From: Candidatus Gastranaerophilales bacterium
GTDB lineage: Bacteria > Cyanobacteriota > Vampirovibrionia > Gastranaerophilales > Gastranaerophilaceae
Length of the DNA stretch: 64,000 nt
Direction: 5' to 3'
NCBI GenBank assembly: GCA_944325145.1
Contig: CALYDL010000007.1
Coordinates: 1 to 64,000 of the forward strand
Shown here: positions 1 through 64,000 of the stretch, one piece after another
How the letters are laid out: each line of letters starts with the position of its first letter
Numbering within the stretch: the first letter of the stretch is position 1
Notes under the pieces: generated by a model
Told to the model about the DNA's origin: nothing
The model's input: the letters and a program-made list of their open reading frames with translations, nothing else
The model's database searches: none
Translations under genes and position numbers: made by a program

Positions 1-30
1 CTATTTTCTATGCAAATAGAACTATAATTT

Positions 31-73
31 CTCAAACTCCCCTGTCACTTTTTCTCAAACTTGGTGTCACTTT
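31..73. repeat. Imperfect 22-nt direct repeat
   Basis: Two adjacent units, each with TCTCAAAC followed 5-6 nt later by TGTCACTTT, precede the first F1 copy. Together with bases 1-30 this is non-coding sequence at the window edge and no gene is visible in it. Confidence 0.5.
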
Positions 74-76
74 ACA

Positions 77-238
77 GCAGGAGTGTTGAACTCCTGCCGT
101 AACTGTTGATAGCCGCCGTTATGAATGAAGCGCAAGCGGAATGAATGAACAAATCTTAGTAAAAATAAGAAGCGGTGCGACTTTGTCGCATAAGCTCTAT
201 TTTTACTGATTTGACAGGCGGAGAAAACCAGAGTGCAG
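77..238 (+). repeat. F1 palindromic element, copy 1
   Basis: This is the first of two tandem copies with a 162-bp period. It opens with a perfect hairpin (GCAGGAGT / ACTCCTGC, 77-97), then the core CGTAACTGTTGATAGCCGCC. A second nested hairpin has AGTAAAAATA (158-167) pairing with TATTTTTACT (198-207) around GCGAC/GTCGC (177-189). It ends near the conserved GACAGGCGGAGAAAA. An open frame runs through both copies on the minus strand but it only follows the repeat. Confidence 0.85.
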
Positions 239-400
239 GCAGGAGTGTTGAACTCCTGCCGTAACTGTTGATAGCCGCCGTTATGAATGAAGCGCAAGCG
301 GAATGAATGAACAAATCTTAGTAAAAATAAGAAGCGGTGCGACTTTGTCGCATAAGCTCTATTTTTACTGATTTGACAGGCGGAGAAAAAGCATAAAACC
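239..400 (+). repeat. F1 palindromic element, copy 2 (truncates prepilin 1)
   Basis: This is a near-identical tandem copy of 77-238, differing mainly by an 8-bp insertion (about 389-396) near its right end. It supplies the last residues and the stop codon of the minus-strand prepilin gene (318-1088), so the element has replaced the original 3' end of that gene. Confidence 0.85.
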
Positions 401-1088
401 AGAGTACAGGTTTTGGTTTTCTGTCACCATTGACATCAACAGTCATAATACAAGGAGGTTTTGTTGTGCCATCAGAATTATTATTTAAGCCATAACTGCC
501 ACAGCCGCCGCATTGATGACCGTCAACAACATCTAAATCACCGGTTTGTCCGCCATAACAAGCGTATACATTGCTCTCATACAATTTATGCCTCTGATAA
601 TTATGCCCTTTCCTTAATTCAAACCTCATGCCATCTGTTGTGTAAAACGCCGCATTTTGCCATTGCGACTGAATCATATATTCTTTTATCAACTGAGTTG
701 TACTTTTCATAACAGACATATGTCGCATTAAATATCCATATAAATTTGCATTATCATAAGGAGATTCCCCATCTATTGCCATATTCATTGTAATTGCTGA
801 ATTAAGCACGCTGACAGCTTTTCTAAGCCCTGTTTTAAATTCTTGTTGTTGAGAATTTGAAATAACACTTGGAATTGAAATTGCAGCAACAACGCCAATA
901 ATAGCTAAAGTTATTAAAACTTCTGCTAATGTAAAACCTCTTTTTCCGCCTGTGGGTATTTCGCAAGACTCACTATCGCTTACGCTGTCGTTCGTTTGCT
1001 CAATTATCCTACGGCGGCTATCAATAGTTTCGTTCAATACATTCTGTATTGAACTACACCCTGTAAAAGTTTTTTTAAATCTTTTCAT
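318..1088 (-). CDS. Prepilin-type N-terminal cleavage/methylation protein, altered at both ends
   Basis: This 256-residue protein has a type IV prepilin/pseudopilin helix, KRG|FTLAEVLITLAII at residues 49-62, which a prepilin peptidase would cleave after Gly51. Its body is close to the paralogue at 8053-8781 (shared NAITMNMAIDGESPYDNANL and CGGCGSYGL). Two things are odd. The leader is 51 residues instead of 5, because about 46 residues encoded by an F1-like element sit between MK and KRGF. After VDVNGDRKP the frame runs into another F1 copy, so the last roughly 60 residues of the paralogue are lost. A Shine-Dalgarno AAAGGA precedes the ATG. The protein may be functional only if the C-terminus is dispensable; otherwise it is a decaying copy. 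Confidence 0.85.
   Translation of the reverse strand: MKRFKKTFTGCSSIQNVLNETIDSRRRIIEQTNDSVSDSESCEIPTGGKRGFTLAEVLITLAIIGVVAAISIPSVISNSQQQEFKTGLRKAVSVLNSAITMNMAIDGESPYDNANLYGYLMRHMSVMKSTTQLIKEYMIQSQWQNAAFYTTDGMRFELRKGHNYQRHKLYESNVYACYGGQTGDLDVVDGHQCGGCGSYGLNNNSDGTTKPPCIMTVDVNGDRKPKPVLWFYAFSPPVKSVKIELMRQSRTASYFY
943..1082 (-). repeat. F1-like element inserted in frame in the prepilin 1 leader
   Basis: Read on the minus strand it has a hairpin (TTCAATAC / GTATTGAA, 1033-1053), then the F1 core ACTATTGATAGCCGCCG (about 1011-1028), and ends ACAGGCGGAAAAAG, matching the order in F1 copies 1 and 2. The hairpin stem is entirely different in sequence but still perfectly paired. Its length (about 138 nt, 46 codons) preserves the reading frame. 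Confidence 0.75.
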
Positions 1089-1170
1089 TAATACTATCCT
1101 TTCATTAATATTTATCTTTTTCTTCTATTTTTAATTTTTTATCTTTCAGCTTTTTATCTACCAACAAGCC

Positions 1171-1451
1171 TTTTAAAATCATCTGTCTTTACCGAAAGGT
1201 GAGGCGTCGGGGCGGGAGTGTCCTTTTTAGAGAATAGACAATTATTTTTTAAAATCTAATCTTCTTAATTAATAACGAAGCCCCGACTCTGAACAGCGGG
1301 TTTTGCGTAGCACGTAGGGCAAAGCCCGAAGTGCGCCAAGGTGAGTGACGTGTGGAGCGGAAAATTCCTTAAAAAAGGAATTTGGAGCGTAATCCAAGGA
1401 GCGAACCGCTAGCAAAACCCAAGAGAACTTAGGGGACAGATGATTTTAAAA
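1171..1451. repeat. F4 element with nested F2 element
   Basis: The 17-bp perfect terminal inverted repeats TTTTAAAATCATCTGTC (1171-1187) and GACAGATGATTTTAAAA (1435-1451) bound it. The homologous copy at 8907-9056 is about 130 bp shorter; the difference is the F2 element at 1295-1425. The interior contains a GC-rich stretch (CGAAAGGTGAGGCGTCGGGG) unlike the AT-rich surroundings. Confidence 0.8.
1298..1420 (+). repeat. F2 palindromic element (copy III), nested in F4
   Basis: The terminal inverted repeats are GGGTTTTGC (1298-1306) and GCAAAACCC (1412-1420). The interior shares the GTAGCACG, GGGCAAAGCCCGAA, GTGCGCCAAGGTGA and GAACCGCTAG blocks with the 7231-7975 array and has a central hairpin AAATTCC/GGAATTT. 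The uninterrupted F4 copy at 8907-9056 is the empty site; GAAC on both sides is a possible 4-bp target duplication. Confidence 0.75.
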
Positions 1452-1497
1452 GAAAAGATTAAACTTGTTCACTAAGCCAACGTTTCTTTCTTTTCCT

Positions 1498-1622
1498 GCC
1501 TATTTTCTTTCTTTGCGTGCAGGACTCCGTTGAAGAAAGTTAATAACTTTCTGAAATGGAGCAGGCGAATTGAGGCAAAGCCGAATGAGCCGTATATCAA
1601 TCTTCAAAGAAAGAAAATAGGC
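1498..1622. repeat. Inverted-repeat hairpin with nested F3 element
   Basis: GCCTATTTTCTTTCTTTG and its complement bracket an F3 element (about 1521-1603) that contains the hypervariable hairpin AGAAAGTTA/TAACTTTCT (1534-1552). At 8811-8866 the same outer inverted repeat surrounds only 16 bp, so the F3 unit is an insertion here. Confidence 0.75.
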
Positions 1623-1655
1623 AAAGAAAAATATAAGTAAACAATTTTAAAAGGC

Positions 1656-1831
1656 TTATTTGTTTTTTAATGTGCGGTTAAATTTAAACGCAACAAAATA
1701 TTCATTATGGGGCATTAAGGTGAAAAGCATTGATATTATTGAATGAAAGGAAATGAAAAATTATAAAAAAGATGAAAATTTATGTATTGAACAGTATTGA
1801 AAATAATGATAATATAAGGTTATAGAACTTG
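1656..1831 (+). other. Conserved prepilin-distal region, possible short transcript
   Basis: This stretch resembles 9060-9231: both have AATGTGCG(G/A)TTAAATT, an identical CGCAACAAAATATTCATTATG-type block, a GGTGAAAAG block, a purine-rich AAAGGAA, and then a terminator. Here AAAGGAA precedes a possible 15-codon peptide at 1754-1801. I see no larger gene. It may be a small RNA or the remains of a duplicated gene. Confidence 0.4.
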
Positions 1832-1866
1832 AATGCAACATAATGAGCATTATGGGGCATTTTTTA
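1832..1866 (+). terminator. Terminator-like hairpin
   Basis: AATGC..CATAAT pairs with ATTATG..GCATT across an internal loop and is followed by TTTTTT. The homologous position at the second prepilin locus also carries a terminator (9232-9266). Confidence 0.6.
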
Positions 1867-1957
1867 TGTAATAAAAACATTCCGTTTAATCTTATTTTTG
1901 TTTTTATATTGCTTAATAATTTTAGCAATTATTTTTTCTTTCTTTTTTATAAAATGT

Positions 1958-2659
1958 ATGGAAAAATTGCAGCTTAATTTAATTTCAAATTATCAAAATT
2001 TTGGCAAAAAAACGCTTGTCCCAAAAAACAACTTTGCAACAAAAAACGATGTTTTTGAAACATCAAACCATGTTAGTTTTACATCACGCCACATTATGGA
2101 TGTAAACTTAAAAAGAAGAACAACAAAAAACCCTATTAAGGCGCAAGTTAGAGAATTAGATTTTTCAAGCCAAGATGACAGGCTTATTTTCAGCTTAAGT
2201 TCAATTTGGGCAAAAACACTTTATATGGAATCAATTTTGAAAAATTATTTTAAGGGCGGAAACAACAGGTTTTATGTTGTGGCTGAAGGACAAAAAGATG
2301 ACATAAAAGCAAGCGATGTTAAAAGCATTTTGTTTTTTAAAGATGTTTCAAAAGGCGGCAAAAAGCAATGCAGCCTTGAATTTTTACAAGCAGCACCCGA
2401 GATTGCAGACAATGAAAAAAGTTCAATAAGAGGAAGTGGCGAACTTGCCCTTTATGCCGCCGTTCACCATGCCAAAGAAGCAGGCTGCAAGAAAGTTACA
2501 TTAACAAGCACAAATGATGATTTCTATGACAATGTGGGCTTTGAGATGGGTGTTAAAAAAGATTATAAAAAAGCGGGCTGGCCTTATTATTTAGACGAAA
2601 AAGACTATGATTGGTTTTTAGAAAAAGTTGAAAAAAAATATGGGTTTAAAAACGAATAA
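1958..2659 (+). CDS. GNAT-like acetyltransferase-fold protein
   Basis: This 233-residue protein carries RGSGELALYAAVHHA at about residues 158-172 and FYDNVGF near 190, which together resemble the acetyl-CoA loop (R/Q-x-x-G-x-A) and the FYxxxGF element of GNAT N-acetyltransferases. The first 60 residues are unlike GNAT domains and include NHVSFTSRH, reminiscent of the F-[KT]-G motif in other lineage-type proteins here. An in-frame TTG at 1898 would add a hydrophobic segment, but the ATG at 1958 gives a soluble protein and is preferred; neither has a clear ribosome-binding site. Substrate unknown. It stands alone, with convergent neighbour 2693-2956. Confidence 0.7.
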   Translation: MEKLQLNLISNYQNFGKKTLVPKNNFATKNDVFETSNHVSFTSRHIMDVNLKRRTTKNPIKAQVRELDFSSQDDRLIFSLSSIWAKTLYMESILKNYFKGGNNRFYVVAEGQKDDIKASDVKSILFFKDVSKGGKKQCSLEFLQAAPEIADNEKSSIRGSGELALYAAVHHAKEAGCKKVTLTSTNDDFYDNVGFEMGVKKDYKKAGWPYYLDEKDYDWFLEKVEKKYGFKNE

Positions 2660-2682
2660 GGCAGCTAATTAAACTGCCTTAT
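2658..2682. terminator. Bidirectional terminator-like hairpin
   Basis: AAGGCAG/CTGCCTT separated by 9 nt lies between two convergent genes. The T-tract on the plus strand is weak (ATATTT). Confidence 0.5.
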
Positions 2683-2692
2683 ATTTCAAATT

Positions 2693-2956
2693 TTAATCAC
2701 ACCACCACCAGAAGCATCTATTATGTTCGTGGTGTTTTGGCGGTTTTTTGTGGTGCTTGTGCTTTGGCGGTTTTGGTTTTTTGTGTCCGCAATCATGGGG
2801 GGCACAAGCAGGGCCGTGGTGCGGTGTGCCTGAATTTATCATAACTTGGGCGTTGTCATTTTTAAAACCAAACCAAGTAAATGTTCCATGGGCATAAGCA
2901 GTTGAAAAATAAGACGTTATGCAAAGGCAAATAAATACTCCCATGGCTTTTTTAAT
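2693..2956 (-). CDS. Secreted His/Lys/Pro-rich small protein, probable ATT start
   Basis: Read from ATT at 2956 the product is 87 residues. It begins (M)KKAMGVFICLCITSYFSTAYA, a convincing signal peptide ending at AYA|HG. The mature part has many His residues (PHHG, PHDCGHKKPKPP, KHKHHKKPPKHHEH) and ends CFWWWCD, suggesting divalent-metal binding at the surface or periplasm. GGAGG (complement of 2964-2968) lies 7 nt from the ATT. The nearest ATG (2944) would be 19 nt away and would remove the two lysines of the signal peptide n-region. I therefore prefer the rare ATT initiator. No family is recognised. Confidence 0.7.
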   Translation of the reverse strand: MKKAMGVFICLCITSYFSTAYAHGTFTWFGFKNDNAQVMINSGTPHHGPACAPHDCGHKKPKPPKHKHHKKPPKHHEHNRCFWWWCD

Positions 2957-3101
2957 TATATAACCTCCAACAAAATCTAAGCTCTCATTGTCCTTTTTAT
3001 TGTTTTTTGTGTCAAGTAAAGTTAGTTTTCTTCCTTATTATATAAAACGATTTAAAATTAATTTTGTTCATTTTTTGGTTATACAAAAAATAACAAAATT
3101 T
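2957..3101. other. Intergenic stretch without recognisable gene
   Basis: It holds the upstream region of the His-rich gene, with GGAGG on the minus strand at 2964-2968. No ORF, RNA gene or clear promoter was recognised beyond this. Confidence 0.5.
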
Positions 3102-3272
3102 TGCATACGCTTTTTATTAAAAATAGTTCACAAATAAATTTGCATGACAAAAAGCGTTCACAAATAAATTTGCATACGCTTTTTATTAAAAAATAGTTCA
3201 CAAATAAATTTGCATGACAAAAAGCGTTCACAAATAAATTTGCATACGCTTTTTATTAAAAAATAGTTCACA
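3102..3272 (+). repeat. Operator-like tandem repeat array upstream of fic
   Basis: About 2.5 units with a 69-70-bp period start with TGCATACGCT at 3102, 3171 and 3241. Each unit carries two copies of GTTCACAAATAAATTTGCAT (3126, 3156, 3196, 3226). Inside is the dyad CAAAT-aa-ATTTG. The last TTCACA also forms the -35 box of the fic promoter. The layout fits autoregulation by the DNA-binding C-terminus of the Fic protein; an iteron role is possible but no replication gene is near. Confidence 0.65.
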
Positions 3273-3294
3273 ACCGTAATTTTTATGCTATAAT
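3267..3294 (+). promoter_or_regulatory. fic promoter
   Basis: TTCACA (3267-3272), 16-bp spacer, TATAAT (3289-3294). The start point would be near 3301, placing a GGAG at 3301-3304 just ahead of the ATG at 3314, so the mRNA leader is very short. Confidence 0.65.
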
Positions 3295-3313
3295 GGCTTT
3301 GGAGTGAAGTAAA

Positions 3314-4423
3314 ATGAAGCCATTTGTACCAACAAAAATGAATGATATTAATTTAGATTTTGTTAAATTAATTCCTTTAATTTCCAAATCTAATTCTGCA
3401 TTGTCTAATTACAACGGTGCACTAAAGCACTTATTAAACCCCGGGATTTTGCTTGCACCAATGACCGCTAAAGAAGCAACTTTATCGTCCAAAATAGAAG
3501 GAACTCAAGCAACCTTAACCGAAGTTTATAAACAAAATGCAGGGGAAGATTTTTCTATAAATAAACAGCAAGATATTAACGAAATTAATAATTATTGTGA
3601 AGCCACATTTTTTGCTGTTGAAAAATTAAAAGAAAAGCCGTTCATTCATTTAAATATGATAAGAGATATTCATTCTGTTTTACTAAAAGGTGTCAGGGGT
3701 GAAAACAGAGCAAGAGGCGAATTTAGAAAAATACAAAATTGGATTGGACCAAAAGGTTCTAATATTGAAAACGCAAGCTATGTTCCGCCCGCCCCTCAAG
3801 AATTAATGAAATATCTTGATGACTGGGAAAAATTTGTTAATTCTGATTATATAGACTTGCTTATCCAGTTAGGTTTAGTTCATGCGCAATTTGAAATAAT
3901 TCACCCGTTTTTGGATGGAAACGGAAGATTAGGAAGAATTTTAATACCGTTATTTTTATTCCAAAAAGGCTACTTGCAAATGCCCGCCTTTTATTTAAGT
4001 GAATATTTTGAAAGCAATAGAGATGAATATTATCAAAAATTAAAAAATGTTTCTGTAAAAAACGATTGGCAATCTTGGATTGAATTTTTCTTAAACGCAA
4101 TCATTATTCAATCCGAAAAAAATATTGTAAAAATTAAAGAAATTATGGATTTGTATGAAAAAATGAAAACTACAATTGCTGAAACAACAAAATCTATCCA
4201 TTCACAATGCATTTTAGATGTTTTATTTATATACCCTGTTATAAATTCAACACAATTTTCAAAAAAAACGAAAATTGAAAGAAAAGCAACCGCAAATGCG
4301 CTATTACAAAAACTTGAAGATAAGGGAATTATAAAATTAATAAAAGAGGCAAGTGGCAACCGCCCGAATATTTATGCCTTTGCACATTTGTTAAATTTAA
4401 TTGAAGAAAAAGAAGTAATTTAA
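3314..4423 (+). CDS. Fic family protein (AMPylase) with intramolecular inhibitory motif
   Basis: This 369-residue protein has the Fic core motif HPFLDGNGRLGR at 197-208 (catalytic His197), expected to transfer a nucleotide monophosphate, usually AMP, to a target hydroxyl. S58-x3-E62-G63 matches the inhibitory [ST]xxxE[GN] helix; its position N-terminal to the Fic core makes this a self-inhibited class II protein. The last roughly 80 residues (NSTQFSKKTKIERKATANAL) look like a winged helix that could bind the repeat array directly upstream. There is no separate antitoxin gene, consistent with class II. The physiological target is unknown. Confidence 0.9.
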   Translation: MKPFVPTKMNDINLDFVKLIPLISKSNSALSNYNGALKHLLNPGILLAPMTAKEATLSSKIEGTQATLTEVYKQNAGEDFSINKQQDINEINNYCEATFFAVEKLKEKPFIHLNMIRDIHSVLLKGVRGENRARGEFRKIQNWIGPKGSNIENASYVPPAPQELMKYLDDWEKFVNSDYIDLLIQLGLVHAQFEIIHPFLDGNGRLGRILIPLFLFQKGYLQMPAFYLSEYFESNRDEYYQKLKNVSVKNDWQSWIEFFLNAIIIQSEKNIVKIKEIMDLYEKMKTTIAETTKSIHSQCILDVLFIYPVINSTQFSKKTKIERKATANALLQKLEDKGIIKLIKEASGNRPNIYAFAHLLNLIEEKEVI

Positions 4424-4490
4424 CATTTTATCTATCTTAACAACATTAGATTCATTAAAAATAAAAAACTACGCAAAATAATAATGATAT
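4424..4490. other. Intergenic spacer
   Basis: AT-rich sequence after fic; nothing recognised before the palindromic element that begins near 4492. Confidence 0.4.
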
Positions 4491-4491
4491 A

Positions 4492-4575
4492 CCGGAGAAG
4501 GACTTTAGCCCGAGGAGATTGATAATCTCCGAGGGAAGGAGGGGAAGAACCCACTGGGTGAGAATTCCTCCCCAA
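4492..4575. repeat. F3-type palindromic element near tRNA
   Basis: AGGACT (4499-4504) is followed by the hairpin GGAGATT-gat-AATCTCC (4514-4530), then GGGAAGGA and the palindrome ACCCAcTGGGT (4549-4559). Element A at 4870-4948 on the other side of the tRNA has, on the minus strand, the same order (AGGACT, GATTGATAATC hairpin, GGGAAGGA) with different paired flanking bases. Confidence 0.65.
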
Positions 4576-4584
4576 ATTTTTGCA

Positions 4585-4720
4585 TTAAAAAAGAGCCTTT
4601 TATTTAGGTTCTTTATTTATAAATTTGGGCCCGGAGACTCTGCCGAATAAAAATGCGAACCGTTGAGCATTTTTATGAGAGGGCAAAAGCGAAGCGATTG
4701 CATCCCGAACGGGCACTAAA
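4585..4720 (-). repeat. Duplicated tRNA 3' end and terminator with inserted palindrome
   Basis: AAATTTGGGCCCGGAG (4621-4636) repeats the tRNA 3' end found at 4754-4769, and the sequence beside it repeats the tRNA terminator in degenerate form. Between the two copies lies an element with hairpin TAAAAATGC/GCATTTTTA (about 4648-4671). Confidence 0.65.
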
Positions 4721-4747
4721 AAAAGAGGCTTTAAATTACCTCTTTTT
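4718..4747 (-). terminator. tRNA terminator
   Basis: On the minus strand AAAGAGG pairs with CCTCTTT and runs into TTTTTTT, a few bases after the tRNA 3' end. Confidence 0.75.
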
Positions 4748-4757
4748 GTTTAAAATT

Positions 4758-4821
<64 letters not shown>

Positions 4822-4829
<8 letters not shown>

Positions 4830-5115
4830 GTGACGACTTTTTGTTTTTATTTAATTTTCAATTTGCACTTGCCTTTGGCTTAGCGGTAGCGCGTGCGCTA
4901 TCCTTCCCATCCACTTCGAAAGATTATCAATCTTTCTCGTGGAGTCCTTGCCAACAGGCCCGTGACGACTTATTGTTTTATTCAATTTTCAATTTTCCAA
5001 GCGCAGCGGTATATTGATATACGGCTCACTCGGCTTCGCCTCGATTCGCCTGCTCCATTTCAAAACTTGCCATTTAGGCAACTTTTGCAACGGAGTCCTA
5101 CAGGCCCGTGACGAT
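4822..5115 (-). repeat. Triplicated tRNA 5' end alternating with two F3 elements
   Basis: ACAGGCCCGTGACGA, comprising the first 8 nt of the tRNA plus its upstream flank, occurs at 4822, 4954 and 5100. Copies 1 and 2 share about 40 bp. Between them lie F3 element A (about 4870-4948; hairpin GAAAGATT/AATCTTTC, 4918-4936) and F3 element B (about 4999-5099; hairpin AAAACTTGCC/GGCAACTTTT with one mismatch, 5062-5086). Both end GGAGTCCT. Open frames here are repeat-derived. Confidence 0.75.
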
Positions 5116-5217
5116 TAAAAATTATTTGGTTTTCATTCTTCAAATAAAAGCAAAGTTCAATGCATAACCTGCTTTATTATTAACTAAAATATCATCTACA
5201 TAAGAGAAAATCAAGCA
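5116..5217. other. Intergenic spacer
   Basis: AT-rich sequence between the repeat cluster and the dnaK terminator; no feature recognised. Confidence 0.4.
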
Positions 5218-5256
5218 TTAAAAAATCTGCATATCCAAAAAGGAAATGCAGATTTT
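5218..5256 (-). terminator. dnaK terminator
   Basis: On the minus strand AATCTGCAT pairs with ATGCAGATT across a 13-nt loop and is followed by a T-run. Confidence 0.75.
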
Positions 5257-5272
5257 ATCATTATGATTTAGC

Positions 5273-7186
<1,914 letters not shown>

Positions 7187-7230
7187 TCAATTTTAATTAC
7201 CCTTAAAAAATAAACAAAAAATTAATAATT

Positions 7231-7975
7231 GCGAATTTTGCGTAGGGTGAAGTGAAACGAAACCCGCCAATGTGAAAGCCGAACGGAATGGAAAAAGTGC
7301 ATTTAGCGCTTTTGAAATGAAGTTGCAAGGCTTGAACCGCTAGCAAAATTCAAGAGGCGAAAATTCTCCTCCAAGAGGACCCATTTTGCACAAAATCAAA
7401 GATTTTGGCAAAAGGAGGCGTAGCACGAATGTGAGGGCAAAGCCCGAACGAAGTGCGCCAAGGTGAATGACGGGTGAAGCGAAAAAATTTCTTGAATAAG
7501 AAATTTTGCAGCGAAATCCAAGGAATGAACCGCTAGGAATTTTCAAGAAGCGAATTTTGTGGAGTGCGGAGCGAAAGCGAAGCACGCGGTAGCGAGGGCA
7601 TAAGCGAATAAAAGCGTAAGCGATATGAGCGACTTGCCCGAGTGAAACAAAATTCAAGAAGCGAATTTTGCGTAGGGTGAAGTGAAACGAAACCCGCCAA
7701 TGTGAAAGCCGAACGAAATGGAAAAAGTGCATTTAGCGCTTTTGAAATGAAGTTGCAAGGCTTGAACCGCTAGCAAAATTCAAGAAGCGAAAATTCTCCT
7801 CCAAGAGGACCCATTTTGCACAAAATCAAAGATTTTGGCAAAAGGAGGCGTAGCAAGGAATGTGAGGGCAAAGCCCGAACGAAGTGCGCCAAGGTGAATG
7901 ACGGGTGAAGCGAAAAAATTTCTTGAATAAGAAATTTTGCAGCGAAATCCAAGGAATGAGCCGCTAGTAAAATTT
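7231..7975. repeat. Tandem array of five F2 palindromic elements
   Basis: Units I, II, IV, I' and II' are joined by CAAGA(A/G)GCGAA-like linkers; I-II and I'-II' are a 430-bp-period duplication. Terminal pairs are GAATTTTGC/GCAAAATTC (7233-7241/7343-7351 and 7663-7671/7773-7781), GAAAATTC/GAATTTTC (7359-7366/7537-7544) and GAATTTTGT/ACAAAATTC (7552-7560/7647-7655). Each unit ends with CCGCTAG or similar before the right repeat and has a central hairpin of variable sequence. ORFs across it are repeat-driven. The stretch fills most of the dnaK-prepilin 2 gap and holds no gene. Confidence 0.8.
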
Positions 7976-8001
7976 AAGAGGGGGCAAATTCCAGAATTGT
8001 C

Positions 8002-8030
8002 AAAAAAAGTTGGGGTAGAAACCCCAACCT
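8002..8030 (-). terminator. Prepilin 2 terminator
   Basis: On the minus strand TTGGGGT pairs with ACCCCAA around a short loop, followed by TTTTTTT; it lies 23 nt past the stop codon. Confidence 0.85.
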
Positions 8031-8052
8031 ACAACTTTAAACGAAAGGATAA

Positions 8053-8781
8053 TTATTTCTTGCTTTGCGCCTGATACATTGCTTTTTGGGCAACAACGCC
8101 ATAAGGAATTGCCCTATCTTCTGTTATTAAAATTGTAAAAATATCTTTTACTTTTTTATCTGTTGGCAAAGGTGCTTGCAAAATATTGTATTGTTTTGCA
8201 CAGTTGGAATCTTCGCAATTTACATTGCCGGGATACGGTTTTCTGTCACCATTAACATCAACCATTATTGCACAAGGTGGTTTTGTTGTTTTATTCGGAT
8301 TTGTTGCTAAACCATATGAACCACACCCACCACATATATTATATATATCATTAACACAAGTTCTTTGACCTGTTTCGTGCAAAACCGGGCCAGAAAGAGC
8401 ATCTGATGTTGATGATAAGTGTTCAAAGCGCATGCCATCTACTGTATAAAAACCTGAATTACTTCCCAAATAAGATTTTCCAGAGTGCGAAATATAGTAA
8501 TAATATATTCTTAAACTATTAATCCCGTTATACGATTTCATTACATTCATGTGTCTTTGCAAATACCCAAATAAATTTGCATTATCATAAGGGCTTTCGC
8601 CGTCTATTGCCATGTTCATTGTTATTGCTGAATTAAGTACGCTGACGGCTTTTCTTAAACCTGTTTTAAATTCTTGTTGTTGAGTGTTAGATATAACAGA
8701 TGGAATAGAAATTGCAGCTACAACGCCAATAATTGCTAAAGTTATTAAAACTTCCGCTAATGTAAAACCTCTTTTTTTCAT
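8053..8781 (-). CDS. Prepilin-type N-terminal cleavage/methylation protein
   Basis: This 242-residue intact type IV pilin/pseudopilin family member starts MKKRG|FTLAEVLITLAIIG, a minimal prepilin leader with cleavage after Gly5, followed by the hydrophobic assembly helix. The body has Cys-rich segments (CVNDIYNICGGCGSYGL, CEDSNCAKQ) that may form disulphides. It is the undisturbed paralogue of 318-1088, which lacks the last roughly 60 residues. AAAGGA precedes the ATG. Assembly machinery is not in this window, so whether it is a pilus subunit or a secretion pseudopilin cannot be told. Confidence 0.92.
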   Translation of the reverse strand: MKKRGFTLAEVLITLAIIGVVAAISIPSVISNTQQQEFKTGLRKAVSVLNSAITMNMAIDGESPYDNANLFGYLQRHMNVMKSYNGINSLRIYYYYISHSGKSYLGSNSGFYTVDGMRFEHLSSTSDALSGPVLHETGQRTCVNDIYNICGGCGSYGLATNPNKTTKPPCAIMVDVNGDRKPYPGNVNCEDSNCAKQYNILQAPLPTDKKVKDIFTILITEDRAIPYGVVAQKAMYQAQSKK

Positions 8782-8810
8782 AAACTATCCTTTCATTATT
8801 TAATTGCTTT

Positions 8811-8866
8811 CTGCCTATTTTCTTTCTTTGGCTCAAACGCCGCACGCAAAGAAAGAAAATAGGCAG
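8811..8866. repeat. Inverted-repeat hairpin, uninterrupted
   Basis: CTGCCTATTTTCTTTCTTTG (8811-8830) and its complement (8847-8866) surround 16 bp. The same repeat at 1498-1622 is interrupted by an F3 element. Confidence 0.8.
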
Positions 8867-8906
8867 AAAAAGAAAGAAACGCGGCTTAAATATGTTTAGT
8901 CTTTTC

Positions 8907-9056
8907 TTTTAAAATCATCTGTCCCCTCAGTCGTTCAGAGTCGGGGCTGCGTTATTAATTAAGAAGATAAGTTTTAAAAAAAAGAATGCCTATTTTCTAA
9001 AAAGGTCACTCCCGCCCCGACGCCTCACCTTTCGGTAAAGACAGATGATTTTAAAA
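8907..9056. repeat. F4 element, uninterrupted copy, inverted relative to locus 1
   Basis: It is bounded by TTTTAAAATCATCTGTC (8907-8923) and GACAGATGATTTTAAAA (9040-9056). It is homologous, in reverse orientation, to 1171-1451 but lacks the nested F2 unit. Confidence 0.8.
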
Positions 9057-9059
9057 GGC

Positions 9060-9231
9060 TGGTTGTTTTTAATGTGCGATTAAATTAAACGCAACAAAAT
9101 ATTCATTATGTTGTAATGGGGTGAAAAGGGTTAATTTTATTGAATAAAAGGAAGTTAAAAATATAAAAATAAATAAAAATCCAAACCTTGAAGAAAGGTT
9201 TAAAGAATGGTATTATAAAGAAAAGAAAAAG
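9060..9231 (+). other. Prepilin-distal conserved region, second copy
   Basis: Homologous to 1656-1831 (CGCAACAAAATATTCATTATG, GGTGAAAAG, AAAGGAA) and also followed by a terminator. There is no ATG-started gene; a frame reading NPNLEERFKEWYYKEKK lacks a start codon and may be a remnant. Confidence 0.4.
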
Positions 9232-9266
9232 AAATGCACCAAAATGAATATTATGGTGCATTTTTT
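9232..9266 (+). terminator. Terminator
   Basis: AAATGCACC pairs with GGTGCATTT across 14 nt and is followed by TTTTTT. Confidence 0.7.
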
Positions 9267-9333
9267 ATTTATAAAAAATTTAGATATAAATAAAACCTGC
9301 CAGCAAGTAAAATTGAAAAAAGAAATCTTAACT

Positions 9334-10460
9334 CTACATTTCAAGCCAAGTTTTTATTCTGTCTGAAACGTATGTGAAACTTTCTTTTGTTCCGATATCG
9401 CCTGTTTTTGCTCCATAAATTATAACAGGAACCATTTCTCTTGTATGGTCTGACCCTTTATAAGTTGGGTCGCAGCCATGGTCTGCGGTTATAATTAAAA
9501 GGTCGTTTTCATCCATATTTTGAATAAATTTTGGAAGATATGAATCAACTTCTTCAATTGCTTTTTTATAGCCCGAATAATCACGCCTATGGCCATATAG
9601 CATATCTGTATCAACCAAATTTGTAAAAATTAAAGAAGAATCTTTTTTATTTTGAATTGCATCCAGTGTTGCATTTAAACCTTCGGTGTTGCCGCCCGTG
9701 GGCTTGCTTTCAGATATTCCTTTGCCTGTAAAAATATCTTTAATTTTACCTATTGCATAAACTTTTCCATTATTTTTAACAATTTCATCAAGCAAAGTGT
9801 CTTTTGGGGGTGCAACGGAATAATCATGGCGCAATGAACCAATTCTTGTGGGCTTGCCGTCTATTATTTTATAAGGCCTTGCAATAACTCTTGAGATGCC
9901 ATAGCCTTCATCTAAAAGTTCCCTTGCAATTTTGCACCATTCATATAATGTTTCAATCGGGATTAAATCTATATCAACTGCAATTTGAAAAACACTGTCA
10001 GCTGAAGTATAGATTATAGGAAATTTTGTTTTATGGTGTTCTTCGTTTAATTCTTCAATAATTTTTGTGCCTGATGCGGGCAAGTTCCCTAAAATTCCCC
10101 CGCAGTTTGTTTTTTGAATAAATTTTTCAATTAATTCATCAGGAAAATTAATGTATGTTTTAAAGGGGTTATCTAAAACAAGCCCTGCAATTTCCCAATG
10201 CCCTGTTGTTGTGTCTTTTCCTTTTGATTTTGCTTTCATTATTCCATATTCAGCTGTTGGAGAATTTGTTTTTTTAACACCTTCTATATTTTTAATATTT
10301 CCTAAGCCCATTTTTTCAAAGTTTGGAACATTAAGCCCCCCACTTGCTTTTGCTAAATTGCACAAGGTGTTAACTGTGCTATCATCGCCAAATTCAAGGC
10401 TATCCGGCATAGCGCCTATTCCCATAGAATCTATTACAACAATTATTGCTCTTTTTTTGT

Positions 10461-10464
<4 letters not shown>
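9334..10464 (-). CDS. deoB: Phosphopentomutase
   Basis: This 376-residue enzyme interconverts (deoxy)ribose 1-phosphate and 5-phosphate in nucleoside salvage. It belongs to the alkaline phosphatase superfamily: the metal-binding start VVIDSMGIGAMPD at 9-21, KDTTTGHWEI around 80-90 containing the phosphorylated Thr, and C-terminal metal ligands in ADHGCDPTYKGSDHTREM. Length fits the family. The ATG overlaps the stop of the upstream decarboxylase gene (ATGA), so the two are co-transcribed although the functional link is not obvious. No other deo genes are nearby. Confidence 0.95.
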
Positions 10465-13834
<3,370 letters not shown>

Positions 13835-13849
13835 GAAAGAGGTTTTTTT

Positions 13850-14566
13850 ATGAAAAAATTGTTGGCTTTATTTGCTTTTATTTTTGTTTTAACAACGGCA
13901 GCTTATGCAGAAGCCAAGCAAGAACAAGGCTATATTTCAGTAAATGTTGAAGCAAGCGAAGATTATAACCCGACATTGGTTAAACTTTCTTTTGCAATTG
14001 AAACAAGAGATAAAGACCCTGAAATTACAGCAAATTTAAACAAACAGCAAAGTGAAAAAGTAATTAATGCCGTTAAAGCTTTAATTGATACAACCAAAAA
14101 CGAAACCATAAAAACAACTTCATATTATTTTAACCCCGAATACAGCTATAAAGACGGCAGAAAATTAACGGGCTATGTTGCAGTTAATACACTTCAAATT
14201 GCAATTAAAGACCCGAACAAAACAGGAAAAATAATTTCAACTGCCCTTTCTAACGGTGCAAATTCAGTTAGCGGCTTAGAATTCATTCTTGAAGAAACGA
14301 ACGATAACTGCAACTTGTTAATGCAAAAAGCGGCACAAGGCGCAAAAGAAAGAGCAGGTAAAATTGCAGCTTCAATGAACACATCAGTTATCGGCATAAA
14401 ATCAATTAATGCAAGCTGCTCAAGCAATTCAAATTATTCAGCCAACTTTAGAATGCTAAATTCAAAAGCTATGGCAGATACAGCTGCTGAAGGGGCAGGG
14501 GTTCCCGTTGAAATGGGCAAAACAAAACTAAGAGCATATGTAAATGCAGATTTTTATGTTAAATAA
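13850..14566 (+). CDS. SIMPL domain (DUF541) exported protein
   Basis: This 238-residue protein has a signal peptide (MKKLLALFAFIFVLTTAAYA|EA). It shows the SIMPL/DUF541 pattern: ISVNVEASEDYNPTLVKLSF near the mature N-terminus, NKQQSEKVINAVKAL in the first helix and MQKAAQGAKERAGKIA in the second. Family members are periplasmic or outer-membrane-associated with no firmly established biochemical activity. It follows ligA by 15 nt and probably shares its transcript. It ends at the terminator 14582-14612. Confidence 0.85.
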   Translation: MKKLLALFAFIFVLTTAAYAEAKQEQGYISVNVEASEDYNPTLVKLSFAIETRDKDPEITANLNKQQSEKVINAVKALIDTTKNETIKTTSYYFNPEYSYKDGRKLTGYVAVNTLQIAIKDPNKTGKIISTALSNGANSVSGLEFILEETNDNCNLLMQKAAQGAKERAGKIAASMNTSVIGIKSINASCSSNSNYSANFRMLNSKAMADTAAEGAGVPVEMGKTKLRAYVNADFYVK

Positions 14567-14581
14567 ATTTTCTTTTCATTA

Positions 14582-14612
14582 AAATCGCCCTATAAAAGGG
14601 CGATTTTTTTAT
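14582..14612 (+). terminator. Terminator
   Basis: AAATCGCCC pairs with GGGCGATTT and continues into TTTT. Confidence 0.9.
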
Positions 14613-14674
14613 TTTAATTTGACTTTTTTAATTTCAAAAGTTTAAAATAAGAAAGTTATTTAAAAGGTGGTTTA

Positions 14675-15103
14675 ATGCGCGCTTTAATTGTTGCAATATA
14701 CATAATAACAATGTTTTATTTTATTTTTAGGGGCTTTTATTACATTTCAGGCTCCATGCTCATTTTGGGAATTATTTTTATTATGTGCCTTCCCATGCAC
14801 AAAAAACGTTCAATTGAAAACGCTAAAAGAAGAATTGTATCTGCGCTCAAACAAAAACAAAAAGGCGAAACAATTAAACCCTTCATAGAAGTAAATTCTG
14901 CCCCATGGTTTGTTTTAGCCGAGCTCCCCGGAGTTTCAATTGAGGCTGCAAAACAAGCGGCAGAATTAAGAAAACATAACGGTGCATTCCCTTCAATTAA
15001 TGTTTTTATTGCACTTCTTCACATAAAACAAATTTATGTTGAGCATATAAAAGCTGTTGCTTACGTTAAAAAAGAAATACCGCCAATAAACCAAGGAAAA
15101 TAA
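14675..15103 (+). CDS. Membrane-anchored ComEA-like helix-hairpin-helix protein
   Basis: This 142-residue protein has two adjacent hydrophobic segments (residues about 2-20 and 26-41), then a basic linker (KKRSIENAKRRI). A ComEA-like HhH unit follows at about 70-115: EVNSAPWFVLAELPGVS, then AAKQAAELRKHNGAF and VFIALLHI. ComEA-type domains bind DNA non-specifically during uptake, but orphan HhH proteins of this layout also exist and competence is only an inference. AAAGGTGG precedes the ATG. It is followed 10 nt later by the DtxR-type regulator. Confidence 0.72.
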   Translation: MRALIVAIYIITMFYFIFRGFYYISGSMLILGIIFIMCLPMHKKRSIENAKRRIVSALKQKQKGETIKPFIEVNSAPWFVLAELPGVSIEAAKQAAELRKHNGAFPSINVFIALLHIKQIYVEHIKAVAYVKKEIPPINQGK

Positions 15104-15113
15104 AGAAAATTAA

Positions 15114-15509
15114 ATGAAAAACAAGCTGTCACAAAGCCTTGAAGATTATCTTGAAATTATATATAACAAAATAAAAGAAAATTCTTCCGTTAAAGCAATA
15201 GATATTTCAAGGCAATTAAATGTTTCAAGAGCATCTGTAACAGAAGCCCTAAATAAACTTGCAGAAAAAGGCTATATTAATTATGAAAAATATGGCGAAA
15301 TTATTATAAATGAACTTGGAATAAAAAAAGCAAAAGAAATTGTTTCAAGGCACAATGAACTTTCTTTGTTTCTTAAAAACCTTGGCGTATGCGATGTTGA
15401 AGCGGAAGAAACGGCTTGTAAAATTGAACATATAATTTCTGATAATGTTCAAAAAAGAATAAAAGCATTCAATAAATTTTGTAAACAAAACCCAGATATT
15501 AAGTTTTAA
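15114..15509 (+). CDS. DtxR/MntR family metal-dependent regulator
   Basis: This 131-residue short DtxR-family repressor without the SH3-like third domain resembles MntR in size. A winged helix-turn-helix covers 20-60 (IDISRQLNVSRASVTEALNK), followed by the dimerisation/metal helix with family-typical ligands in SRHNELSLFL and AEETACKIEHIIS. Such proteins bind operators when loaded with Fe2+ or Mn2+. A near-palindromic DtxR-like box lies 15 nt past its stop codon inside a strong promoter, so this protein is the natural candidate to control the small transcript there. Confidence 0.88.
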   Translation: MKNKLSQSLEDYLEIIYNKIKENSSVKAIDISRQLNVSRASVTEALNKLAEKGYINYEKYGEIIINELGIKKAKEIVSRHNELSLFLKNLGVCDVEAEETACKIEHIISDNVQKRIKAFNKFCKQNPDIKF

Positions 15510-15514
15510 AGTGG

Positions 15515-15543
15515 TTGACATTTTGTTAGGTTTGCCTTACAAT
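15515..15543 (+). promoter_or_regulatory. Consensus promoter with DtxR-like operator in the spacer
   Basis: TTGACA (15515-15520), exactly 17 bp, TACAAT (15538-15543). Between them and overlapping the -10 is TGTTAGG-tttg-CCTTACA (15524-15541). It is palindromic in six of seven arm positions and close to the DtxR consensus TTAGGTTAGCCTAACC. A repressor bound here would block RNA polymerase. Confidence 0.75.
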
Positions 15544-15549
15544 TATTTT

Positions 15550-15645
15550 ATTAAATCAACCACAAATAACTTCATATCAAATTACATTTTCTATGTATTA
15601 ACATTTATCAGTCTTTTTAGCAAGGATTAATCCTTGCTTTTTTAT
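15550..15645 (+). ncRNA. Candidate metal-regulated small RNA
   Basis: From the predicted start near 15550 to the terminator (AGCAAGG/CCTTGCT, 15619-15637, then TTTTTT) there are about 95 nt with no usable ORF (the only ATG gives two codons). Its strong promoter carries a DtxR-like box and the gene for a DtxR-family protein lies immediately upstream. This is the arrangement expected for an RNA made when iron or manganese is scarce, functionally comparable to RyhB-type RNAs. Targets unknown. Confidence 0.6.
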
Positions 15646-15760
15646 TATTTTAAAAAAAATTTTATATATACAAAAAGTTAACTAATCCAAATTTTTATAG
15701 TTCAAAAGTTGCATAATATATTTTAGGAATTATTGCTATATTTTAAAAACTTTTGTCTGC

Positions 15761-15772
15761 TATAATGTTTTT
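15761..15772 (+). promoter_or_regulatory. Extended -10 six bases before a start codon
   Basis: TGC-TATAAT (TATAAT 15761-15766) followed by 6 nt and ATG. Transcription would begin at or next to the A of the ATG, and no Shine-Dalgarno is present. Confidence 0.6.
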
Positions 15773-16627
15773 ATGTTCAGAAATTTTAAAAATGTTTTTA
15801 TAATATTTTTTATTGCCATAACCATATTCGTTCAGGCTTCAAACCCTTCATTTGCAGCCACAAAAATTCAAGAACAGTTAACAAGAATTGAAAACGAGGT
15901 TTGGGGTTTTTCGTATGACAACGAAACCGATTTAGAAAGAACCCAAAGGCTTGAAAAACAAGTTTTTGGTAAAGCAGAAAGTTCAACCGATATTCAAAAA
16001 AGAATAGATAAATTAACAAAAACTTTAGGTATTGAAACACTTGAAGAAGCAAAAAGTTCATTGTCTGATTTATATGTTGGCGAAAAAGCAGGCCCAAATG
16101 TTCAATATCCGCAAATTGACGCGCTTGAAGGCGAACTTTTAGGCAGCGTTTATAAAACAGATGATATTAATGTAAGGTTAGAAAGACTTGAAAAGAAAGT
16201 TTTTGGCGCAAAACAAGAAGGCGACCTTTCAATCAGAACAGATAATCTAAAGCGCCACACACAAAATTCCATTGCAAGCAATGGTTCTGTTAATACGGTT
16301 CCAAGAAGTGCTTATGGCGGTTTTCAAAATAACGGACAAATGTATGAAAGCGAAATAAAATTTCAGTTATCCGCACTTGAAAATGCAATATTTTCAACAG
16401 ATTTCTCTCAAGAACCCGTACCTTTAAGGCTTGTCAGATTAGAAAATAAAATTTTTCAAAGAGATTTTAGAGATGATGACATTCAAACAAGAATTTCAAG
16501 AATTCAAGCGGCAGCAACAGCCGGAAAAACTGCAAAATATTATGACGGCAACAAATTCCAAAAATTTACGTCAACGGGAATTCAGGCTGCAAGCTTTCTT
16601 TTAATGATTCTTGCTTTCATCCTCTAA
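15773..16627 (+). CDS. Exported protein with three RLExxVFG-type repeats
   Basis: This 284-residue protein has a signal peptide ending near SFAA (residues 22-29). It carries three similar units at about 30-85, 114-160 and 197-245, each built as a Leu/Glu heptad-like stretch, a loop, then RLEKQVFG / RLEKKVFG / RLENKIFQ and a closing R-I helix. A hydrophobic C-terminal segment (IQAASFLLMILAFIL) follows. The layout suggests an envelope-anchored, helical repeat protein. Similar repeats occur in cyanobacterial-lineage proteins of unknown function; I cannot name one. Its stop overlaps the convergent gene's stop by 4 nt. Confidence 0.75.
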   Translation: MFRNFKNVFIIFFIAITIFVQASNPSFAATKIQEQLTRIENEVWGFSYDNETDLERTQRLEKQVFGKAESSTDIQKRIDKLTKTLGIETLEEAKSSLSDLYVGEKAGPNVQYPQIDALEGELLGSVYKTDDINVRLERLEKKVFGAKQEGDLSIRTDNLKRHTQNSIASNGSVNTVPRSAYGGFQNNGQMYESEIKFQLSALENAIFSTDFSQEPVPLRLVRLENKIFQRDFRDDDIQTRISRIQAAATAGKTAKYYDGNKFQKFTSTGIQAASFLLMILAFIL

Positions 16628-17208
16628 TATTTAATCAAGGGCTCCAAATGTTTTTTGTATAAATCAATTGATTTTTGCTTTAAAGTTGCAATATGGCGGA
16701 AGAATTTGTCTTGTTCCTGTTCAACTGTGGTTCTTTTTTTATGATAGCCGTCGTATCTGCCTTCAATAAAGTTTTGTTTTGCCCTTTGCACTTTATTTTC
16801 AGCTCTCATATATTCTAAAATGCCTTCCCCGTCGCATTGCAGAGTATTAAAAAGTTTTCTTGCGCTTTCATTGCCGTTTGCAACTTCCGTTATAATTGCT
16901 TCATCTCTCGCGCTTATCATCATGAAATTTCTTTTGTTTCTATCCGGATTTGTAAAAATTTCAGAATACATTTTTGAATTTCGTCGCTTCATCGGGTTGT
17001 ATCTTAAAATTCCTTCAACCGCAACGGCAGTAATTGCAACTCCTAATAATACTTTTTTCCAAGGAAAATTTTTCTTTGATTTTTCCGCTTTTTTAGCGTT
17101 ATTTGAGCCCTTAAATTCCGTTTTGCTAAAATTGCGATGATAAACATTGCGCACTTTTGGAGCGACAGCGTTATATGCACTTGTCTGAACAGACGTAATA
17201 AGGCCCAT
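16624..17208 (-). CDS. Hypothetical lineage-type membrane protein
   Basis: The 194 residues show no recognised domain. N-terminus MGLITSVQTSAYNAV, then a TEFKG motif (31-35), a Lys-rich stretch, a hydrophobic segment at about 52-68 (VLLGVAITAVAVEGILRY) and a charged helical C-terminal half. MGxxTSV is shared with the next gene (17371-18084), and FKG recurs in other unassigned proteins here. A weak purine-rich GAGAGA lies ahead of the ATG. Confidence 0.7.
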   Translation of the reverse strand: MGLITSVQTSAYNAVAPKVRNVYHRNFSKTEFKGSNNAKKAEKSKKNFPWKKVLLGVAITAVAVEGILRYNPMKRRNSKMYSEIFTNPDRNKRNFMMISARDEAIITEVANGNESARKLFNTLQCDGEGILEYMRAENKVQRAKQNFIEGRYDGYHKKRTTVEQEQDKFFRHIATLKQKSIDLYKKHLEPLIKY

Positions 17209-17308
17209 CTCAATCTCTCAATGTTTTCTCTTAAACTTCTCAAATGTACAAACCATGAAAATAGAAACTTTTGCTGTTTTTTTAATTAATTTTAATAAAA
17301 TTTAAAAT

Positions 17309-17344
17309 AACAACCCTGAAGCTAATGTTAGAATCAGGGTTGTT
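17309..17344. terminator. Terminator downstream of 17371-18084
   Basis: Perfect 11-bp stem AACAACCCTGA/TCAGGGTTGTT with a 14-nt loop and T-rich sequence on the minus-strand 3' side. Confidence 0.75.
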
Positions 17345-17370
17345 ATCGTCCGGAAATAGTATGTTGGAAT

Positions 17371-18084
17371 TTAAGCTTTGTTGTTTTCTTCATCTCCTCT
17401 GTGAGAGAAAAATTCACCTATTTTTTTGCCCACGTTATATGCAAGAATTGAACCGCCCACAAATAAAGCATCAAGGCCAATTCTGACAATCATTTGTTTA
17501 GCGGAACCGTTTGTGCTTGTTCCCAAGTTTTTATACCATTTGGACGCCTTTTCTGCTAAACCCTTAATTGATGAAGAGCTTGATAAAAGATTAGCTGTTT
17601 TACCTGCTAAGCCTGTTGTTGCTTGAGATGAATTTGTAAGAGCACTTCTTGCATATTTCATAACAGATTCTGCGCCAAACATTGTTGCCATTGCAGATGT
17701 CTCTTCAATTAAAGCTGCATATTGATCATCATCATTTAAAACTCTAACGCCTGCCGCAACACACAATAATGGGTTAACGGCTTTTTGTGCCAAAGCCCCT
17801 ATTTTTGTTGAAGCACCTGTTGAAGTTGTTATTTTTTCTAAAGTTTTTTCGCCTGCTTCGCCGCCTATATTTTTGAATAAATTTTCAACAGCTTCGTCTG
17901 CACCTTTTAAAACATTACCTGTACTTTTTGTTAAACCTGAAAATAGTGAAGAAGTTGAGCTTGAAATGCCATCTAATGAGCTAACCGATTGGCAAAGCGC
18001 AACTGCACCACGTGTGCCTTCATGTTGATTAACACATTTGTAGCCGTTTCTTCCTGCAAATAATACTGAAGTAACTACACCCAT
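17371..18084 (-). CDS. Hypothetical Ser/Ala/Gly-rich protein
   Basis: This 237-residue protein of unknown function starts MGVVTSVLFAGRNGYKC, similar to its neighbour at 16624-17208. The middle is low in aromatic residues and rich in Ser, Ala and Thr (SSLDGISSSTSSLFSGL); a Gly-rich hydrophobic segment near the end (LDALFVGGSILAYNVGKKIG) could insert in a membrane; the tail is charged. AAGG precedes the ATG. No family recognised. Confidence 0.7.
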   Translation of the reverse strand: MGVVTSVLFAGRNGYKCVNQHEGTRGAVALCQSVSSLDGISSSTSSLFSGLTKSTGNVLKGADEAVENLFKNIGGEAGEKTLEKITTSTGASTKIGALAQKAVNPLLCVAAGVRVLNDDDQYAALIEETSAMATMFGAESVMKYARSALTNSSQATTGLAGKTANLLSSSSSIKGLAEKASKWYKNLGTSTNGSAKQMIVRIGLDALFVGGSILAYNVGKKIGEFFSHRGDEENNKA

Positions 18085-18233
18085 CTATAAATGCCTTTTT
18101 AAACTTCCACATTGTAATAAAGTATTTTTGATTATAAAAATTGCCGTTAATTTATAAAATTTAATATTTATTTACAACACCCCTTCTTTAAACTAAAATC
18201 AAGAAATAAAAGGATTTTATAAAGGAGAAAACA

Positions 18234-19511
18234 ATGGTTGAAATTAAACCTTTAAATGCAATTGTATATAACCAAGAAATTGTTGATATGGATAAAGTTA
18301 TTGCACCGCCTTATGATGTTATAACATCTGATTATTGCGACAAATTATATGAAAGAGACCCCTTTAACATTGTAAGGTTAATTTTAACCAAAGGCGAAAA
18401 CAGATACGCTGACGCTAAAAAAACTTATGATGAATGGTTAAAAGAAGGCGTTTTAATTAAAACCAAAAACCCCGTAATTTTATATATAATTCAAAAATAC
18501 ACAACAGATTCAGGAAGAGTTGTTGAAAGAAAAGGTTTTATTGCAAGAAACAAAATTGAAAGTTTTGAAACTAAAAAAATTCTTCCCCACGAATATACAA
18601 TGGGCGGCCCAAAAGAAGACAGGCTTAAATTAACAAGGGCAGTTAACGCCAATTTATCTCAAATTTTTATGGTATATCAAGACCCAACAATGACAATTGA
18701 AAATTTAATTGCACCAAAGTATATAAACAATAAAAAACCTTTTATTGATGTTAAAGACGATAACGGTGTTCAAAACATTGTTTATTTAATTGAAGATGAA
18801 AAAGATATAGCATTAATTCAAAGAACATTGGAAGATAAAACATTATTAATTGCAGACGGCCACCACAGATATGAAACAGCAATGAACTATTCAAAAGAAT
18901 CAACTGACCCTGAAGCAAAATATGTTATGAGCTATTTTACAAATTCTGAAGATGACAACTTAATTATCTTTCCAACTCATAGAATTATCACAAAAGATAT
19001 TGATACAAAAGCTATTATGGCTTCCGTTGAAAAATATTATGATATTACAAGGCTTCCTTTTGATGCTTTCAACAAAATTCAAATTAAAAAACAATTTTTG
19101 GATGAAATTGAAGAATCAAACAAAACAAGAATTACAACAGGGCTTTATTTAAAAAATGATAATTCCTTCTATATTTTAAAATTAAAAGACGGTATGACAA
19201 ATTTAATTGATGCGCCTGAAGTTTTAAAGAAACTGGATTTGCTTGTTCTTCAAGAATTAATTATCACAAAAGAATTAAAATATACAAAAGAAGAACAAAT
19301 GGCACAAGTTGGCATTAAATATATTAAACAAGAATACGAAGCATTTGATGCCATAGACAAAGGCAAGGCACAAGCAAGCTTTATTATGGCATATCCAAAA
19401 ATGAAAGATATTAAAGACGTTTCAAAAGAAGGTTACAGAATGCCTCAAAAATCAACTTATTTCTATCCAAAACTTTTATCCGGCATTGTAATCAACCCGC
19501 TTCATAAATAA
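18234..19511 (+). CDS. DUF1015 family protein
   Basis: This 425-residue protein matches DUF1015: N-terminal IKPLNAIVYN, then DKVIAPPYDVI at 21-31, DPFNIVRLILTKGE, and the highly conserved ADGHHRYETA near 210. The biochemical role of the family is not established. AAAGGAG sits at good distance from the ATG. It heads a tightly packed operon with a debranching enzyme, a peptidase and a transporter; the next gene starts within its stop codon (TAATG). Confidence 0.9.
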   Translation: MVEIKPLNAIVYNQEIVDMDKVIAPPYDVITSDYCDKLYERDPFNIVRLILTKGENRYADAKKTYDEWLKEGVLIKTKNPVILYIIQKYTTDSGRVVERKGFIARNKIESFETKKILPHEYTMGGPKEDRLKLTRAVNANLSQIFMVYQDPTMTIENLIAPKYINNKKPFIDVKDDNGVQNIVYLIEDEKDIALIQRTLEDKTLLIADGHHRYETAMNYSKESTDPEAKYVMSYFTNSEDDNLIIFPTHRIITKDIDTKAIMASVEKYYDITRLPFDAFNKIQIKKQFLDEIEESNKTRITTGLYLKNDNSFYILKLKDGMTNLIDAPEVLKKLDLLVLQELIITKELKYTKEEQMAQVGIKYIKQEYEAFDAIDKGKAQASFIMAYPKMKDIKDVSKEGYRMPQKSTYFYPKLLSGIVINPLHK

Positions 19512-21634
19512 TGAGAAAAAAATTCTTAACAAATTCAAATATAAAATATGGTGCAAGCTTTAACAAAAAAAGAAAAACAATAGAGTTTAAGCTTGCATCA
19601 GATAGTGCCCAAAATGTTGTTTTGTGCGTTTTTAAAAACCCTGTTGGCGATATTCCTTTTTTTGAAATCGAAATGGAAAAAGAAGAGAACCTGTTTAGGG
19701 TTTCTGTTCCCATTAAAAAACTTCTTAAAAAAAGAAATGTTTTTTATTACGGTTACAGAATTTTTGGCGCTAACTTTAAAAAACAACAAGGGTATTTTGC
19801 AGGGTCTGACATTAGATATATTTCAAAATTAGACAACGAAGGCAACCGTTTTAACCCAAACAAACTTGCATATGACCCATATTCTCTTGAATTGTCGCAC
19901 CTGCATTCATCAGTTTCAACAAATCTTGAACCTTTTAGGTCGGGCGAGAAAAATTTTTTATCCGATAATTCAAAAATTGCGCCAAAATCCGTTTTCAAAA
20001 TTATAAAAGAACAAAAAATTTATAAAACAACGGAAAGAAGCCTAAAAGATGAAATTATAGGGGAAGTTCACCTTAAGGATTTAACAAGATTGTTAAAAAT
20101 GAAAGAAAAAGGAACGTATAAAGGTGCCTCTAAGTTTGTTAAAGAAATTAAAAAAACAGGCGTTACCATGGTTGAATTTCTGCCCCTTCAAGAGTTTGAT
20201 TCAAATATAGATAACGGCAACCATTGGGGATATATGCCCCTAAATTATTTTGCAATTAAAAAATCTTATTCAACAAATAAAAACCCAATAGAGGCCTTAT
20301 ATGAATTTAGAAATTTAATTAACGAATTTCACAAAAACGACATAAAAGTTTGTATGGATGTTGTTTATAACCATACAGGCGAAGGCAGAACATTTGGCGA
20401 TAATGAAGACGCCGCCTTATTTTCATACAGCCTGATTGATAACAACAGCTATTATAAACTTGCCCAAAATGCCCACTATACAAACCATTCAGGCTGCGGG
20501 AACGACCTTAACACTTTAAACAAACTAACGGAAGATTTAATCGTTGAATCTTTGAAATTTTGGATAAACCAAGGGGTAGATGCTTTTCGTTTTGATTTGG
20601 CTGTTTGCCTTATGGATACATCAACTTCAGGGTATGCAATGTATGATAAACATGGCGGTATTTTAAAAAATTTAAAAGAAAATTTGGAAAAATCGGGCCA
20701 TAAAATTTTAGAACCTGATGAAAAAGGCGATGGGGTTTATTTAATAGCTGAACCTTGGATGTGCTCGGGCGCCAACTGTTATCAATTGGGAAATTTTCCT
20801 TCACATTTTGCAGAATGGAACGATGTTACAAGAGATACAATAAGGGCAATATCAATTCGCCCTGAAAATGTTAACCCAAAGGCCATGAGAAATGTTATTG
20901 AAGGGCAGCCGGATAAATTTCAAAATAGATTAAGAAGCATAAACTATGTTTGTTCCCACGATGGCTTTTCTTTGTTTGACCTGAATAATTATGATGCCCC
21001 AAACCCCGAAACAAAAGGCGGTTTTAGAGGCGAAATGTGCTCAAGCTATAAAGGCGACATTAAAGAACAAGACAATGAAATAAAAAAACAAATATTAACT
21101 TTAATGGTATCTTACGGCGTTCCAATGCTTCAATTTGGGGATATTTTCCTGCACTCAAAAGAAGGCAACAACAACAGCTACAACTTAGACAATAAAATAA
21201 ACAGAATTAACTATAAATTAGACAAAAGAAAAAATGATTTATCGCATTATATAAAAGAATTAATTAAATTCAGAAAAGAAAATAAAATTTTTACAGATGT
21301 TAATTACAACAAAAAAATTTCATATTATTACCCAAACGGGCTTAATATAAGCGAATATGACGATTCCTATTGGAAAAACAACCGTTCCGGAATTATTTGT
21401 TTTAAAATTACAGGGGAAGAATTCAACTATTACGTTGCAATTTCAAAAGATAAAAACCCTATTAAAATAATTCTTCCAAAAAACATTGAAGATAAAAAAT
21501 GGCATTTAATTGCAGATACAAAAGAAAACTATATAAACCAAAAAGGCAAAATTTTTAGCGGTGAATATTACGAACTAAAGCCTTTGACAGCGTGTATTTT
21601 TATGGAAAAGGGAGTTAAAAAGCTATGGAATTAA
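19511..21634 (+). CDS. GH13 glycogen/starch debranching-type enzyme
   Basis: This 707-residue protein has an N-terminal CBM48-like beta domain followed by an alpha-amylase (GH13) barrel of isoamylase/GlgX type. Catalytic positions are visible: Asp362 in DAFRFDLAV (nucleophile), Glu414 in LIAEPWM (acid/base), Asp484 in CSHDGFS, plus region I DVVYNHTGEG (283-292). It should hydrolyse alpha-1,6 branches of glycogen or dietary starch. No secretion signal is present, so it acts on cytoplasmic glycan. No other glycogen genes are adjacent. Overlaps the next gene by 10 nt. Confidence 0.88.
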   Translation: MRKKFLTNSNIKYGASFNKKRKTIEFKLASDSAQNVVLCVFKNPVGDIPFFEIEMEKEENLFRVSVPIKKLLKKRNVFYYGYRIFGANFKKQQGYFAGSDIRYISKLDNEGNRFNPNKLAYDPYSLELSHLHSSVSTNLEPFRSGEKNFLSDNSKIAPKSVFKIIKEQKIYKTTERSLKDEIIGEVHLKDLTRLLKMKEKGTYKGASKFVKEIKKTGVTMVEFLPLQEFDSNIDNGNHWGYMPLNYFAIKKSYSTNKNPIEALYEFRNLINEFHKNDIKVCMDVVYNHTGEGRTFGDNEDAALFSYSLIDNNSYYKLAQNAHYTNHSGCGNDLNTLNKLTEDLIVESLKFWINQGVDAFRFDLAVCLMDTSTSGYAMYDKHGGILKNLKENLEKSGHKILEPDEKGDGVYLIAEPWMCSGANCYQLGNFPSHFAEWNDVTRDTIRAISIRPENVNPKAMRNVIEGQPDKFQNRLRSINYVCSHDGFSLFDLNNYDAPNPETKGGFRGEMCSSYKGDIKEQDNEIKKQILTLMVSYGVPMLQFGDIFLHSKEGNNNSYNLDNKINRINYKLDKRKNDLSHYIKELIKFRKENKIFTDVNYNKKISYYYPNGLNISEYDDSYWKNNRSGIICFKITGEEFNYYVAISKDKNPIKIILPKNIEDKKWHLIADTKENYINQKGKIFSGEYYELKPLTACIFMEKGVKKLWN

Positions 21635-22836
21635 TTGAAATTTTTGAAACATTGGTTAAAATTCCTTCACCTTCATTATCGGAAGACAAAGTGGCAGATA
21701 AAATTATTGAAATTTTAACAACCAATAATATAGAAGCCAAAAAAGACAAAACAGGAAATGTTATAGCAAAAATAAAAGGAAATAACCCTTTAAAAAAACC
21801 TTTAATTCTATCAGCTCATATGGATGTTGTGGGAGATGATTCACCCATAAATATTGTTCACAATGGAAACATTATTGAAACAGACAAAAAAAGAACTCTT
21901 GGCGCAGATGACAAAGCGGGCGTTGCTGCCGCAATTAAACTGGCACTTGAATTTAACAATTCAAATATTGATAATGGCGGCCTGGAACTTGTTTTTACAA
22001 GAGATGAAGAACAAAATATGACAGGCATAAACGGGGTTCAATTCAATGAACTTGAAGGCGAAGATATTCTTGTTTTAGATTCTGATAAATTAGGAAATTT
22101 TGAAATTTCAGGTGCAGGCTATACAAAATTAACTGTTGAAGTTTTAGCACCAAAAGGCGGCCATTCGGGGCTTGATATAGGTGATGGTTCAAGAGTAAAC
22201 GCTGCAAAATTAACGGCAGAATTAGCAAACCTTATTCCTCAAGGCGTTTATAAACAAAGCGATGAACTTGGGGTTATAACATCAATAAATTTAGGCTCAA
22301 TTGTAGCAGGTGCAGTTGATAATTCAATTTATAGAGCAGTGAATGAAAAAATTGAAAGGTCAAAAGCTGCAAAGTTTGTTTGCCATAATTCCATGACAAA
22401 CCTTATAAACACAACTGGCTACATTAATTATTCAATAAGAAGTTCAAACAAAAATTTTGAAAATGAACTTATAGCAGAAATTCAAAATATAATTAATGAA
22501 TTTAACGAAAAATATAAAGGGCTTGCTGAAGCAAAAATTAATGTTGAATGTCATCTTCCCATTTTTGAAAAAGCAGATAATGAAAAAGCAATTCAAAACG
22601 CAGAAGCTGCCGCAAAAAATTCAGATGTTAATTTAACAATAAGAAGTTTTCACGCAGGAGCAGAAACTCACATTTATGCAAATAAATTTAATAAAAACAA
22701 TGTTAAATTCCGCCCTGTTTTAGTTGGTATCGCAGATGTTTTCAATATGCATTCATATGATGAAAAAATAGATGTTGAAACATACAAAAAAGGCTATAAT
22801 TTTATTAAGAACTTTTTTATAGAGTATAACAAATGA
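21625..22836 (+). CDS. M20-family metallopeptidase (PepT-like)
   Basis: This 403-residue zinc peptidase has two-metal site residues: His65/Asp67 in SAHMDVVG, Asp95 in TLGADDKAG (bridging), Glu128/Glu129 in TRDEEQN, Asp in VLDSDKLG, and a late His in HAGAETHIYA. The central region with GGHSGLDIGDGSR is the dimerisation lid. It probably cleaves short peptides in the cytoplasm. It lies between the debranching enzyme and an EamA transporter, overlapping both. Confidence 0.87.
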   Translation: MELIEIFETLVKIPSPSLSEDKVADKIIEILTTNNIEAKKDKTGNVIAKIKGNNPLKKPLILSAHMDVVGDDSPINIVHNGNIIETDKKRTLGADDKAGVAAAIKLALEFNNSNIDNGGLELVFTRDEEQNMTGINGVQFNELEGEDILVLDSDKLGNFEISGAGYTKLTVEVLAPKGGHSGLDIGDGSRVNAAKLTAELANLIPQGVYKQSDELGVITSINLGSIVAGAVDNSIYRAVNEKIERSKAAKFVCHNSMTNLINTTGYINYSIRSSNKNFENELIAEIQNIINEFNEKYKGLAEAKINVECHLPIFEKADNEKAIQNAEAAAKNSDVNLTIRSFHAGAETHIYANKFNKNNVKFRPVLVGIADVFNMHSYDEKIDVETYKKGYNFIKNFFIEYNK

Positions 22837-23756
22837 AAATAAGCTTTTATAAAACAAGAGCAAATTTAATGCTTCTTTTAACCGCATTTATATGGGGTGT
22901 TACTTTTGTTTTTCAAAAAACAGCAATGGATGTTTTGGGGCCCTTTACCTTTAACGGAGTAAGGTGCTTAGTTGGTGCTTTTTCATTATTTATAATAAGC
23001 CTGTTTTTTAAATCAAAACATAATGTTAAATATAAAAAACGCCACCTTGTTGAAGGCGGTGCAGTTGCAGGCATTATTTTATTTTTGGCAACCACCTTGC
23101 AACAAGTTGGCATTGTAACTTCAAGCGCAGGCAAAGCAGGGTTTATAACTTCTTTGTATATTGTCATGGTGCCGATTTTTTCTTTAATTTCAGGCAAAAA
23201 AGTCGGCAGGTCTGTTTGGCTTGGCGTTTTATTGGCACTTATAGGGCTTTATTTATTGTGCGTTAAAGGCGGAATATACATTGAAAAGGGCGATTTAATC
23301 ATTCTTTTTTCTGCTGTCTTTTTTGCACTTCATATTATGTGCATTTCAAAATATTCCAAAAAAACAGATGCAATAAAATTATCCTGCGTTCAATTTTTAT
23401 TTGCAGGGGTTTTTGCTTCGATTTTGGGGCTTATGTTTGAAACCATTCAAATATCAAGCATTTTAACTTGTTCAAAAGAAATTTTTTACACAGGTGTTTT
23501 ATCTTGTGCAATTGCTTTCACTTTACAAATTGGGGCACAAAAACACGCAAAGCCTTATGTTGCTTCATTAATTTTAAGTTTAGAATCTGTTTTTGCCGTT
23601 ATGGCAGGGTATTTTATATTAAATGAAATTTTAACCGTGAAAGAAATTTTAGGCTGTATTTTTATGTTTTTGGCAGTATATGTTGCGCAATATGTTAAAA
23701 AACCGGTTTACGGTCGTGTAACAATTCTTAATAAAACAGAAGACCATGAGCAATAA
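22833..23756 (+). CDS. EamA/DMT family transporter
   Basis: This 307-residue integral membrane protein has about ten hydrophobic segments arranged as two EamA repeats: the first starts LMLLLTAFIWGVTFVFQKTA and the second around residue 150 (GDLIILFSAVFFALHIM). Members export or import small metabolites; the substrate is not predictable. The start codon overlaps the peptidase stop (ATGA), so it is translationally coupled. Confidence 0.9.
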   Translation: MKISFYKTRANLMLLLTAFIWGVTFVFQKTAMDVLGPFTFNGVRCLVGAFSLFIISLFFKSKHNVKYKKRHLVEGGAVAGIILFLATTLQQVGIVTSSAGKAGFITSLYIVMVPIFSLISGKKVGRSVWLGVLLALIGLYLLCVKGGIYIEKGDLIILFSAVFFALHIMCISKYSKKTDAIKLSCVQFLFAGVFASILGLMFETIQISSILTCSKEIFYTGVLSCAIAFTLQIGAQKHAKPYVASLILSLESVFAVMAGYFILNEILTVKEILGCIFMFLAVYVAQYVKKPVYGRVTILNKTEDHEQ

Positions 23757-23820
23757 TTGAATTCAACTTTTCTTTATTAAGGTAAGAAGTGAATTAATAT
23801 ACGGAAAGGTTGGAATTATT

Positions 23821-24321
23821 ATGTCTATTGATGGAGTTAAAGCAGGCGCATGTGCAGGTGCAAAAACAGGCCAAACAATTGCTGAAAAAATTGGCGACAA
23901 TAAAGGGAAATTATTAGCAGCAGCAGTTGCCCCCGGAGTTCTTACAGCAGGCATTGTAGCTGATAAATGGGAAAAAGCCGATGAAAACGCAAAAGAAGGC
24001 GTTAAAATGGCAGCCGTTATTGGCACTTTAATTGCAGGTGCAGCATTTTTAACAGGTAAAGCAAACGGGCAAAAAGGCGTTAAAGCATTAACAGAAGGTG
24101 CTAAAACCCTTTGGAAACCAATTAAAGAAGGTTTTAACAAAGTAAAAGGCGAATTAAAAACCACAATAGCTGATAAAGCAGGCAAGCTTAAAAAAGGTGC
24201 CGAAAAGTTAAGCGCAAATGCCAAAGAAAAAGGCAGCAAATTATATGGTGCAGCAAAAGAACATGTAGGAGCAGCTACCAAAAAAGTTCAAACAACTTTT
24301 AAAAAAACTACCGAAGCATAA
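23821..24321 (+). CDS. Ala/Lys/Gly-rich hypothetical protein
   Basis: The 166 residues have two short Gly/Ala hydrophobic stretches (AAAVAPGVLTAGIVA at 33-47 and MAAVIGTLIAGAAFL near 63-77). A long Lys/Ala amphipathic tail follows (KGAEKLSANAKEKGSKLYGA), similar in style to apolipoprotein- or LEA-like helices. GGAAAGG precedes the ATG. It is probably membrane-associated; no family recognised. It resembles its downstream neighbour in composition. Confidence 0.7.
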   Translation: MSIDGVKAGACAGAKTGQTIAEKIGDNKGKLLAAAVAPGVLTAGIVADKWEKADENAKEGVKMAAVIGTLIAGAAFLTGKANGQKGVKALTEGAKTLWKPIKEGFNKVKGELKTTIADKAGKLKKGAEKLSANAKEKGSKLYGAAKEHVGAATKKVQTTFKKTTEA

Positions 24322-24337
24322 AAACAATAACAACACT

Positions 24338-24375
24338 AAAGCTCCCTTAAGATAAATTCTTTTGGGGGCTTTTTT
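24338..24375 (+). terminator. Terminator
   Basis: AAGCTCCC pairs with GGGGGCTT (one G-T pair) and is followed by TTTTTT. Confidence 0.75.
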
Positions 24376-24568
24376 ACGGGCCTCATTTTGGTTGCAAAAC
24401 AAAATTTTTTAATTTATAATTAAGAAGTTAGGTAAGAGAAATAAAAATGTAAATATTTGTAAACAACACTTTAACATGATGGCAATATTTTTTATTCATA
24501 GTGTTTAAGTAGTTGTAACAAGTAAAAGATTGTTAGATGTAAATATAAATAAGAAGGGGAACTAAACT

Positions 24569-24901
24569 ATGAATCCTGTACAAAGTTTTAAAGAAGCACC
24601 AACCGCAGCAAAAGTTGCAACAGTAGCAGGCGCAGCTGCAGCAGTTGGCAGTGTTGTTTATGCAGCTAAACACGGCAAAGTTGCAGACACATTTGAAGGT
24701 GGCGCTGTTAAAAAAGCAGGTGCCGTTCTTAAGGATGGCTACCAACAATTAGGCACTAAAATTGCCACAAAAGCTACAGAAGCTTGGGGCACGGTAAAAG
24801 AAAAAACAATCGAAGCAAAAGATTGGGTTGTTTCAAAATTACCAAAAGCTAAAGAACAAGCTGCTGAAGCAGCAGAAGATGCTGCTGAAGCTATCCAATA
24901 A
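24569..24901 (+). CDS. Small Ala-rich hypothetical protein
   Basis: The 110 residues have an N-terminal hydrophobic Ala/Val segment (KVATVAGAAAAVGSVVYAA, 15-33), then an amphipathic Lys/Ala/Glu region ending EAAEDAAEAIQ. AAGAAGGGG lies upstream of the ATG. Composition and layout resemble 23821-24321. Single gene between two terminators. Function unknown. Confidence 0.72.
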   Translation: MNPVQSFKEAPTAAKVATVAGAAAAVGSVVYAAKHGKVADTFEGGAVKKAGAVLKDGYQQLGTKIATKATEAWGTVKEKTIEAKDWVVSKLPKAKEQAAEAAEDAAEAIQ

Positions 24902-24929
24902 GTTTAGTTTCATATAATATAAAATAAAA

Positions 24930-24958
24930 AACTCCCTTATACCATAAGGGAGTTTTTC
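24930..24958 (+). terminator. Terminator
   Basis: AACTCCCTTAT/ATAAGGGAGTT with a 3-nt loop followed by TTT. Confidence 0.9.
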
Positions 24959-24980
24959 TAGTACATATTGGCTATTTTAT

Positions 24981-25009
24981 TTGACAAACGCAGCTCAAAA
25001 TTATACAAT
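24981..25009 (+). promoter_or_regulatory. Consensus promoter in intergenic region
   Basis: TTGACA (24981-24986), exactly 17 bp, TACAAT (25004-25009), with no gene start downstream on the plus strand. Confidence 0.7.
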
Positions 25010-25015
25010 GGTTGC

Positions 25016-25118
25016 AATTTAATTCTTTTAAAGCGTCGTAAGCGAATTGAAATGCAACCTTAATTAAATTTTTACCGGTTCAAAATAAAAACCCGAGCGT
25101 TTAACTCGGGTAATTTTT
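25016..25118 (+). ncRNA. Candidate intergenic small RNA
   Basis: About 100 nt from the predicted start to a hairpin (ACCCGAG/CTCGGGT, 25091-25111) followed by AATTTTT. An imperfect inverted repeat (GGTTGCAATTTAATTC against GAATTGAAATGCAACC, 25010-25059) straddles the start site and would fold the 5' half. No ORF is visible. It could instead be a palindromic element that happens to carry a promoter. Confidence 0.5.
25091..25111. terminator. Bidirectional terminator
   Basis: ACCCGAG/CTCGGGT; on the minus strand it is followed by TTTTTATTTT and ends the 25159-25635 gene, on the plus strand by AATTTTT. Confidence 0.8.
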
Positions 25119-25158
25119 GGACTTAATAGAATAATGAAGTGGAGTAGATAGAGAAATA

Positions 25159-25635
25159 TTATGCTTCCTTTTTATCTGCCTTTGATGAGAATTCGCCGAA
25201 ATAAAAAGGGTTAGAATCTTTTTTATCTTTGTTTGTTTCAAAAACATTGATTAAGTTTGCAACATCTTCTGTTTTTGAAACAAATTCAAATTCATGGCTT
25301 GTTGTATCGATTGTCATTTTGCCGCCAACTTTTTCTGAAACTTGGCTTGAATATAATTGTTGAGCTGCAAAAGAATTAAGTGTTTGAACAGCGTTTAAGT
25401 TCATTTTATTATCGAGCATGCCTGCATTTGTCATGGCAATTTGTCTTTGAACGTTAATATCTGTTTTGTTTGAATATAAATCAACGCCTAAAGTTGCTCT
25501 TGTAAATCTTGTTAAATCTTGTTTTTGAATATCAACGGTTTTTTTAGAAAGTGCACTGAATAAATCATTGGAGAGTTTCGCTGCACTTGTAGCGTCGATA
25601 AAATTATTATTGCTGTTAAGTCCGTTGATGTTCAT
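25159..25635 (-). CDS. Hypothetical protein
   Basis: The 158 residues start MNINGLNSNNNFIDATS. No signal peptide or membrane segment; mostly helical, polar, with Asn/Ser/Lys-rich ends. AAGGAG lies upstream of the ATG and a strong terminator downstream. Standalone gene divergent from the pyr operon. No family recognised. Confidence 0.7.
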   Translation of the reverse strand: MNINGLNSNNNFIDATSAAKLSNDLFSALSKKTVDIQKQDLTRFTRATLGVDLYSNKTDINVQRQIAMTNAGMLDNKMNLNAVQTLNSFAAQQLYSSQVSEKVGGKMTIDTTSHEFEFVSKTEDVANLINVFETNKDKKDSNPFYFGEFSSKADKKEA

Positions 25636-25728
25636 TTTATCTCCATTCTCCTTATGTAAAAGTTATCGGCATATTAAATTTCAACTTTATAATTTATAGG
25701 TTTTTTGTAACAATTGTTTACAGAAAAC

Positions 25729-25757
25729 TTTAAATTTGAATTTGTGAATTGTATAAT
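25729..25757 (+). promoter_or_regulatory. Putative pyr operon promoter
   Basis: TTTAAA (25729-25734), 17 bp, TATAAT (25752-25757). Transcription would begin near 25764, giving a leader of about 105 nt ahead of pyrK. Confidence 0.6.
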
Positions 25758-25782
25758 CAAAAAAACAGTTGAAGGTAGTTTA

Positions 25783-25821
25783 ATGAACATAAAGTTTAAA
25801 CTGGAAGTGAATATAAATTAA
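25783..25821 (+). CDS. Putative 12-residue pyr leader peptide
   Basis: ATG at 25783 reads MNIKFKLEVNIN and stops at 25819-25821. GAAGG lies 7 nt upstream. The stop codon touches the first base of the terminator stem, so a ribosome finishing this peptide would cover the 5' arm of the hairpin. This is the geometry of the enterobacterial pyrBI attenuator, where coupled translation under low UTP prevents termination. Confidence 0.5.
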   Translation: MNIKFKLEVNIN

Positions 25822-25853
25822 AAGGGAAAGGCATTCTTGTCTTTCCCTTTTTT
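25821..25853 (+). terminator. Attenuator-type terminator ahead of pyrK
   Basis: The stem AAAGGGAAAG/CTTTCCCTTT is perfect over 10 bp with a 10-nt loop, and a run of six T. It ends 16 nt before the pyrK start, so read-through is required for operon expression unless a second promoter exists. No PyrR binding-loop consensus was recognised. Confidence 0.8.
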
Positions 25854-25868
25854 ATAGATAAGAAAATT

Positions 25869-26576
25869 ATGAAAAAGAATCATATTGGAAAAATTGAATA
25901 TAATAAAGAAATTGCAAAAGATACATATAAATTAGTAATTTCTTCCGATGTTAAAGAGATAAAGGCAGGGCAATTTATTTCAATTTATTGTGAAAATAAA
26001 ACCCTAAGGCGCCCTTTTAGTGTTGCCGATTTCAAAGATGGCGACATAACGGTTTTGTATAAATTAAAAGGCGATGGAACACATTATATAAAAAATTTAA
26101 ATGAAAATGACAAAATAGATTTCCTTGCACCATTGGGAAATACATTTAATTTTGAAAATGTTAATTCAGCCCTTTTAATTGGAGCCGGAATTGGCATTGC
26201 GCCAATGCTTTTTTTGAAAAAAGAATTAGACAAAAATGGTATCAAAAACCACCTTATTTCAGGTTTTAAAGATGCTTTAGAAGTTGTTGAAGGGTCAAAC
26301 CAAGTAGTTATCGGCGGAAGCGTGTTAGACGAAATAGAAAATGCAGTAGAAAAAATAAAACCCGATATCATTTATTCTTGCGGCCCTTCAATTGTTTTAA
26401 AATTGGTTAGTGAATTTGGAATTAAAAACAACATTAAAACTCAAATAGCAATGGAAAAAGTTATGGCATGCGGAATTGGCGTTTGCAGAGGGTGCATAAT
26501 TGAGCTTAAAAACGGCAAAAATGCTTCTGTCTGTAAAGATGGGCCGGTTTTTTTAGGGGATGCGGTTCAATGGTAG
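25869..26576 (+). CDS. pyrK: Dihydroorotate dehydrogenase B, electron transfer subunit
   Basis: This 235-residue FAD and 2Fe-2S protein passes electrons from dihydroorotate oxidation to NAD+. Visible are RRPFSVADF (FAD binding, near 50), GAGIGIAPM (NAD site, about 103-111) and a C-terminal Cys cluster CGIGVCRGC plus a later VCKDGPVF (2Fe-2S). It is the first gene of the pyr operon, directly after the attenuator, and overlaps pyrD by 7 nt. No clear Shine-Dalgarno. Confidence 0.93.
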   Translation: MKKNHIGKIEYNKEIAKDTYKLVISSDVKEIKAGQFISIYCENKTLRRPFSVADFKDGDITVLYKLKGDGTHYIKNLNENDKIDFLAPLGNTFNFENVNSALLIGAGIGIAPMLFLKKELDKNGIKNHLISGFKDALEVVEGSNQVVIGGSVLDEIENAVEKIKPDIIYSCGPSIVLKLVSEFGIKNNIKTQIAMEKVMACGIGVCRGCIIELKNGKNASVCKDGPVFLGDAVQW

Positions 26577-27490
26577 ATTTATCGGTTAATTTAAACGGTT
26601 TTAAGCTTCAAAACCCCATAATGACAGCTTCAGGCACTTATGGCTATGCAGATGAATATGATGATTTTATTGACGTTTCAAAATTAGGCGCAATTGTTAC
26701 AAAAGCAATTTCAATTGAACCAAAAAAAGGCAATTCAGGTGAAAGATTATTTGAAACCTATGGCGGCATGATAAATAGAATAGGCTTAGAAAACCTTGGC
26801 ATAGAAGAATTCATTTCAAAAAAACTCCCCATTTTAAAAGAAAAAAATATCAATTATGTTATGAACCTTGCAGGGTCTACCGTTGAAGATTATATTAAAG
26901 CGGCTGAAATTGCCCAAAGTGCAGGAATTAAGGCAATTGAAGTTAATGTTTCATGCCCGAATGTTAAACAAGGGTGCCTTGAATTTGGCACAAACCCAAA
27001 CAGCCTTGGGCATTTAACATCTGAAATAAGAAAAATTTATAAAGGCTTTTTAATTATAAAATTAACTCCAAACGTTTCAGATATTGAAAGTTTGGCAAAA
27101 AGCGCAGAAGATAACGGTGCAGATTGCATTAGCGCAATTAATACGCTAAAAGGGCTTGGCGTTAAAGTTGAAATTACGCCTGATAAAAAAATTAAAAAAA
27201 CATTTGTTCAAGGGGGATTATCAGGAAGGTGCATTAAACCTGTTGCGCTTTCAATGGTAAAAAGAATAAAAGCGGTTGTTAATATTCCTATTATTGGAAT
27301 TGGGGGAATTGCAAATATAGAGGATATTTTAGAATTTTTAACAGTAGGCGCAGATGCCATTCAAATAGGAACTGAAAATTTTTGCCACCCCGATATAACA
27401 ATAAAATTAATTAATGAGCTTACAAAAATTATTGAAAGCTTAAATTTAGAAAGTTTAGATGAATTAAAAAGGAAACTGAGAGATGAATGA
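26570..27490 (+). CDS. pyrD: Dihydroorotate dehydrogenase B, catalytic subunit
   Basis: This 306-residue class 1B, FMN-dependent enzyme oxidises dihydroorotate to orotate together with PyrK. Features: TASGTYGYADEY near the start, NVSCPNVKQG (catalytic Cys, near 126-135), GGLSGRCIKP and GIGGIANIEDILEFL for FMN phosphate binding. The NAD-linked class 1B pair suits an anaerobe. It overlaps pyrK and pyrE. Confidence 0.96.
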   Translation: MVDLSVNLNGFKLQNPIMTASGTYGYADEYDDFIDVSKLGAIVTKAISIEPKKGNSGERLFETYGGMINRIGLENLGIEEFISKKLPILKEKNINYVMNLAGSTVEDYIKAAEIAQSAGIKAIEVNVSCPNVKQGCLEFGTNPNSLGHLTSEIRKIYKGFLIIKLTPNVSDIESLAKSAEDNGADCISAINTLKGLGVKVEITPDKKIKKTFVQGGLSGRCIKPVALSMVKRIKAVVNIPIIGIGGIANIEDILEFLTVGADAIQIGTENFCHPDITIKLINELTKIIESLNLESLDELKRKLRDE

Positions 27491-28064
27491 TACAAAAGTT
27501 GATGTTAAAGAACTTTTAATGAAAGCAGACGGGCTTTTAAAAGGGCATTTTTGCTTAACTTCAGGCCTTCATAGCGACACGTATTTTCAATGCGCAAAGT
27601 TATATCAATACCCTGAAATTGTTGAAATTATAGGCAAAGAGCTTGCAAAAAAACTTGAAAATATTGAATATGACACAATTATAGCCCCTGCAATAGGCGC
27701 TATTATTTTTGGCTATGAAGTTGCAAAACAAGCTAAAAAAAGAAATCTTTTTGTTGAAAGAAAAGATGATGTAATGCAATTAAGAAGGGGTTATACCCTT
27801 AAAAAAGGCGAAAGAGTTGTTATTATTGAAGATGTTATTACAACTGCAAGAACCATTTTTGAAACAATTGATGCAATTAAAGAATATGACGTTGAAATTA
27901 AAGGCGTTGGCTGCATTGTAGATAGAACACAAGGCAAATTGGATGACAAATTAAAAATTAATTCACTTTTAAAAATAGACCCTGTTGTTTATGACCCATC
28001 TGACTGCCCACTTTGCAAACAAGGCTTAGAGCTTGTAAAACCGGGGTCTAGGAAAGGAAAATAA
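27483..28064 (+). CDS. pyrE: Orotate phosphoribosyltransferase
   Basis: This 193-residue enzyme joins orotate and PRPP to give OMP. The PRPP motif VVIIEDVITTARTI is at about 116-129; upstream HFCLTSGLHSDTYFQC is the family N-terminal pattern. A CPLCKQG near the C-terminus is an unusual Cys pair also seen in some bacterial homologues. It overlaps pyrD by 8 nt and abuts pyrB (TAA|ATG). Confidence 0.95.
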   Translation: MNDTKVDVKELLMKADGLLKGHFCLTSGLHSDTYFQCAKLYQYPEIVEIIGKELAKKLENIEYDTIIAPAIGAIIFGYEVAKQAKKRNLFVERKDDVMQLRRGYTLKKGERVVIIEDVITTARTIFETIDAIKEYDVEIKGVGCIVDRTQGKLDDKLKINSLLKIDPVVYDPSDCPLCKQGLELVKPGSRKGK

Positions 28065-28949
28065 ATGCGCCACTTAGATACAATTGAAAACCTTACAACA
28101 GTTGAAATAGAAGAATTAATTGATTCTGCCTCAAGCTTTAAAAGCGGCAGATATGCTAATTATTCAACCAAACACGTTGCCTTAATGTTTTTTGAAAATT
28201 CAACAAGAACAAGGTTTTCTTTTGAATGCGCAATAAACAGGCTGGGTGCTCACCCTTATATTTTCGATATTTCAAAATCATCAAACCAAAAAGGGGAAAC
28301 AATTAAAGACACAATAAATAATTTATGTGCAATAGGCATAAACACATTTGTTATAAGAACAAAAGAAGAAGATTTAATCGATAAATTAAAACAAATTGAT
28401 TTTTATAAGCCTGTTCATTTTATAAATGCAGGCAAAGGAAAATCTTCTCACCCAACCCAAGCCCTGCTTGATTATTTTACAATGTTAGAAAAAATCAAAA
28501 CGGTAAAAAATAAAAAAGTTGTTATTATAGGCGATATTAAACATTCAAGGGTTGCAAAATCAAACATTGCACTTTTGAAAAAATTTGGCGCAAATATAAT
28601 AACAACAGCGCCTGAATATTTTAAAGAAGACATTAATGGCGCCTTTTTTGAACCCGATTTAAAAAAAGCGCTTGATGGTGCAGATGTTGTTATGGCGCTA
28701 AGAATTCAAAACGAAAGATTGGATGAAGCCATTAGTAAAGAAGATTTTATTAAAAATTATTCATTGAATATGGAAAACTTCCCAAAAAATGCAATTTTAA
28801 TGCACCCCGGGCCTGTAAACCGTGATGTTGAGATAAGTTCTGAATTATTGGATTCGAAAATAGGAATAACCATTTTAAATCAGGCAGAAAACGGCGTTTA
28901 TATAAGAATGGCAGTTATTGATAAAATTTTAAAGGGGCAGCTTAAATGA
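28065..28949 (+). CDS. pyrB: Aspartate carbamoyltransferase catalytic chain
   Basis: This 294-residue enzyme condenses carbamoyl phosphate and aspartate. Motifs: FENSTRTRFSFE (carbamoyl phosphate site, about 44-55), HPTQALLDYF (about 129-138) and HPGPVNRDVE near 245. Slightly shorter than typical. No pyrI regulatory gene follows, so the enzyme is presumably of the unregulated trimer type or complexed with dihydroorotase, whose gene comes next. Confidence 0.95.
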   Translation: MRHLDTIENLTTVEIEELIDSASSFKSGRYANYSTKHVALMFFENSTRTRFSFECAINRLGAHPYIFDISKSSNQKGETIKDTINNLCAIGINTFVIRTKEEDLIDKLKQIDFYKPVHFINAGKGKSSHPTQALLDYFTMLEKIKTVKNKKVVIIGDIKHSRVAKSNIALLKKFGANIITTAPEYFKEDINGAFFEPDLKKALDGADVVMALRIQNERLDEAISKEDFIKNYSLNMENFPKNAILMHPGPVNRDVEISSELLDSKIGITILNQAENGVYIRMAVIDKILKGQLK

Positions 28950-29938
28950 TTAAAAAAATTCCCTCTTTGATAGATATGCACATCCACTTAAGAGAGCCCG
29001 GTTTTACCAATAAAGAAACCGTTGAAACGGGGCTAAAGGCTGCAATTAAGGGTGGTTTTGGGGCAGTTTTGGCTATGCCGAATACAAACCCCGTGAATGA
29101 TGATGTTGAAGTTACAAAATTTATTTTAAAAAAAGGGCTTCCGTTTAAAAACGAAATAGACCTTTATCCTGTTTCTGCAATAACATATGGTTTAAATGAA
29201 AACGCTGAACTTGTTAATTTTTCAGAGATGAAAAAAGCAGGCTGCATTGCCTTTTCAAACGATGGCTTACCCGTTCAAAACAAAGAAAAATTTAAAGCTG
29301 CGCTAATGAAGGGGGAATTAATTTTATCTCACTTAGAAGATGAAACAAACGAAGCCATAAGCCAAATTGAAACATTTAGGGAAGTTTTAAATTTAAGCAA
29401 AAAGGGCGAGTGCCCAATTCCAAAACTTCATTTTTGCCATATTTCAAAAAAATCTACAATCGAAGTTATTAAAAAAGCAAAAGATGAAGGCTTAAAAATA
29501 ACCGCAGAAACAGCCCCCCATTATTTCACCTTAACAAAAAAGGATATCGATAAAACAGGCAGATTTAAAATGAACCCGCCCTTAGGGGATATTGAAGACA
29601 GAAAAGCTGTTATAGAAGCGGTTAAAAACGGCGTTATAGATGTTATTGCAACAGACCATGCACCGCATACAAAAGAAGAAAAATTAAAACCTTACAATGA
29701 AGCACCAAATGGCATTGTTGGCTTAGAAACAGCATTTTCACTAAGTTATATGCGATTTGGGCTGGATTTAACTTTAGAAAAAATGGTTTATGCACCATCA
29801 AAAATTTTAGGAATAAAACCGAAAAAAGAAATTCAAGTTGACCTTGGTGCAATATACATTGTTCGAGGTAAAAACTTTGAATCTAAATGCAAAATAACAC
29901 CGTATGAAGGTAAAATATTGAAGGGAAAAATTTTATGA
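28946..29938 (+). CDS. pyrC: Dihydroorotase
   Basis: This 330-residue metal-dependent amidohydrolase closes carbamoyl aspartate to dihydroorotate. Metal ligands are visible in DMHIHLREPG (residues about 9-18), a His in SHLED and FCHIS, and the catalytic Asp in ATDHAPHTKEEK. The short length and the HxHxREPG motif fit the family closely. It overlaps pyrB by 4 nt and pyrF by 4 nt. Confidence 0.94.
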   Translation: MIKKIPSLIDMHIHLREPGFTNKETVETGLKAAIKGGFGAVLAMPNTNPVNDDVEVTKFILKKGLPFKNEIDLYPVSAITYGLNENAELVNFSEMKKAGCIAFSNDGLPVQNKEKFKAALMKGELILSHLEDETNEAISQIETFREVLNLSKKGECPIPKLHFCHISKKSTIEVIKKAKDEGLKITAETAPHYFTLTKKDIDKTGRFKMNPPLGDIEDRKAVIEAVKNGVIDVIATDHAPHTKEEKLKPYNEAPNGIVGLETAFSLSYMRFGLDLTLEKMVYAPSKILGIKPKKEIQVDLGAIYIVRGKNFESKCKITPYEGKILKGKIL

Positions 29939-30681
29939 ACATTGATTCTAATATAAAAGAAAAAATTGTTTTAGCACTTGATGTTGAAAAAATAGAAGAA
30001 GCAAAAGAACTGGTTTCTGAACTTGCCCCATATACAGGTACTTTTAAAGTTGGCTTACAGCTTTTTATGGGCTATGGTTTAGAGGTTGTAAATTATATTT
30101 TGTCCAAAAATGCTAATTTCTTTTTGGATGTTAAACTCCACGATATTCCAAATACCGTTAAAAAAGCATCGGAAAACATTGTTCTAAATGGTGCAAACTT
30201 CTTTAATATCCACTGCACAGGCGGCTTAGAGATGATGAAAGCTGCAAGAGAAGGGGCAGACAGTATGGCAGCAAAATTAAATAAAAAGCCCCCTGTTATT
30301 TTAGGTGTAACAATGCTTACAAGCATTTCTCAAGATGTTTTGGATAATCAATTTGAAATAAATAAAAATGTTTCGGATTTTGCAATTAAACTTGCACACT
30401 TAGCAAAAGAAGCGGGGCTTGATGGCGTTGTAGCATCACCTATGGAAGTTGAAACAATTAAAAAGGAATTGGGAGCTGATTTTAAGGTTTTATGCCCCGG
30501 CATTCGCCCAAAGTGGAGCTTAGTTGATGATCAAAAAAGAATTGCAACCCCATCAGCTACAATTAAAAGGGGTGCAGACTACATAGTTTTAGGGCGTGCT
30601 GTTACAAAAGCGGAAAATAGAATTGAAGCTATGGAAAAAATTTATGAAGAAATAAAGGAAGAATTATGCTTGCAACATTAA
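29935..30681 (+). CDS. pyrF: Orotidine 5'-phosphate decarboxylase
   Basis: This 248-residue enzyme makes UMP from OMP. The catalytic Asp-Lys-x-x-Asp pattern is seen in FFLDVKLHDIPNT (near 63-75), with VLALDVEK at the N-terminus and VLCPGIRP plus DYIVLGRAVTKA for phosphate binding. It overlaps pyrC by 4 nt and carA by 16 nt. Confidence 0.96.
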   Translation: MNIDSNIKEKIVLALDVEKIEEAKELVSELAPYTGTFKVGLQLFMGYGLEVVNYILSKNANFFLDVKLHDIPNTVKKASENIVLNGANFFNIHCTGGLEMMKAAREGADSMAAKLNKKPPVILGVTMLTSISQDVLDNQFEINKNVSDFAIKLAHLAKEAGLDGVVASPMEVETIKKELGADFKVLCPGIRPKWSLVDDQKRIATPSATIKRGADYIVLGRAVTKAENRIEAMEKIYEEIKEELCLQH

Positions 30682-31787
30682 TACTTGAAGACGGAACAGT
30701 ATATAAAGGCGAACATTTTGGTGCATTTGGCACAAAAATCGGCGAAATTGTTTTTAATACATCTATGACAGGGTATCAGGAAATTTTAACAGACCCGTCT
30801 TATGCCAATCAAATAATTGTTATGACATACCCTGAAATCGGCAATTATGGCATAAACGAAGAAGATTTTGAATCAATAGGCCCAAAGTGCCTTGGTATGA
30901 TTGTTAAAAATGCTTGCAAAAATGATTCGCACTATAAATCTAAAGAAACAATTTCAAAATACCTTGAAAGAAACGGCATTATTGGAATTGAAGGAATAGA
31001 CACAAGAAGTTTAACCATAAAAATTAGAGAAAAAGGGGTTATGAAATGTATGGTAACAACAGATGCCATATTCACAGATGATGACATAACCCAAAGAATT
31101 GCAGCAATTTGCATTCATAAGGCAGATAAAGATATTGTATTTAAGGTAACAACAAATGAACCATACGTTGTAAACCCGGATGGCGAGATAGATTTAGCCT
31201 TAATTGATTACGGTACAAAACAAGGAATTGTAAATTCTTTGGCTGAAAGAGGTTGCAAGGTGACAGTATACCCTGCAGGAATTGATTCTAAAACAATTTT
31301 AGAAAACGGCCATAAATGCTTGTTTTTATCAAACGGCCCCGGAGACCCTGCGGATTGCGAATTTGAAATAAAAACAATTGAAGAATTAATAGGAAAAATT
31401 CCTATTTTTGGAATTTGCCTTGGCTACCAGCTTTTATCAATAGCACTTGGCGCTAAAACGTACAAGCTAAAATACGGCCACAGAGGCGGCAACCACCCCG
31501 TTATAAATATTCAAACGGGAAAAGTTATGGTGACAAGCCAAAACCACGGCTATGCAGTCGATAGAAACACACTATCAGGCATTATGCTTGAAACTTACAA
31601 AAATTTAGACGATGACACAATGGAAGGGTTTTCATCAGAAAGATTAAAAATTTATGCGGTTCAATTCCACCCCGAAGCAAAACCGGGGCCAACGGATGCT
31701 TCAGTTATTTTTGATGAATGGATAGAACTTATGAAGGAATATCAAAAGCTTCCTGTTAGAAAAGCTGATGATATGGTAAATGTTTAA
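30666..31787 (+). CDS. carA: Carbamoyl phosphate synthase small subunit
   Basis: This 373-residue glutaminase subunit supplies ammonia to CarB. The N-terminal CarA domain starts LILEDGTVYKGEHFGA; the class I glutamine amidotransferase domain has the nucleophile Cys in FGICLGYQLL (near 250) and the His-Glu of QFHPEAKPGP. It begins inside pyrF (16-nt overlap) and is followed 17 nt later by carB. Confidence 0.97.
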   Translation: MLATLILEDGTVYKGEHFGAFGTKIGEIVFNTSMTGYQEILTDPSYANQIIVMTYPEIGNYGINEEDFESIGPKCLGMIVKNACKNDSHYKSKETISKYLERNGIIGIEGIDTRSLTIKIREKGVMKCMVTTDAIFTDDDITQRIAAICIHKADKDIVFKVTTNEPYVVNPDGEIDLALIDYGTKQGIVNSLAERGCKVTVYPAGIDSKTILENGHKCLFLSNGPGDPADCEFEIKTIEELIGKIPIFGICLGYQLLSIALGAKTYKLKYGHRGGNHPVINIQTGKVMVTSQNHGYAVDRNTLSGIMLETYKNLDDDTMEGFSSERLKIYAVQFHPEAKPGPTDASVIFDEWIELMKEYQKLPVRKADDMVNV

Positions 31788-31804
31788 AAAAGGAATTTTA
31801 GGAT

Positions 31805-34800
31805 ATGGGAAAAATACAAGGGTTAAAAAAAGTAATGGTAATAGGCTCAGGCCCAATTGTAATAGGCCAAGCCGCCGAATTTGATTATGCGGGCGTGCAA
31901 GCTTGCAGAGCATTAAAAGAAGAAAATATAAAAGTTGTTCTTGTAAATTCAAACCCTGCAACAATTATGACAGATGAAAACATTGCAGATAAAGTTTATA
32001 TAGAACCATTGGATATAAATATTTTAGAAGACATTATAAAAAAAGAACGCCCCGATGGTTTAATTGCGTCCCTAGGCGGCCAAACAGGCTTAAACCTTGC
32101 AATGGAACTTCATAGAGCAGGAATTTTAGAAAAATACAATTTAAAACTCTTGGGCACAAACATAGATTCCATCAATAAAGCAGAAGACAGAGAACTATTT
32201 AAAAATTTAATGAATGAAATAGGCGAACCGGTTCCTGAATCTGAAATAGTTTCTGATTATGAAGGTGCTAAAAAATTCGCTGAAAGAATAGGTTTTCCTA
32301 TCATTATTCGCCCCGCTTTTACATTAGGGGGTTCTGGCGGCGGTATAGCCAAAAATGAAGCTGAATATGACCAATATGTAACAACAGGGCTTCAACAATC
32401 GCCTATAAATCAAATTCTTGTAGAAAAAAGCATTGCAGGCTTTAAAGAAGTTGAATATGAAGTTATGAGAGATGCAAACGACAGCTGCATTACCGTTTGT
32501 AATATGGAAAATATTGACCCGATTGGAATTCATACAGGTGATTCAATTGTTGTTGCACCAAGCCAAACCTTAACAAATAACGAATATCAAATGTTAAGAA
32601 CATCAGCTATTAAAATTATAAGAGCCTTAAAAATTGAAGGCGGCTGCAACGTTCAATTTGCGCTTGATACAAAATCTAACCAATATTATGTAATTGAAGT
32701 AAACCCAAGGGTTTCAAGGTCATCTGCCCTTGCAAGCAAAGCAACGGGGTATCCGATTGCAAAAGTTACAACAAAAATTGCAATCGGCTATAAATTAAAT
32801 GAAATTCAAAACGCAATTACTAAAAAAACAGTTGCAGCTTTTGAACCAAGTTTAGATTATGTTGTTGTTAAAATTCCAAAATGGCCGTTTGACAAATTTG
32901 CAACGGGCGATAGAATTTTAGGCACCAAAATGAAGGCAACGGGCGAAATTATGGCAATAGGAAGAACCTTTAACAATGCCTTTAAAAAAGCCATAGCATC
33001 TTTAGAAGAAAAATATACAGGCCTTACAATGCGCCCTGAATTTGAAAGTATAGGGTATGATGAATTAATTGAAACCCTATCAATTCAAGATGACAGAAGA
33101 ATATTCAGAGTATCTGAAGCTATTAAAAGGGGTGTTGAACCTCATAAAATTTCAGACATTACAAAAATTGATTATTGGTTCATTTCAAAAATAAAAGAAA
33201 TTGTTGATTTTGAAAAATTCATTTCTCAAAATGAATTAACCGAAGAAATCTATAAAAAAGCAAAAGAAATGGGCTTTTTAGATTCTGAAATTGCAAAAAT
33301 AAAAGGGGTAGATGAAAAAGAATTTGAAAAATATAATGTAGAAGCTTCTTTTAGAATAGTTGACACTTGTGCTGCAGAATTTGCCGCAATGACACCATAT
33401 TTTTATTCAACCTACAACGAAGAATGTGAACTTGATAAAATTAAAGAAAGAAACTTTAATAAAAAATCTAAAGGAAATATTGTTGTATTAGGTTCAGGCC
33501 CAATTAGAATAGGCCAAGGCATTGAATTTGATTATTGTTCGGTTCATAGTTCTTGGGCAATAGCAGAAAACGGGTATGAATCGGTTATGATAAATTCAAA
33601 CCCCGAAACTCTATCAACAGATTTTGACATTGCAGACAGATTATATTTTGAACCTATGAACATTGAAAACGTTATGAGCGTTATCAAAAAAGAAAAGCCA
33701 TTGGGCGTTATGGTTCAATTTGGGGGGCAAACTGCAATTAACCTTGCTTCAAAATTGAATGAAAGAGGGGTTAAAATTTTAGGCACAAGCTTAGAGAGCA
33801 TAAATGCCGTTGAAGATAGAAAGGTTTTTGAAAAACTTTTAAGAGACCTAAAAATTCCACAACCTAAAGGAAGAGGTGTTAAAAGCGCGCAAGAAGCCAT
33901 AGATGCAACAAAAGAATTAGGGTACCCTGTTCTTGTTCGCCCGTCTTATGTTATAGGCGGAAGAGGCATGCAGGTTGTTTACAATGATGATGAACTTTTA
34001 ACCTATATTAATGAAGCCTTTAAATTTTCATCCGAACACCCTGTTTTAATTGACCAATACATTGAAGGGCAAGAAGTTGAACTTGATGCAATTTCAGACG
34101 GCAAAGACGTTCTAATCCCCGGAATTTGCGAACACATTGAAAGAGCAGGGGTTCATTCAGGCGATTCAATGAGCATTTACCCGACAAGAAACATTACAAG
34201 CAAACAAGAAAAAACCCTTGTAAAATACGCAAAAGAAATTGCAAAGAAAACAAACATTGTGGGGTTAATGAACATTCAATTTATTATAAAAGATGATGTT
34301 GTTTATGTAATTGAAGTAAACCCAAGGGCATCCAGAACCGTTCCTATTATGTCAAAAGTAACGGGAATTCCTATGGCAAAAATTGCAGTTAATGTAATTT
34401 TAGGAAAAAGCCTGAAATCTCAAGGGTTTGGGGTTGGTTTATATAAAAAATCAAATTTGATTTGCGTTAAAATGCCTGTGTTCAGTTTCCAAAAACTAAA
34501 CAGAATTGACCCTGCGCTTGCGCCTGAAATGAAATCCACAGGGGAAGTTTTAGGAATTGATACGGATTACAAAAAAGCGCTTTTAAAAGCCTTTATAGCT
34601 GGCGGCTATAAATTCGGCCAAAGAAAACAAAGGGTTTTGGTTTCATTGAATGACCACTACAAAAAGCCCGCTTTAAAAATAATTAAAAAAATGTTCAATC
34701 AAGGCTATTTTATAATGGCAACTTGGGGAACTCACAAATTTTTAGAAAAAAACGGCATTCCAAGTAAAATGATTGAAAAATTTATGATAGATAAACTTCA

Positions 34801-35056
34801 AAAAAGAATGAAAGAAGGCCGTTTGAGTTTTGTTTTAAATACGCCTACTTTGGGAAAAAATTCTCAAACATCAGGTTTTCAAATAAGAACAATTGCTGAA
34901 ATGTATTGTATTCCTTGTTTTACAAGTATAGACACAGCAAGGGCATATTTAAGCGCAGTTAAAACTTATGATAAAAAAGTTCGCTTAACAACAGATACTG
35001 TTTCAAATTACAGAAAAAAACATTTCTTCGATTTTCTTTTTAACAAAACAAAGTAA
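31805..35056 (+). CDS. carB: Carbamoyl phosphate synthase large subunit
   Basis: This 1083-residue protein has two homologous ATP-grasp synthetase halves: the first starts KVMVIGSGPIVIGQAAEFDY, the second near 560 with IVVLGSGPIRIGQGIEFDY. The C-terminal MGS-like allosteric domain begins near 930. It makes carbamoyl phosphate, the first committed intermediate here; arginine synthesis genes are absent from the window. It is the last gene of the operon, ended by the terminator at 35061-35084. Confidence 0.98.
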   Translation: MGKIQGLKKVMVIGSGPIVIGQAAEFDYAGVQACRALKEENIKVVLVNSNPATIMTDENIADKVYIEPLDINILEDIIKKERPDGLIASLGGQTGLNLAMELHRAGILEKYNLKLLGTNIDSINKAEDRELFKNLMNEIGEPVPESEIVSDYEGAKKFAERIGFPIIIRPAFTLGGSGGGIAKNEAEYDQYVTTGLQQSPINQILVEKSIAGFKEVEYEVMRDANDSCITVCNMENIDPIGIHTGDSIVVAPSQTLTNNEYQMLRTSAIKIIRALKIEGGCNVQFALDTKSNQYYVIEVNPRVSRSSALASKATGYPIAKVTTKIAIGYKLNEIQNAITKKTVAAFEPSLDYVVVKIPKWPFDKFATGDRILGTKMKATGEIMAIGRTFNNAFKKAIASLEEKYTGLTMRPEFESIGYDELIETLSIQDDRRIFRVSEAIKRGVEPHKISDITKIDYWFISKIKEIVDFEKFISQNELTEEIYKKAKEMGFLDSEIAKIKGVDEKEFEKYNVEASFRIVDTCAAEFAAMTPYFYSTYNEECELDKIKERNFNKKSKGNIVVLGSGPIRIGQGIEFDYCSVHSSWAIAENGYESVMINSNPETLSTDFDIADRLYFEPMNIENVMSVIKKEKPLGVMVQFGGQTAINLASKLNERGVKILGTSLESINAVEDRKVFEKLLRDLKIPQPKGRGVKSAQEAIDATKELGYPVLVRPSYVIGGRGMQVVYNDDELLTYINEAFKFSSEHPVLIDQYIEGQEVELDAISDGKDVLIPGICEHIERAGVHSGDSMSIYPTRNITSKQEKTLVKYAKEIAKKTNIVGLMNIQFIIKDDVVYVIEVNPRASRTVPIMSKVTGIPMAKIAVNVILGKSLKSQGFGVGLYKKSNLICVKMPVFSFQKLNRIDPALAPEMKSTGEVLGIDTDYKKALLKAFIAGGYKFGQRKQRVLVSLNDHYKKPALKIIKKMFNQGYFIMATWGTHKFLEKNGIPSKMIEKFMIDKLQKRMKEGRLSFVLNTPTLGKNSQTSGFQIRTIAEMYCIPCFTSIDTARAYLSAVKTYDKKVRLTTDTVSNYRKKHFFDFLFNKTK

Positions 35057-35060
35057 AATA

Positions 35061-35084
35061 AAAAGCCCCTTTATTGGGGCTTTT
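35061..35084. terminator. Bidirectional terminator of the pyr-car operon
   Basis: AAAAGCCCC/GGGGCTTTT with a 6-nt loop lies between convergent carB and the 35123-36787 gene. Confidence 0.88.
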
Positions 35085-35122
35085 ATCATTATGATAACCT
35101 TTATGTTGATTAGGTTCTTTTA

Positions 35123-36787
35123 TTATGCTGCAATTAAGTTAGCATCTGCATAAATGCCGTATTTTTTAGCTTCTTCAACCATTTCTTTGTAATATGATGC
35201 AACATCATCTGTATTATTAAAGAAGTTTTCAATATCGTCATATTCTTTTTGTGTTAAAACATCGTCGTTTTTGTCTTCTTGAATTGTTTCATCGGCTGTA
35301 ATAACACCTTCTAATTGTCTTAAAAGATCTTGGCCTTTTGTTTTGCTTGTTTCTTCTTTTTTATTAACTGTTTCATCTGTTGAAACTTGAATGCTTTGAA
35401 CAGTTGCTGTTGATTTTTCAATTTCTCTTGTTAAAATATATTCGCCGTTGTTTAATCTTTCTTGAACTTTTGATGCTGCTTCATAGTTTGATTTATCTGT
35501 TAAGCTTAAGAATTCAACATTTGGTGCGTTGATTTTATCTGATGTTTCGCTATATGCTTCCATGAAGTTTGAAATTGCATCTTGGTTTTCTTCAACTGTT
35601 GTTGTATCCGTGCTTGTTGAAACTGCTGTTGAATAAACTGTTGATGAATATAATTTTGTTTTAAAGGTTTCAGATGCAAGTTCAACGGCATCGTGTGCTG
35701 CCATACCAATGATTTCATCTGCACCCATTTCAAGTGATTCGCCATCGAACATATCGTTGATAATAACTTCTGCCATTTCAACGTCAGTTTCTTCGTTGTT
35801 TTCAATTCTTTCTTGAATTGCTTCAGGAGCTGATTCAGGAATTTCCGGCATATCGGTTGTGCCTGAAATTATTTGATCCTGAGGCATTTCATCTGTTGTT
35901 TCAGGAAGTTCACCGTATTCAATTCCGGGTGTTTCTTCTGCAACGGGCGGTTCAACAACCGGAGTTTCCACAACAGGTGTTTCTTCTGCAACCGGAGTTT
36001 CTACAACAGGTGTTTCTTCTGCAACGGGTGTTTCAACTGCGGGAGTTTCTGCCACAGGAGCTTCTGCTGCGGGAGCTTGTTCAGCTGCAGCAGCAGCTTC
36101 TTCTTCGGCTTTTTGTTGTTCTGCTTCTTGAATAGCTTGCTCTGCTTGTTGTTCTGTGCTTTGTGCTTCTGAAGCTGTTGAATTGCCGCCGTCTGCGCTG
36201 CTTTGAGCTTCGCCTTGAGCGTCTTCGCCTGCTGCTTCAGCTTGTTCTATATCGCCTTCAGCTTGTGTAAGTTCTGCTTCTGCTTGAGCTTTTTCTGTTT
36301 CTGCTTTTTGTTTTGCTTCTTGAGCTGCAGTTAATTGAGCTTGTGCTTCTGCAATTTGTGCTGAATAATCTTGTTTTGTTTGATCTTTTGCGCCTTCTGT
36401 TGTTTCGGTTGCTGCTGCATTTTGTTGAGCTTGAAGAGCTTGAAGTTCGTTAAGTCTTGTTTGCCAATTGTTAATGTCAGCATCAGCTGATGCAATGTCT
36501 GCATCTGCTTTTGTAATTTTTTCTTGCGCTGTTGATTTGTCTTGTTCGCCTTGTTGTTTGTCTGCGTCTGCTTGTTGTGCTTGTTCTTTAGCTTGTGTTG
36601 AAGTTGAATTAAACGTATCTAAACCAGCATTTTCATTGTCTACTTCACCAGCGAGAGCATTTGTAACAGAAGTATCTTCAACAACACTTTGTGCTTCAGA
36701 GGTAGCACTTGTTGCAGCTTCAACTGCGCTTGCAATAATGTCGCCAGCGCCTGAAACTATTGAACTTACTCCTGATAAAAATGACAT
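35123..36787 (-). CDS. Large coiled-coil protein with PVAETP repeats, paralogue of next gene
   Basis: This 554-residue acidic protein has a hydrophobic Ala/Ser N-terminus (MSFLSGVSSIVSGAGDIIAS). A long Gln/Glu/Ala-rich coiled coil spans about 65-235, then a proline-rich stretch of near-repeats (APVAETPAVETPVAEETPVV, about 240-290). A C-terminal domain of about 190 residues is shared with 36938-38656: NVEFLSLTDKSNYEAAS and LNNGEYILTREIEKS match DVEFYNVSDQSNFELAS and INEGEYIKTDTLEKQ. No classical signal peptide. Function unknown; the design suits an extended structural or surface protein. Confidence 0.75.
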   Translation of the reverse strand: MSFLSGVSSIVSGAGDIIASAVEAATSATSEAQSVVEDTSVTNALAGEVDNENAGLDTFNSTSTQAKEQAQQADADKQQGEQDKSTAQEKITKADADIASADADINNWQTRLNELQALQAQQNAAATETTEGAKDQTKQDYSAQIAEAQAQLTAAQEAKQKAETEKAQAEAELTQAEGDIEQAEAAGEDAQGEAQSSADGGNSTASEAQSTEQQAEQAIQEAEQQKAEEEAAAAAEQAPAAEAPVAETPAVETPVAEETPVVETPVAEETPVVETPVVEPPVAEETPGIEYGELPETTDEMPQDQIISGTTDMPEIPESAPEAIQERIENNEETDVEMAEVIINDMFDGESLEMGADEIIGMAAHDAVELASETFKTKLYSSTVYSTAVSTSTDTTTVEENQDAISNFMEAYSETSDKINAPNVEFLSLTDKSNYEAASKVQERLNNGEYILTREIEKSTATVQSIQVSTDETVNKKEETSKTKGQDLLRQLEGVITADETIQEDKNDDVLTQKEYDDIENFFNNTDDVASYYKEMVEEAKKYGIYADANLIAA

Positions 36788-36896
36788 CTTTCTACTTTCT
36801 ACATTTTACACTATATATATATAAAGTATATATAAAATATTGAAATTCAGATTTTACTAATTTTGTTACATTTGTTAATATTTTATTTTTGCAACA

Positions 36897-36922
36897 AAAA
36901 AGCCGCAACTATGCGGCTTTTT
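36897..36922 (-). terminator. Terminator of 36938-38656
   Basis: AAAAAGCCGC/GCGGCTTTTT with a short loop and flanking T-run on the minus strand. Confidence 0.88.
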
Positions 36923-36937
36923 CTATTTGAATTTTTT

Positions 36938-38656
36938 TTAATTGTCAAATTCACTAATTGCGGATGTAATATTATGCTTTCTTGCTTCATTTTCAAGATA
37001 ATCAAATGCGCTTTCCATATCTTTTGAAGCTTTAAGTTCAAAGTTTGTTTTAATTGAATTATATTCTTCTTCCGTGATACCGTTTTCTGAATTTTCAATC
37101 AATTCATGGAGCTCGCCTAAAATTGCATCTGAATATTGTCTGTATTTTTCATCGTTTGAACTAACGGCTTCTGTGTCTGTTTTTTCTGTTACACGAATAT
37201 TTTTAACTATTGAAGTTTGTTTTTCTAAGGTGTCTGTTTTAATATATTCGCCTTCGTTAATTCTATCTAAGGTGTGAGAAGCAAGTTCAAAGTTTGATTG
37301 GTCTGACACATTGTAAAATTCAACATCCATATTATTAACAATGTCTGAAACCTGAAGAACAGCTTCCGTAAAATCTGATTGAGCTTCTGAATGTTCTTCC
37401 GTTGTAGCAGAATCACTTGTTGCCATTGCACCCGATTTTGAATAAGCAGAGGCTGATAATTTTGTTTCGAACATTTTGGCAGCTTCATCAACCATATCAA
37501 GCAGCCCCATTCCAAGGCCCCTGACTTCGTCATGGGTTAATTCGCCGCAGAAAAGTTCTACAATTTTGTCAACATCTGCCGCATCAAATTCAAATATATC
37601 CGGCGTTTTGTTGAAAATTTCCATTTCATTTTGTTTATCTTGGTTCAATTGATCAAGTATAGCCAAATCAGAACCAATTAAATTATCAAGTTCGGCTGAA
37701 CCTGTTTCTAAGGCAGGGTCTGTCGGCACATTAGTATCAACATCACCTGCAGGCGGATTTTGCCCATTTGCACCTTCTGTTTCTTGCGCTAAATAAATGC
37801 TTGATAATTCTTGAATTTCTTCGTCTGTTATGTCATCACCATATTGACTAAGAAGCGTTTGTAATTCAGGGTCTGTTTTAGCCATTTCTTGCAGTTTTGA
37901 AAGGTTATCAGCACCACCTTCAACAGGTGCACCTGTTTCAACACCACCTGTTTGTTCTTGTGCTCCGGTTGTTTGCCCTTGTTCTTCAGCTTCATTTTTA
38001 GCCAAATCTTGGATTTCTTTTTGAACCGCAGCAACTTCTTCTTGTGCTTTTGCTTTATCTTGTTTTAAACCAATACCTTCTTGAATTGCATCTGCATATT
38101 CTTGCCTTGCGGCGTCTCTTTTTTCAATGGCTTCTTCGTAATCTTTTCTTGCTTGTTCTGCTTGTTGTTTTAGTTCGGCAACTTTCTTTTCAGCTTGGCT
38201 GATTTTTAAAGTAACCGTATTTATTATTGATTCAAAGAAGTTTCCGCTTTTTAATTCTTCAAGCTCATTTAAAGCGGCAGCATAATTTCTTGCAGCGGTG
38301 TTATATGCCGCTGATGCCGAATTAACAACATTGCCTGCCGTTTCATAAGCGCTTTTCTTTTCCTCTTTAAGTGCATCATTGGCTTCAATTTCTGTATCGA
38401 TATCGGCAACAGCGCTTTGTTTTTCTGCCAATTGTGCTTCAAGTGCACTCATTTCAGCAGATTTCACACCATTTGTTGAACTTGATGAAACGTAGTCATC
38501 GGTTCTATCTGTTGTAGAAACTCCTTCTGTTGAAGATGTTCCTTCAAATAATGGCGCTTCGCTTGCCCCAGTTGCTGTTGTTTGTTGAACTTGTGGACTG
38601 GCAGCGGGTGTTGTTCCTGATACTTGAACTAAATTCTTATCGTCAATGCTTGCCAT
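36938..38656 (-). CDS. Large coiled-coil protein, paralogue of 35123-36787
   Basis: This 572-residue acidic protein has a Ser/Thr-rich N-terminus and a coiled coil at about 65-225 with many Ala/Glu/Lys heptads (AELKQQAEQARKDYEEAIEK). A Gly/Gln linker and a helical C-terminal domain homologous to the neighbouring gene follow. AAGGAG lies ahead of the ATG and a terminator follows, so it is a separate transcript from its paralogue. No signal peptide. Function unknown; the two may interact. Confidence 0.75.
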   Translation of the reverse strand: MASIDDKNLVQVSGTTPAASPQVQQTTATGASEAPLFEGTSSTEGVSTTDRTDDYVSSSSTNGVKSAEMSALEAQLAEKQSAVADIDTEIEANDALKEEKKSAYETAGNVVNSASAAYNTAARNYAAALNELEELKSGNFFESIINTVTLKISQAEKKVAELKQQAEQARKDYEEAIEKRDAARQEYADAIQEGIGLKQDKAKAQEEVAAVQKEIQDLAKNEAEEQGQTTGAQEQTGGVETGAPVEGGADNLSKLQEMAKTDPELQTLLSQYGDDITDEEIQELSSIYLAQETEGANGQNPPAGDVDTNVPTDPALETGSAELDNLIGSDLAILDQLNQDKQNEMEIFNKTPDIFEFDAADVDKIVELFCGELTHDEVRGLGMGLLDMVDEAAKMFETKLSASAYSKSGAMATSDSATTEEHSEAQSDFTEAVLQVSDIVNNMDVEFYNVSDQSNFELASHTLDRINEGEYIKTDTLEKQTSIVKNIRVTEKTDTEAVSSNDEKYRQYSDAILGELHELIENSENGITEEEYNSIKTNFELKASKDMESAFDYLENEARKHNITSAISEFDN

Positions 38657-38726
38657 GGTTTAGCTGCTCCTTCTTTTTAAAAGTGTGCTTATTCCATGGT
38701 TTCGGCATTTTTGAACCAAAAATTTA

Positions 38727-38752
38727 AAAACTGTTACATAACTTAACAGTTA
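38727..38752 (-). terminator. Terminator overlapping the yqeG stop codon
   Basis: On the minus strand AACTGTTA pairs with TAACAGTT and runs into TTTTT; the stem begins inside the stop codon of the preceding gene. Confidence 0.65.
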
Positions 38753-39229
38753 TTTTTTAATTGTTAATCTTTCTAAAAACCTTACAAATCTTGTTAAAAT
38801 TCCTTCTTCATCTTTTGAAATTGAATCTACAAGAATTGTTTTCATGCCGATTTTTTTGCCTGCTAAAATGTCTGTTAAGGGCCTATCGCCTACCATAACA
38901 ACTTCTTTAATTTCAAGCCCCATTTCAAAACAAGCTATTTTTAAAACTTTAACATCAGGTTTTCTTGCATTGCCATAAACTTTAACGGGGGAAATTTTTT
39001 GAACTTTATCTATATAGCCCTTTTTGTGGTTGTTTGAGATTATTGCCACTTTAAAATCTTTTTGCAGATCATTCAAAAAATCTAAAGTTTTTTTTGTGAA
39101 TTTGCCTGTTTTAGATTGCATAACGGTTGAATCTAAATCAAAGAAAATGCCTTTTATGCCTTTGCTTTTTAATTCGTTTTTATCAATATCATAAATAGAT
39201 TCAAGGTTATAATCAGGTTTTATTCGCAT
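38750..39229 (-). CDS. YqeG family HAD-IIIA phosphatase
   Basis: This 159-residue HAD-superfamily hydrolase has motif I GIFFDLDSTVM (Asp31, Asp33), motif II IISNNHK, a Lys in NARKPDVKVLK and motif IV MVGDRPLTDILAG. The YqeG group is related to phosphatidylglycerophosphate phosphatase GEP4, but the bacterial substrate is not settled. It overlaps the U32 gene by 10 nt, so the two are co-expressed. Confidence 0.88.
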   Translation of the reverse strand: MRIKPDYNLESIYDIDKNELKSKGIKGIFFDLDSTVMQSKTGKFTKKTLDFLNDLQKDFKVAIISNNHKKGYIDKVQKISPVKVYGNARKPDVKVLKIACFEMGLEIKEVVMVGDRPLTDILAGKKIGMKTILVDSISKDEEGILTRFVRFLERLTIKK

Positions 39230-40476
39230 ATTGTATCCTTTATTTCTTTTGAATTGTCTTTTATGCCAATTGTTCTTAAAAGCCCAAAATTAGCTTCTTT
39301 TTTCCAATTGTCATCAGCTGTTTCAACTTCCATTAAAACAACATCATTTGTGTGAGCAACTTCGTTTGTTTCTCTTTTGTCGTTAATTATATTAATTGCT
39401 TTTGCTTTTGTTGAATAATTCGGTGTTATTATTTCAAATTCATCATTCAAATAAACTTTGTTTTTCATTAAAACTTTAATTTTATTATCTTCTAATTCTT
39501 GAATAATGCCCAAAAAATCCGCCCCTGCTAAGCCTTTTGAAATATCATAGCTATATGTTGTCGAATCGTTATTACCTAAGAAGAACCCTGTTGTATAGCC
39601 CCTGTTTCCGACTTTTAAAAGTTCATTATAGCCAACTTCAGGGGTTATTTTTCCATCCATAACCATTCTATAAGCACGAGCTGTTGCGCTTACATAATAT
39701 AGGCTTTTTGTTCTGCCTTCAATTTTAAAAGAATCAACGTAATTTTTAAGTTCATCTAAATATTTAACAAGGCATAAATCTTTGGCAGATAAAATGTGCG
39801 AGCCTTTATCATCTTGAATTATTTCATAATATTCGTTTTTTCTTGTTTCTTCAACAAGTTTATAGCTCCATCTGCAAGCTTGAGCGCAGGCCCCTTGGTT
39901 TGCTTTTCTTTCGTTTCCTGTCATATAATCTGAAAGAAGACATCTGCCTGAATAGCTCATACATTGTGCGCCATGGATAAAACATTCAAGTTCAATATCA
40001 GGAACATTTTTTCTTATTTCTTCTATTTGAAATAAAGAAAGTTCACGAGCTAAAATAACCCTGGCTGCCCCTAAATCTCTCCAAAATTTAACGGCTTCAG
40101 AGTTTAGAGTGTTAGTTTGGGTTGAAATATGAATATCAATATCAAGGTTTTTTAATTCTTTTTTAACTACATTTAAAATTCCAAAGTCTGAAATAATGAG
40201 TGCATCAGGCTTTGCTTCCTCAATTACAGGCAAGGTTTCATATAATTTTTTAATATCGTTATCAAATGCAAAAATGTTTAGGGTTAAATAAACTTTTTTA
40301 TTTAATTCTTTTGCTATTTTTGTTGCAATTTTTAAGTTGTCTTTTGTTATAATGTCGCCTTTTCTCATTGTTCTTAAAGAAAAATCGACCAAACCCAAAT
40401 AGCAAGCGTCTGCCCCATAATGAAAGGCATAGCGCATTTTTTCAATACTTCCTGCAGGTAACAATAATTCGCTCAT
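39220..40476 (-). CDS. U32 family protein, probable tRNA uridine hydroxylation (TrhP-like)
   Basis: This 418-residue protein was formerly classed as peptidase U32; characterised relatives (TrhP/YegQ, YrrN/O) take part in forming 5-hydroxyuridine in tRNA. The conserved Cys cluster is visible: CFIHGAQCMSYSGRCLLSDY around 160-180 and ACAQACRW near 193-200. Upstream, TGC-TAATAT lies 6 nt from the ATG with no Shine-Dalgarno, so the mRNA is probably leaderless. A terminator separates it from 40541-40813. Confidence 0.85.
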   Translation of the reverse strand: MSELLLPAGSIEKMRYAFHYGADACYLGLVDFSLRTMRKGDIITKDNLKIATKIAKELNKKVYLTLNIFAFDNDIKKLYETLPVIEEAKPDALIISDFGILNVVKKELKNLDIDIHISTQTNTLNSEAVKFWRDLGAARVILARELSLFQIEEIRKNVPDIELECFIHGAQCMSYSGRCLLSDYMTGNERKANQGACAQACRWSYKLVEETRKNEYYEIIQDDKGSHILSAKDLCLVKYLDELKNYVDSFKIEGRTKSLYYVSATARAYRMVMDGKITPEVGYNELLKVGNRGYTTGFFLGNNDSTTYSYDISKGLAGADFLGIIQELEDNKIKVLMKNKVYLNDEFEIITPNYSTKAKAINIINDKRETNEVAHTNDVVLMEVETADDNWKKEANFGLLRTIGIKDNSKEIKDTICE

Positions 40477-40500
40477 AGAAAAATATTAGCATAAAAATAA

Positions 40501-40534
40501 AATTCGGCACCTTGATTATATTTGGCGCCGAATT
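40501..40534 (-). terminator. Terminator of 40541-40813
   Basis: AATTCGGC/GCCGAATT stem, followed on the minus strand by TTATTTTTAT. Confidence 0.78.
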
Positions 40535-40540
40535 AAAATT

Positions 40541-40813
40541 TTAATCTTCCATGCAGCATTTAAAAGTGAATGCTTTAATATGGCAAGCAGAAATATTTAA
40601 CCATTTTAAATGCTTTTCTTTTGTTTCATCATCATAATGTTTCATGCATTTTACAGTTGCATTTTGAAGAGTGATAATATCTTTAATACATTTGTTGTCT
40701 TCGCAATCTAATAAAGTTCCTTTAATTTCAACTTTATCCATCCATAAAACAATTGAATCGGATTCGCTTGTTTTTGCAACTTTATAAATTGCTTCATACA
40801 TTTTTTCGCTCAT
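40541..40813 (-). CDS. Small Cys-containing hypothetical protein
   Basis: The 90 residues include Cys at several positions (LLDCEDNKCIKD, TVKCMKHY, SACHIKAFTFKCCMED), which could bind a metal. No signal peptide. AAAGGAAAAATT precedes the ATG. Single gene with its own terminator; family not recognised. Confidence 0.72.
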   Translation of the reverse strand: MSEKMYEAIYKVAKTSESDSIVLWMDKVEIKGTLLDCEDNKCIKDIITLQNATVKCMKHYDDETKEKHLKWLNISACHIKAFTFKCCMED

Positions 40814-40885
40814 AATTTTTCCTTTCTTTATCTAAAAAGAAATATATGAGAAATGAAAATTTATTCCATTGCCTTTTTTAGAAAA

Positions 40886-43732
40886 TTAAACGGTAATTTT
40901 TTCTCTTTTTAAATGTTCATTCAAAAATTTTGCCGTATAAGAATTTTTGCATTTTAAAATTTGGTTCAAATTGCCTTTTGCAATAACTTCTCCGCCAAAA
41001 TCACCGCCATCCGGGCCAAGGTCTATAATGTGGTCTGCGCATTTAATTATATCCATATTATGTTCAATAATTAAAATGCTGTTGCCCGCATCTGCCAGTT
41101 TTTGAATGATTTTAACAAGTTTATCAACATCATAAAAGTGAAGGCCAACAGATGGTTCATCCATAATATAAAGGGTTTTGCCGGTTGCTCTTTTATTTAA
41201 TTCTAAAGCAAGCTTTATTCTTTGGGCTTCGCCGCCTGATAGCGTTGTTGCACTTTGCCCAAGCTTTATGTAATCTAAGCCTACATCATACAAAGTTTGA
41301 AGGCGGCTTTTTATTCTTGGAATATTTTCAAAAAATTCCAAGGCTTCTTTTACTGTCATATCAAGAACATCTGATATACTTTTGCCTTTATATTTAACTT
41401 CTAAGGTTTCAGAGTTATATCTTTTTCCTTTGCAGACATCGCAAGTTATATAAATATCTGATAAAAAGTTCATTTCAATTTTTAAAAGCCCGTCACCCTT
41501 GCATTTTTCGCACCTTCCGCCTTTAACGTTGAAGCTGAACCTTCCTTGTTTATAGCCCCTTACTTTGGCTTCATTTGTTTGAGAAAAAATATCTCTAATA
41601 TGACCAAAAAGTTCAGTATATGTTGCAGGGTTTGACCTTGGGGTTCTTCCTATGGGGGATTGGTCTACCATAACAACTTTATCAATGTTTTCAAAACCTA
41701 TAATTTCATCTACCCCTTGTGGTTTGGGGCGATTACCCCTTAATTTATGAAGGGCATATTCATATATAATATCATTTACCAAAGTTGATTTGCCTGAACC
41801 TGAAACGCCAGTTATAGCAACAATTTTACCTAAAGGAATATTTACATCTATATTTTTTAAATTGTTCAAGTGTGCATTTTTAATTTCTAAATAATTGCCG
41901 TTTCCAAGCCTTGTTTTATCCGGAACCTTTATTTCCTCTTCACCTGATAAATATTTTCCCGTTATTGAATTTTTTTCTTTAACAATATCTTCAATATTGC
42001 CGCAAGCTATAATATTTCCGCCTTCTGTTCCTGCTTTTGGGCCAATATCAACTATGTAATCGGCACTTCTTATTGTGTCTTCATCGTGTTCAACCACAAT
42101 TAAAGTGTTGCCCAGGTTTCTTAATTTAAACAATGTTTCAATAAGCATTGTATTATCTTTTTGATGAAGCCCGATTGAGGGTTCATCCAAAACATATAAA
42201 ACGCCGGTTAGCCCGCTTCCAATTTGAGTTGCAAGGCGAATTCTCTGCGATTCGCCGCCTGATAGAGTGGAGGCTTTTCTTTTTAAATTAAGATAAGAAA
42301 GCCCAACATCCATTAAAAATTTTAACCTCGCCCTTATTTCATCCAAAACTTGTTTTACAATTGAAAGTTTAAAATCATCTAAGCTTAAATAAAGGTCTTG
42401 AATAAAGTCATAGGCTTTATCAATAGACATTGAACAAAAATCATCTATGTTTTTGCCGTTTATGGTGGCAGATAAAACATAAGGGTTTAACCTTGCGCCA
42501 TTGCAGGCTTTACAGGGTGTTTCATCCATATATTTTGAAATTTCTGCACGAATAATATCTGAATCTGATTGTTCATATTTTTTCATCATATAAGGAATAA
42601 CGCCAATATATGGGTGATAATGGGTTCTCATGGTTTTTGTGCCAAAGTCGCAATATCGCATTTTTATGGTTTCATCATCATTTCCATATAAAATAATTCC
42701 TTTTTCACGGGGTGATAGCGACCTGAATGGCTTATCGGGGTCAATTCCATAATGTTCACAGACAGATGTTAAAACATCTTGATAATATTTATTCTGCGTT
42801 CTTGCCCAAGGGTAAATTGCCCCTTCGTTAATTGATTTTAAATCATCAGGAACAACTAAATCGGGCATAACTTCATAGTGTGCGCCAAGCCCGTTACAAA
42901 CCTTGCAAGCGCCATAAGGGGCATTAAAACTAAACAGCCTTGGTGATAATTCTTCAAAACTTAATTCACAATCGGGGCAGTTTAATTTTTCCGAAAATAA
43001 TTTTTCATCTCCCCCTATTATATCAACGCAAACAAGCCCATCTGCCCTTTGAAGCGCCGTTTGAACACTGTCAAAAATTCTTGCTTTAGATGAATCTTTC
43101 ACAACAATTCTATCTATAACAATATCAATGTTGTGTTTTTTTGTTTTTTCAATTTCAATTTCATCTTCATCTAAATTATAAATTGCATCATCTACTCGAA
43201 CTCTAACAAAACCTTCTTGTTTTAGGGCAGATAAAAGGCTTGAATATTCGCCTTTTTTACCCCTTATGACAGGTGCCATTATTTGAATTTTTGTGCCTTC
43301 TTTTAGAGATGTTATTTTTGATACAATTTCATCTATTGTTTGAGGAACGATTTCTCTGCCGCATTTTGGGCAATGAGGAGTTGCGGCACGAGCAAATAAA
43401 AGCCTTAGATAATCATAAATTTCTGTTATTGTACCAACGGTTGATCTTGGGTTATTTGAGGTTGATTTTTGATCAATTGAAATTGCAGGGGATAGACCTT
43501 CAATAGAATCTACATCGGGTTTATCCATTTGCCCTAAAAATTGCCTTGCATAGGTAGACAAGCTTTCAACATATCTTCTTTGGCCTTCCGCAAAAATGGT
43601 GTCAAAAGCTAAAGAGCTTTTGCCTGAACCTGAAACCCCCGTAAAGACAATTAAATTATCCTTCGGAAGTTCGATATCAACATTTTTTAAATTATGCTGC
43701 CTTGCACCTTTTATGATTATTTTGTCGTTCAT
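40886..43732 (-). CDS. uvrA: UvrABC system protein A
   Basis: This 948-residue DNA-damage recognition ATPase of nucleotide excision repair has two ABC modules: Walker A GVSGSGKSSLAFD near 31 and GVSGSGKSTLVND in the second half, and signatures LSGGESQRI and LSGGEAQRI. Zinc-binding clusters appear at CPKCGREI, CPDC...CKVC and CEKCKGDG...CDVCKGK. Length is typical. TATAAT lies 6 nt before the ATG (with TTGATT 16 bp further up) and no Shine-Dalgarno is seen, pointing to a leaderless transcript. Confidence 0.98.
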   Translation of the reverse strand: MNDKIIIKGARQHNLKNVDIELPKDNLIVFTGVSGSGKSSLAFDTIFAEGQRRYVESLSTYARQFLGQMDKPDVDSIEGLSPAISIDQKSTSNNPRSTVGTITEIYDYLRLLFARAATPHCPKCGREIVPQTIDEIVSKITSLKEGTKIQIMAPVIRGKKGEYSSLLSALKQEGFVRVRVDDAIYNLDEDEIEIEKTKKHNIDIVIDRIVVKDSSKARIFDSVQTALQRADGLVCVDIIGGDEKLFSEKLNCPDCELSFEELSPRLFSFNAPYGACKVCNGLGAHYEVMPDLVVPDDLKSINEGAIYPWARTQNKYYQDVLTSVCEHYGIDPDKPFRSLSPREKGIILYGNDDETIKMRYCDFGTKTMRTHYHPYIGVIPYMMKKYEQSDSDIIRAEISKYMDETPCKACNGARLNPYVLSATINGKNIDDFCSMSIDKAYDFIQDLYLSLDDFKLSIVKQVLDEIRARLKFLMDVGLSYLNLKRKASTLSGGESQRIRLATQIGSGLTGVLYVLDEPSIGLHQKDNTMLIETLFKLRNLGNTLIVVEHDEDTIRSADYIVDIGPKAGTEGGNIIACGNIEDIVKEKNSITGKYLSGEEEIKVPDKTRLGNGNYLEIKNAHLNNLKNIDVNIPLGKIVAITGVSGSGKSTLVNDIIYEYALHKLRGNRPKPQGVDEIIGFENIDKVVMVDQSPIGRTPRSNPATYTELFGHIRDIFSQTNEAKVRGYKQGRFSFNVKGGRCEKCKGDGLLKIEMNFLSDIYITCDVCKGKRYNSETLEVKYKGKSISDVLDMTVKEALEFFENIPRIKSRLQTLYDVGLDYIKLGQSATTLSGGEAQRIKLALELNKRATGKTLYIMDEPSVGLHFYDVDKLVKIIQKLADAGNSILIIEHNMDIIKCADHIIDLGPDGGDFGGEVIAKGNLNQILKCKNSYTAKFLNEHLKREKITV

Positions 43733-43762
43733 ATAAATATTATATGCCGAACCTTATTCTAA

Positions 43763-44443
43763 TCAAATAATGTTGGATTTTACCGCAATAACTGCGGCTT
43801 GAACTCTGTCTGTAACATGCATTTTATTTAAAATGTTGCCCACATGCGCTTTTGCGGTATTGGTGCTTATTATAATTTCTTTTGCAATTTCACTGTTTGA
43901 TTTGCCTTCCACAAGAAGCTTTAGCACTTGCTTTTCTCTGACTGTTAAATCAAAAGAAGAAGCCTGTTTCTTATAGAGGTTTTGAAGGTCATAAGAGTCA
44001 GGCTTAGGAAATGCTTCTTTGTATAGGTTGATGTGGTCGGGGCCTATCCAATATGCCCCAAAATGCACCGCTTTTATAATTTTCATTAATTGTTCATGGT
44101 CAATGCTTTTTTGAACAAATGCGTTTGCCCCTTCGTACATGCTTGCAATAAAATATTCTTTGTCTTTGTTTGAACTTAAAATAATTACTTTAACTTTTGG
44201 AAATTCTTTTTTAATAAGTTTTGTTGCTTCGATTCCGTTTATTCCGTTTAAATCCATGCTCATAAGAACAATATCCGGTATATGCGAACTTTTTAGTGAG
44301 GCAATAAAATTATCTGCATTTTCAAAGTCTTTAATCTTTTCAATAATATCAAACGTAGATAGAATATGTTTTAATGAAATCCTTGTCAATAAACAGCTAT
44401 CAACAATGGAGAGCCTTATTTTGGCATATTTTATACTACTCAT
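43763..44443 (-). CDS. NarL/LuxR-type response regulator with atypical receiver
   Basis: This 226-residue protein has an N-terminal receiver fold and a C-terminal LuxR-type helix-turn-helix (LTVREKQVLKLLVEGKSNSEIA, then TAKAHVGNIL). By alignment with NarL (LMDLNMPGMNG) the phospho-acceptor Asp is Ser62 in LMSMDLNGING, and the second residue of the acidic pair is Ser16 (IVDSCLL). The switch Ser and the conserved Lys in FVQKS remain. Phosphorylation by a kinase is therefore doubtful; it may act as a pseudo-receiver responding to another ligand or partner. No kinase gene is adjacent. Confidence 0.88.
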   Translation of the reverse strand: MSSIKYAKIRLSIVDSCLLTRISLKHILSTFDIIEKIKDFENADNFIASLKSSHIPDIVLMSMDLNGINGIEATKLIKKEFPKVKVIILSSNKDKEYFIASMYEGANAFVQKSIDHEQLMKIIKAVHFGAYWIGPDHINLYKEAFPKPDSYDLQNLYKKQASSFDLTVREKQVLKLLVEGKSNSEIAKEIIISTNTAKAHVGNILNKMHVTDRVQAAVIAVKSNII

Positions 44444-44530
44444 TTTCTGTCCCGTTACTTATTTATTTACAAAGATATCAAACACCACAAAAAGATGAAA
44501 ATAAATCACCCGATTGGGTAATTATTGGGT

Positions 44531-45745
44531 CTATTTGATATTGAAATCAAATGTAAAAACTATATCCAAAGTATCTCTGTTGAGTTCATCAGGCAATGGG
44601 GGAAAGGGTTTTGACATTTCAATGGCATCCAGTGCAGATTTATCAAAATCAGGCATTCCGGAACTTGAAAATAAAACATTTGAAATTAATTCGCCGTCTT
44701 TGTTTACGGTAAATTTAACGGAAGCTTTTTTAAGGTTTGAGCCAACAGGGGGTGTCCAATTTGTTTTAATTGAAAGTTCAATTTCTTTAATATATTCTGC
44801 AACAATTTTTCTGTCTAAGGGCGGTTGAACAGGCTTTGTTTCTGTTTGTTTTGGTTCTTGGGCTTTGGCTTTTTCTTTTGATAAGCCCATTTTATATTCT
44901 GCAGCCCTTTTTAAAGATTGCGCTTGTTTATTGTCTTTATTTTCGGCTAAAACCTCTTCTGCAATGCTTTTTGCAGATTCTAAACTGTTTAGTTCAAAAT
45001 AGCATTTTGCAAGTTCCATTGCCACATTTTCTTCAAATAAAGTTTGAATTGAATCTTCAAGATATGGAATTGCTTTTTTGTATTGAAGCCTTTGAAAATA
45101 AATTTCACCGATTTTTGCATTTGCAAAAGAGGAAGTCGGTTCCATTTCAAGAATTTTTTCAAAAATTTTAATGGCTTCATCTGCTTTGCCTGTTTGTTTA
45201 TATGTTTCTGCGGTTAAAGAAAGAGTTTCGATGTTATCCGGTTGAGAATTGCTTGCCGTTGTTAGGTATTTTGAGGCTGTTTTATAATCGTTTATTGAAA
45301 AATAAAATTTGCCTAATTCAAAATTGGGTTCAAAGAAATCCGGTTTAAATTCAACTGCTTTTTTATAGTTTTCAATTGCAAGTTCACTGTTTCCTTTTTC
45401 CATATAAATTTTTGCTAAATAATTATAAGCATCGGGGTCATCTACGATTGCAATTTGTTTGTTTAAATTTTCAATTGCTTTTTCATATTCGCCGTTATCA
45501 TAGTTTTTAACAGCTTCAAAGAAATAATCTTGTGCATCTTTCAAGCTTACTTCATTTTTGGATAAATTAATTCCGCCAAAACGCATATTAAAATTGAAAG
45601 TAAAGGCGCTATAACAAAGAATAAAAAATGTTATAAGAAGAACTACAACAAAAACCTTAAGTGCCAGTTTTCTTTTTTTTGGGCGCTTAGTGTCATCTTC
45701 TTCAAAAAATTCTTTATCTATGTCAAATTCTTTTTTAAAAAGCAA
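44531..45745 (-). CDS. TPR protein with C-terminal TonB-like domain
   Basis: This 404-residue protein has a cytoplasmic acidic/basic N-terminus, one membrane helix at about 27-47 (ALKVFVVVLLITFFILCY), and six or so TPR units from about 70 to 285 (e.g. YEKAIENLNKQIAI, ELAIENYKKAVEFKPD). A short Pro/Gln linker and a TonB/TolA-like C-terminal domain follow (YIKEIELSIKTNWTPP, SSSGMPDFDKSALDAI, PFPPLPDEL). It should sit in the inner membrane with its bulk outside. No ExbBD or receptor is nearby. It overlaps the ATP-grasp gene by 11 nt. Confidence 0.82.
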   Translation of the reverse strand: MLFKKEFDIDKEFFEEDDTKRPKKRKLALKVFVVVLLITFFILCYSAFTFNFNMRFGGINLSKNEVSLKDAQDYFFEAVKNYDNGEYEKAIENLNKQIAIVDDPDAYNYLAKIYMEKGNSELAIENYKKAVEFKPDFFEPNFELGKFYFSINDYKTASKYLTTASNSQPDNIETLSLTAETYKQTGKADEAIKIFEKILEMEPTSSFANAKIGEIYFQRLQYKKAIPYLEDSIQTLFEENVAMELAKCYFELNSLESAKSIAEEVLAENKDNKQAQSLKRAAEYKMGLSKEKAKAQEPKQTETKPVQPPLDRKIVAEYIKEIELSIKTNWTPPVGSNLKKASVKFTVNKDGELISNVLFSSSGMPDFDKSALDAIEMSKPFPPLPDELNRDTLDIVFTFDFNIK

Positions 45746-46892
45746 CTTTTTCCTTCAATTCAATATATTTTTTCATATCTAAATTTAAAATGTGTTTCAT
45801 TTCATCAAAGTTTTTGGCTTCAATAAAAAGCGAGCAGAACATAGGCTTTGTTTTATAATCATATTGCCTTGTTTCTAACACTTTAACATTAATGTCTTTT
45901 AAAAAACTATCAATGTTAAAAGAAAGTATTTCTTCTTTATTTATATCAGATGGAACTTCGCCCATAACAAAAGCAAATGTGGAATTGTTGTTTTTCAAAA
46001 TTTCATTCAAATTTGGTTTTTTGTTTTCCATAAAATATTCATAAACATTAATGTTATAGGCATATTTTGCTAAATCGCACAAACACCAGCCTGCAAACCT
46101 TAGGGGGTTTACTTCAATTGGAATTATATTATCTCCATCTGTTCTAAGTTCAATATGAACAGGAAAATTTTTAAGCCCTATAAGTTTGCCCATTTTGGTT
46201 AATAAACCGTTTAATTTATCATAGTTTTTGTTAATTATTTCAGAAGATGTGAAATAAAGCCTGTCTGAAACGTCATATTTATCAAAGAAGGGGTGTTTAT
46301 AAAGGTTTAAAAGAACAGGGTTTGAACTTTCATCAAAATAAACATCAGCAGCGTATTCATCCCCTTTTATAAATTCTTCTATTATAAAATTATTTGAATT
46401 TAAAACTTCAATTGGGAATAATTTTTGGTTTTTTTCATAAGAATTTTGAATGTTTTCTATAACAGAATCAAATTCATTTTCGCTCCAAACAGTGTAAACC
46501 CCAAGGCTTAAAAAACCTATGGATGGTTTTATAACAAACGGATATTTCAATTTTGTTTTGTCAATTTCTTTTAATTTTGAATAGGGAATTTCTTCAAAAT
46601 AAAAATCGGGGTAAATTTCTTTTAAAACTTTTCTGAATTCTACTTTGTCTTTAAAAAGTTTTATCCAAGACAGAATTTCTTCGCCTTCTAAATTTTCTGT
46701 AATTTTTTTAATTGTGTTTTCAGAATTTGTATATATTTTTTTGTTTTTTAAAAAAAGAGTTTTAAATTCTTCATCGCCAATTAAATTTGCCGCCCTTCCT
46801 TTTGTAAGTTCATTTTCAAAGACAGGGTAATTATTTTTATTCAATGTTTCAAATAGAAAATTTGAGATATATGGTTCATCCAAAATAAACAT
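45735..46892 (-). CDS. ATP-grasp domain protein
   Basis: The 385 residues have ATP-grasp features: KYPFVIKPSIGFLSLGV (phosphate-binding region, about 116-132), EEFIKGDEYAADVYFD (about 171-186) and IELRTDGDNIIPIEVNPLRF (metal ligands near 250-270). Such enzymes ligate a carboxylate to an amine or thiol using ATP; substrates cannot be deduced. It starts the transcript that continues into the TPR-TonB gene; the pairing suggests an envelope-related or peptide-modifying role, but this is only inference. Confidence 0.8.
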   Translation of the reverse strand: MFILDEPYISNFLFETLNKNNYPVFENELTKGRAANLIGDEEFKTLFLKNKKIYTNSENTIKKITENLEGEEILSWIKLFKDKVEFRKVLKEIYPDFYFEEIPYSKLKEIDKTKLKYPFVIKPSIGFLSLGVYTVWSENEFDSVIENIQNSYEKNQKLFPIEVLNSNNFIIEEFIKGDEYAADVYFDESSNPVLLNLYKHPFFDKYDVSDRLYFTSSEIINKNYDKLNGLLTKMGKLIGLKNFPVHIELRTDGDNIIPIEVNPLRFAGWCLCDLAKYAYNINVYEYFMENKKPNLNEILKNNNSTFAFVMGEVPSDINKEEILSFNIDSFLKDINVKVLETRQYDYKTKPMFCSLFIEAKNFDEMKHILNLDMKKYIELKEKVAF

Positions 46893-47061
46893 TTTTATCT
46901 TCCGTAAAAAAATAGTAAATTCTTTTTAACATTATATGTCAAAATCAACTAAAAAGTACAATTTTTCATGACAAAAGGCAATTTCTGTGATAAGATTTTT
47001 GTAACTTTCGTTTTTTGCATGAAAATAGGGTAAAAACATTGTAAATAGGTGTTCTTAAGGA

Positions 47062-47097
47062 GCAGATTTGTTCTTTAAGTAGTAAGGAGAATTTAAA
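47062..47097 (+). promoter_or_regulatory. Double ribosome-binding region ahead of ppdK
   Basis: TAAGGAGAATTTAAA directly precedes the ppdK ATG. A second AAGGAG lies about 30 nt upstream, 5 nt from a TTG that would encode only four residues. The second site may be chance. Confidence 0.4.
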
Positions 47098-49746
47098 ATG
47101 ACAGATAACAAGCGAGTATGGCTGTTTAAAGAAGGAAACGCCGATATGCGTAACTTGTTGGGCGGCAAGGGCGCAAACCTTGCCGAAATGACTAATGCAG
47201 GGCTTCCTGTTCCCCCCGGTTTAACAATTACAACAGAAACCTGCATGGAATATATTAATAACGGAAACAAAATGCCTGATGGCCTTATGGATGAAGTTAA
47301 AACTTATTTAAAAGAAGTTGAAAACCAAGCAGGCAAAAAATTTGGCGATAAAGAAAACCCGTTATTGGTTTCTGTAAGATCAGGCGCAAGACTTTCTATG
47401 CCCGGTATGATGGAAACTATTTTGAATTTAGGTTTAAATGATGAAACTCTTCAAGGTATGGTAAATCTTACAAATAACGAAAGATTTTGCTATGACAGTT
47501 ACAGAAGATTTTTAACAATGTTTGGTTCTGTTGCTTGGGATATTGAAAGAAACCTTTTTGAAGCAGAATTAGACAAAGTTAAAGAAAAAGAAGGCGTTAA
47601 AACAGACGCTGAAGTTTCAGCAGAAGGCTTGAAATCTTTAATTCCAATCTATAAAGAAATTATCAAAAACCAAACAGGAAAAGAATTCCCGCAAGACCCA
47701 TACGTTCAACTTCAAGAAGCAATTGAAGCAGTATTTAGAAGCTGGAACATTCCAAGAGCGGTTGCATACCGTAACTTAAATAAAATTGACCACAATTTTG
47801 GTACAGCCGTTAACGTTCAAACCATGGTGTTTGGCAATATGGGAAATGACTGTGCAACAGGCGTTTCATTCACAAGAAACCCCGCAACAGGCGAAAACGA
47901 ATTTTACGGCGAATATTTAACAAACGCTCAAGGCGAAGATGTTGTTGCAGGTATCAGAACTCCAAAACCAATTAAAGAACTTGCAAACGAAATGCCTGAA
48001 CTTTACAAACAATACGTTGATATTGCAAAAAACCTTGAAAATCATTATAAAGATGTTCAAGATATGGAATTTACCATTGAAAAAGGCAAATTATACATTC
48101 TTCAAACAAGAAATGGCAAAAGAACAGCTGCAGCTGCAGTTAGAATTGCTGTTGAAATGGCAAAAGAAGGCATTATTTCAAAAGAAAGAGCAGTTGAACT
48201 TGTTGATCCTTATCAGTTATATCAACTTTTACTTCCATCATTTGACCCCAAAGCTAAAAAAGAAGCACATAAAATTGCTCAAGGTTTAAATGCATCCCCG
48301 GGCGCTGCTATCGGTAAAATTGTTTTTGATACTGATGAAGCTGCAACAAGGGGCGAAGCGGGCGAAAAAGTTATTTTGGTTAGAATTGAAACCTGCCCTG
48401 ACGACATTCACGGTATGATTGCTTCTCAAGGTGTTTTAACACTAAGAGGCGGTATGACAAGCCACGCTGCCGTTGTTGCAAAAGGCATGGGCAAACCTTG
48501 CGTTTCAGGTTGTGAAGACTTAAAAATTGACCTTGCAAATAAAACCTTAACCGCTGCAGATGGCACAATTTACCATGAAAATGACGTTATTTCCATTGAT
48601 GGCGGAACGGGCGAAGTTATGGCAGGGGCTGTTCAAACACAATCTGCTACAATGGATGAAAACTTTGAAACTTTATTCAAATGGGTTGATGAGTTCAAAA
48701 AATTAACAGTAAGAGCAAACGCAGATACTCCATTGGATGTTCAAAACGCTCTTAAATTGGGTGCGGAAGGCGTTGGCCTTTGCAGAACGGAACATATGTT
48801 TATGGACCCATCAAGACTTCCTTGGGTTCAAAAAATGATTATTGCAGGCACAAAAGAAGCAAGAAAAGAAGCTTTAGCAAAACTTCTTCCTATGCAATAT
48901 CAAGATTTTAAAGATATGTTCAAAGCCCTAAACGGCTATCCTATGACAATAAGGCTTTTAGACCCGCCATTGCATGAATTTTTACCTGATAAAGAAACTT
49001 TAATTGCAGAAGTTGCAACTCTAAAAGCAAAAGGTGAAGATTATAAGGAAAAAGAAAAACTCCTTCACACAGTTGAAGAATTATCCGAATCTAATCCGAT
49101 GATGGGCTTAAGAGGCTGCAGATTAGGGTTAATGTTCCCCGAAATTAACGAAATGCAAGTTAGAGCAATCTTTGAAGCTGCATGCGACCTTAAAAAAGAA
49201 GGTTTAACCGTTAAACCCGAAATTATGATTCCTTTAATTTCTCATGTTAACGAATTAAAAACAGACAGAACCCTTCTTGAAAAAGTTGCAAAAGAAGTTA
49301 TGCAAGAAAAAGGCGTTGAAATTGAATATATGTTTGGAACAATGATTGAAATTCCAAGAGCAGCGCTAACAGCTGATGAAGTGGCTGAATATGCGGAATT
49401 CTTCTCATTTGGTACAAACGACTTAACACAAATGACATTTGGTTATTCAAGAGATGACGCTGAAGGTAAATTCTTATCTAAATATGTTGAAGATAAAATT
49501 TTACCTGCTAACCCCTTTGAAACCCTTGATACTAAAGGTGTTGGCCAATTAATGCAGATAGCTTTAGAAAAAGCGCTGCCCGTAAGACCAAACTTAAAAA
49601 GAGGCATTTGCGGCGAACACGGCGGTGACCCAAATTCTGTTAAATTCTGCCACAAAATTGGCTTGAATTATGTATCTTGCTCACCATTTAGGGTTCCTCA
49701 AGCAAGGCTGGCAGCAGCACAAGCAGCAATTGCAGATAAAAAATAA
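47098..49746 (+). CDS. ppdK: Pyruvate, phosphate dikinase
   Basis: This 882-residue enzyme interconverts pyruvate + ATP + Pi and PEP + AMP + PPi. The N-terminal nucleotide-binding domain begins VWLFKEGNADMRNLLGGKGANLAEM. The swivelling phosphohistidine domain has GGMTSHAAVVAKGMGKPCV (His near 455), and the C-terminal PEP barrel has GANAD-equivalent RLLDPPLHEFLP, EIMIPLI, the FSFGTNDLTQMTFGYSRDD block and CGEHGGDP. In a fermentative anaerobe it can run either way. It has a long (about 200-bp) upstream region and its own terminator. Confidence 0.98.
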   Translation: MTDNKRVWLFKEGNADMRNLLGGKGANLAEMTNAGLPVPPGLTITTETCMEYINNGNKMPDGLMDEVKTYLKEVENQAGKKFGDKENPLLVSVRSGARLSMPGMMETILNLGLNDETLQGMVNLTNNERFCYDSYRRFLTMFGSVAWDIERNLFEAELDKVKEKEGVKTDAEVSAEGLKSLIPIYKEIIKNQTGKEFPQDPYVQLQEAIEAVFRSWNIPRAVAYRNLNKIDHNFGTAVNVQTMVFGNMGNDCATGVSFTRNPATGENEFYGEYLTNAQGEDVVAGIRTPKPIKELANEMPELYKQYVDIAKNLENHYKDVQDMEFTIEKGKLYILQTRNGKRTAAAAVRIAVEMAKEGIISKERAVELVDPYQLYQLLLPSFDPKAKKEAHKIAQGLNASPGAAIGKIVFDTDEAATRGEAGEKVILVRIETCPDDIHGMIASQGVLTLRGGMTSHAAVVAKGMGKPCVSGCEDLKIDLANKTLTAADGTIYHENDVISIDGGTGEVMAGAVQTQSATMDENFETLFKWVDEFKKLTVRANADTPLDVQNALKLGAEGVGLCRTEHMFMDPSRLPWVQKMIIAGTKEARKEALAKLLPMQYQDFKDMFKALNGYPMTIRLLDPPLHEFLPDKETLIAEVATLKAKGEDYKEKEKLLHTVEELSESNPMMGLRGCRLGLMFPEINEMQVRAIFEAACDLKKEGLTVKPEIMIPLISHVNELKTDRTLLEKVAKEVMQEKGVEIEYMFGTMIEIPRAALTADEVAEYAEFFSFGTNDLTQMTFGYSRDDAEGKFLSKYVEDKILPANPFETLDTKGVGQLMQIALEKALPVRPNLKRGICGEHGGDPNSVKFCHKIGLNYVSCSPFRVPQARLAAAQAAIADKK

Positions 49747-49764
49747 GATACGAAAAATAATAAT

Positions 49765-49793
49765 AATGCGCCACTAATTGTGGCGCATTTTTC
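49765..49793 (+). terminator. ppdK terminator
   Basis: AATGCGCCAC/GTGGCGCATT with a 5-nt loop followed by TTT. Confidence 0.9.
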
Positions 49794-49864
49794 GTTTAAA
49801 AATTTGCAAAATCATCCATATTTGTTTAAAATGTAAGTAACAAATTTTAAGAAGCTATAAAACT

Positions 49865-50389
49865 ATGACCCTTAGAGATGAATATGAATATTTAAAATCG
49901 GAACTTATGGTAGAGCTTGCAGATGCAACAGTTATGTGCAATCTTGATTTTCCGTTTGATTTTAAAATTTCAAAAGAAGAAGAAAACAGATATTTTATTC
50001 GTGGCGTTCAAACAAGGCTTTCAACCAAAAAATTTATGATAATCTTGGAAAATACTTATAAAAAGTGCAGGCTTTTTCCAAGCGATGAAACCGTTAAAAC
50101 ATTTATTGAAGCAAGAGACGGCATTTTAGAAGATTACAAAAAAGATGTGCTTAAAGCCTTTGAGGCTGAAAGCTGGCGTTATAGAGATGACAACGCAGAA
50201 ACTTATATGGAATATATTAATGGCTTAGCAGACAGATTAAAAGAAGCTTCAGACCATTATGTCGATATTTTAAAAAATTTAAAGCCGGAAGATATTGAAA
50301 GAGAAATTAAGGCAAAAGACAAACTTAAAAAAACCGAAAACACAAATTTCCTTCAAAATGCAGCAAAAAATAAAAAAGGTTTATTTTAA
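49865..50389 (+). CDS. Hypothetical soluble protein
   Basis: The 174 residues are mostly helical and charged, starting MTLRDEYEYLKSELMVELAD; Lys-rich C-terminus. No motif recognised. AAGAAG lies ahead of the ATG. Its stop overlaps that of convergent pgeF by 4 nt. No counterpart in the window. Confidence 0.7.
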   Translation: MTLRDEYEYLKSELMVELADATVMCNLDFPFDFKISKEEENRYFIRGVQTRLSTKKFMIILENTYKKCRLFPSDETVKTFIEARDGILEDYKKDVLKAFEAESWRYRDDNAETYMEYINGLADRLKEASDHYVDILKNLKPEDIEREIKAKDKLKKTENTNFLQNAAKNKKGLF

Positions 50390-51120
50390 TTTTTTAAAGC
50401 TAAAAAAGCGCTCATTCTGTTTGTTGTTTTGTTTTCTTTTCTATATGAAAAGAAAAGGTTATTATTGTGATAAGTGCAATATGAAGTTACATCAATTTCT
50501 TTAATTCCAACTTCAATTAATTGCCTTTTGTTTATTTCTTTTAAGTCGGCATAAAATTTGCCGTTTTCTTCTTTTGTTGTGCAGGCATTATTTTTGACCG
50601 TATTTTTAAGTTTATTCATAATATCTTCACTTGTTTCAAAACAATTAAAACAAATGTTTGGGCCAATTAATGCTTTTATATCATTTGGGTTTGAATTAAA
50701 TTCTTTTTGCATTTTTAAAACGGTTAAGGGTGCAATTTTTTGAGCTGTTCCTCTCCAGCCGCCATGGATAACAGCCCCTATATTTAATTTAAAATCATAT
50801 AAAATAATAGGGGTGCAATCTGCAAAGTTTAGAAAAATGCCTGTTTTATTATCTTCTAAAATTAAAGCGTCAGTTTCAGGGTAAAAATTAACATCTTTTT
50901 TCACAATTTGAATGTTGTTTGTATGAGTTTGTTTAGGGTGAATTAACCTATCCAGTTTAAATTCTTTTTTGATTAATTCTTTTTGTTTTTCTGCTTCATT
51001 AATTAAATTTTCTTCTTTTGTTTTTAGAATTAATTCTTTTGTTGTAAAAAAATGGTTAACGCCATTAAACAGGGTTGATTTTAAAACCGTTTTACCTAAA
51101 ACCTTATCAAAATAAAACAT
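50386..51120 (-). CDS. pgeF: PgeF/YfiH family (laccase-domain) protein
   Basis: This 244-residue protein has the zinc ligands of the family: HPKQTHTNNI (His), NFADCTPI (Cys) and AVIHGGWRGTAQ (His). PgeF in E. coli is a peptidoglycan editing hydrolase that removes L-Ser misincorporated in UDP-MurNAc; other relatives act on purine nucleosides. Its start abuts the aroA stop (TAA|ATG), so it is the last gene of speE-aroA-pgeF. Confidence 0.88.
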   Translation of the reverse strand: MFYFDKVLGKTVLKSTLFNGVNHFFTTKELILKTKEENLINEAEKQKELIKKEFKLDRLIHPKQTHTNNIQIVKKDVNFYPETDALILEDNKTGIFLNFADCTPIILYDFKLNIGAVIHGGWRGTAQKIAPLTVLKMQKEFNSNPNDIKALIGPNICFNCFETSEDIMNKLKNTVKNNACTTKEENGKFYADLKEINKRQLIEVGIKEIDVTSYCTYHNNNLFFSYRKENKTTNRMSAFLALKN

Positions 51121-52425
51121 TTATACCCCTAATTTATTAAAAAGGCCTAAAAATTCAGGGAAGGATGTATTTACCCAGATAAAATCTTTTATTAAACATT
51201 CTGATTTTGCTCTTAGCCCTGCAACATAAAAACTCATTGCAAGCCTGTGGTCGTTATATGTGTTTAATTCAGCATTTCCTTCAATTTGTTTTTGGCCGTT
51301 TCCTTCAATTATAAAGCCATCGTCTGCTGCTTCAATGTTGATGCCCATTTTTTTAAGTTCATCTGCCGTGCATTTTATTCTGTCAGATTCTTTATTTTTA
51401 AGGTCACTTGCATCTTTTATAATTGTTTTACCTTCTGCAAAGCCTGCCAAAACACAAATAACGGGAATTTCATCGATTAATCTTGGAATAATATCGCCTT
51501 TGATTTCTGTTCCTTTTAAATTTGGAGAATATTTAACTCTTACATCCCCAATTTTTTCACCGTTTGTAATTTTTTCATCAAGAATTTCAAAATCAACGTT
51601 CATGTTTTTCATAACATCGATAATACCTGTTCTTGTTTCATTTAGGCCGACATTTTTAATTATGATGTCTGAATTTTTGGTTATGGCAGCTGCTACCATA
51701 AAAAATGCGGCTGATGAAATATCCCCGGGGATATAAACATCTTTTGGAATTAAAAATGAACTTCTGATTGTTGTATAAAATTCATCTTCAATTTTTCCTG
51801 TTTTAATGTCAGCTTCAAAATATTGAAGCATAATTTCCGTATGGTTTCTGGATAAACTTGGCTCAATCACTTTTGTTTCACCAACACTATTAAACCCTGC
51901 AAGCAAAATTGAAGATTTAACTTGAGCCGAAGCTATTTTTGATTCGTATGTAATTCCATTTAATTTTGAACCTTTAATTTTTAATGGCGCCTTATTTTCA
52001 TTTGATTCAATTTTTGCACCCATTAAAGTTAAAGGTTCAATTATTCTTTTCATTGGGCGTTTAGACAGGCTGACATCACCAAATAGTTCCGAATTAAATT
52101 TTTGCCCCGATAAAAGACCTGTCATAAGCCTCATTGTTGTGCCTGAATTACCGCAATCAAGAGGAATTGAAGGCGCAGTTAAGCCGTTTTTTGAATTTAT
52201 GAAAAGCGTTTTATCATCAATAAAACTAACTTCTAAGCCCAAATTTTTAAAAATTTCAAGAGTTGAGATTGGGTCTTTTCCTTTTGAAAAGTTTGAAATT
52301 TTTAATTTTCCGCCTGTTAGGGAGCCTAAAATTATTGCTCTATGAGAGATAGATTTATCTGACGGGATTATAACTTCACCCATTAAAGGTGAAGTTATAG
52401 CGCTTATTTTTATATCATTATTCAT
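51121..52425 (-). CDS. aroA: 3-phosphoshikimate 1-carboxyvinyltransferase (EPSP synthase)
   Basis: The 434-residue enzyme of the shikimate pathway joins shikimate 3-phosphate and PEP. Motifs: IIPSDKSISHRAI (about 19-31), DCGNSGTTMRLMTG (about 90-103), SLSKRPMKRIIEPL and the late GHDHR-type stretch YNDHRLAMS. The ATG at 52425 is chosen; a TTG three codons earlier is also open. It overlaps speE by 8 nt, an unrelated pathway, so the link is probably only transcriptional. Confidence 0.96.
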   Translation of the reverse strand: MNNDIKISAITSPLMGEVIIPSDKSISHRAIILGSLTGGKLKISNFSKGKDPISTLEIFKNLGLEVSFIDDKTLFINSKNGLTAPSIPLDCGNSGTTMRLMTGLLSGQKFNSELFGDVSLSKRPMKRIIEPLTLMGAKIESNENKAPLKIKGSKLNGITYESKIASAQVKSSILLAGFNSVGETKVIEPSLSRNHTEIMLQYFEADIKTGKIEDEFYTTIRSSFLIPKDVYIPGDISSAAFFMVAAAITKNSDIIIKNVGLNETRTGIIDVMKNMNVDFEILDEKITNGEKIGDVRVKYSPNLKGTEIKGDIIPRLIDEIPVICVLAGFAEGKTIIKDASDLKNKESDRIKCTADELKKMGINIEAADDGFIIEGNGQKQIEGNAELNTYNDHRLAMSFYVAGLRAKSECLIKDFIWVNTSFPEFLGLFNKLGV

Positions 52426-53263
52426 TATTTGCAAGTTTCCTTACAAAGTTTGGAACTGAAAACACTCCTTTATGAAGTTCTCTGTTATAAATTTTTGCAT
52501 TTTGTTCAATTTTAATTGCACGAGCTTCATCTTTAATTGAATTATCGTTATCATTTGTGCAAAATGCCCAAGACCAATAACCACCGGGGTATGTGGGAAT
52601 GGGGCCTGAGTATGGAAGAACTGTTTTAAACACTTTATGAAGCAAGATATACATTTTTCTCATTTCATTTTTATTTGCAAATGGTGATTCTGATTGAGGG
52701 GTAACAATGCCGCCTTCTTTTAAGCTTTCTTTAACGTTTGTGTAAAATTCTTCCGTAAATAAACCTTCGCCTGGGCCCATAGGGTCTGTTGAATCAATTA
52801 AAACAACATCATAGCAATTTTTCTTATCTTTAATAAATTCAATTGCATCTTCAACATAAATGTTTACTCTCTTGTCATCCAATTTTCCTGCAATAGTTGG
52901 CAAAAATTGCTTGCTTGCTTCAATTACAAGCCCGTCTATTTCGCATAAATCAACATTTTTAACCGTGTCGTGCAATAAAACTTCTCTAACGGTTCCGCCG
53001 TCGCCGCCGCCAATTACAAGAACATTTTCAGGGTTTTTATGAGAGCATAAGGGAATATGCGAAATCATTTCATGGTAAAAGAATTCATCCTCTACGGTTG
53101 TCATCATAAGCCCGTCAAGCGTTAAAACATTTCCTAAGCCCCTTGATTTAAAAATTTCAACCTTTTGAAATTCGGATTGCTTTGAATATAAAATATCGCC
53201 TTCTGTTTCAATTGCAATACCGTAGCCATTTGGGGTAATTTCTTTATATAAATTATTCAGCAT
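52418..53263 (-). CDS. speE: Polyamine aminopropyltransferase (spermidine synthase)
   Basis: This 281-residue enzyme transfers the aminopropyl group of decarboxylated SAM to putrescine. The SAM-like binding loop VLVIGGGDGGTVREV is near 83-97, the catalytic region DSTDPMGPGEGLF near 156-168, and PTYPGGYWSWAF is near 225-236. AAGGAATTTT precedes the ATG. With the PLP decarboxylase at 10461-11807 it supports polyamine synthesis, though no SAM decarboxylase is in the window. Confidence 0.95.
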   Translation of the reverse strand: MLNNLYKEITPNGYGIAIETEGDILYSKQSEFQKVEIFKSRGLGNVLTLDGLMMTTVEDEFFYHEMISHIPLCSHKNPENVLVIGGGDGGTVREVLLHDTVKNVDLCEIDGLVIEASKQFLPTIAGKLDDKRVNIYVEDAIEFIKDKKNCYDVVLIDSTDPMGPGEGLFTEEFYTNVKESLKEGGIVTPQSESPFANKNEMRKMYILLHKVFKTVLPYSGPIPTYPGGYWSWAFCTNDNDNSIKDEARAIKIEQNAKIYNRELHKGVFSVPNFVRKLANNE

Positions 53264-53356
53264 ATTTAAAATTCCTTATAACAAAATATTAAACCGTCGT
53301 CTTGTTATTATACAAAAAAAGTTGCTTTTTTGATAGAATGAATATGGAAAATTTTT

Positions 53357-53662
53357 ATGAAGAATAACATTTTAAAAACTTTTGAAGAATTTTTAAGAGA
53401 ACCCATCAGCATTTTAAAAAGAACCATTGTAAATATAACAGGTATTGAAACAGCTGAAGGCGGCAACAGGTCTATTACTGTTGAAACAACGGATGACGGC
53501 AAAATTCAAATCAACGTTATAAATTCTAAAAAAGCTTATAATCTTTTATCTTCTGTTATGTATAAAAGGCAAATATCAGAATTAAGGCATTTAATTAATG
53601 AAAATAAAAGCGGCGAAGTTCATAAAAAGCTCACCCTGCCTCAAATTAGCACCCGCGTTTAA
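53357..53662 (+). CDS. Small hypothetical protein overlapping engB
   Basis: The 101 residues start MKNNILKTFEEFLREP, contain a GNRSITVETTDDGKIQINV beta-rich middle and a charged helical end. Its last 65 nt overlap the start of engB in another frame. No family recognised; the close overlap suggests translational coupling. Confidence 0.65.
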   Translation: MKNNILKTFEEFLREPISILKRTIVNITGIETAEGGNRSITVETTDDGKIQINVINSKKAYNLLSSVMYKRQISELRHLINENKSGEVHKKLTLPQISTRV

Positions 53663-54176
53663 AGAAGCCGAATTTGCGCTTTTGGGGCGTTCTAATGCAG
53701 GTAAATCAACTTTTATAAATGTAATTACAAATAACGGCAAGCTTGCAAAAACATCTAATACCCCAGGAAAAACAAGGCTTATAAACCATTTTGAAGTTAC
53801 TTCCGATAAAGGAAATTTTATTATTGCAGATTTACCGGGGTATGGTTATGCCAAAGTTTCAAAAGCAATGCAAAACGAGTGGCAAAAAAATTTGGAAGAA
53901 TACCTTTTAAAGCGTGAAAATTTAGCATATTGTTTTTTATTTTTAGATGCAAGACATGGAATGTTAGAAAACGATATGAATATGATAAACTGGCTTATTT
54001 TAAATAAGATTCCATTTATTAATATTTTAACCAAATGCGACCTTAGCAGCCAAGGGGAAGTTCAAAAAAGAAAAAAAGAAATTGAAACCTTTACAAAAAC
54101 AATGTGCATTTTGTTTTCAAGTTCAAAACCAATGTATAAAGAAAAAGTTTATGACTTTTTAGAATGTAACATTTAA
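53598..54176 (+). CDS. engB: Ribosome biogenesis GTP-binding protein EngB (YsxC)
   Basis: This 192-residue small GTPase is required for large ribosomal subunit assembly. G1 ALLGRSNAGKSTFIN at about 28-42, G2 with NTPGKTRLIN, G3 ADLPGYGYAK, G4 LTKCDL, G5 FSSSK. The start at 53598 gives the usual N-terminus about 25 residues ahead of G1; it lies inside the upstream gene. Confidence 0.96.
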   Translation: MKIKAAKFIKSSPCLKLAPAFKEAEFALLGRSNAGKSTFINVITNNGKLAKTSNTPGKTRLINHFEVTSDKGNFIIADLPGYGYAKVSKAMQNEWQKNLEEYLLKRENLAYCFLFLDARHGMLENDMNMINWLILNKIPFINILTKCDLSSQGEVQKRKKEIETFTKTMCILFSSSKPMYKEKVYDFLECNI

Positions 54177-54221
54177 TTAATATATATTGCCATGCTCTAT
54201 AAATAAGAGCAGAATATATTT

Positions 54222-54467
54222 ATGGTGTTTTACAGTTTAATTTCAACGGATATTTTAGATAAATCGGATTTTAAAAAAACAATAAATCAAGCAAAGAAAG
54301 ATTGCTTGAAGGAAGCTTTGGCCAAATTAAGAGAGTTTGATGCAATGAATGAAACATTTTTTAAAGCTGCCATGCCAAGTGATACTCCAATTGTTGCAAT
54401 TAGAAAAAGAACAAATAAACTTTTAAAAAAGAAAAGAGAGAAAGAATTAAAAAAGCTTTTAGGATAA
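54222..54467 (+). CDS. Small Lys-rich hypothetical protein
   Basis: The 81 residues start MVFYSLISTDILDKSDFKKT; the C-terminus is very basic (IRKRTNKLLKKKREKELKKL). A small hairpin GCTCT/AGAGC (54195-54211) lies just upstream. It could bind nucleic acid by charge. No family recognised. Followed by a strong terminator. Confidence 0.62.
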   Translation: MVFYSLISTDILDKSDFKKTINQAKKDCLKEALAKLREFDAMNETFFKAAMPSDTPIVAIRKRTNKLLKKKREKELKKLLG

Positions 54468-54470
54468 TAA

Positions 54471-54500
54471 AAAACGGTTCTTAAATTTAAGAACCGTTTT
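54471..54500. terminator. Bidirectional terminator
   Basis: AAAACGGTTCTTAA/TTAAGAACCGTTTT with a 2-nt loop between convergent genes, T-runs on both sides. Confidence 0.88.
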
Positions 54501-54520
54501 TGCTATCTGATTTTATTTTA

Positions 54521-56572
54521 TTATGCTTTATCAGAATATCTTGTAATTGCATCAGCGTATTCATCTATTATATCGTTTGAAACAGCTTTTGCTTTAGGCA
54601 CTGCCATTACTTGACCTTCGATATCGTATTTATCTTCAATTTCTGCTTTTTGTTCGGGGCTTGATGCAACAAGGCCTGTTTGAGTGTTAACTGAATCTAA
54701 TACGTGCTTTCTTTCGAAGTCTTCCAATGGGAAATCGCCTGATGCAATTTGCATTGTTGTGTGGTAAAGCATATTTAATGTGCCGCAATCTGCCCAAGGT
54801 TCATTAGATTTAACAGCGTAAATCTTTTGATTGCCAAGAACTTCTTTTGCTTCGCTAAGAGCTTCTAATGGCATATCTTGTTTGATTGATTCTTTAATTT
54901 GTTTTTGTGCGCCTTCGGCATCTTCGTTTTGAGTTAAGGCCATTAAAATTGGTGTGAATGTTTTTGACCAGTCTCTTGGTTCTTTGCCCGAGTTATTTGC
55001 AGGTAAATATGGTTCTAAAATTGATAAAGCTTTAAATACTTCTTTTGAAACTGCAAATTGGAAAATATTTGCAAAGCAGTTGCCGTTTTCATCAACATAG
55101 CCTTCTTCGAATTCTTTCGGTTTTTCTGCAAACGCTTCAATTTCGCCTCTGTCATTAATTTTCATAATGCCCAAAGACCCTCTTGCATCTTCTTTATCAA
55201 CTTCTTTTGCAATCATAACAACTGCAGCGTTTCCTGTGCTCATTATGTTTGTCATTTCTGATAATGCTTTTGGAATACGGCTCATAGCGTCGTTTGGAAG
55301 GATAAGCAAGCTGTCTCTGCCTTCTCTTTCCATTGTGTCGTACATATCAACAGTAAAGCCGCCGTTACCGCCATTTACGCCTGAATCATTCAAATAGAAT
55401 TTAATGTTTTTGCCGATGCCCAAATTGCCTTTTGAACAATCAAGAAGGCCTGCCTTATGAAGCGAAACAAAGGTTGTTTCCATAGGTGTTAAGCCTGTTG
55501 CTGTTCTGAAGCAGCCTTTTGTAAGGTTTGAGCCTTGAGGGTTACCATGCATAATTTTGCTTGATGAAGCATTTGTATATTCCGCACGTGAACCAAAGCC
55601 GCCTGCTAACATTGAAAGCTGCATATTTTGTGCACCTTCAGCCGGTACAAATTCATCTAAAACAATTTCGCCGTTATCAACTTTTTCAACGAAAGTTGCA
55701 ATTGAATCAATAATTTCAGGAACAAATCTGCCGTCTTCAAGACCGATTACAAGTTCTGTGCCGCCGCCTTGTGAGCCGCCTGATTTTTCTTCAACAACAG
55801 GAACGTTTTGAACTTCAAATGGTTTAAATACGTTTTTATTTTGTTCTGCAATAACATTTAATGCACCGTTTGATGAATCTTTTTTGGTTAATTGGCCTGC
55901 GTTTGTTAAAAGAACATTGTCACCATCTTCAACAACAGCCATTAATTTGCCTTTTGTATTTAATACATAAGCATTTTCAGGAGTACCTTTTATGCTTCTT
56001 CTGTTATCTGAATCGAGGTCAATTGAATATGGTTGAAGTTCAAATTTTAATGATTGTTGAATTTTTTCTGTCCAACCGGGGTTCTCATTAGCACTTCTTG
56101 GAGTTCTTACAACCATTTCAAATTTCATGTTGTCGCCATGGCCTTTTTTAACTTGGGTTCTGGCGTCTGTTATTGTGCCTTTGTCTTTATCTTTTGCAAT
56201 TTGAATTGTTGTTTTAACAGCATCATCGTATTTTGGAAGATCATCTTTAAATTTTGAAACAAGTTTTGATACATCCGCACGTGAGCCAACTTCTTCACCT
56301 TTTCTGCCATGTTCAATATCTTGGCAAGTTACCATAGATTGGTTTAATTCTTCAAAGGCTGTAGCTAAGCTTCCTGTAAAGGAAACGGTTGAAGCCATAG
56401 GAATATTGTTATAAGCACGATATGCAGCAGCTAATTTATCTGCACCATAGTTTGCTTGATTTCCTTTAAATTGAATAACGTTTGTTGCATTGTTCTCTCT
56501 TTTTTGAACATTTGTTGATTGCAGACTGTAATTTCTTGCTATACTATCTGCCATCGAAATACGGTTGAGCAT
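54521..56572 (-). CDS. Sugar nucleotidyltransferase-like protein with long N-terminal extension
   Basis: In this 683-residue protein the C-terminal half from about 315 looks like an NTP_transferase: LSMLAGGFGSRAEY (G-x-G-x-R loop), LLILPNDAMSRI (Asp), AFAEKPKEF (EKP), CFANIFQFAVSKEVF, and EPWADCGTLNML (WxDxGT). Such enzymes make NDP-sugars, ADP-glucose being typical. The first 310 residues are not of that family; they include IQFKG (33-37) and VSFTG (62-66) and polar, flexible sequence. AAAGGTG precedes the ATG. The extension could target or regulate the enzyme. Confidence 0.78.
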   Translation of the reverse strand: MLNRISMADSIARNYSLQSTNVQKRENNATNVIQFKGNQANYGADKLAAAYRAYNNIPMASTVSFTGSLATAFEELNQSMVTCQDIEHGRKGEEVGSRADVSKLVSKFKDDLPKYDDAVKTTIQIAKDKDKGTITDARTQVKKGHGDNMKFEMVVRTPRSANENPGWTEKIQQSLKFELQPYSIDLDSDNRRSIKGTPENAYVLNTKGKLMAVVEDGDNVLLTNAGQLTKKDSSNGALNVIAEQNKNVFKPFEVQNVPVVEEKSGGSQGGGTELVIGLEDGRFVPEIIDSIATFVEKVDNGEIVLDEFVPAEGAQNMQLSMLAGGFGSRAEYTNASSSKIMHGNPQGSNLTKGCFRTATGLTPMETTFVSLHKAGLLDCSKGNLGIGKNIKFYLNDSGVNGGNGGFTVDMYDTMEREGRDSLLILPNDAMSRIPKALSEMTNIMSTGNAAVVMIAKEVDKEDARGSLGIMKINDRGEIEAFAEKPKEFEEGYVDENGNCFANIFQFAVSKEVFKALSILEPYLPANNSGKEPRDWSKTFTPILMALTQNEDAEGAQKQIKESIKQDMPLEALSEAKEVLGNQKIYAVKSNEPWADCGTLNMLYHTTMQIASGDFPLEDFERKHVLDSVNTQTGLVASSPEQKAEIEDKYDIEGQVMAVPKAKAVSNDIIDEYADAITRYSDKA

Positions 56573-56701
56573 TTTAACACCTTTCTCTATATATTAACTA
56601 CTAAAAACAACACGTCTTTTTGTTTTAGCATACAAAAGGTTAAAACTCAAACAAAATTTTTTTTGTTAATTAACATTAACTTACTTAATAATACTTAATA
56701 A

Positions 56702-56998
56702 TCAGGAAACAAGCCTTCTGCACTTATTTTTTATCCTTCTTTGTTCTCTTTCTTTATTTGAAATTTCTCTTTGGAGCCTTCTTATTTTTATTCTTTTTTC
56801 ATCATCCGAAAGAGAAGAAGAATACCTTATATTTCTTATTTGTTTTTCTTTATATCTGATATCGTAATCAATTTTTTTTAATTCTCTTTCAAGCCTGTAT
56901 GTAGGGTCGTATGAAATTAAAGAGCCATTAGCCAAACAAACATTTGAATTTAAGAGAAAAATTCCCAAAATTGCAAAAAACAAAAAACTTTTTTTCAT
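56702..56998 (-). CDS. Small exported Arg/Lys-rich coiled-coil protein
   Basis: The 98 residues run from the ATG at 56998 (AAGG upstream), which gives a proper signal peptide MKKSFLFFAILGIFLLNSNVCLA|NG; the longer frame adds 13 residues in front of it. The mature part is a basic helix (RLERELKKIDYDIRYKEKQ, LQREISNKEREQRRIKNK), probably a coiled coil. Function unknown. Confidence 0.75.
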   Translation of the reverse strand: MKKSFLFFAILGIFLLNSNVCLANGSLISYDPTYRLERELKKIDYDIRYKEKQIRNIRYSSSLSDDEKRIKIRRLQREISNKEREQRRIKNKCRRLVS

Positions 56999-57111
56999 AA
57001 ATAAACCTTTTTTACTTTGTTTTAAATTTAAAAACAAGTTTTTTTAAGCCATAAAAAACTAGTTTTTATTTCTTATTTATTTTTTTAATAATTTGAATTT
57101 AAAAAACAAAA

Positions 57112-57774
57112 TCAAGGAAGTTCAAAGGTTATTATAAATTCTTTGTCTGCGTTTTTTTCTTTATAAAAATTACCATTGTGGGCTTCAATAATTTTTTTGC
57201 AAATTTTTAAACCAAGCCCCGTTCCTGTTTTTTTCTTACAAATGGCACTTTCGCCGTTATAAAATTTCATTTTGCTTTTTATTTCAACGGCCAAAAAACT
57301 GCCCTTAGATTTAACCGTAACATTTATTTTGGAATTTTCACTTGAATATTCACAAGCATTTGATAAAAGGTTAATAACAACTCTTTGCATTTCAATTTCA
57401 TCGTAAAGCTTAATAAAATCATCTGCTATATAATTAACTTCAACAATTTGTTCTTTGCTTTCAAATAAAATGCCTATATTTTTAATGGAATCTTCAAGTG
57501 TTTTTCTTATATCGTTTTTTGTTTTGTTTAAATTTATTTTGCCTTTGTTTATTCTATAATCGCCCAAGATATTATCCAACAAAAGCTGCAAATATTTATT
57601 TGAAGCAATTATATTTAAAATAATATTATTTGCTTCTTTTCCAAACGTTCCAAAGGCACCCGAATATAAAAGCTTTAGTGCGATAATTTGGGCTTTTACG
57701 GGCGTTTTCATATCATGTGCAAGCATTGCCAAAAATTCAGAATCTGTGATTAAAATTTTATTTTGATGCAGCAC
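57112..57774 (-). CDS. Sensorless histidine kinase-like protein, degenerate ATP site
   Basis: The 220 residues start at GTG (57774). H-box FLAMLAHDMKTPV with His20, N-box INLLSNACEYS (Asn135, Asn139) and G2 box GTGLGLKICK (184-193) are present. The G1 box (DxGxG) expected near 165-175 is replaced by IKSKMKFYNGESA, so the ATP-contacting Asp is missing. There is no sensor or membrane domain. It may be inactive or a phosphotransfer/partner protein. No response regulator is adjacent. Confidence 0.78.
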   Translation of the reverse strand: MLHQNKILITDSEFLAMLAHDMKTPVKAQIIALKLLYSGAFGTFGKEANNIILNIIASNKYLQLLLDNILGDYRINKGKINLNKTKNDIRKTLEDSIKNIGILFESKEQIVEVNYIADDFIKLYDEIEMQRVVINLLSNACEYSSENSKINVTVKSKGSFLAVEIKSKMKFYNGESAICKKKTGTGLGLKICKKIIEAHNGNFYKEKNADKEFIITFELP

Positions 57775-57863
57775 TATTTTTCAACCCGTTTTTATTAAAC
57801 AAGTGTATTATCCTGTTTTAAAGGGTTTTTGGCTACTAGCCGAACGGGTAATTTTAACTTATT

Positions 57864-59450
57864 TTATTTTGAATGAAGAATAAGCCCGTAAAGAATACTG
57901 TCTGCTATGGCATTGTACGATGCGGTAATAATGTTTTCAGACACTCCGACAGTATCCCAAATGTTAATACCATCCGTACTTTCAATTGAAACTCTTACTG
58001 TTGCTGCAGTTCCATCTTTTGAATCAAGTATCCTTACTTTAAAATCGGAAAGTTTAAATTTTTTAACCGCAGGATATTTTTCAAACAAAGCTTTTCTAAG
58101 CGCAATATCCAAAGCATTAACGGGGCCATCGCCTTCAGACACCGTGTGAATTATTTCATCTTTTATTTTAATTTTAACAGAGGCTTCTGTTATGGTTACA
58201 TTTTTATATTCGCCTTTTGAATCCATAAGAGTTGTGTCGCCAATAACTCTAAAGCCCAAAAGCTCAAATAAATTTGGTTTTTTCCCTAAAACATCCATAA
58301 CAAGAATTTCAAAGCCTGCATCAGCGCCTTCATAGGCAAAGCCTTGCCATTCAAGCTGTTTAATTCTTTCTGTTACTTTTTTAATTTCAGTATCATTTTC
58401 AAATTGAACAAATCTGAAATTTTTTGCCTTTTCCTTAATGGAAGCTGTTCCTGCTTGGTCTGAAACCAAAAATCTTCTTTCATTACCTATAAGTTCAGGG
58501 TTAATATGTTCATAGGTTTGAGAATTTTTTCTAACTCCCGATGCATGAACCCCTGCTTTGTGTGCAAATGCGCTTGCACCAACATAAGGCAAATTTGGTT
58601 CAACGGATTTGTTTGCAACTTCTGCAATTTGTTTTGCGCATTCAACCAATTTTGAGATGTTTTCACCAATTGTTATGTAATCTTTTTTTAATTGTAAATT
58701 CGGAATAACAGAACAAAGGTTTGCATTGCCGCACCTTTCGCCATAACCGTTTATTGTTCCTTGCACTTGAATTGCACCTGCATCAACCGCCGCAATTGAA
58801 TTTGCGGTTGCAAGGTCGGCATCATTATGAGCATGAATTCCAAGTTTAATATCGGGCAAGCTTTTTATAACTTCGTTTGTAATTCTATAAATATCATTAT
58901 TTATTGAGCCGCCGTTTGTATCGCACAAAATAATTCTTTCTGCACCTGCATTTTTTGCAGTTTTTAAAACTTCAATTGCATAACCTTTATTTTGTTTGTA
59001 GCCGTCAAAAAAGTGTTCTGCATCAAAAAAAACTCTTTTGCCGTTTGAAATTAAATATTCGATACTATCTTTTATCATGGAAAGATTTTCTTCTAGGGTT
59101 GTATTTAGTGCTTCTGTTACTTGAAAATCCCATGATTTACCAAAAATGGTTACAATTTTTGCATTTGATTTTGCCAAATTATTTATAACATTATCACTTT
59201 CAACTTTAACATTTGCTTTTCTTGTTGAACCAAACGCAGCAATGATAGCATTTTTTAAATTTAATTCATTGATTTTATTAAAAATTTCATTATCAACAGG
59301 ATTTGCCCCCGGCCAACCTGCTTCAATATAATCTATTCCAAGGTCATCTAATCTTTTAATTATTTTAAGTTTATCTGAAACGGAAAAATTTATTCCTTCA
59401 GATTGTGCGCCATCTCTTAATGTAGTATCGTATATTTCAATCTTTTTCAT
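57864..59450 (-). CDS. cimA: (R)-citramalate synthase
   Basis: This 528-residue protein condenses pyruvate and acetyl-CoA to citramalate, the threonine-independent route to 2-ketobutyrate and isoleucine. The HMGL-like barrel starts IYDTTLRDGAQSEGINFSV with later LGIHAHNDADLATANS; the C-terminal LeuA allosteric domain follows from about 400. Length and the GAQSEG variant favour CimA over 2-isopropylmalate synthase. TG-G-TATAAA lies 7 nt before the ATG without a Shine-Dalgarno, so a leaderless mRNA is likely. Confidence 0.9.
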   Translation of the reverse strand: MKKIEIYDTTLRDGAQSEGINFSVSDKLKIIKRLDDLGIDYIEAGWPGANPVDNEIFNKINELNLKNAIIAAFGSTRKANVKVESDNVINNLAKSNAKIVTIFGKSWDFQVTEALNTTLEENLSMIKDSIEYLISNGKRVFFDAEHFFDGYKQNKGYAIEVLKTAKNAGAERIILCDTNGGSINNDIYRITNEVIKSLPDIKLGIHAHNDADLATANSIAAVDAGAIQVQGTINGYGERCGNANLCSVIPNLQLKKDYITIGENISKLVECAKQIAEVANKSVEPNLPYVGASAFAHKAGVHASGVRKNSQTYEHINPELIGNERRFLVSDQAGTASIKEKAKNFRFVQFENDTEIKKVTERIKQLEWQGFAYEGADAGFEILVMDVLGKKPNLFELLGFRVIGDTTLMDSKGEYKNVTITEASVKIKIKDEIIHTVSEGDGPVNALDIALRKALFEKYPAVKKFKLSDFKVRILDSKDGTAATVRVSIESTDGINIWDTVGVSENIITASYNAIADSILYGLILHSK

Positions 59451-59565
59451 AAGAATATTTATACCATAAAAAATGTTAAAAATGTTTATAATTAATTTAA
59501 CAAAAAAGCAATTTTTTTTATTTAACTGTTTTTAATAAAATATAAGGAAGTAAGGTTAAAATTAA

Positions 59566-60051
59566 ATGGGCTTTTTATCATTCTTAAAAGAACTGTTCAA
59601 TAGCGCTGAAAATGTTAATAACGGTGTTAAAACAGGGTTTAGGTTTACACAAAAAGAAATTAAAGAAATAGTTTCTGTTTCTAAAAAAGAAAACTTAAAA
59701 TACTTTGAAGTTTTATCTAAAATGCCTAATTTAAAATATTTTGACATTAGCTTTCTTTTGAGCCAAACAACATTGAACGATGAAAAAATTGAAATTATTA
59801 AAGAGGCTCAAAAAATTTATAATGATGAAGAATTTAAGGCAAACGGGCAAACTCAATCTGATTTTATATTTAGAGTTGCAGCAAACCTTGAATATTTAAA
59901 TGCAGACAACATAAATGTTTTCAAAGAACTTGTTAAATGCAAAAACGAATTATATGATTTTAAAGACGCACTTTTAAACCCTGTTAAATATTTGGTTCAA
60001 AATGAAGCAAAAGTTGGGTATGCGTTTGAAAAAATCTATACAACCAATTAA
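59566..60051 (+). CDS. Hypothetical helical protein
   Basis: The 161 residues start MGFLSFLKELFNSAENVNNG; an amphipathic N-terminal helix is followed by charged helices; no membrane segment or motif recognised. AAGGAAGTAAGG lies upstream. Followed 32 nt later by the next gene, so probably a two-gene transcript. Confidence 0.7.
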   Translation: MGFLSFLKELFNSAENVNNGVKTGFRFTQKEIKEIVSVSKKENLKYFEVLSKMPNLKYFDISFLLSQTTLNDEKIEIIKEAQKIYNDEEFKANGQTQSDFIFRVAANLEYLNADNINVFKELVKCKNELYDFKDALLNPVKYLVQNEAKVGYAFEKIYTTN

Positions 60052-60083
60052 TTTCAAACACACAAAAATAAGGAAAATTTAAT

Positions 60084-60674
60084 ATGATACCTCCCGTTAT
60101 AACGGAACACAAAGGTGATATTGGTATTATTGCCGCAGGTGCAGGTGCAGGTGCGCTTTTGGGCAACTATGCTTACACAAAAACGCCGACAAAAATGGTG
60201 AGAGAAACTGTTGTAGACGGCGTTAGAAAAAACGTTATAACAGATAAATATATTGATTACGCAAAAAAAGTTTCAATAAAAGATGCGTATGAGAATATGG
60301 ACCCTCACGTTAAAAGAACTTGGCTTGAGGGTAAATTAGGCATAATTAAAGAACAGGCAACAAACGCAAAATGTGTTCAAGACAGCACAGACAGAAAACT
60401 TCTTCAAAAAACGTATGATTTAGGAATAAAATTTTTAACAGACAGACAAAATGTTCCTATGGAAGATATGGTTCTTGCAAAAAGAGGGGCAAACGCAATT
60501 TCATACGGCAGATTTGCGGAAAGAAGAGCTTCTGTTGTTAAATTTGCTGCAATTGGCGGTTTAATTGCACTTGCCGGTAAAAAAATTGTTGAAAAATATA
60601 ACAGTTTAAAAACAGAAGATAAAAGCGTTAAAGATTTGTTACCAAAAGCAGATTCTTTTGAAAAAATGAATTGA
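60084..60674 (+). CDS. Hypothetical protein with two Gly/Ala hydrophobic segments
   Basis: The 196 residues have a first hydrophobic stretch IGIIAAGAGAGALLGNYA (13-30) and a second near the C-terminus (VVKFAAIGGLIALAGKKIV), with a charged helical region between. Similar in layout to the 23821-24321 and 24569-24901 products. AAGGAAAA precedes the ATG. Function unknown. Confidence 0.7.
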   Translation: MIPPVITEHKGDIGIIAAGAGAGALLGNYAYTKTPTKMVRETVVDGVRKNVITDKYIDYAKKVSIKDAYENMDPHVKRTWLEGKLGIIKEQATNAKCVQDSTDRKLLQKTYDLGIKFLTDRQNVPMEDMVLAKRGANAISYGRFAERRASVVKFAAIGGLIALAGKKIVEKYNSLKTEDKSVKDLLPKADSFEKMN

Positions 60675-60699
60675 CTTTAATTTTTGTTTGTCAGATACT
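60671..60699 (+). promoter_or_regulatory. rpsO promoter
   Basis: TTGACT (60671-60676), 17 bp, GATACT (60694-60699). The -35 overlaps the stop of the upstream gene. Start expected near 60706. Confidence 0.65.
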
Positions 60700-60705
60700 C
60701 TAAAA

Positions 60706-60755
60706 CGCACAACCTTTGTGCACTGTGATGAGCAAGGCAAAGAAGGAAAATTAAA
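60706..60755 (+). promoter_or_regulatory. Structured rpsO leader
   Basis: The short leader opens with the hairpin GCACAA-cct-TTGTGC (60707-60721), then a purine-rich region with AGAAGGA. S15 often represses its own translation through a structured leader; this one is a candidate but I cannot show an S15 binding site. Confidence 0.35.
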
Positions 60756-61025
60756 ATGTCAATCAACTTAAAAAACAAACAAGAAATTATTTCAAAATTC
60801 GGAAAAGACAACAAGGATTCAGGTTCAATTGAAGTTCAAGTTGCAATGCTTTCTAAAAAAATTGCAGAATTAACCGAACACCTTAAAGAAAACGCAAAAG
60901 ACTTTCAAGCAAAAAGAGGCCTTTTGATGATGGTAGGTAAAAGAAAAAGAATGCTTGTTTACTTAAAGAAAAACAACCTCGAAGGTTATAGAAAATTAGT
61001 TAAAGACTTAAACTTAAGAGGATAA
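60756..61025 (+). CDS. rpsO: Small ribosomal subunit protein uS15
   Basis: This 89-residue, full-length S15 protein binds 16S rRNA helices early in 30S assembly. Family pattern: DSGSIEVQVAMLSKKIAELT, then LLMMVGKRKRMLVYLKK. The usual downstream pnp gene is absent; a terminator follows 16 nt after the stop. AGAAGGA lies upstream. Confidence 0.98.
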   Translation: MSINLKNKQEIISKFGKDNKDSGSIEVQVAMLSKKIAELTEHLKENAKDFQAKRGLLMMVGKRKRMLVYLKKNNLEGYRKLVKDLNLRG

Positions 61026-61041
61026 AAGAGAGAAAAAAAAT

Positions 61042-61068
61042 AAAGCGGGTTAAGCACCCGCTTTTTTT
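61042..61068 (+). terminator. rpsO terminator
   Basis: AAAGCGGGT/ACCCGCTTT with a 5-nt loop followed by T-run. Confidence 0.9.
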
Positions 61069-61088
61069 AATTTTAAATATAAATTTAT

Positions 61089-61973
61089 TTATTGTTTTGA
61101 ATTTTTAACTGCATTATAAGTTTCAGCTGCCATATAGCTGCTTCTGGCAAGTGGCGCACTAACAACACCCTTGAAGCCAAGTTCAAGCGCTATATTTTTT
61201 AATTCTTCAAATTCTTCTTCTTTGTAATATCTATCAACTTTTAAATGAAGCTTTGATGGCCTTATATATTGCCCTATTGTTAAAATATCAACTTTTGAAT
61301 TTAGGATATCTTTCATTGTTTGAATTATTTCATCTTTAGTTTCGCCTAAACCAACCATAATGCCTGTTTTTGTGATAATTTCAGGGTTATTTTCTTTTAT
61401 ATATGATAAAACGTTTAAAGAGCGGATATAATCTGCTTTTGGGCGTGCAATTTTATAAAGCCTTGGAACTGTTTCCATATTGTGGTTAAAAACATCTGGT
61501 TTTGATTTTAAAATTGTACAAAATGAATTTTTATTGCCTAGAAAATCGGGTGTTAAAATTTCAATTTTAATTGAAGATGATTTTTTTCTTATTTCATCAA
61601 TTGTTTGCTTGAAATGTTCTGCCCCGCCATCAGGAATATCATCTCTTGTGGTTGATGTTATAACAACATATTTTAGGTTTAATTCTTCAATTGCATTTGC
61701 CACATTTTTTGGTTCATTAATATCTAATGGTTCAGGAACGCCGCCATTGATATTACAAAACCTGCAATTTCTTGTGCAAATTTTTCCCATAATTAAAAAT
61801 GTTGCAGTTAAACACCCATAGCAAGCGGTTTTATTTGGGCATCTTGCATTGTCGCAAACAGTGTTTAGGTTATATTTTGATAAAATGTTTCTTACACTTT
61901 TATTTTCTTTATTATCTAAGCTTGCAATCGGGCGTTTAAGATAATCAGGAAGCCTTAAATAATTTTTATCCAT
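61089..61973 (-). CDS. lipA: Lipoyl synthase
   Basis: This 294-residue radical SAM enzyme inserts two sulphurs into octanoyl chains on lipoyl domains. Both clusters are visible: auxiliary CDNARCPNKTACYGC (about 36-50) and radical SAM CTRNCRFC (about 63-70, CxxxCxxC). The conserved C-terminal RSSYMA region is present as ARSSYMAAETY. The start overlaps lpdA by 8 nt, linking lipoate synthesis with the lipoamide-using enzyme. Confidence 0.96.
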   Translation of the reverse strand: MDKNYLRLPDYLKRPIASLDNKENKSVRNILSKYNLNTVCDNARCPNKTACYGCLTATFLIMGKICTRNCRFCNINGGVPEPLDINEPKNVANAIEELNLKYVVITSTTRDDIPDGGAEHFKQTIDEIRKKSSSIKIEILTPDFLGNKNSFCTILKSKPDVFNHNMETVPRLYKIARPKADYIRSLNVLSYIKENNPEIITKTGIMVGLGETKDEIIQTMKDILNSKVDILTIGQYIRPSKLHLKVDRYYKEEEFEELKNIALELGFKGVVSAPLARSSYMAAETYNAVKNSKQ

Positions 61974-63249
61974 TTAAAATTGCCTCCATAATGCCTTCTG
62001 AGTATGTTGGGTGCGCAAAAACAATATCTTTAATGTTTGAAACTTTATAGTTTGTTATCATCATTATTTGAATTTGAGATATAAGGCTTGAAGCTTCGTT
62101 TGACACAATATGCGCACCTTTTATTAAATCATCTTTGGTAATAATTTTAATAAACCCGTCTATTTGATTGTCGCACCAAGATTTTGCAAGAAATGAAACA
62201 GGCAAATTATATATTTTATATTCATTCAAATTTTCAATATCTTGTTCATTAATACCAATTGATGCAGCTTCAGGTGTTCCATATATAACAGATGGAATTA
62301 ATTCGTTTTCAATTAATTTTGCTTCTTTTCCCAATATTTTATTCATAACAAAATCAGCTTGCATAGTTGCTGTGTGCGCTAATTGTTTTGTTGAAGAAAT
62401 GTCGCCTGTTGCATAAACATTTTTATAATTTGTTGTAAGGTCTGAATTAATTTTTAAACCATTTGGGATAATTCTTTTTCTGCCAACTGCAACAAGCAAA
62501 ATATCAGCATCAATTTCACTGTTATCATCTAAAATTAATTTGCCTTCTTTATAAAAAGCTGCGGTTTTTCCTGTATAAATTTTAATTTTTTTCTGCTTAA
62601 AAATTCTTGTTATTCTTTTTTGAATATCAATATCCATTAAAGGTAAAATGCTGGGCGCTTTTTCAATAACAGAAACATTAACCCCCAAATTTGAAAAAAT
62701 TCTTGCCCATTCAACTCCAATAGCACCGGTTCCAATTATTGCAATATTTTTTGGCAATTTTTCAAGGTTTAAAATGTCATCTGAACTTAAAATGTCTTTT
62801 TTATTAAATTTAAAATCACAAAGTTCAAAAGGAATTGAGCCTGTTGCAATAATTATATTTTTTGCCTTGTAACCGTTTACTTCTAAATTTTCAAAATCAA
62901 CTTTTGCTTCTTCTTTTATAATTTTGACACCTTTTTTAATAAGTTCATTTTCAGCACCTTTTGAAAGTTTAGATATAATTGAATTTTTAATTTCAACCAT
63001 TTTTAAAATGTCAGCTTCAATTGTGCCATTTATATTAACGCCGTTTTTAGCTGAATTTAGAGCTTCAAAATAAGCGCCTGATGTATGCAAAAAAGATTTT
63101 GTAGGCACACAGCCTTTATTTAAACAGCAGCCGCCAACATTTTCTTTTTCAAATGCAAGAACGGTTAAACCGTTTTTCGCTGCAATATTTGCCGCTTTTA
63201 TGCCGGCAGGGCCAAGGCCCGCAACAATTAAATCAAAAATTTCTTCCAT
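61966..63249 (-). CDS. lpdA: Dihydrolipoyl dehydrogenase-type flavoprotein
   Basis: The 427-residue FAD/NAD disulphide reductase re-oxidises dihydrolipoamide. FAD loop VAGLGPAGIKAANIAA (about 9-24), redox pair GGCCLNKGCVPTKS (Cys42 and Cys47 by the CxxxxC spacing), NAD loop IIGTGAIGVEWARI, ATGD motif and C-terminal HPTYSE active-site His. It is somewhat shorter than usual, the C-terminal dimerisation domain being compact. No 2-oxoacid dehydrogenase or glycine-cleavage genes are in the window. AAGG precedes the ATG. Confidence 0.92.
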   Translation of the reverse strand: MEEIFDLIVAGLGPAGIKAANIAAKNGLTVLAFEKENVGGCCLNKGCVPTKSFLHTSGAYFEALNSAKNGVNINGTIEADILKMVEIKNSIISKLSKGAENELIKKGVKIIKEEAKVDFENLEVNGYKAKNIIIATGSIPFELCDFKFNKKDILSSDDILNLEKLPKNIAIIGTGAIGVEWARIFSNLGVNVSVIEKAPSILPLMDIDIQKRITRIFKQKKIKIYTGKTAAFYKEGKLILDDNSEIDADILLVAVGRKRIIPNGLKINSDLTTNYKNVYATGDISSTKQLAHTATMQADFVMNKILGKEAKLIENELIPSVIYGTPEAASIGINEQDIENLNEYKIYNLPVSFLAKSWCDNQIDGFIKIITKDDLIKGAHIVSNEASSLISQIQIMMITNYKVSNIKDIVFAHPTYSEGIMEAILNG

Positions 63250-63275
63250 AAAAAACCTTATTATTCTTGAAATTT

Positions 63276-63296
63276 AAAGCCCCATTTTGGGGCTTT
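63276..63296. terminator. Terminator between gatB and lpdA
   Basis: AAAGCCCC/GGGGCTTT with a 5-nt loop; T-rich on the plus-strand side, weaker on the minus strand, where it would end gatB. Confidence 0.6.
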
Positions 63297-63299
63297 ATT

Positions 63300-64000
63300 T
63301 TAGTTGTTTAATTCTTTCTTTAAAAGTTCATTTAACATGGCAGGGTTTGCTCTGCCTTTTGTTTCTTTCATAACTTGTCCTACAAAGAAACCAAAAAGCT
63401 TATCTTTGCCGCTTTTATAAGCTTCAACCTGACTTTTATTATTTTCTAAAACTTTTTTCACAATTTCTAAAATTGCACCTTCATCAGATAAAACGCTTAA
63501 GCCTTTCTTTTCAACTAATTTTTCAGCGTCTTCTCCTGTTTTTAAAATTTCAACAACAAGAGATTTTGCAATGTTATTTGAAATAGTGCCTTTTTCAAGC
63601 AAGCTTAAAAGTTTTTGGAAATTTTCAGGTGTTAATTTTGATTCATTAATTGAAATTTTTTCTTCTTTCAAATATGCAGCAATTTCACCCGTTAAGAAAT
63701 TAGAAGCAGTTTTTGGGTTAACGTTTCCTTTAATTACTTCATCATAAAATAAAGCTAAATCCATTTGGTTTACTATAACATTTGCGTCATATTCAGATAA
63801 ACCAAGCCCCATATACCTTTCAACTTTTGCCTTTGGTAATTCGGGCATTTTTGCTTTAACTCTTTCAATCCATTCATCATCAATTTCTAATGGCATTAAA
63901 TCAGGCTCAGGGAAATATCTGTAATCATGGGCATCTTCTTTTCCTCTCATAGAAGATGTTATGCCTTTGTTATCATCCCAAAGCCTTGTTTCTTGAACAA
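63300..64000 (-). CDS. gatB: Asp/Glu-tRNA amidotransferase subunit B, C-terminal part
   Basis: The reading frame continues to the window edge (VQETRLWDDNKGITSSMRGKEDAHDYRYFPEPDL), so the N-terminal part lies outside. GatB belongs to the GatCAB complex that converts misacylated Glu-tRNA(Gln) or Asp-tRNA(Asn) to the amide. The visible portion includes the end of the catalytic domain, with the conserved MRGKEDAHDYRYFPEPDL, and the helical YqeY-like tail (QVMKETKGRANPAMLNELL). Confidence 0.95.
   Translation of the reverse strand, partial: VQETRLWDDNKGITSSMRGKEDAHDYRYFPEPDLMPLEIDDEWIERVKAKMPELPKAKVERYMGLGLSEYDANVIVNQMDLALFYDEVIKGNVNPKTASNFLTGEIAAYLKEEKISINESKLTPENFQKLLSLLEKGTISNNIAKSLVVEILKTGEDAEKLVEKKGLSVLSDEGAILEIVKKVLENNKSQVEAYKSGKDKLFGFFVGQVMKETKGRANPAMLNELLKKELNN

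What the first reader, a model, noticed from the sequence alone, without database searches (positions are those of the whole stretch)
943..1082. Palindromic element inserted in frame in a prepilin leader peptide
Prepilin 1 has 46 extra residues between MK and KRGFTLAEV. The DNA encoding them matches the order of the F1 element found twice at 77-400: hairpin, (A)ACT(A/G)TTGATAGCCGCCG core, ACAGGCGG end. The leader is removed by prepilin peptidase, so an insertion there could be tolerated. Coding palindromic elements are known from Rickettsia (RPEs); this would be an unrelated example in a prepilin.
Basis: partly seen in the sequence, partly recalled or inferred. Interest (0 to 1): 0.75.

Follow-up and report, generated by a model that had tools for sequence, protein, structure and literature searches.

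The report
Structured mobile repeat coding a pilin leader
A folded repeat of about 120 bases, scattered through a group of uncultured gut bacteria related to cyanobacteria, has landed in frame inside the start of a pilus-protein gene, in the piece that should be cut off before the protein is used; the same repeat family also sits in frame in phage genes and, unusually, right at the ends of many genes in one orientation.

Summary
The prepilin ORF 318-1088(-) has a 51-residue leader, where most relatives have fewer than ten residues. The extra DNA is a copy of a dispersed structured repeat: 97% identical over 90 nt to an intergenic copy elsewhere in the same genome (98% in a sister species), with a clean empty site in a relative. 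The repeat (mean 129 nt) has two hairpins, covarying stems, a TTGATAGCCGCC core and an ACAGGCGG end. Its middle is interchangeable, so the insert and the F1 copies at 77-400 share only core, architecture and end. It occurs in 49 of 286 genomes sampled from the order, nearly all one Gastranaerophilales family. A second species' prepilin has an identical inserted leader (150 nt) although the mature parts differ (dS about 1.2), suggesting spread by gene conversion or transfer. Three other ORFs, two of them phage-like, carry in-frame copies read in the same frame. Unexpectedly, 39 of 77 independent copies start within -12..+25 nt of an upstream sense gene's stop codon (3% of random positions; 1 of 77 mirrored). 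Best reading: a selfish, non-autonomous, translatable structured repeat, analogous to but not shown related to Rickettsia palindromic elements. The mobilising enzyme is unknown; tolerance through leader cleavage is inferred.

The parts
318..1088 (-). prepilin gene with extended leader; its 3' end runs into an antisense F1 copy, so about the last 50 residues of the usual mature prepilin are missing
946..1063 (-). structured repeat (body type B) inserted in frame; encodes most of the extra leader residues
   Evidence: R1 hit 1010-1068, 55.2 bits (this copy was one of the ten in the model); blastn 97-98% over 90 nt to intergenic copies; empty site in G004:C99
1032..1054 (-). hairpin H1: GTTCAATACA-GAA-TGTATTGAAC
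   Evidence: fold, whole element z -5.2; stem covaries across copies
1011..1024 (-). core TTGATAGCCGCCGT, translated (T)IDSRR
   Evidence: same reading frame in the in-frame copies
1013..1017 (-). 5' side of basal stem P2 (CCGCC), pairs with 946-950
946..953 (-). 3' end motif ACAGGCGG; GGCGG is the 3' side of P2
1062..1068 (-). left flank TTTTACA, possible target duplication
   Evidence: family-wide flank test not significant
930..936 (-). right flank TTTTACA (part of the FTL codons), possible target duplication
   Evidence: family-wide flank test not significant
77..227 (+). F1 copy 1 (body type A) of the same repeat family
   Evidence: identical 151-nt repeat; R1 hit 64-120
221..389 (+). F1 copy 2 (body type A)
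   Evidence: identical 151-nt repeat 239-389; R1 hit 221-282
384..414 (+). truncated third copy (GCATAAAACCAGAGTACAGGTTTTGG) fused to the prepilin 3' end
   Evidence: sequence, compared with the G004:C44 copy

Best explanation
The insert is one copy of a non-autonomous, strand-specifically folded mobile repeat of Gastranaerophilales. The repeat spreads largely next to gene 3' ends in sense orientation, and it can occasionally settle inside genes because one reading frame through it can be open. In the prepilin it landed within the first codons, so it lengthens the cytoplasmic leader by about 46 residues and leaves the ribosome binding site, the start codon, the prepilin peptidase motif (G-FTLAE) and the mature N-terminal helix intact. 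Prepilin peptidase is expected to remove it, so it should be close to neutral. Shown: kinship with intergenic copies, an empty site, the open frame, conserved structure, taxonomic spread, orientation and position bias. Inferred: mobility itself, cleavage of the leader, neutrality.
For: Same-genome intergenic copy 96.7% over 90 nt, sister-species copy 97.8%. Empty site with matching upstream DNA. R1 covariance model built on ten copies: 14 pairs, 93.6% of cells paired against 71.3% in shuffles; on 74 distinct model-aligned copies 94.9% against 66.5%, 13 of 14 pairs with two-sided changes. R1 in all 9 genomes of the genus, 29 of 146 genomes of the family and 49 of 286 of the order. Sense strand folds better than its complement in 96 of 97 copies. 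Other in-frame copies: a phage head maturation protease (PHROG 976, E 2.7e-62) where relatives have no such insert, an unassigned ORF in G067 and a protein with a sub-threshold PBECR3 match in G008, all reading the core as T(I/V)D. Identical inserted leader in the prepilin of Ca. Galligastranaerophilus intestinigallinarum (G004:C179).
Against: No mobilising enzyme was found: neither Y1 transposases nor reverse transcriptases track with element presence. Target duplications are not significant overall. The window gene may be decaying, since its 3' end is replaced by repeat sequence, near a contig end where assembly errors are possible. In G004 the residue before the cleavage site is Ala, not Gly.
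Confidence: 0.8

Rival explanations
1. The repeat is primarily a functional structured RNA of mRNA 3' ends (a stabiliser, processing site or terminator-like module), selected for in sense orientation; the copy in the prepilin leader is an accidental relocation.
For: 39 of 77 independent copies start within -12..+25 nt of a sense stop codon, against 3.2% of random positions and 1 of 77 in the mirror orientation. The fold is favoured on the sense strand, with a near-invariant G-U pair.
Against: Copies follow many unrelated genes and are undetected in most genomes of the family. FabI of one genus ends in element-coded residues where other genera have a native tail. Tandem arrays and swapped bodies look like mobile DNA. 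Some copies lie beyond terminator-like sites, and some are in frame inside ORFs.
Confidence: 0.25
2. The extended leader was not made by transposition but by recombination between prepilin paralogues, one of which carried the repeat near its start; the in-frame state is a by-product of gene conversion.
For: The inserted leader is 150/150 nt identical between two species while the downstream codons have dS about 1.25 and the upstream DNA differs. Prepilin families are huge, 11 to 124 matches per genome. In 383 family genomes only these two places match the whole leader.
Against: An empty site with matching upstream DNA and start codon exists, and short TTTTACA repeats flank the element, as after an insertion. 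Recombination explains the spread better than the origin.
Confidence: 0.2
3. The gene is a pseudogene and the open frame is a coincidence.
For: The window copy lacks the usual C-terminus.
Against: The G004 copy with the same insert is full length (289-aa frame) and the mature parts show dN/dS about 0.2, although that may predate the insert; other in-frame copies sit in long open frames.
Confidence: 0.12

Closest known systems
Rickettsia palindromic elements (RPE); similar coding palindromes are cited for Wolbachia and Methanocaldococcus jannaschii (reference list of PMC2229807)
   Same: Dispersed palindromic repeats of about 100-150 nt, both intergenic and in frame inside unrelated protein genes (review PMC2229807)
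   Different: Different phylum; two hairpins with swappable bodies rather than one long stem-loop with terminal inverted repeats; strong bias to gene 3' ends in sense orientation; no sequence comparison with RPEs was run
REP/BIME and other small mobile repeats (ERIC, YPAL/RU-2)
   Same: Small structured repeats, often intergenic and in arrays; the review's table lists open reading frames for ERIC and YPAL too (PMC2229807)
   Different: Larger and composite, one orientation relative to the upstream gene, no correlation with Y1 transposases
Integron attC sites
   Same: Folded single-strand element at the 3' end of a gene, overlapping the stop codon (attC features from memory)
   Different: R and L boxes in one hairpin were not seen by eye, and host genes here include housekeeping genes; not tested with an attC model

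Membership tests
Protein-coding palindromic elements of the RPE kind | dispersed structured repeat, also intergenic | tested here: met
Protein-coding palindromic elements of the RPE kind | in-frame insertion in several unrelated genes, in one reading frame | tested here: met
   prepilin, head protease and two other ORFs
Protein-coding palindromic elements of the RPE kind | one long stem-loop with terminal inverted repeats | tested here: not met
   two adjacent hairpins, no terminal inverted repeat seen
Rickettsia RPE families proper | sequence homology to a Rickettsia RPE | not tested
   no RPE sequence was compared; Rfam has no match to the window copies
REP/RAYT system | associated Y1 (RAYT) transposase | tested here: not met
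   5 of 29 R1-positive genomes have a Y1 hit, against 45 of 117 negative
Retro-element with reverse transcriptase in cis or trans | reverse transcriptase present where the element is abundant | tested here: not met
   no RVT_1 match in G000, G005, G006, G007; the genomes are incomplete drafts
MITE | terminal inverted repeats and fixed-length target duplication | tested here: inconclusive
   no terminal inverted repeats seen; longest shared flank not above shuffles (p 0.15), but 3-nt flank identity 22 of 67 against 12 expected (0 of 2000 shuffles)
Integron attC site | paired R and L boxes in one imperfect hairpin | not tested
   looked at by eye only

The most novel reading that the evidence does not exclude
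A new class of mobile structured element that inserts, in transcription orientation, at the ends of genes (stop codon or terminator), folds as a single strand, exchanges its body modules and can supply coding sequence, mobilised by an unknown host or phage enzyme.
Probability: 0.3. Interest if true: 0.8.

Novelty: new variant of a known kind. Interest (0 to 1): 0.6.

Why it matters
It adds an apparently undescribed family of protein-coding structured repeats in a non-photosynthetic cyanobacterial lineage, gives a natural case in which the extra peptide should be discarded by maturation, and shows a striking sense-strand, stop-codon-proximal distribution that calls for a mechanism.

Tried and rejected
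Rfam search of window 1-5000: no family for the repeat. Y1 transposase and reverse transcriptase as partners: no association. Longest-common-substring test for target duplications: not significant. Exact element patterns in IMG/VR: none. The single Anaerolinea pattern hit (L200) was not found by R1 and is taken as chance. Literature: no description of such repeats in Gastranaerophilales found; the library holds openly licensed papers only. Hammerhead ribozyme, attC and group II intron likenesses were considered by eye and dropped.

Full report
Observation. Prepilin ORF 318-1088(-) starts MKRFKKTFTGCSSIQNVLNETIDSRRRIIEQTNDSVSDSESCEIPTGGKRG-FTLAEV; the N-methylation motif is at residues 49-71. 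In 48 distinct prepilins read from the fetched loci nearly all have 2 to 9 residues before the motif; the exceptions with an upstream Met more than 14 residues away are this one, its counterpart in G004, and a few others of unrelated sequence.

Identity of the insert. The core TTGATAGCCGCC has ten exact copies in the window's genome. Against intergenic copies the insert aligns at 96.7% over 90 nt in its own genome and 97.8% over 90 nt in G001, and at 100% over 142 nt with the prepilin of G004; against the two F1 copies of the window only the 22-nt core aligns. The reason is modularity: copies share a 5' mini-hairpin GC-GNNA-GC, a stem CAGAGTG/ACTGTTG with an internal loop, a hairpin H1 whose sequence varies freely, the core, an interchangeable body and ACAGGCGG or ACAGGAGC. 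The prepilin copy lacks the 5' mini-hairpin. RNA folds of six copies are 3.1 to 5.3 sd below shuffles. In a ten-copy alignment 93.6% of stem cells pair (71.3% in shuffles); in 74 distinct model-aligned copies 94.9% (66.5%; this alignment was fitted to the model). The sense strand folds better than its complement in 96 of 97 copies, with RNA and with DNA parameters.

Distribution. R1 hits: all nine genomes of the genus, 28 in G000; 29 of 146 genomes and 11 of 41 genera of the family; 49 of 286 genomes of the order, all but two in the same family; no hit outside the order in a class sample at a stricter threshold. Named records with an exact element pattern are almost all Candidatus Gastranaerophilales; one, Ca. 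Galligastranaerophilus intestinigallinarum, has contigs of the same lengths and match positions as G004.

Place in genes. For 77 independent first-of-array copies with enough flank, 39 start within -12..+25 nt of the stop codon of an upstream sense ORF of at least 90 codons; random positions give 3.2%, and the mirror arrangement is seen once. The commonest offset is +6, where the element's own GCG-TAA ends the gene (14 copies). Host genes, named from their translations by eye and not by a family search, include enoyl-ACP reductase, PEP carboxykinase, ribosomal protein S2 and many prepilins. In one genus FabI ends in element-coded residues where other genera have a native tail. Nine of 94 copies are preceded by a T-run, several with a hairpin like a terminator; this is only modestly above the 5.3% at random positions.

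In-frame copies. Full read-through with a long ORF on both sides: the two prepilins, a head maturation protease in G008:C193, an ORF of unknown family with two tandem copies in G067:C60, and a protein with a sub-threshold PBECR3 match in G008:C23. The protease insert falls in a linker that is absent or different in relatives. All read the core in the same frame. One of the other two frames has a stop in the core, so the shared frame is partly forced.

History of the leader. G004:C99 has upstream DNA like that of the window gene, the same start, and no insert. G004:C179 has the inserted leader, identical for 150 nt, but different upstream DNA and a mature region with dN 0.27 and dS 1.25 relative to the window gene. 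In 383 family genomes only these two places match the whole leader. Short-tract recombination or transfer of the leader is the simplest account of the spread.

Limits. Mobility, cleavage and neutrality are inferred. Target duplications are suggestive only: TTTTACA on both sides here, array spacers repeating the left flank in some arrays, 3-nt flank identity above shuffles (one of several lengths and shifts tried), but no overall signal. No partner enzyme was identified. All genomes are drafts and many copies lie at contig ends.

Noticed in passing
G000:C53 (L118) about 440-600: Another prepilin of the same genome has a long leader of unrelated sequence, MTKKAFTLKKEMNCHLKLVLESQIKTISHSVCHSELVSGSNKKQFKR before AFTLAEV; it looks like a different insertion or a fusion of two prepilin starts.
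   Followed up: partly
genus genomes G000-G008: Prepilin-like matches number 11 to 124 per genome, an unusually large paralogue family, with the repeat often at their 3' ends.
   Followed up: partly
window 318-414: The prepilin 3' end runs into an antisense, truncated repeat copy near the contig start, replacing the usual C-terminus; assembly error not excluded.
   Followed up: no
L161, L177, L185, L102 and others: A related second type of the repeat with stem GTGTGTG and core ACCGTTCCAAACCGCC or ACCGTACGACACCGCC lies in the same arrays.
   Followed up: no
G004:C179 (L131): The G004 counterpart has Ala instead of Gly just before the predicted cleavage site; several other prepilins of the genus also have AFTLAE.
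   Followed up: partly
window 2693-2944: Small histidine- and proline-rich ORF ending in HKHHKKPPKHHEHNRCFWWWCD, with an imperfect 27-nt tandem repeat at 2721-2774.
   Followed up: no

What the first reader, a model, noticed from the sequence alone, without database searches (positions are those of the whole stretch)
1168..1655. Probable invertible DNA segment upstream of a prepilin gene
Perfect 12-bp inverted repeats GCCTTTTAAAAT (1168-1179) and ATTTTAAAAGGC (1644-1655) bracket a block made of element F4, a spacer and an inverted-repeat hairpin. At the second prepilin locus (8811-9059) the same three parts, spacer included, appear in reverse order and orientation, while the distal sequence after ATTTTAAAAGGC is the same at both loci. 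That is what inversion of the bracketed segment would produce. Phase-variable inversion in front of pilin genes is well known (fim-type switches), but the elements here match nothing I recognise and no recombinase is in the window.
Basis: partly seen in the sequence, partly recalled or inferred. Interest (0 to 1): 0.75.

Follow-up and report, generated by a model that had tools for sequence, protein, structure and literature searches.

The report
Invertible promoters silencing many pilin genes

Summary
The sequence observation is confirmed: the F4-spacer-hairpin block (1168-1655) lies reversed relative to locus B (8808-9059), with GCCTTTTAAAAT / ATTTTAAAAGGC at its ends. The block is not a single switch. 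It recurs upstream of about 22 of roughly 45 prepilin genes in this genome, in both orientations (12 and 10), each orientation tied to different linkers. No locus shows the product of a simple local flip.

The better candidate inverton lies next door, between the block and the upstream gene: P1-promoter-P2 (1690-1858 and 9091-9259). P1 and P2 are 24-25-bp dyads about 144 bp apart. Over 105 copies in three species their 7-8-bp cores match in inverted register while the arms differ, and cores vary between loci. A conserved promoter-like sequence points away from the pilin and runs into P1, a terminator-like hairpin with a T tract, so every complete copy reads as OFF. Three contigs of a sister species carry hybrid P1/P2 sites joined in the core. 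A 179-aa FimB-sized tyrosine recombinase adjoins its own core-covarying inverted pair. Inversion itself was not seen in reads. Locus A has mismatched cores and a damaged pilin, so it looks decayed.

The parts
1168..1179 (+).
1171..1451 (-). Element F4 at locus A, interrupted by a 128-bp repeat (1297-1424)
1452..1636 (-). Spacer and hairpin H at locus A; hairpin loop replaced by another repeat
1644..1655 (+). 12-bp repeat ATTTTAAAAGGC; promoter-side end with an F4-like remnant (GTAAACAATTTTAAAAGGC)
1690..1713 (.). P2 site of the inverton at locus A; core does not match P1 (ATATTCAT vs ATGCTCAT), so probably inactive
1787..1815 (+). Outward promoter-like sequence TTGAAC-17-TAATAT, pointing away from prepilin A
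   Evidence: below the strict consensus scan
1835..1858 (.). P1 site at locus A; hairpin followed by T tract 1860-1865 on the + strand
318..1088 (-). Prepilin gene A, damaged: repeat inserted in the 5' part, 3' end replaced by a repeat; aligns to residues 3-184 of prepilin B only
8053..8781 (-). Prepilin gene B (N_methyl, 242 aa)
8808..8869 (.). Hairpin H at locus B (23-bp perfect stem; predicted RNA fold with flanks -37.7 kcal/mol, z -6.2)
8870..8906 (.). Spacer S at locus B
8907..9056 (.). Element F4 at locus B (predicted RNA fold -52.1 kcal/mol, z -5.9); part of the 5' leader if the promoter is ON
9091..9114 (.). P2 site (proposed recombination site, gene side) at locus B
9188..9216 (+). 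Outward promoter-like sequence TTGAAG-17-TATTAT with TG extension, pointing away from prepilin B (OFF)
9236..9259 (.). P1 site (proposed recombination site, distal side) at locus B; with T tract 9261-9266 forms a terminator-like hairpin for the outward transcript (-16.5 kcal/mol, z -6.7)

Best explanation
The region in front of each prepilin is modular: upstream gene, P1-promoter-P2 (inverton), optional F4/spacer/hairpin leader block in either orientation, ribosome-binding site, prepilin. P1 and P2 are the two sites of a conservative site-specific recombination system, probably served by a small tyrosine recombinase such as the 179-aa protein at G000:C3:67368. In the usual assembled state the promoter fires away from the pilin and stops at the P1 hairpin plus T tract (OFF). 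Recombination in the matched cores flips the segment (about 170 bp from P1 to P2) so that the promoter reads through P2, the leader block and the pilin (ON). The reversed 1168-1655 block is a leader module. Its two orientations are inherited with their linkers and spread among loci by duplication and ordinary recombination; it is not a switch of its own. Shown by sequence: the anatomy, the core matching, the uniform orientation, the hybrid junctions. Inferred: promoter activity, ON expression, which recombinase acts, switching in living cells.
For: 105 distinct P1/P2 pairs in three species: at the four variable core positions of the 25-bp sites P1 equals the reverse complement of P2 in 97-100% of loci, against 34-51% if partners are shuffled, while some arm positions match in only 9-19%. 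More than 12 core types; spacing 142-145 bp. Promoter-like TTGAA-17-TA with TG extension, outward in 104 of 105 under a permissive motif. At least 5 T in 8 bases beyond P1 in 101 of 105, and at most 4 beyond P2 in 100 of 105. P1 folds as a hairpin (z -6.7 at locus B), P2 does not (z -0.8). Hybrid sites P1-left arm / core / reverse-complemented P2-left arm in G004 contigs C40, C47, C153; C153 joins the upstream flank of window locus A to that of another locus, and its inner segment shares at most 51 nt exactly with any other held locus. Recombinase 97% identical between G000 and G001, beside an inverted pair whose core changed in a compensating way (TGTTTAA/TTAAACA vs TGATTAA/TTAATCA) with arms conserved; it has the R, K, HxxR, H and Y motif residues. 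0 of 22 block loci show a simple block-flip product.
Against: No read data. All complete copies are in one orientation. Only one of the two expected hybrid junctions was found (gene-side: 0 hits), none in G000 or G001 apart from one ambiguous P1. Two hybrid contigs end within 80 bp of the D segment and could be assembly artefacts. The paralogues share ancestry, so 105 copies are far fewer independent events. A general PWM preferred the outward promoter in only 75 of 105, and the mean score was close to that of shuffled sequence. The same recombinase family occurs in species with few or no such sites, and no copy was found in G004, where the hybrid junctions are (that MAG is 85% complete).
Confidence: 0.7

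Rival explanations
1. One reading: the F4-spacer-hairpin block itself (1168-1655) is an invertible segment flipped by recombination at the 12-bp repeats.
For: Both block orientations occur, about 12 to 10, over prepilin loci. Some type-b loci have longer inverted flanks such as CAACAAGCCTTTTAAAATCA / TGATTTTAAAAG.
Against: Linkers differ with orientation and no locus shows the flip product. The short repeat is near chance frequency. Gene-side linkers of the two types are unrelated.
Confidence: 0.08
2. The block orientations arose once or a few times and spread by paralogue duplication, gene conversion and homologous recombination, and P1/P2 are only regulatory dyads (operators or terminators) with no recombination.
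For: G004 contigs C222 and C50 look like reciprocal products of crossing over between blocks. Uniform orientation of all P1-P2 segments.
Against: Does not explain matched, locus-specific, inverted cores with differing arms, nor hybrid sites joined in the core, nor the compensating core change beside the recombinase gene.
Confidence: 0.17
3. F4 with spacer and hairpin is a non-autonomous mobile element (MITE-like) that inserted independently in either orientation.
For: F4 has terminal inverted repeats TTTTAAAATCATCTGTC; about 27 copies; block-free prepilin promoters exist (C14:9294, C24:12850).
Against: Every copy with enough sequence to judge lies in a prepilin leader at the same position; no target duplication or transposase was identified. 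Independent insertion at one spot over 20 times is unlikely.
Confidence: 0.05

Closest known systems
Bacteroides fragilis invertible promoters with master invertases (Mpi; Tsr19/BF2766) (PMC4747536)
   Same: Many distant invertible promoters in front of surface-structure genes; a tyrosine recombinase (BF2766) that inverts a local and a distant promoter
   Different: Mpi is a serine recombinase acting on 13 regions; here the candidate is a 179-aa tyrosine recombinase, the targets are pilin genes, cores differ from locus to locus, and all complete copies are assembled OFF. Recombinase-target link not shown here
E. coli fimS switch with FimB/FimE
   Same: Invertible promoter in front of a pilus gene; FimB-sized tyrosine recombinase (NCBIfam DNA-invertase models match with E 1e-6 and 1e-9, below cut-off)
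   Different: One switch in E. coli (own knowledge) against 31 or more sites here; type IV-like prepilins rather than chaperone-usher fimbriae; recombinase closer to XerA/XerD models
Invertons found by PhaseFinder in gut genomes (Jiang et al. 2019, cited in PMC11892184)
   Same: Intergenic promoter between inverted repeats in gut bacteria; large numbers occur (181 in Mitsuokella multacida, PMC11892184)
   Different: No read support here; one homologous family in front of one gene family, with a terminator-like hairpin built into one site
Moraxella bovis pilin inversion (Marrs et al. 1988, cited in PMC11868660)
   Same: DNA inversion controls a pilin
   Different: There the pilin genes themselves are inverted; here the promoter is

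Membership tests
Inverton (invertible promoter) | Inverted repeat sites bracketing a promoter upstream of a gene | tested here: met
   105 P1/P2 pairs with conserved promoter-like sequence, upstream of prepilins where the flank is held; promoter activity itself not tested
Inverton (invertible promoter) | Both orientations present in a population | tested here: inconclusive
   No reads; complete copies all one orientation; G004 contig C40 contains both distal junctions of one locus but ends there
Conservative site-specific recombination | Partner sites share the core (overlap) sequence; exchange falls in the core | tested here: met
   Core matching; hybrid sites switch arms within the shared core
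FimB/FimE-type tyrosine DNA invertase | About 200-aa tyrosine recombinase with catalytic residues | tested here: met
   179 aa; GLR, KKTGK, HTLR, NHSS, RY motifs
FimB/FimE-type tyrosine DNA invertase | Passes the family's curated score cut-off | tested here: not met
   NF007371 37.9 bits against cut-off 222; XerA_Arch 91.3 against 220
Master invertase acting on distant sites | Recombinase shown to invert the distant sites | not testable with these tools
   Only site resemblance and its own inverted pair
   No flip product among 22 loci in G000 or in the G004 loci held

The most novel reading that the evidence does not exclude
A genome-wide silent pilin repertoire: roughly 30 to 65 or more pilin genes per genome, each under its own promoter inverton with a core shared by only part of the family, kept OFF and opened one or a few at a time by intra- or inter-locus recombination under one small tyrosine recombinase. 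This would be an antigenic-variation system by promoter choice in non-photosynthetic relatives of Cyanobacteria.
Probability: 0.4. Interest if true: 0.82.

Novelty: new variant of a known kind. Interest (0 to 1): 0.62.

Why it matters
If real, a little-studied gut lineage of the cyanobacterial phylum runs a large family of paralogous invertible promoters, all on one gene family. The varying cores allow a direct test of how core identity limits recombination between dozens of sites, and the OFF state with a built-in terminator is simple to assay. It also places the likely switch about 0.2 kb away from the repeat first noticed.

Tried and rejected
Rfam: apart from a tRNA no family reached its gathering score; sub-threshold hits to the hairpin are microRNA-like chance folds. 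My first model of the promoter (reading toward the pilin, -35 in P1) was dropped: the conserved TTGAA block 17 nt from the -10 fits only the outward direction. RNA loop-loop pairing of P1 and P2 was dropped: the outward transcript of P1 carries the same core as the pilin leader's P2, not its complement (sequence logic). Gene conversion of P1/P2 was judged unlikely because arm differences next to the core persist. Outward promoter serving the upstream gene: in G000 23 of 31 such neighbours are co-oriented with the pilin, so it has no obvious target there. Recombinases C13:31520 and C8:6068 were not excluded; the C8:6920 paralogue lacks catalytic residues by eye. Searches for the gene-side hybrid and for G001-type hybrids found nothing. 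Literature search found no report of invertible promoters in Gastranaerophilales in the held library.

Full report
Setting. The window is contig C7:1-64000 of a 1.88-Mb, 63-contig genome. Its close relative G004 is Candidatus Galligastranaerophilus intestinigallinarum CHK123-3438 (same genus as the window's genome), so the source is a species of that genus (order Gastranaerophilales, own knowledge). The genome holds 53 matches to prepilin B, roughly 45 of them genes or large fragments, with near-identical N termini.

The observation. The 12-bp repeats and the inverted order at loci A and B are real. The short repeat is weak evidence because TTTTAAAA is near chance frequency here. F4 occurs about 27 times in the genome and spacer-hairpin in many of the same places, and wherever enough flank is held they lie in front of prepilins.

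Two block orientations, not one switch. At 12 loci the order from upstream is D-F4-spacer-hairpin-gene; at 10 it is D-linker-hairpin-spacer-F4-linker-gene. Locus B is the first kind, locus A the second. Each orientation has its own linkers on both sides, with two hairpin variants in both kinds. A local flip at the repeats would leave the type-b promoter-side linker next to the gene; no locus shows that. In G004, contig C222 reads upstream-of-C9, D, linker, hairpin, F4, then D and upstream-of-C22 reversed, and contig C50 has the C22 prepilin joined to a block of the other kind. These look like the two reciprocal products of crossing over between blocks of two loci. So the block behaves as a dispersed repeat that ordinary recombination can use.

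What lies next door. Module D is constant in orientation and present even at block-free prepilins. It starts and ends with dyads P1 and P2, 142-145 bp apart. I collected 105 distinct pairs (31 from G000, 65 from G001, 9 from G004). In the 64 pairs with 25-bp sites the four variable core positions agree between P1 and reverse-complemented P2 in 97-100% of loci; shuffling partners among loci gives 34-51%. Several arm positions agree in only 9-19%, so P1 and P2 keep different arms around identical cores. Core types include TGAGCAA, TGAGTAA, TGAGCTA, TGAACGA, TGAATGA, TGATTAA, TGTTTAA, TGTTTTA, TGTTCTA, TGTATTA, TGTTATA, ATATTCAT and ATGTTCA. Matching cores with free arms is the anatomy of conservative site-specific recombination (established knowledge of tyrosine and serine recombinases).

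Direction. 104 of 105 copies hold TTG-A/T-A-N, 17 bases, TA-box, with a TG extension in most, reading away from the pilin (the motif was permissive and the copies are related). A general PWM gave the outward strand the better score in 75 of 105, with means close to shuffled sequence, so the argument rests on conserved position rather than on strength. At least 5 T in 8 bases follow P1 on the outside in 101 of 105 copies; the gene side of P2 lacks this. The P1 transcript folds well (locus B -16.5 kcal/mol, z -6.7; locus A -12.9, z -3.8), P2 does not (z -0.8). Hence I read the assembled state as OFF: outward promoter, terminated at P1. After inversion the promoter would read through P2, the leader block and the pilin. 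F4 and the hairpin would then be a strongly structured 5' leader (z -5.9 and -6.2).

Evidence of recombination. In G004 three contigs carry a site made of P1-left arm, core and reverse-complemented P2-left arm. C40 has such a site, the inner segment, the normal P1, and then the same upstream flank in reverse, identical for 78 bases to the contig end, as expected if both orientations were sequenced together, or if a true palindrome exists. C47 begins 70 bp before its hybrid site, in an upstream flank matching G000 C15. C153 has long flanks on both sides: one is the upstream flank of window locus A (window 1894-2129, 89%), the other resembles the upstream flank of G000 C16 (by eye). Its inner segment shares at most 51 nt exactly with any other held locus, so a collapse of repeats is less likely. 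These fit recombination at P1 x P2 within and between loci. The partner junction on the gene side was not found; G004 is badly broken there. G000 has one P1 that resembles a hybrid but lies in the usual order (C2:129759); G001 has none.

Recombinase. Five PF00589 genes occur; one is a 300-aa XerC/D-like protein, four are about 176-202 aa. The 179-aa one at C3:67368 is 97% identical in G001, while homologues in other species are 73% or less. Downstream of it, before a gene that looks by eye like a Stealth-type sugar-phosphate transferase, lies an inverted pair about 180 bp apart whose core differs between G000 and G001 by one base changed on both sides, with arms unchanged. This is the best candidate. 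That it acts on P1/P2 is inference, and G004 showed no copy.

Locus A. Its cores do not match (ATGCTCAT vs ATATTCAT) and its prepilin is damaged, so locus A is probably a decayed unit. Locus B is the intact example in the window.

Known systems. Multi-site promoter inversion is known: Mpi inverts 13 regions and BF2766/Tsr19 inverts a local and a distant promoter in B. fragilis (PMC4747536); one gut genome has 181 invertons (PMC11892184); pilin inversion is known in Moraxella (cited in PMC11868660). I found no report for this order. I rate it a new variant of a known kind.

Noticed in passing
window 1690-1713: P2 of locus A carries on its inner side an arm like the outer arm of P1 (GCCCCATAAT); not what a simple inversion gives.
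   Followed up: partly
window 77-389, 1297-1424, 7231-7980: REP-like repeats in tandem and nested; one has invaded F4, and F4 copies with this insertion occur at other loci (C14, C2, C59).
   Followed up: partly
L142, L211, L212, L098, L092: At several prepilin loci a repeat (GCGAAATTCCGTAGCACGG...) sits between a ribosome-binding site and the gene, followed by a second ribosome-binding site.
   Followed up: no
L205, L210, L216, L219, L227, L228, L234, L235: Prepilins without P1/P2 often have a divergent gene that looks like an XRE-type repressor upstream (read by eye).
   Followed up: no
G001, e.g. L277, L278, L281, L293: Inverton copies in back-to-back pairs with P1 sites facing each other.
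   Followed up: partly
L146 (G006:C7) 6141-6378: A hairpin-spacer-F4 remnant without a prepilin in another species.
   Followed up: no
L315 (G004:C56) start: An inverton with pilin-type ribosome-binding sequences on both sides.
   Followed up: no
window 3111-3280: 70-bp tandem repeats before a Fic-domain gene (3314-4423).
   Followed up: no
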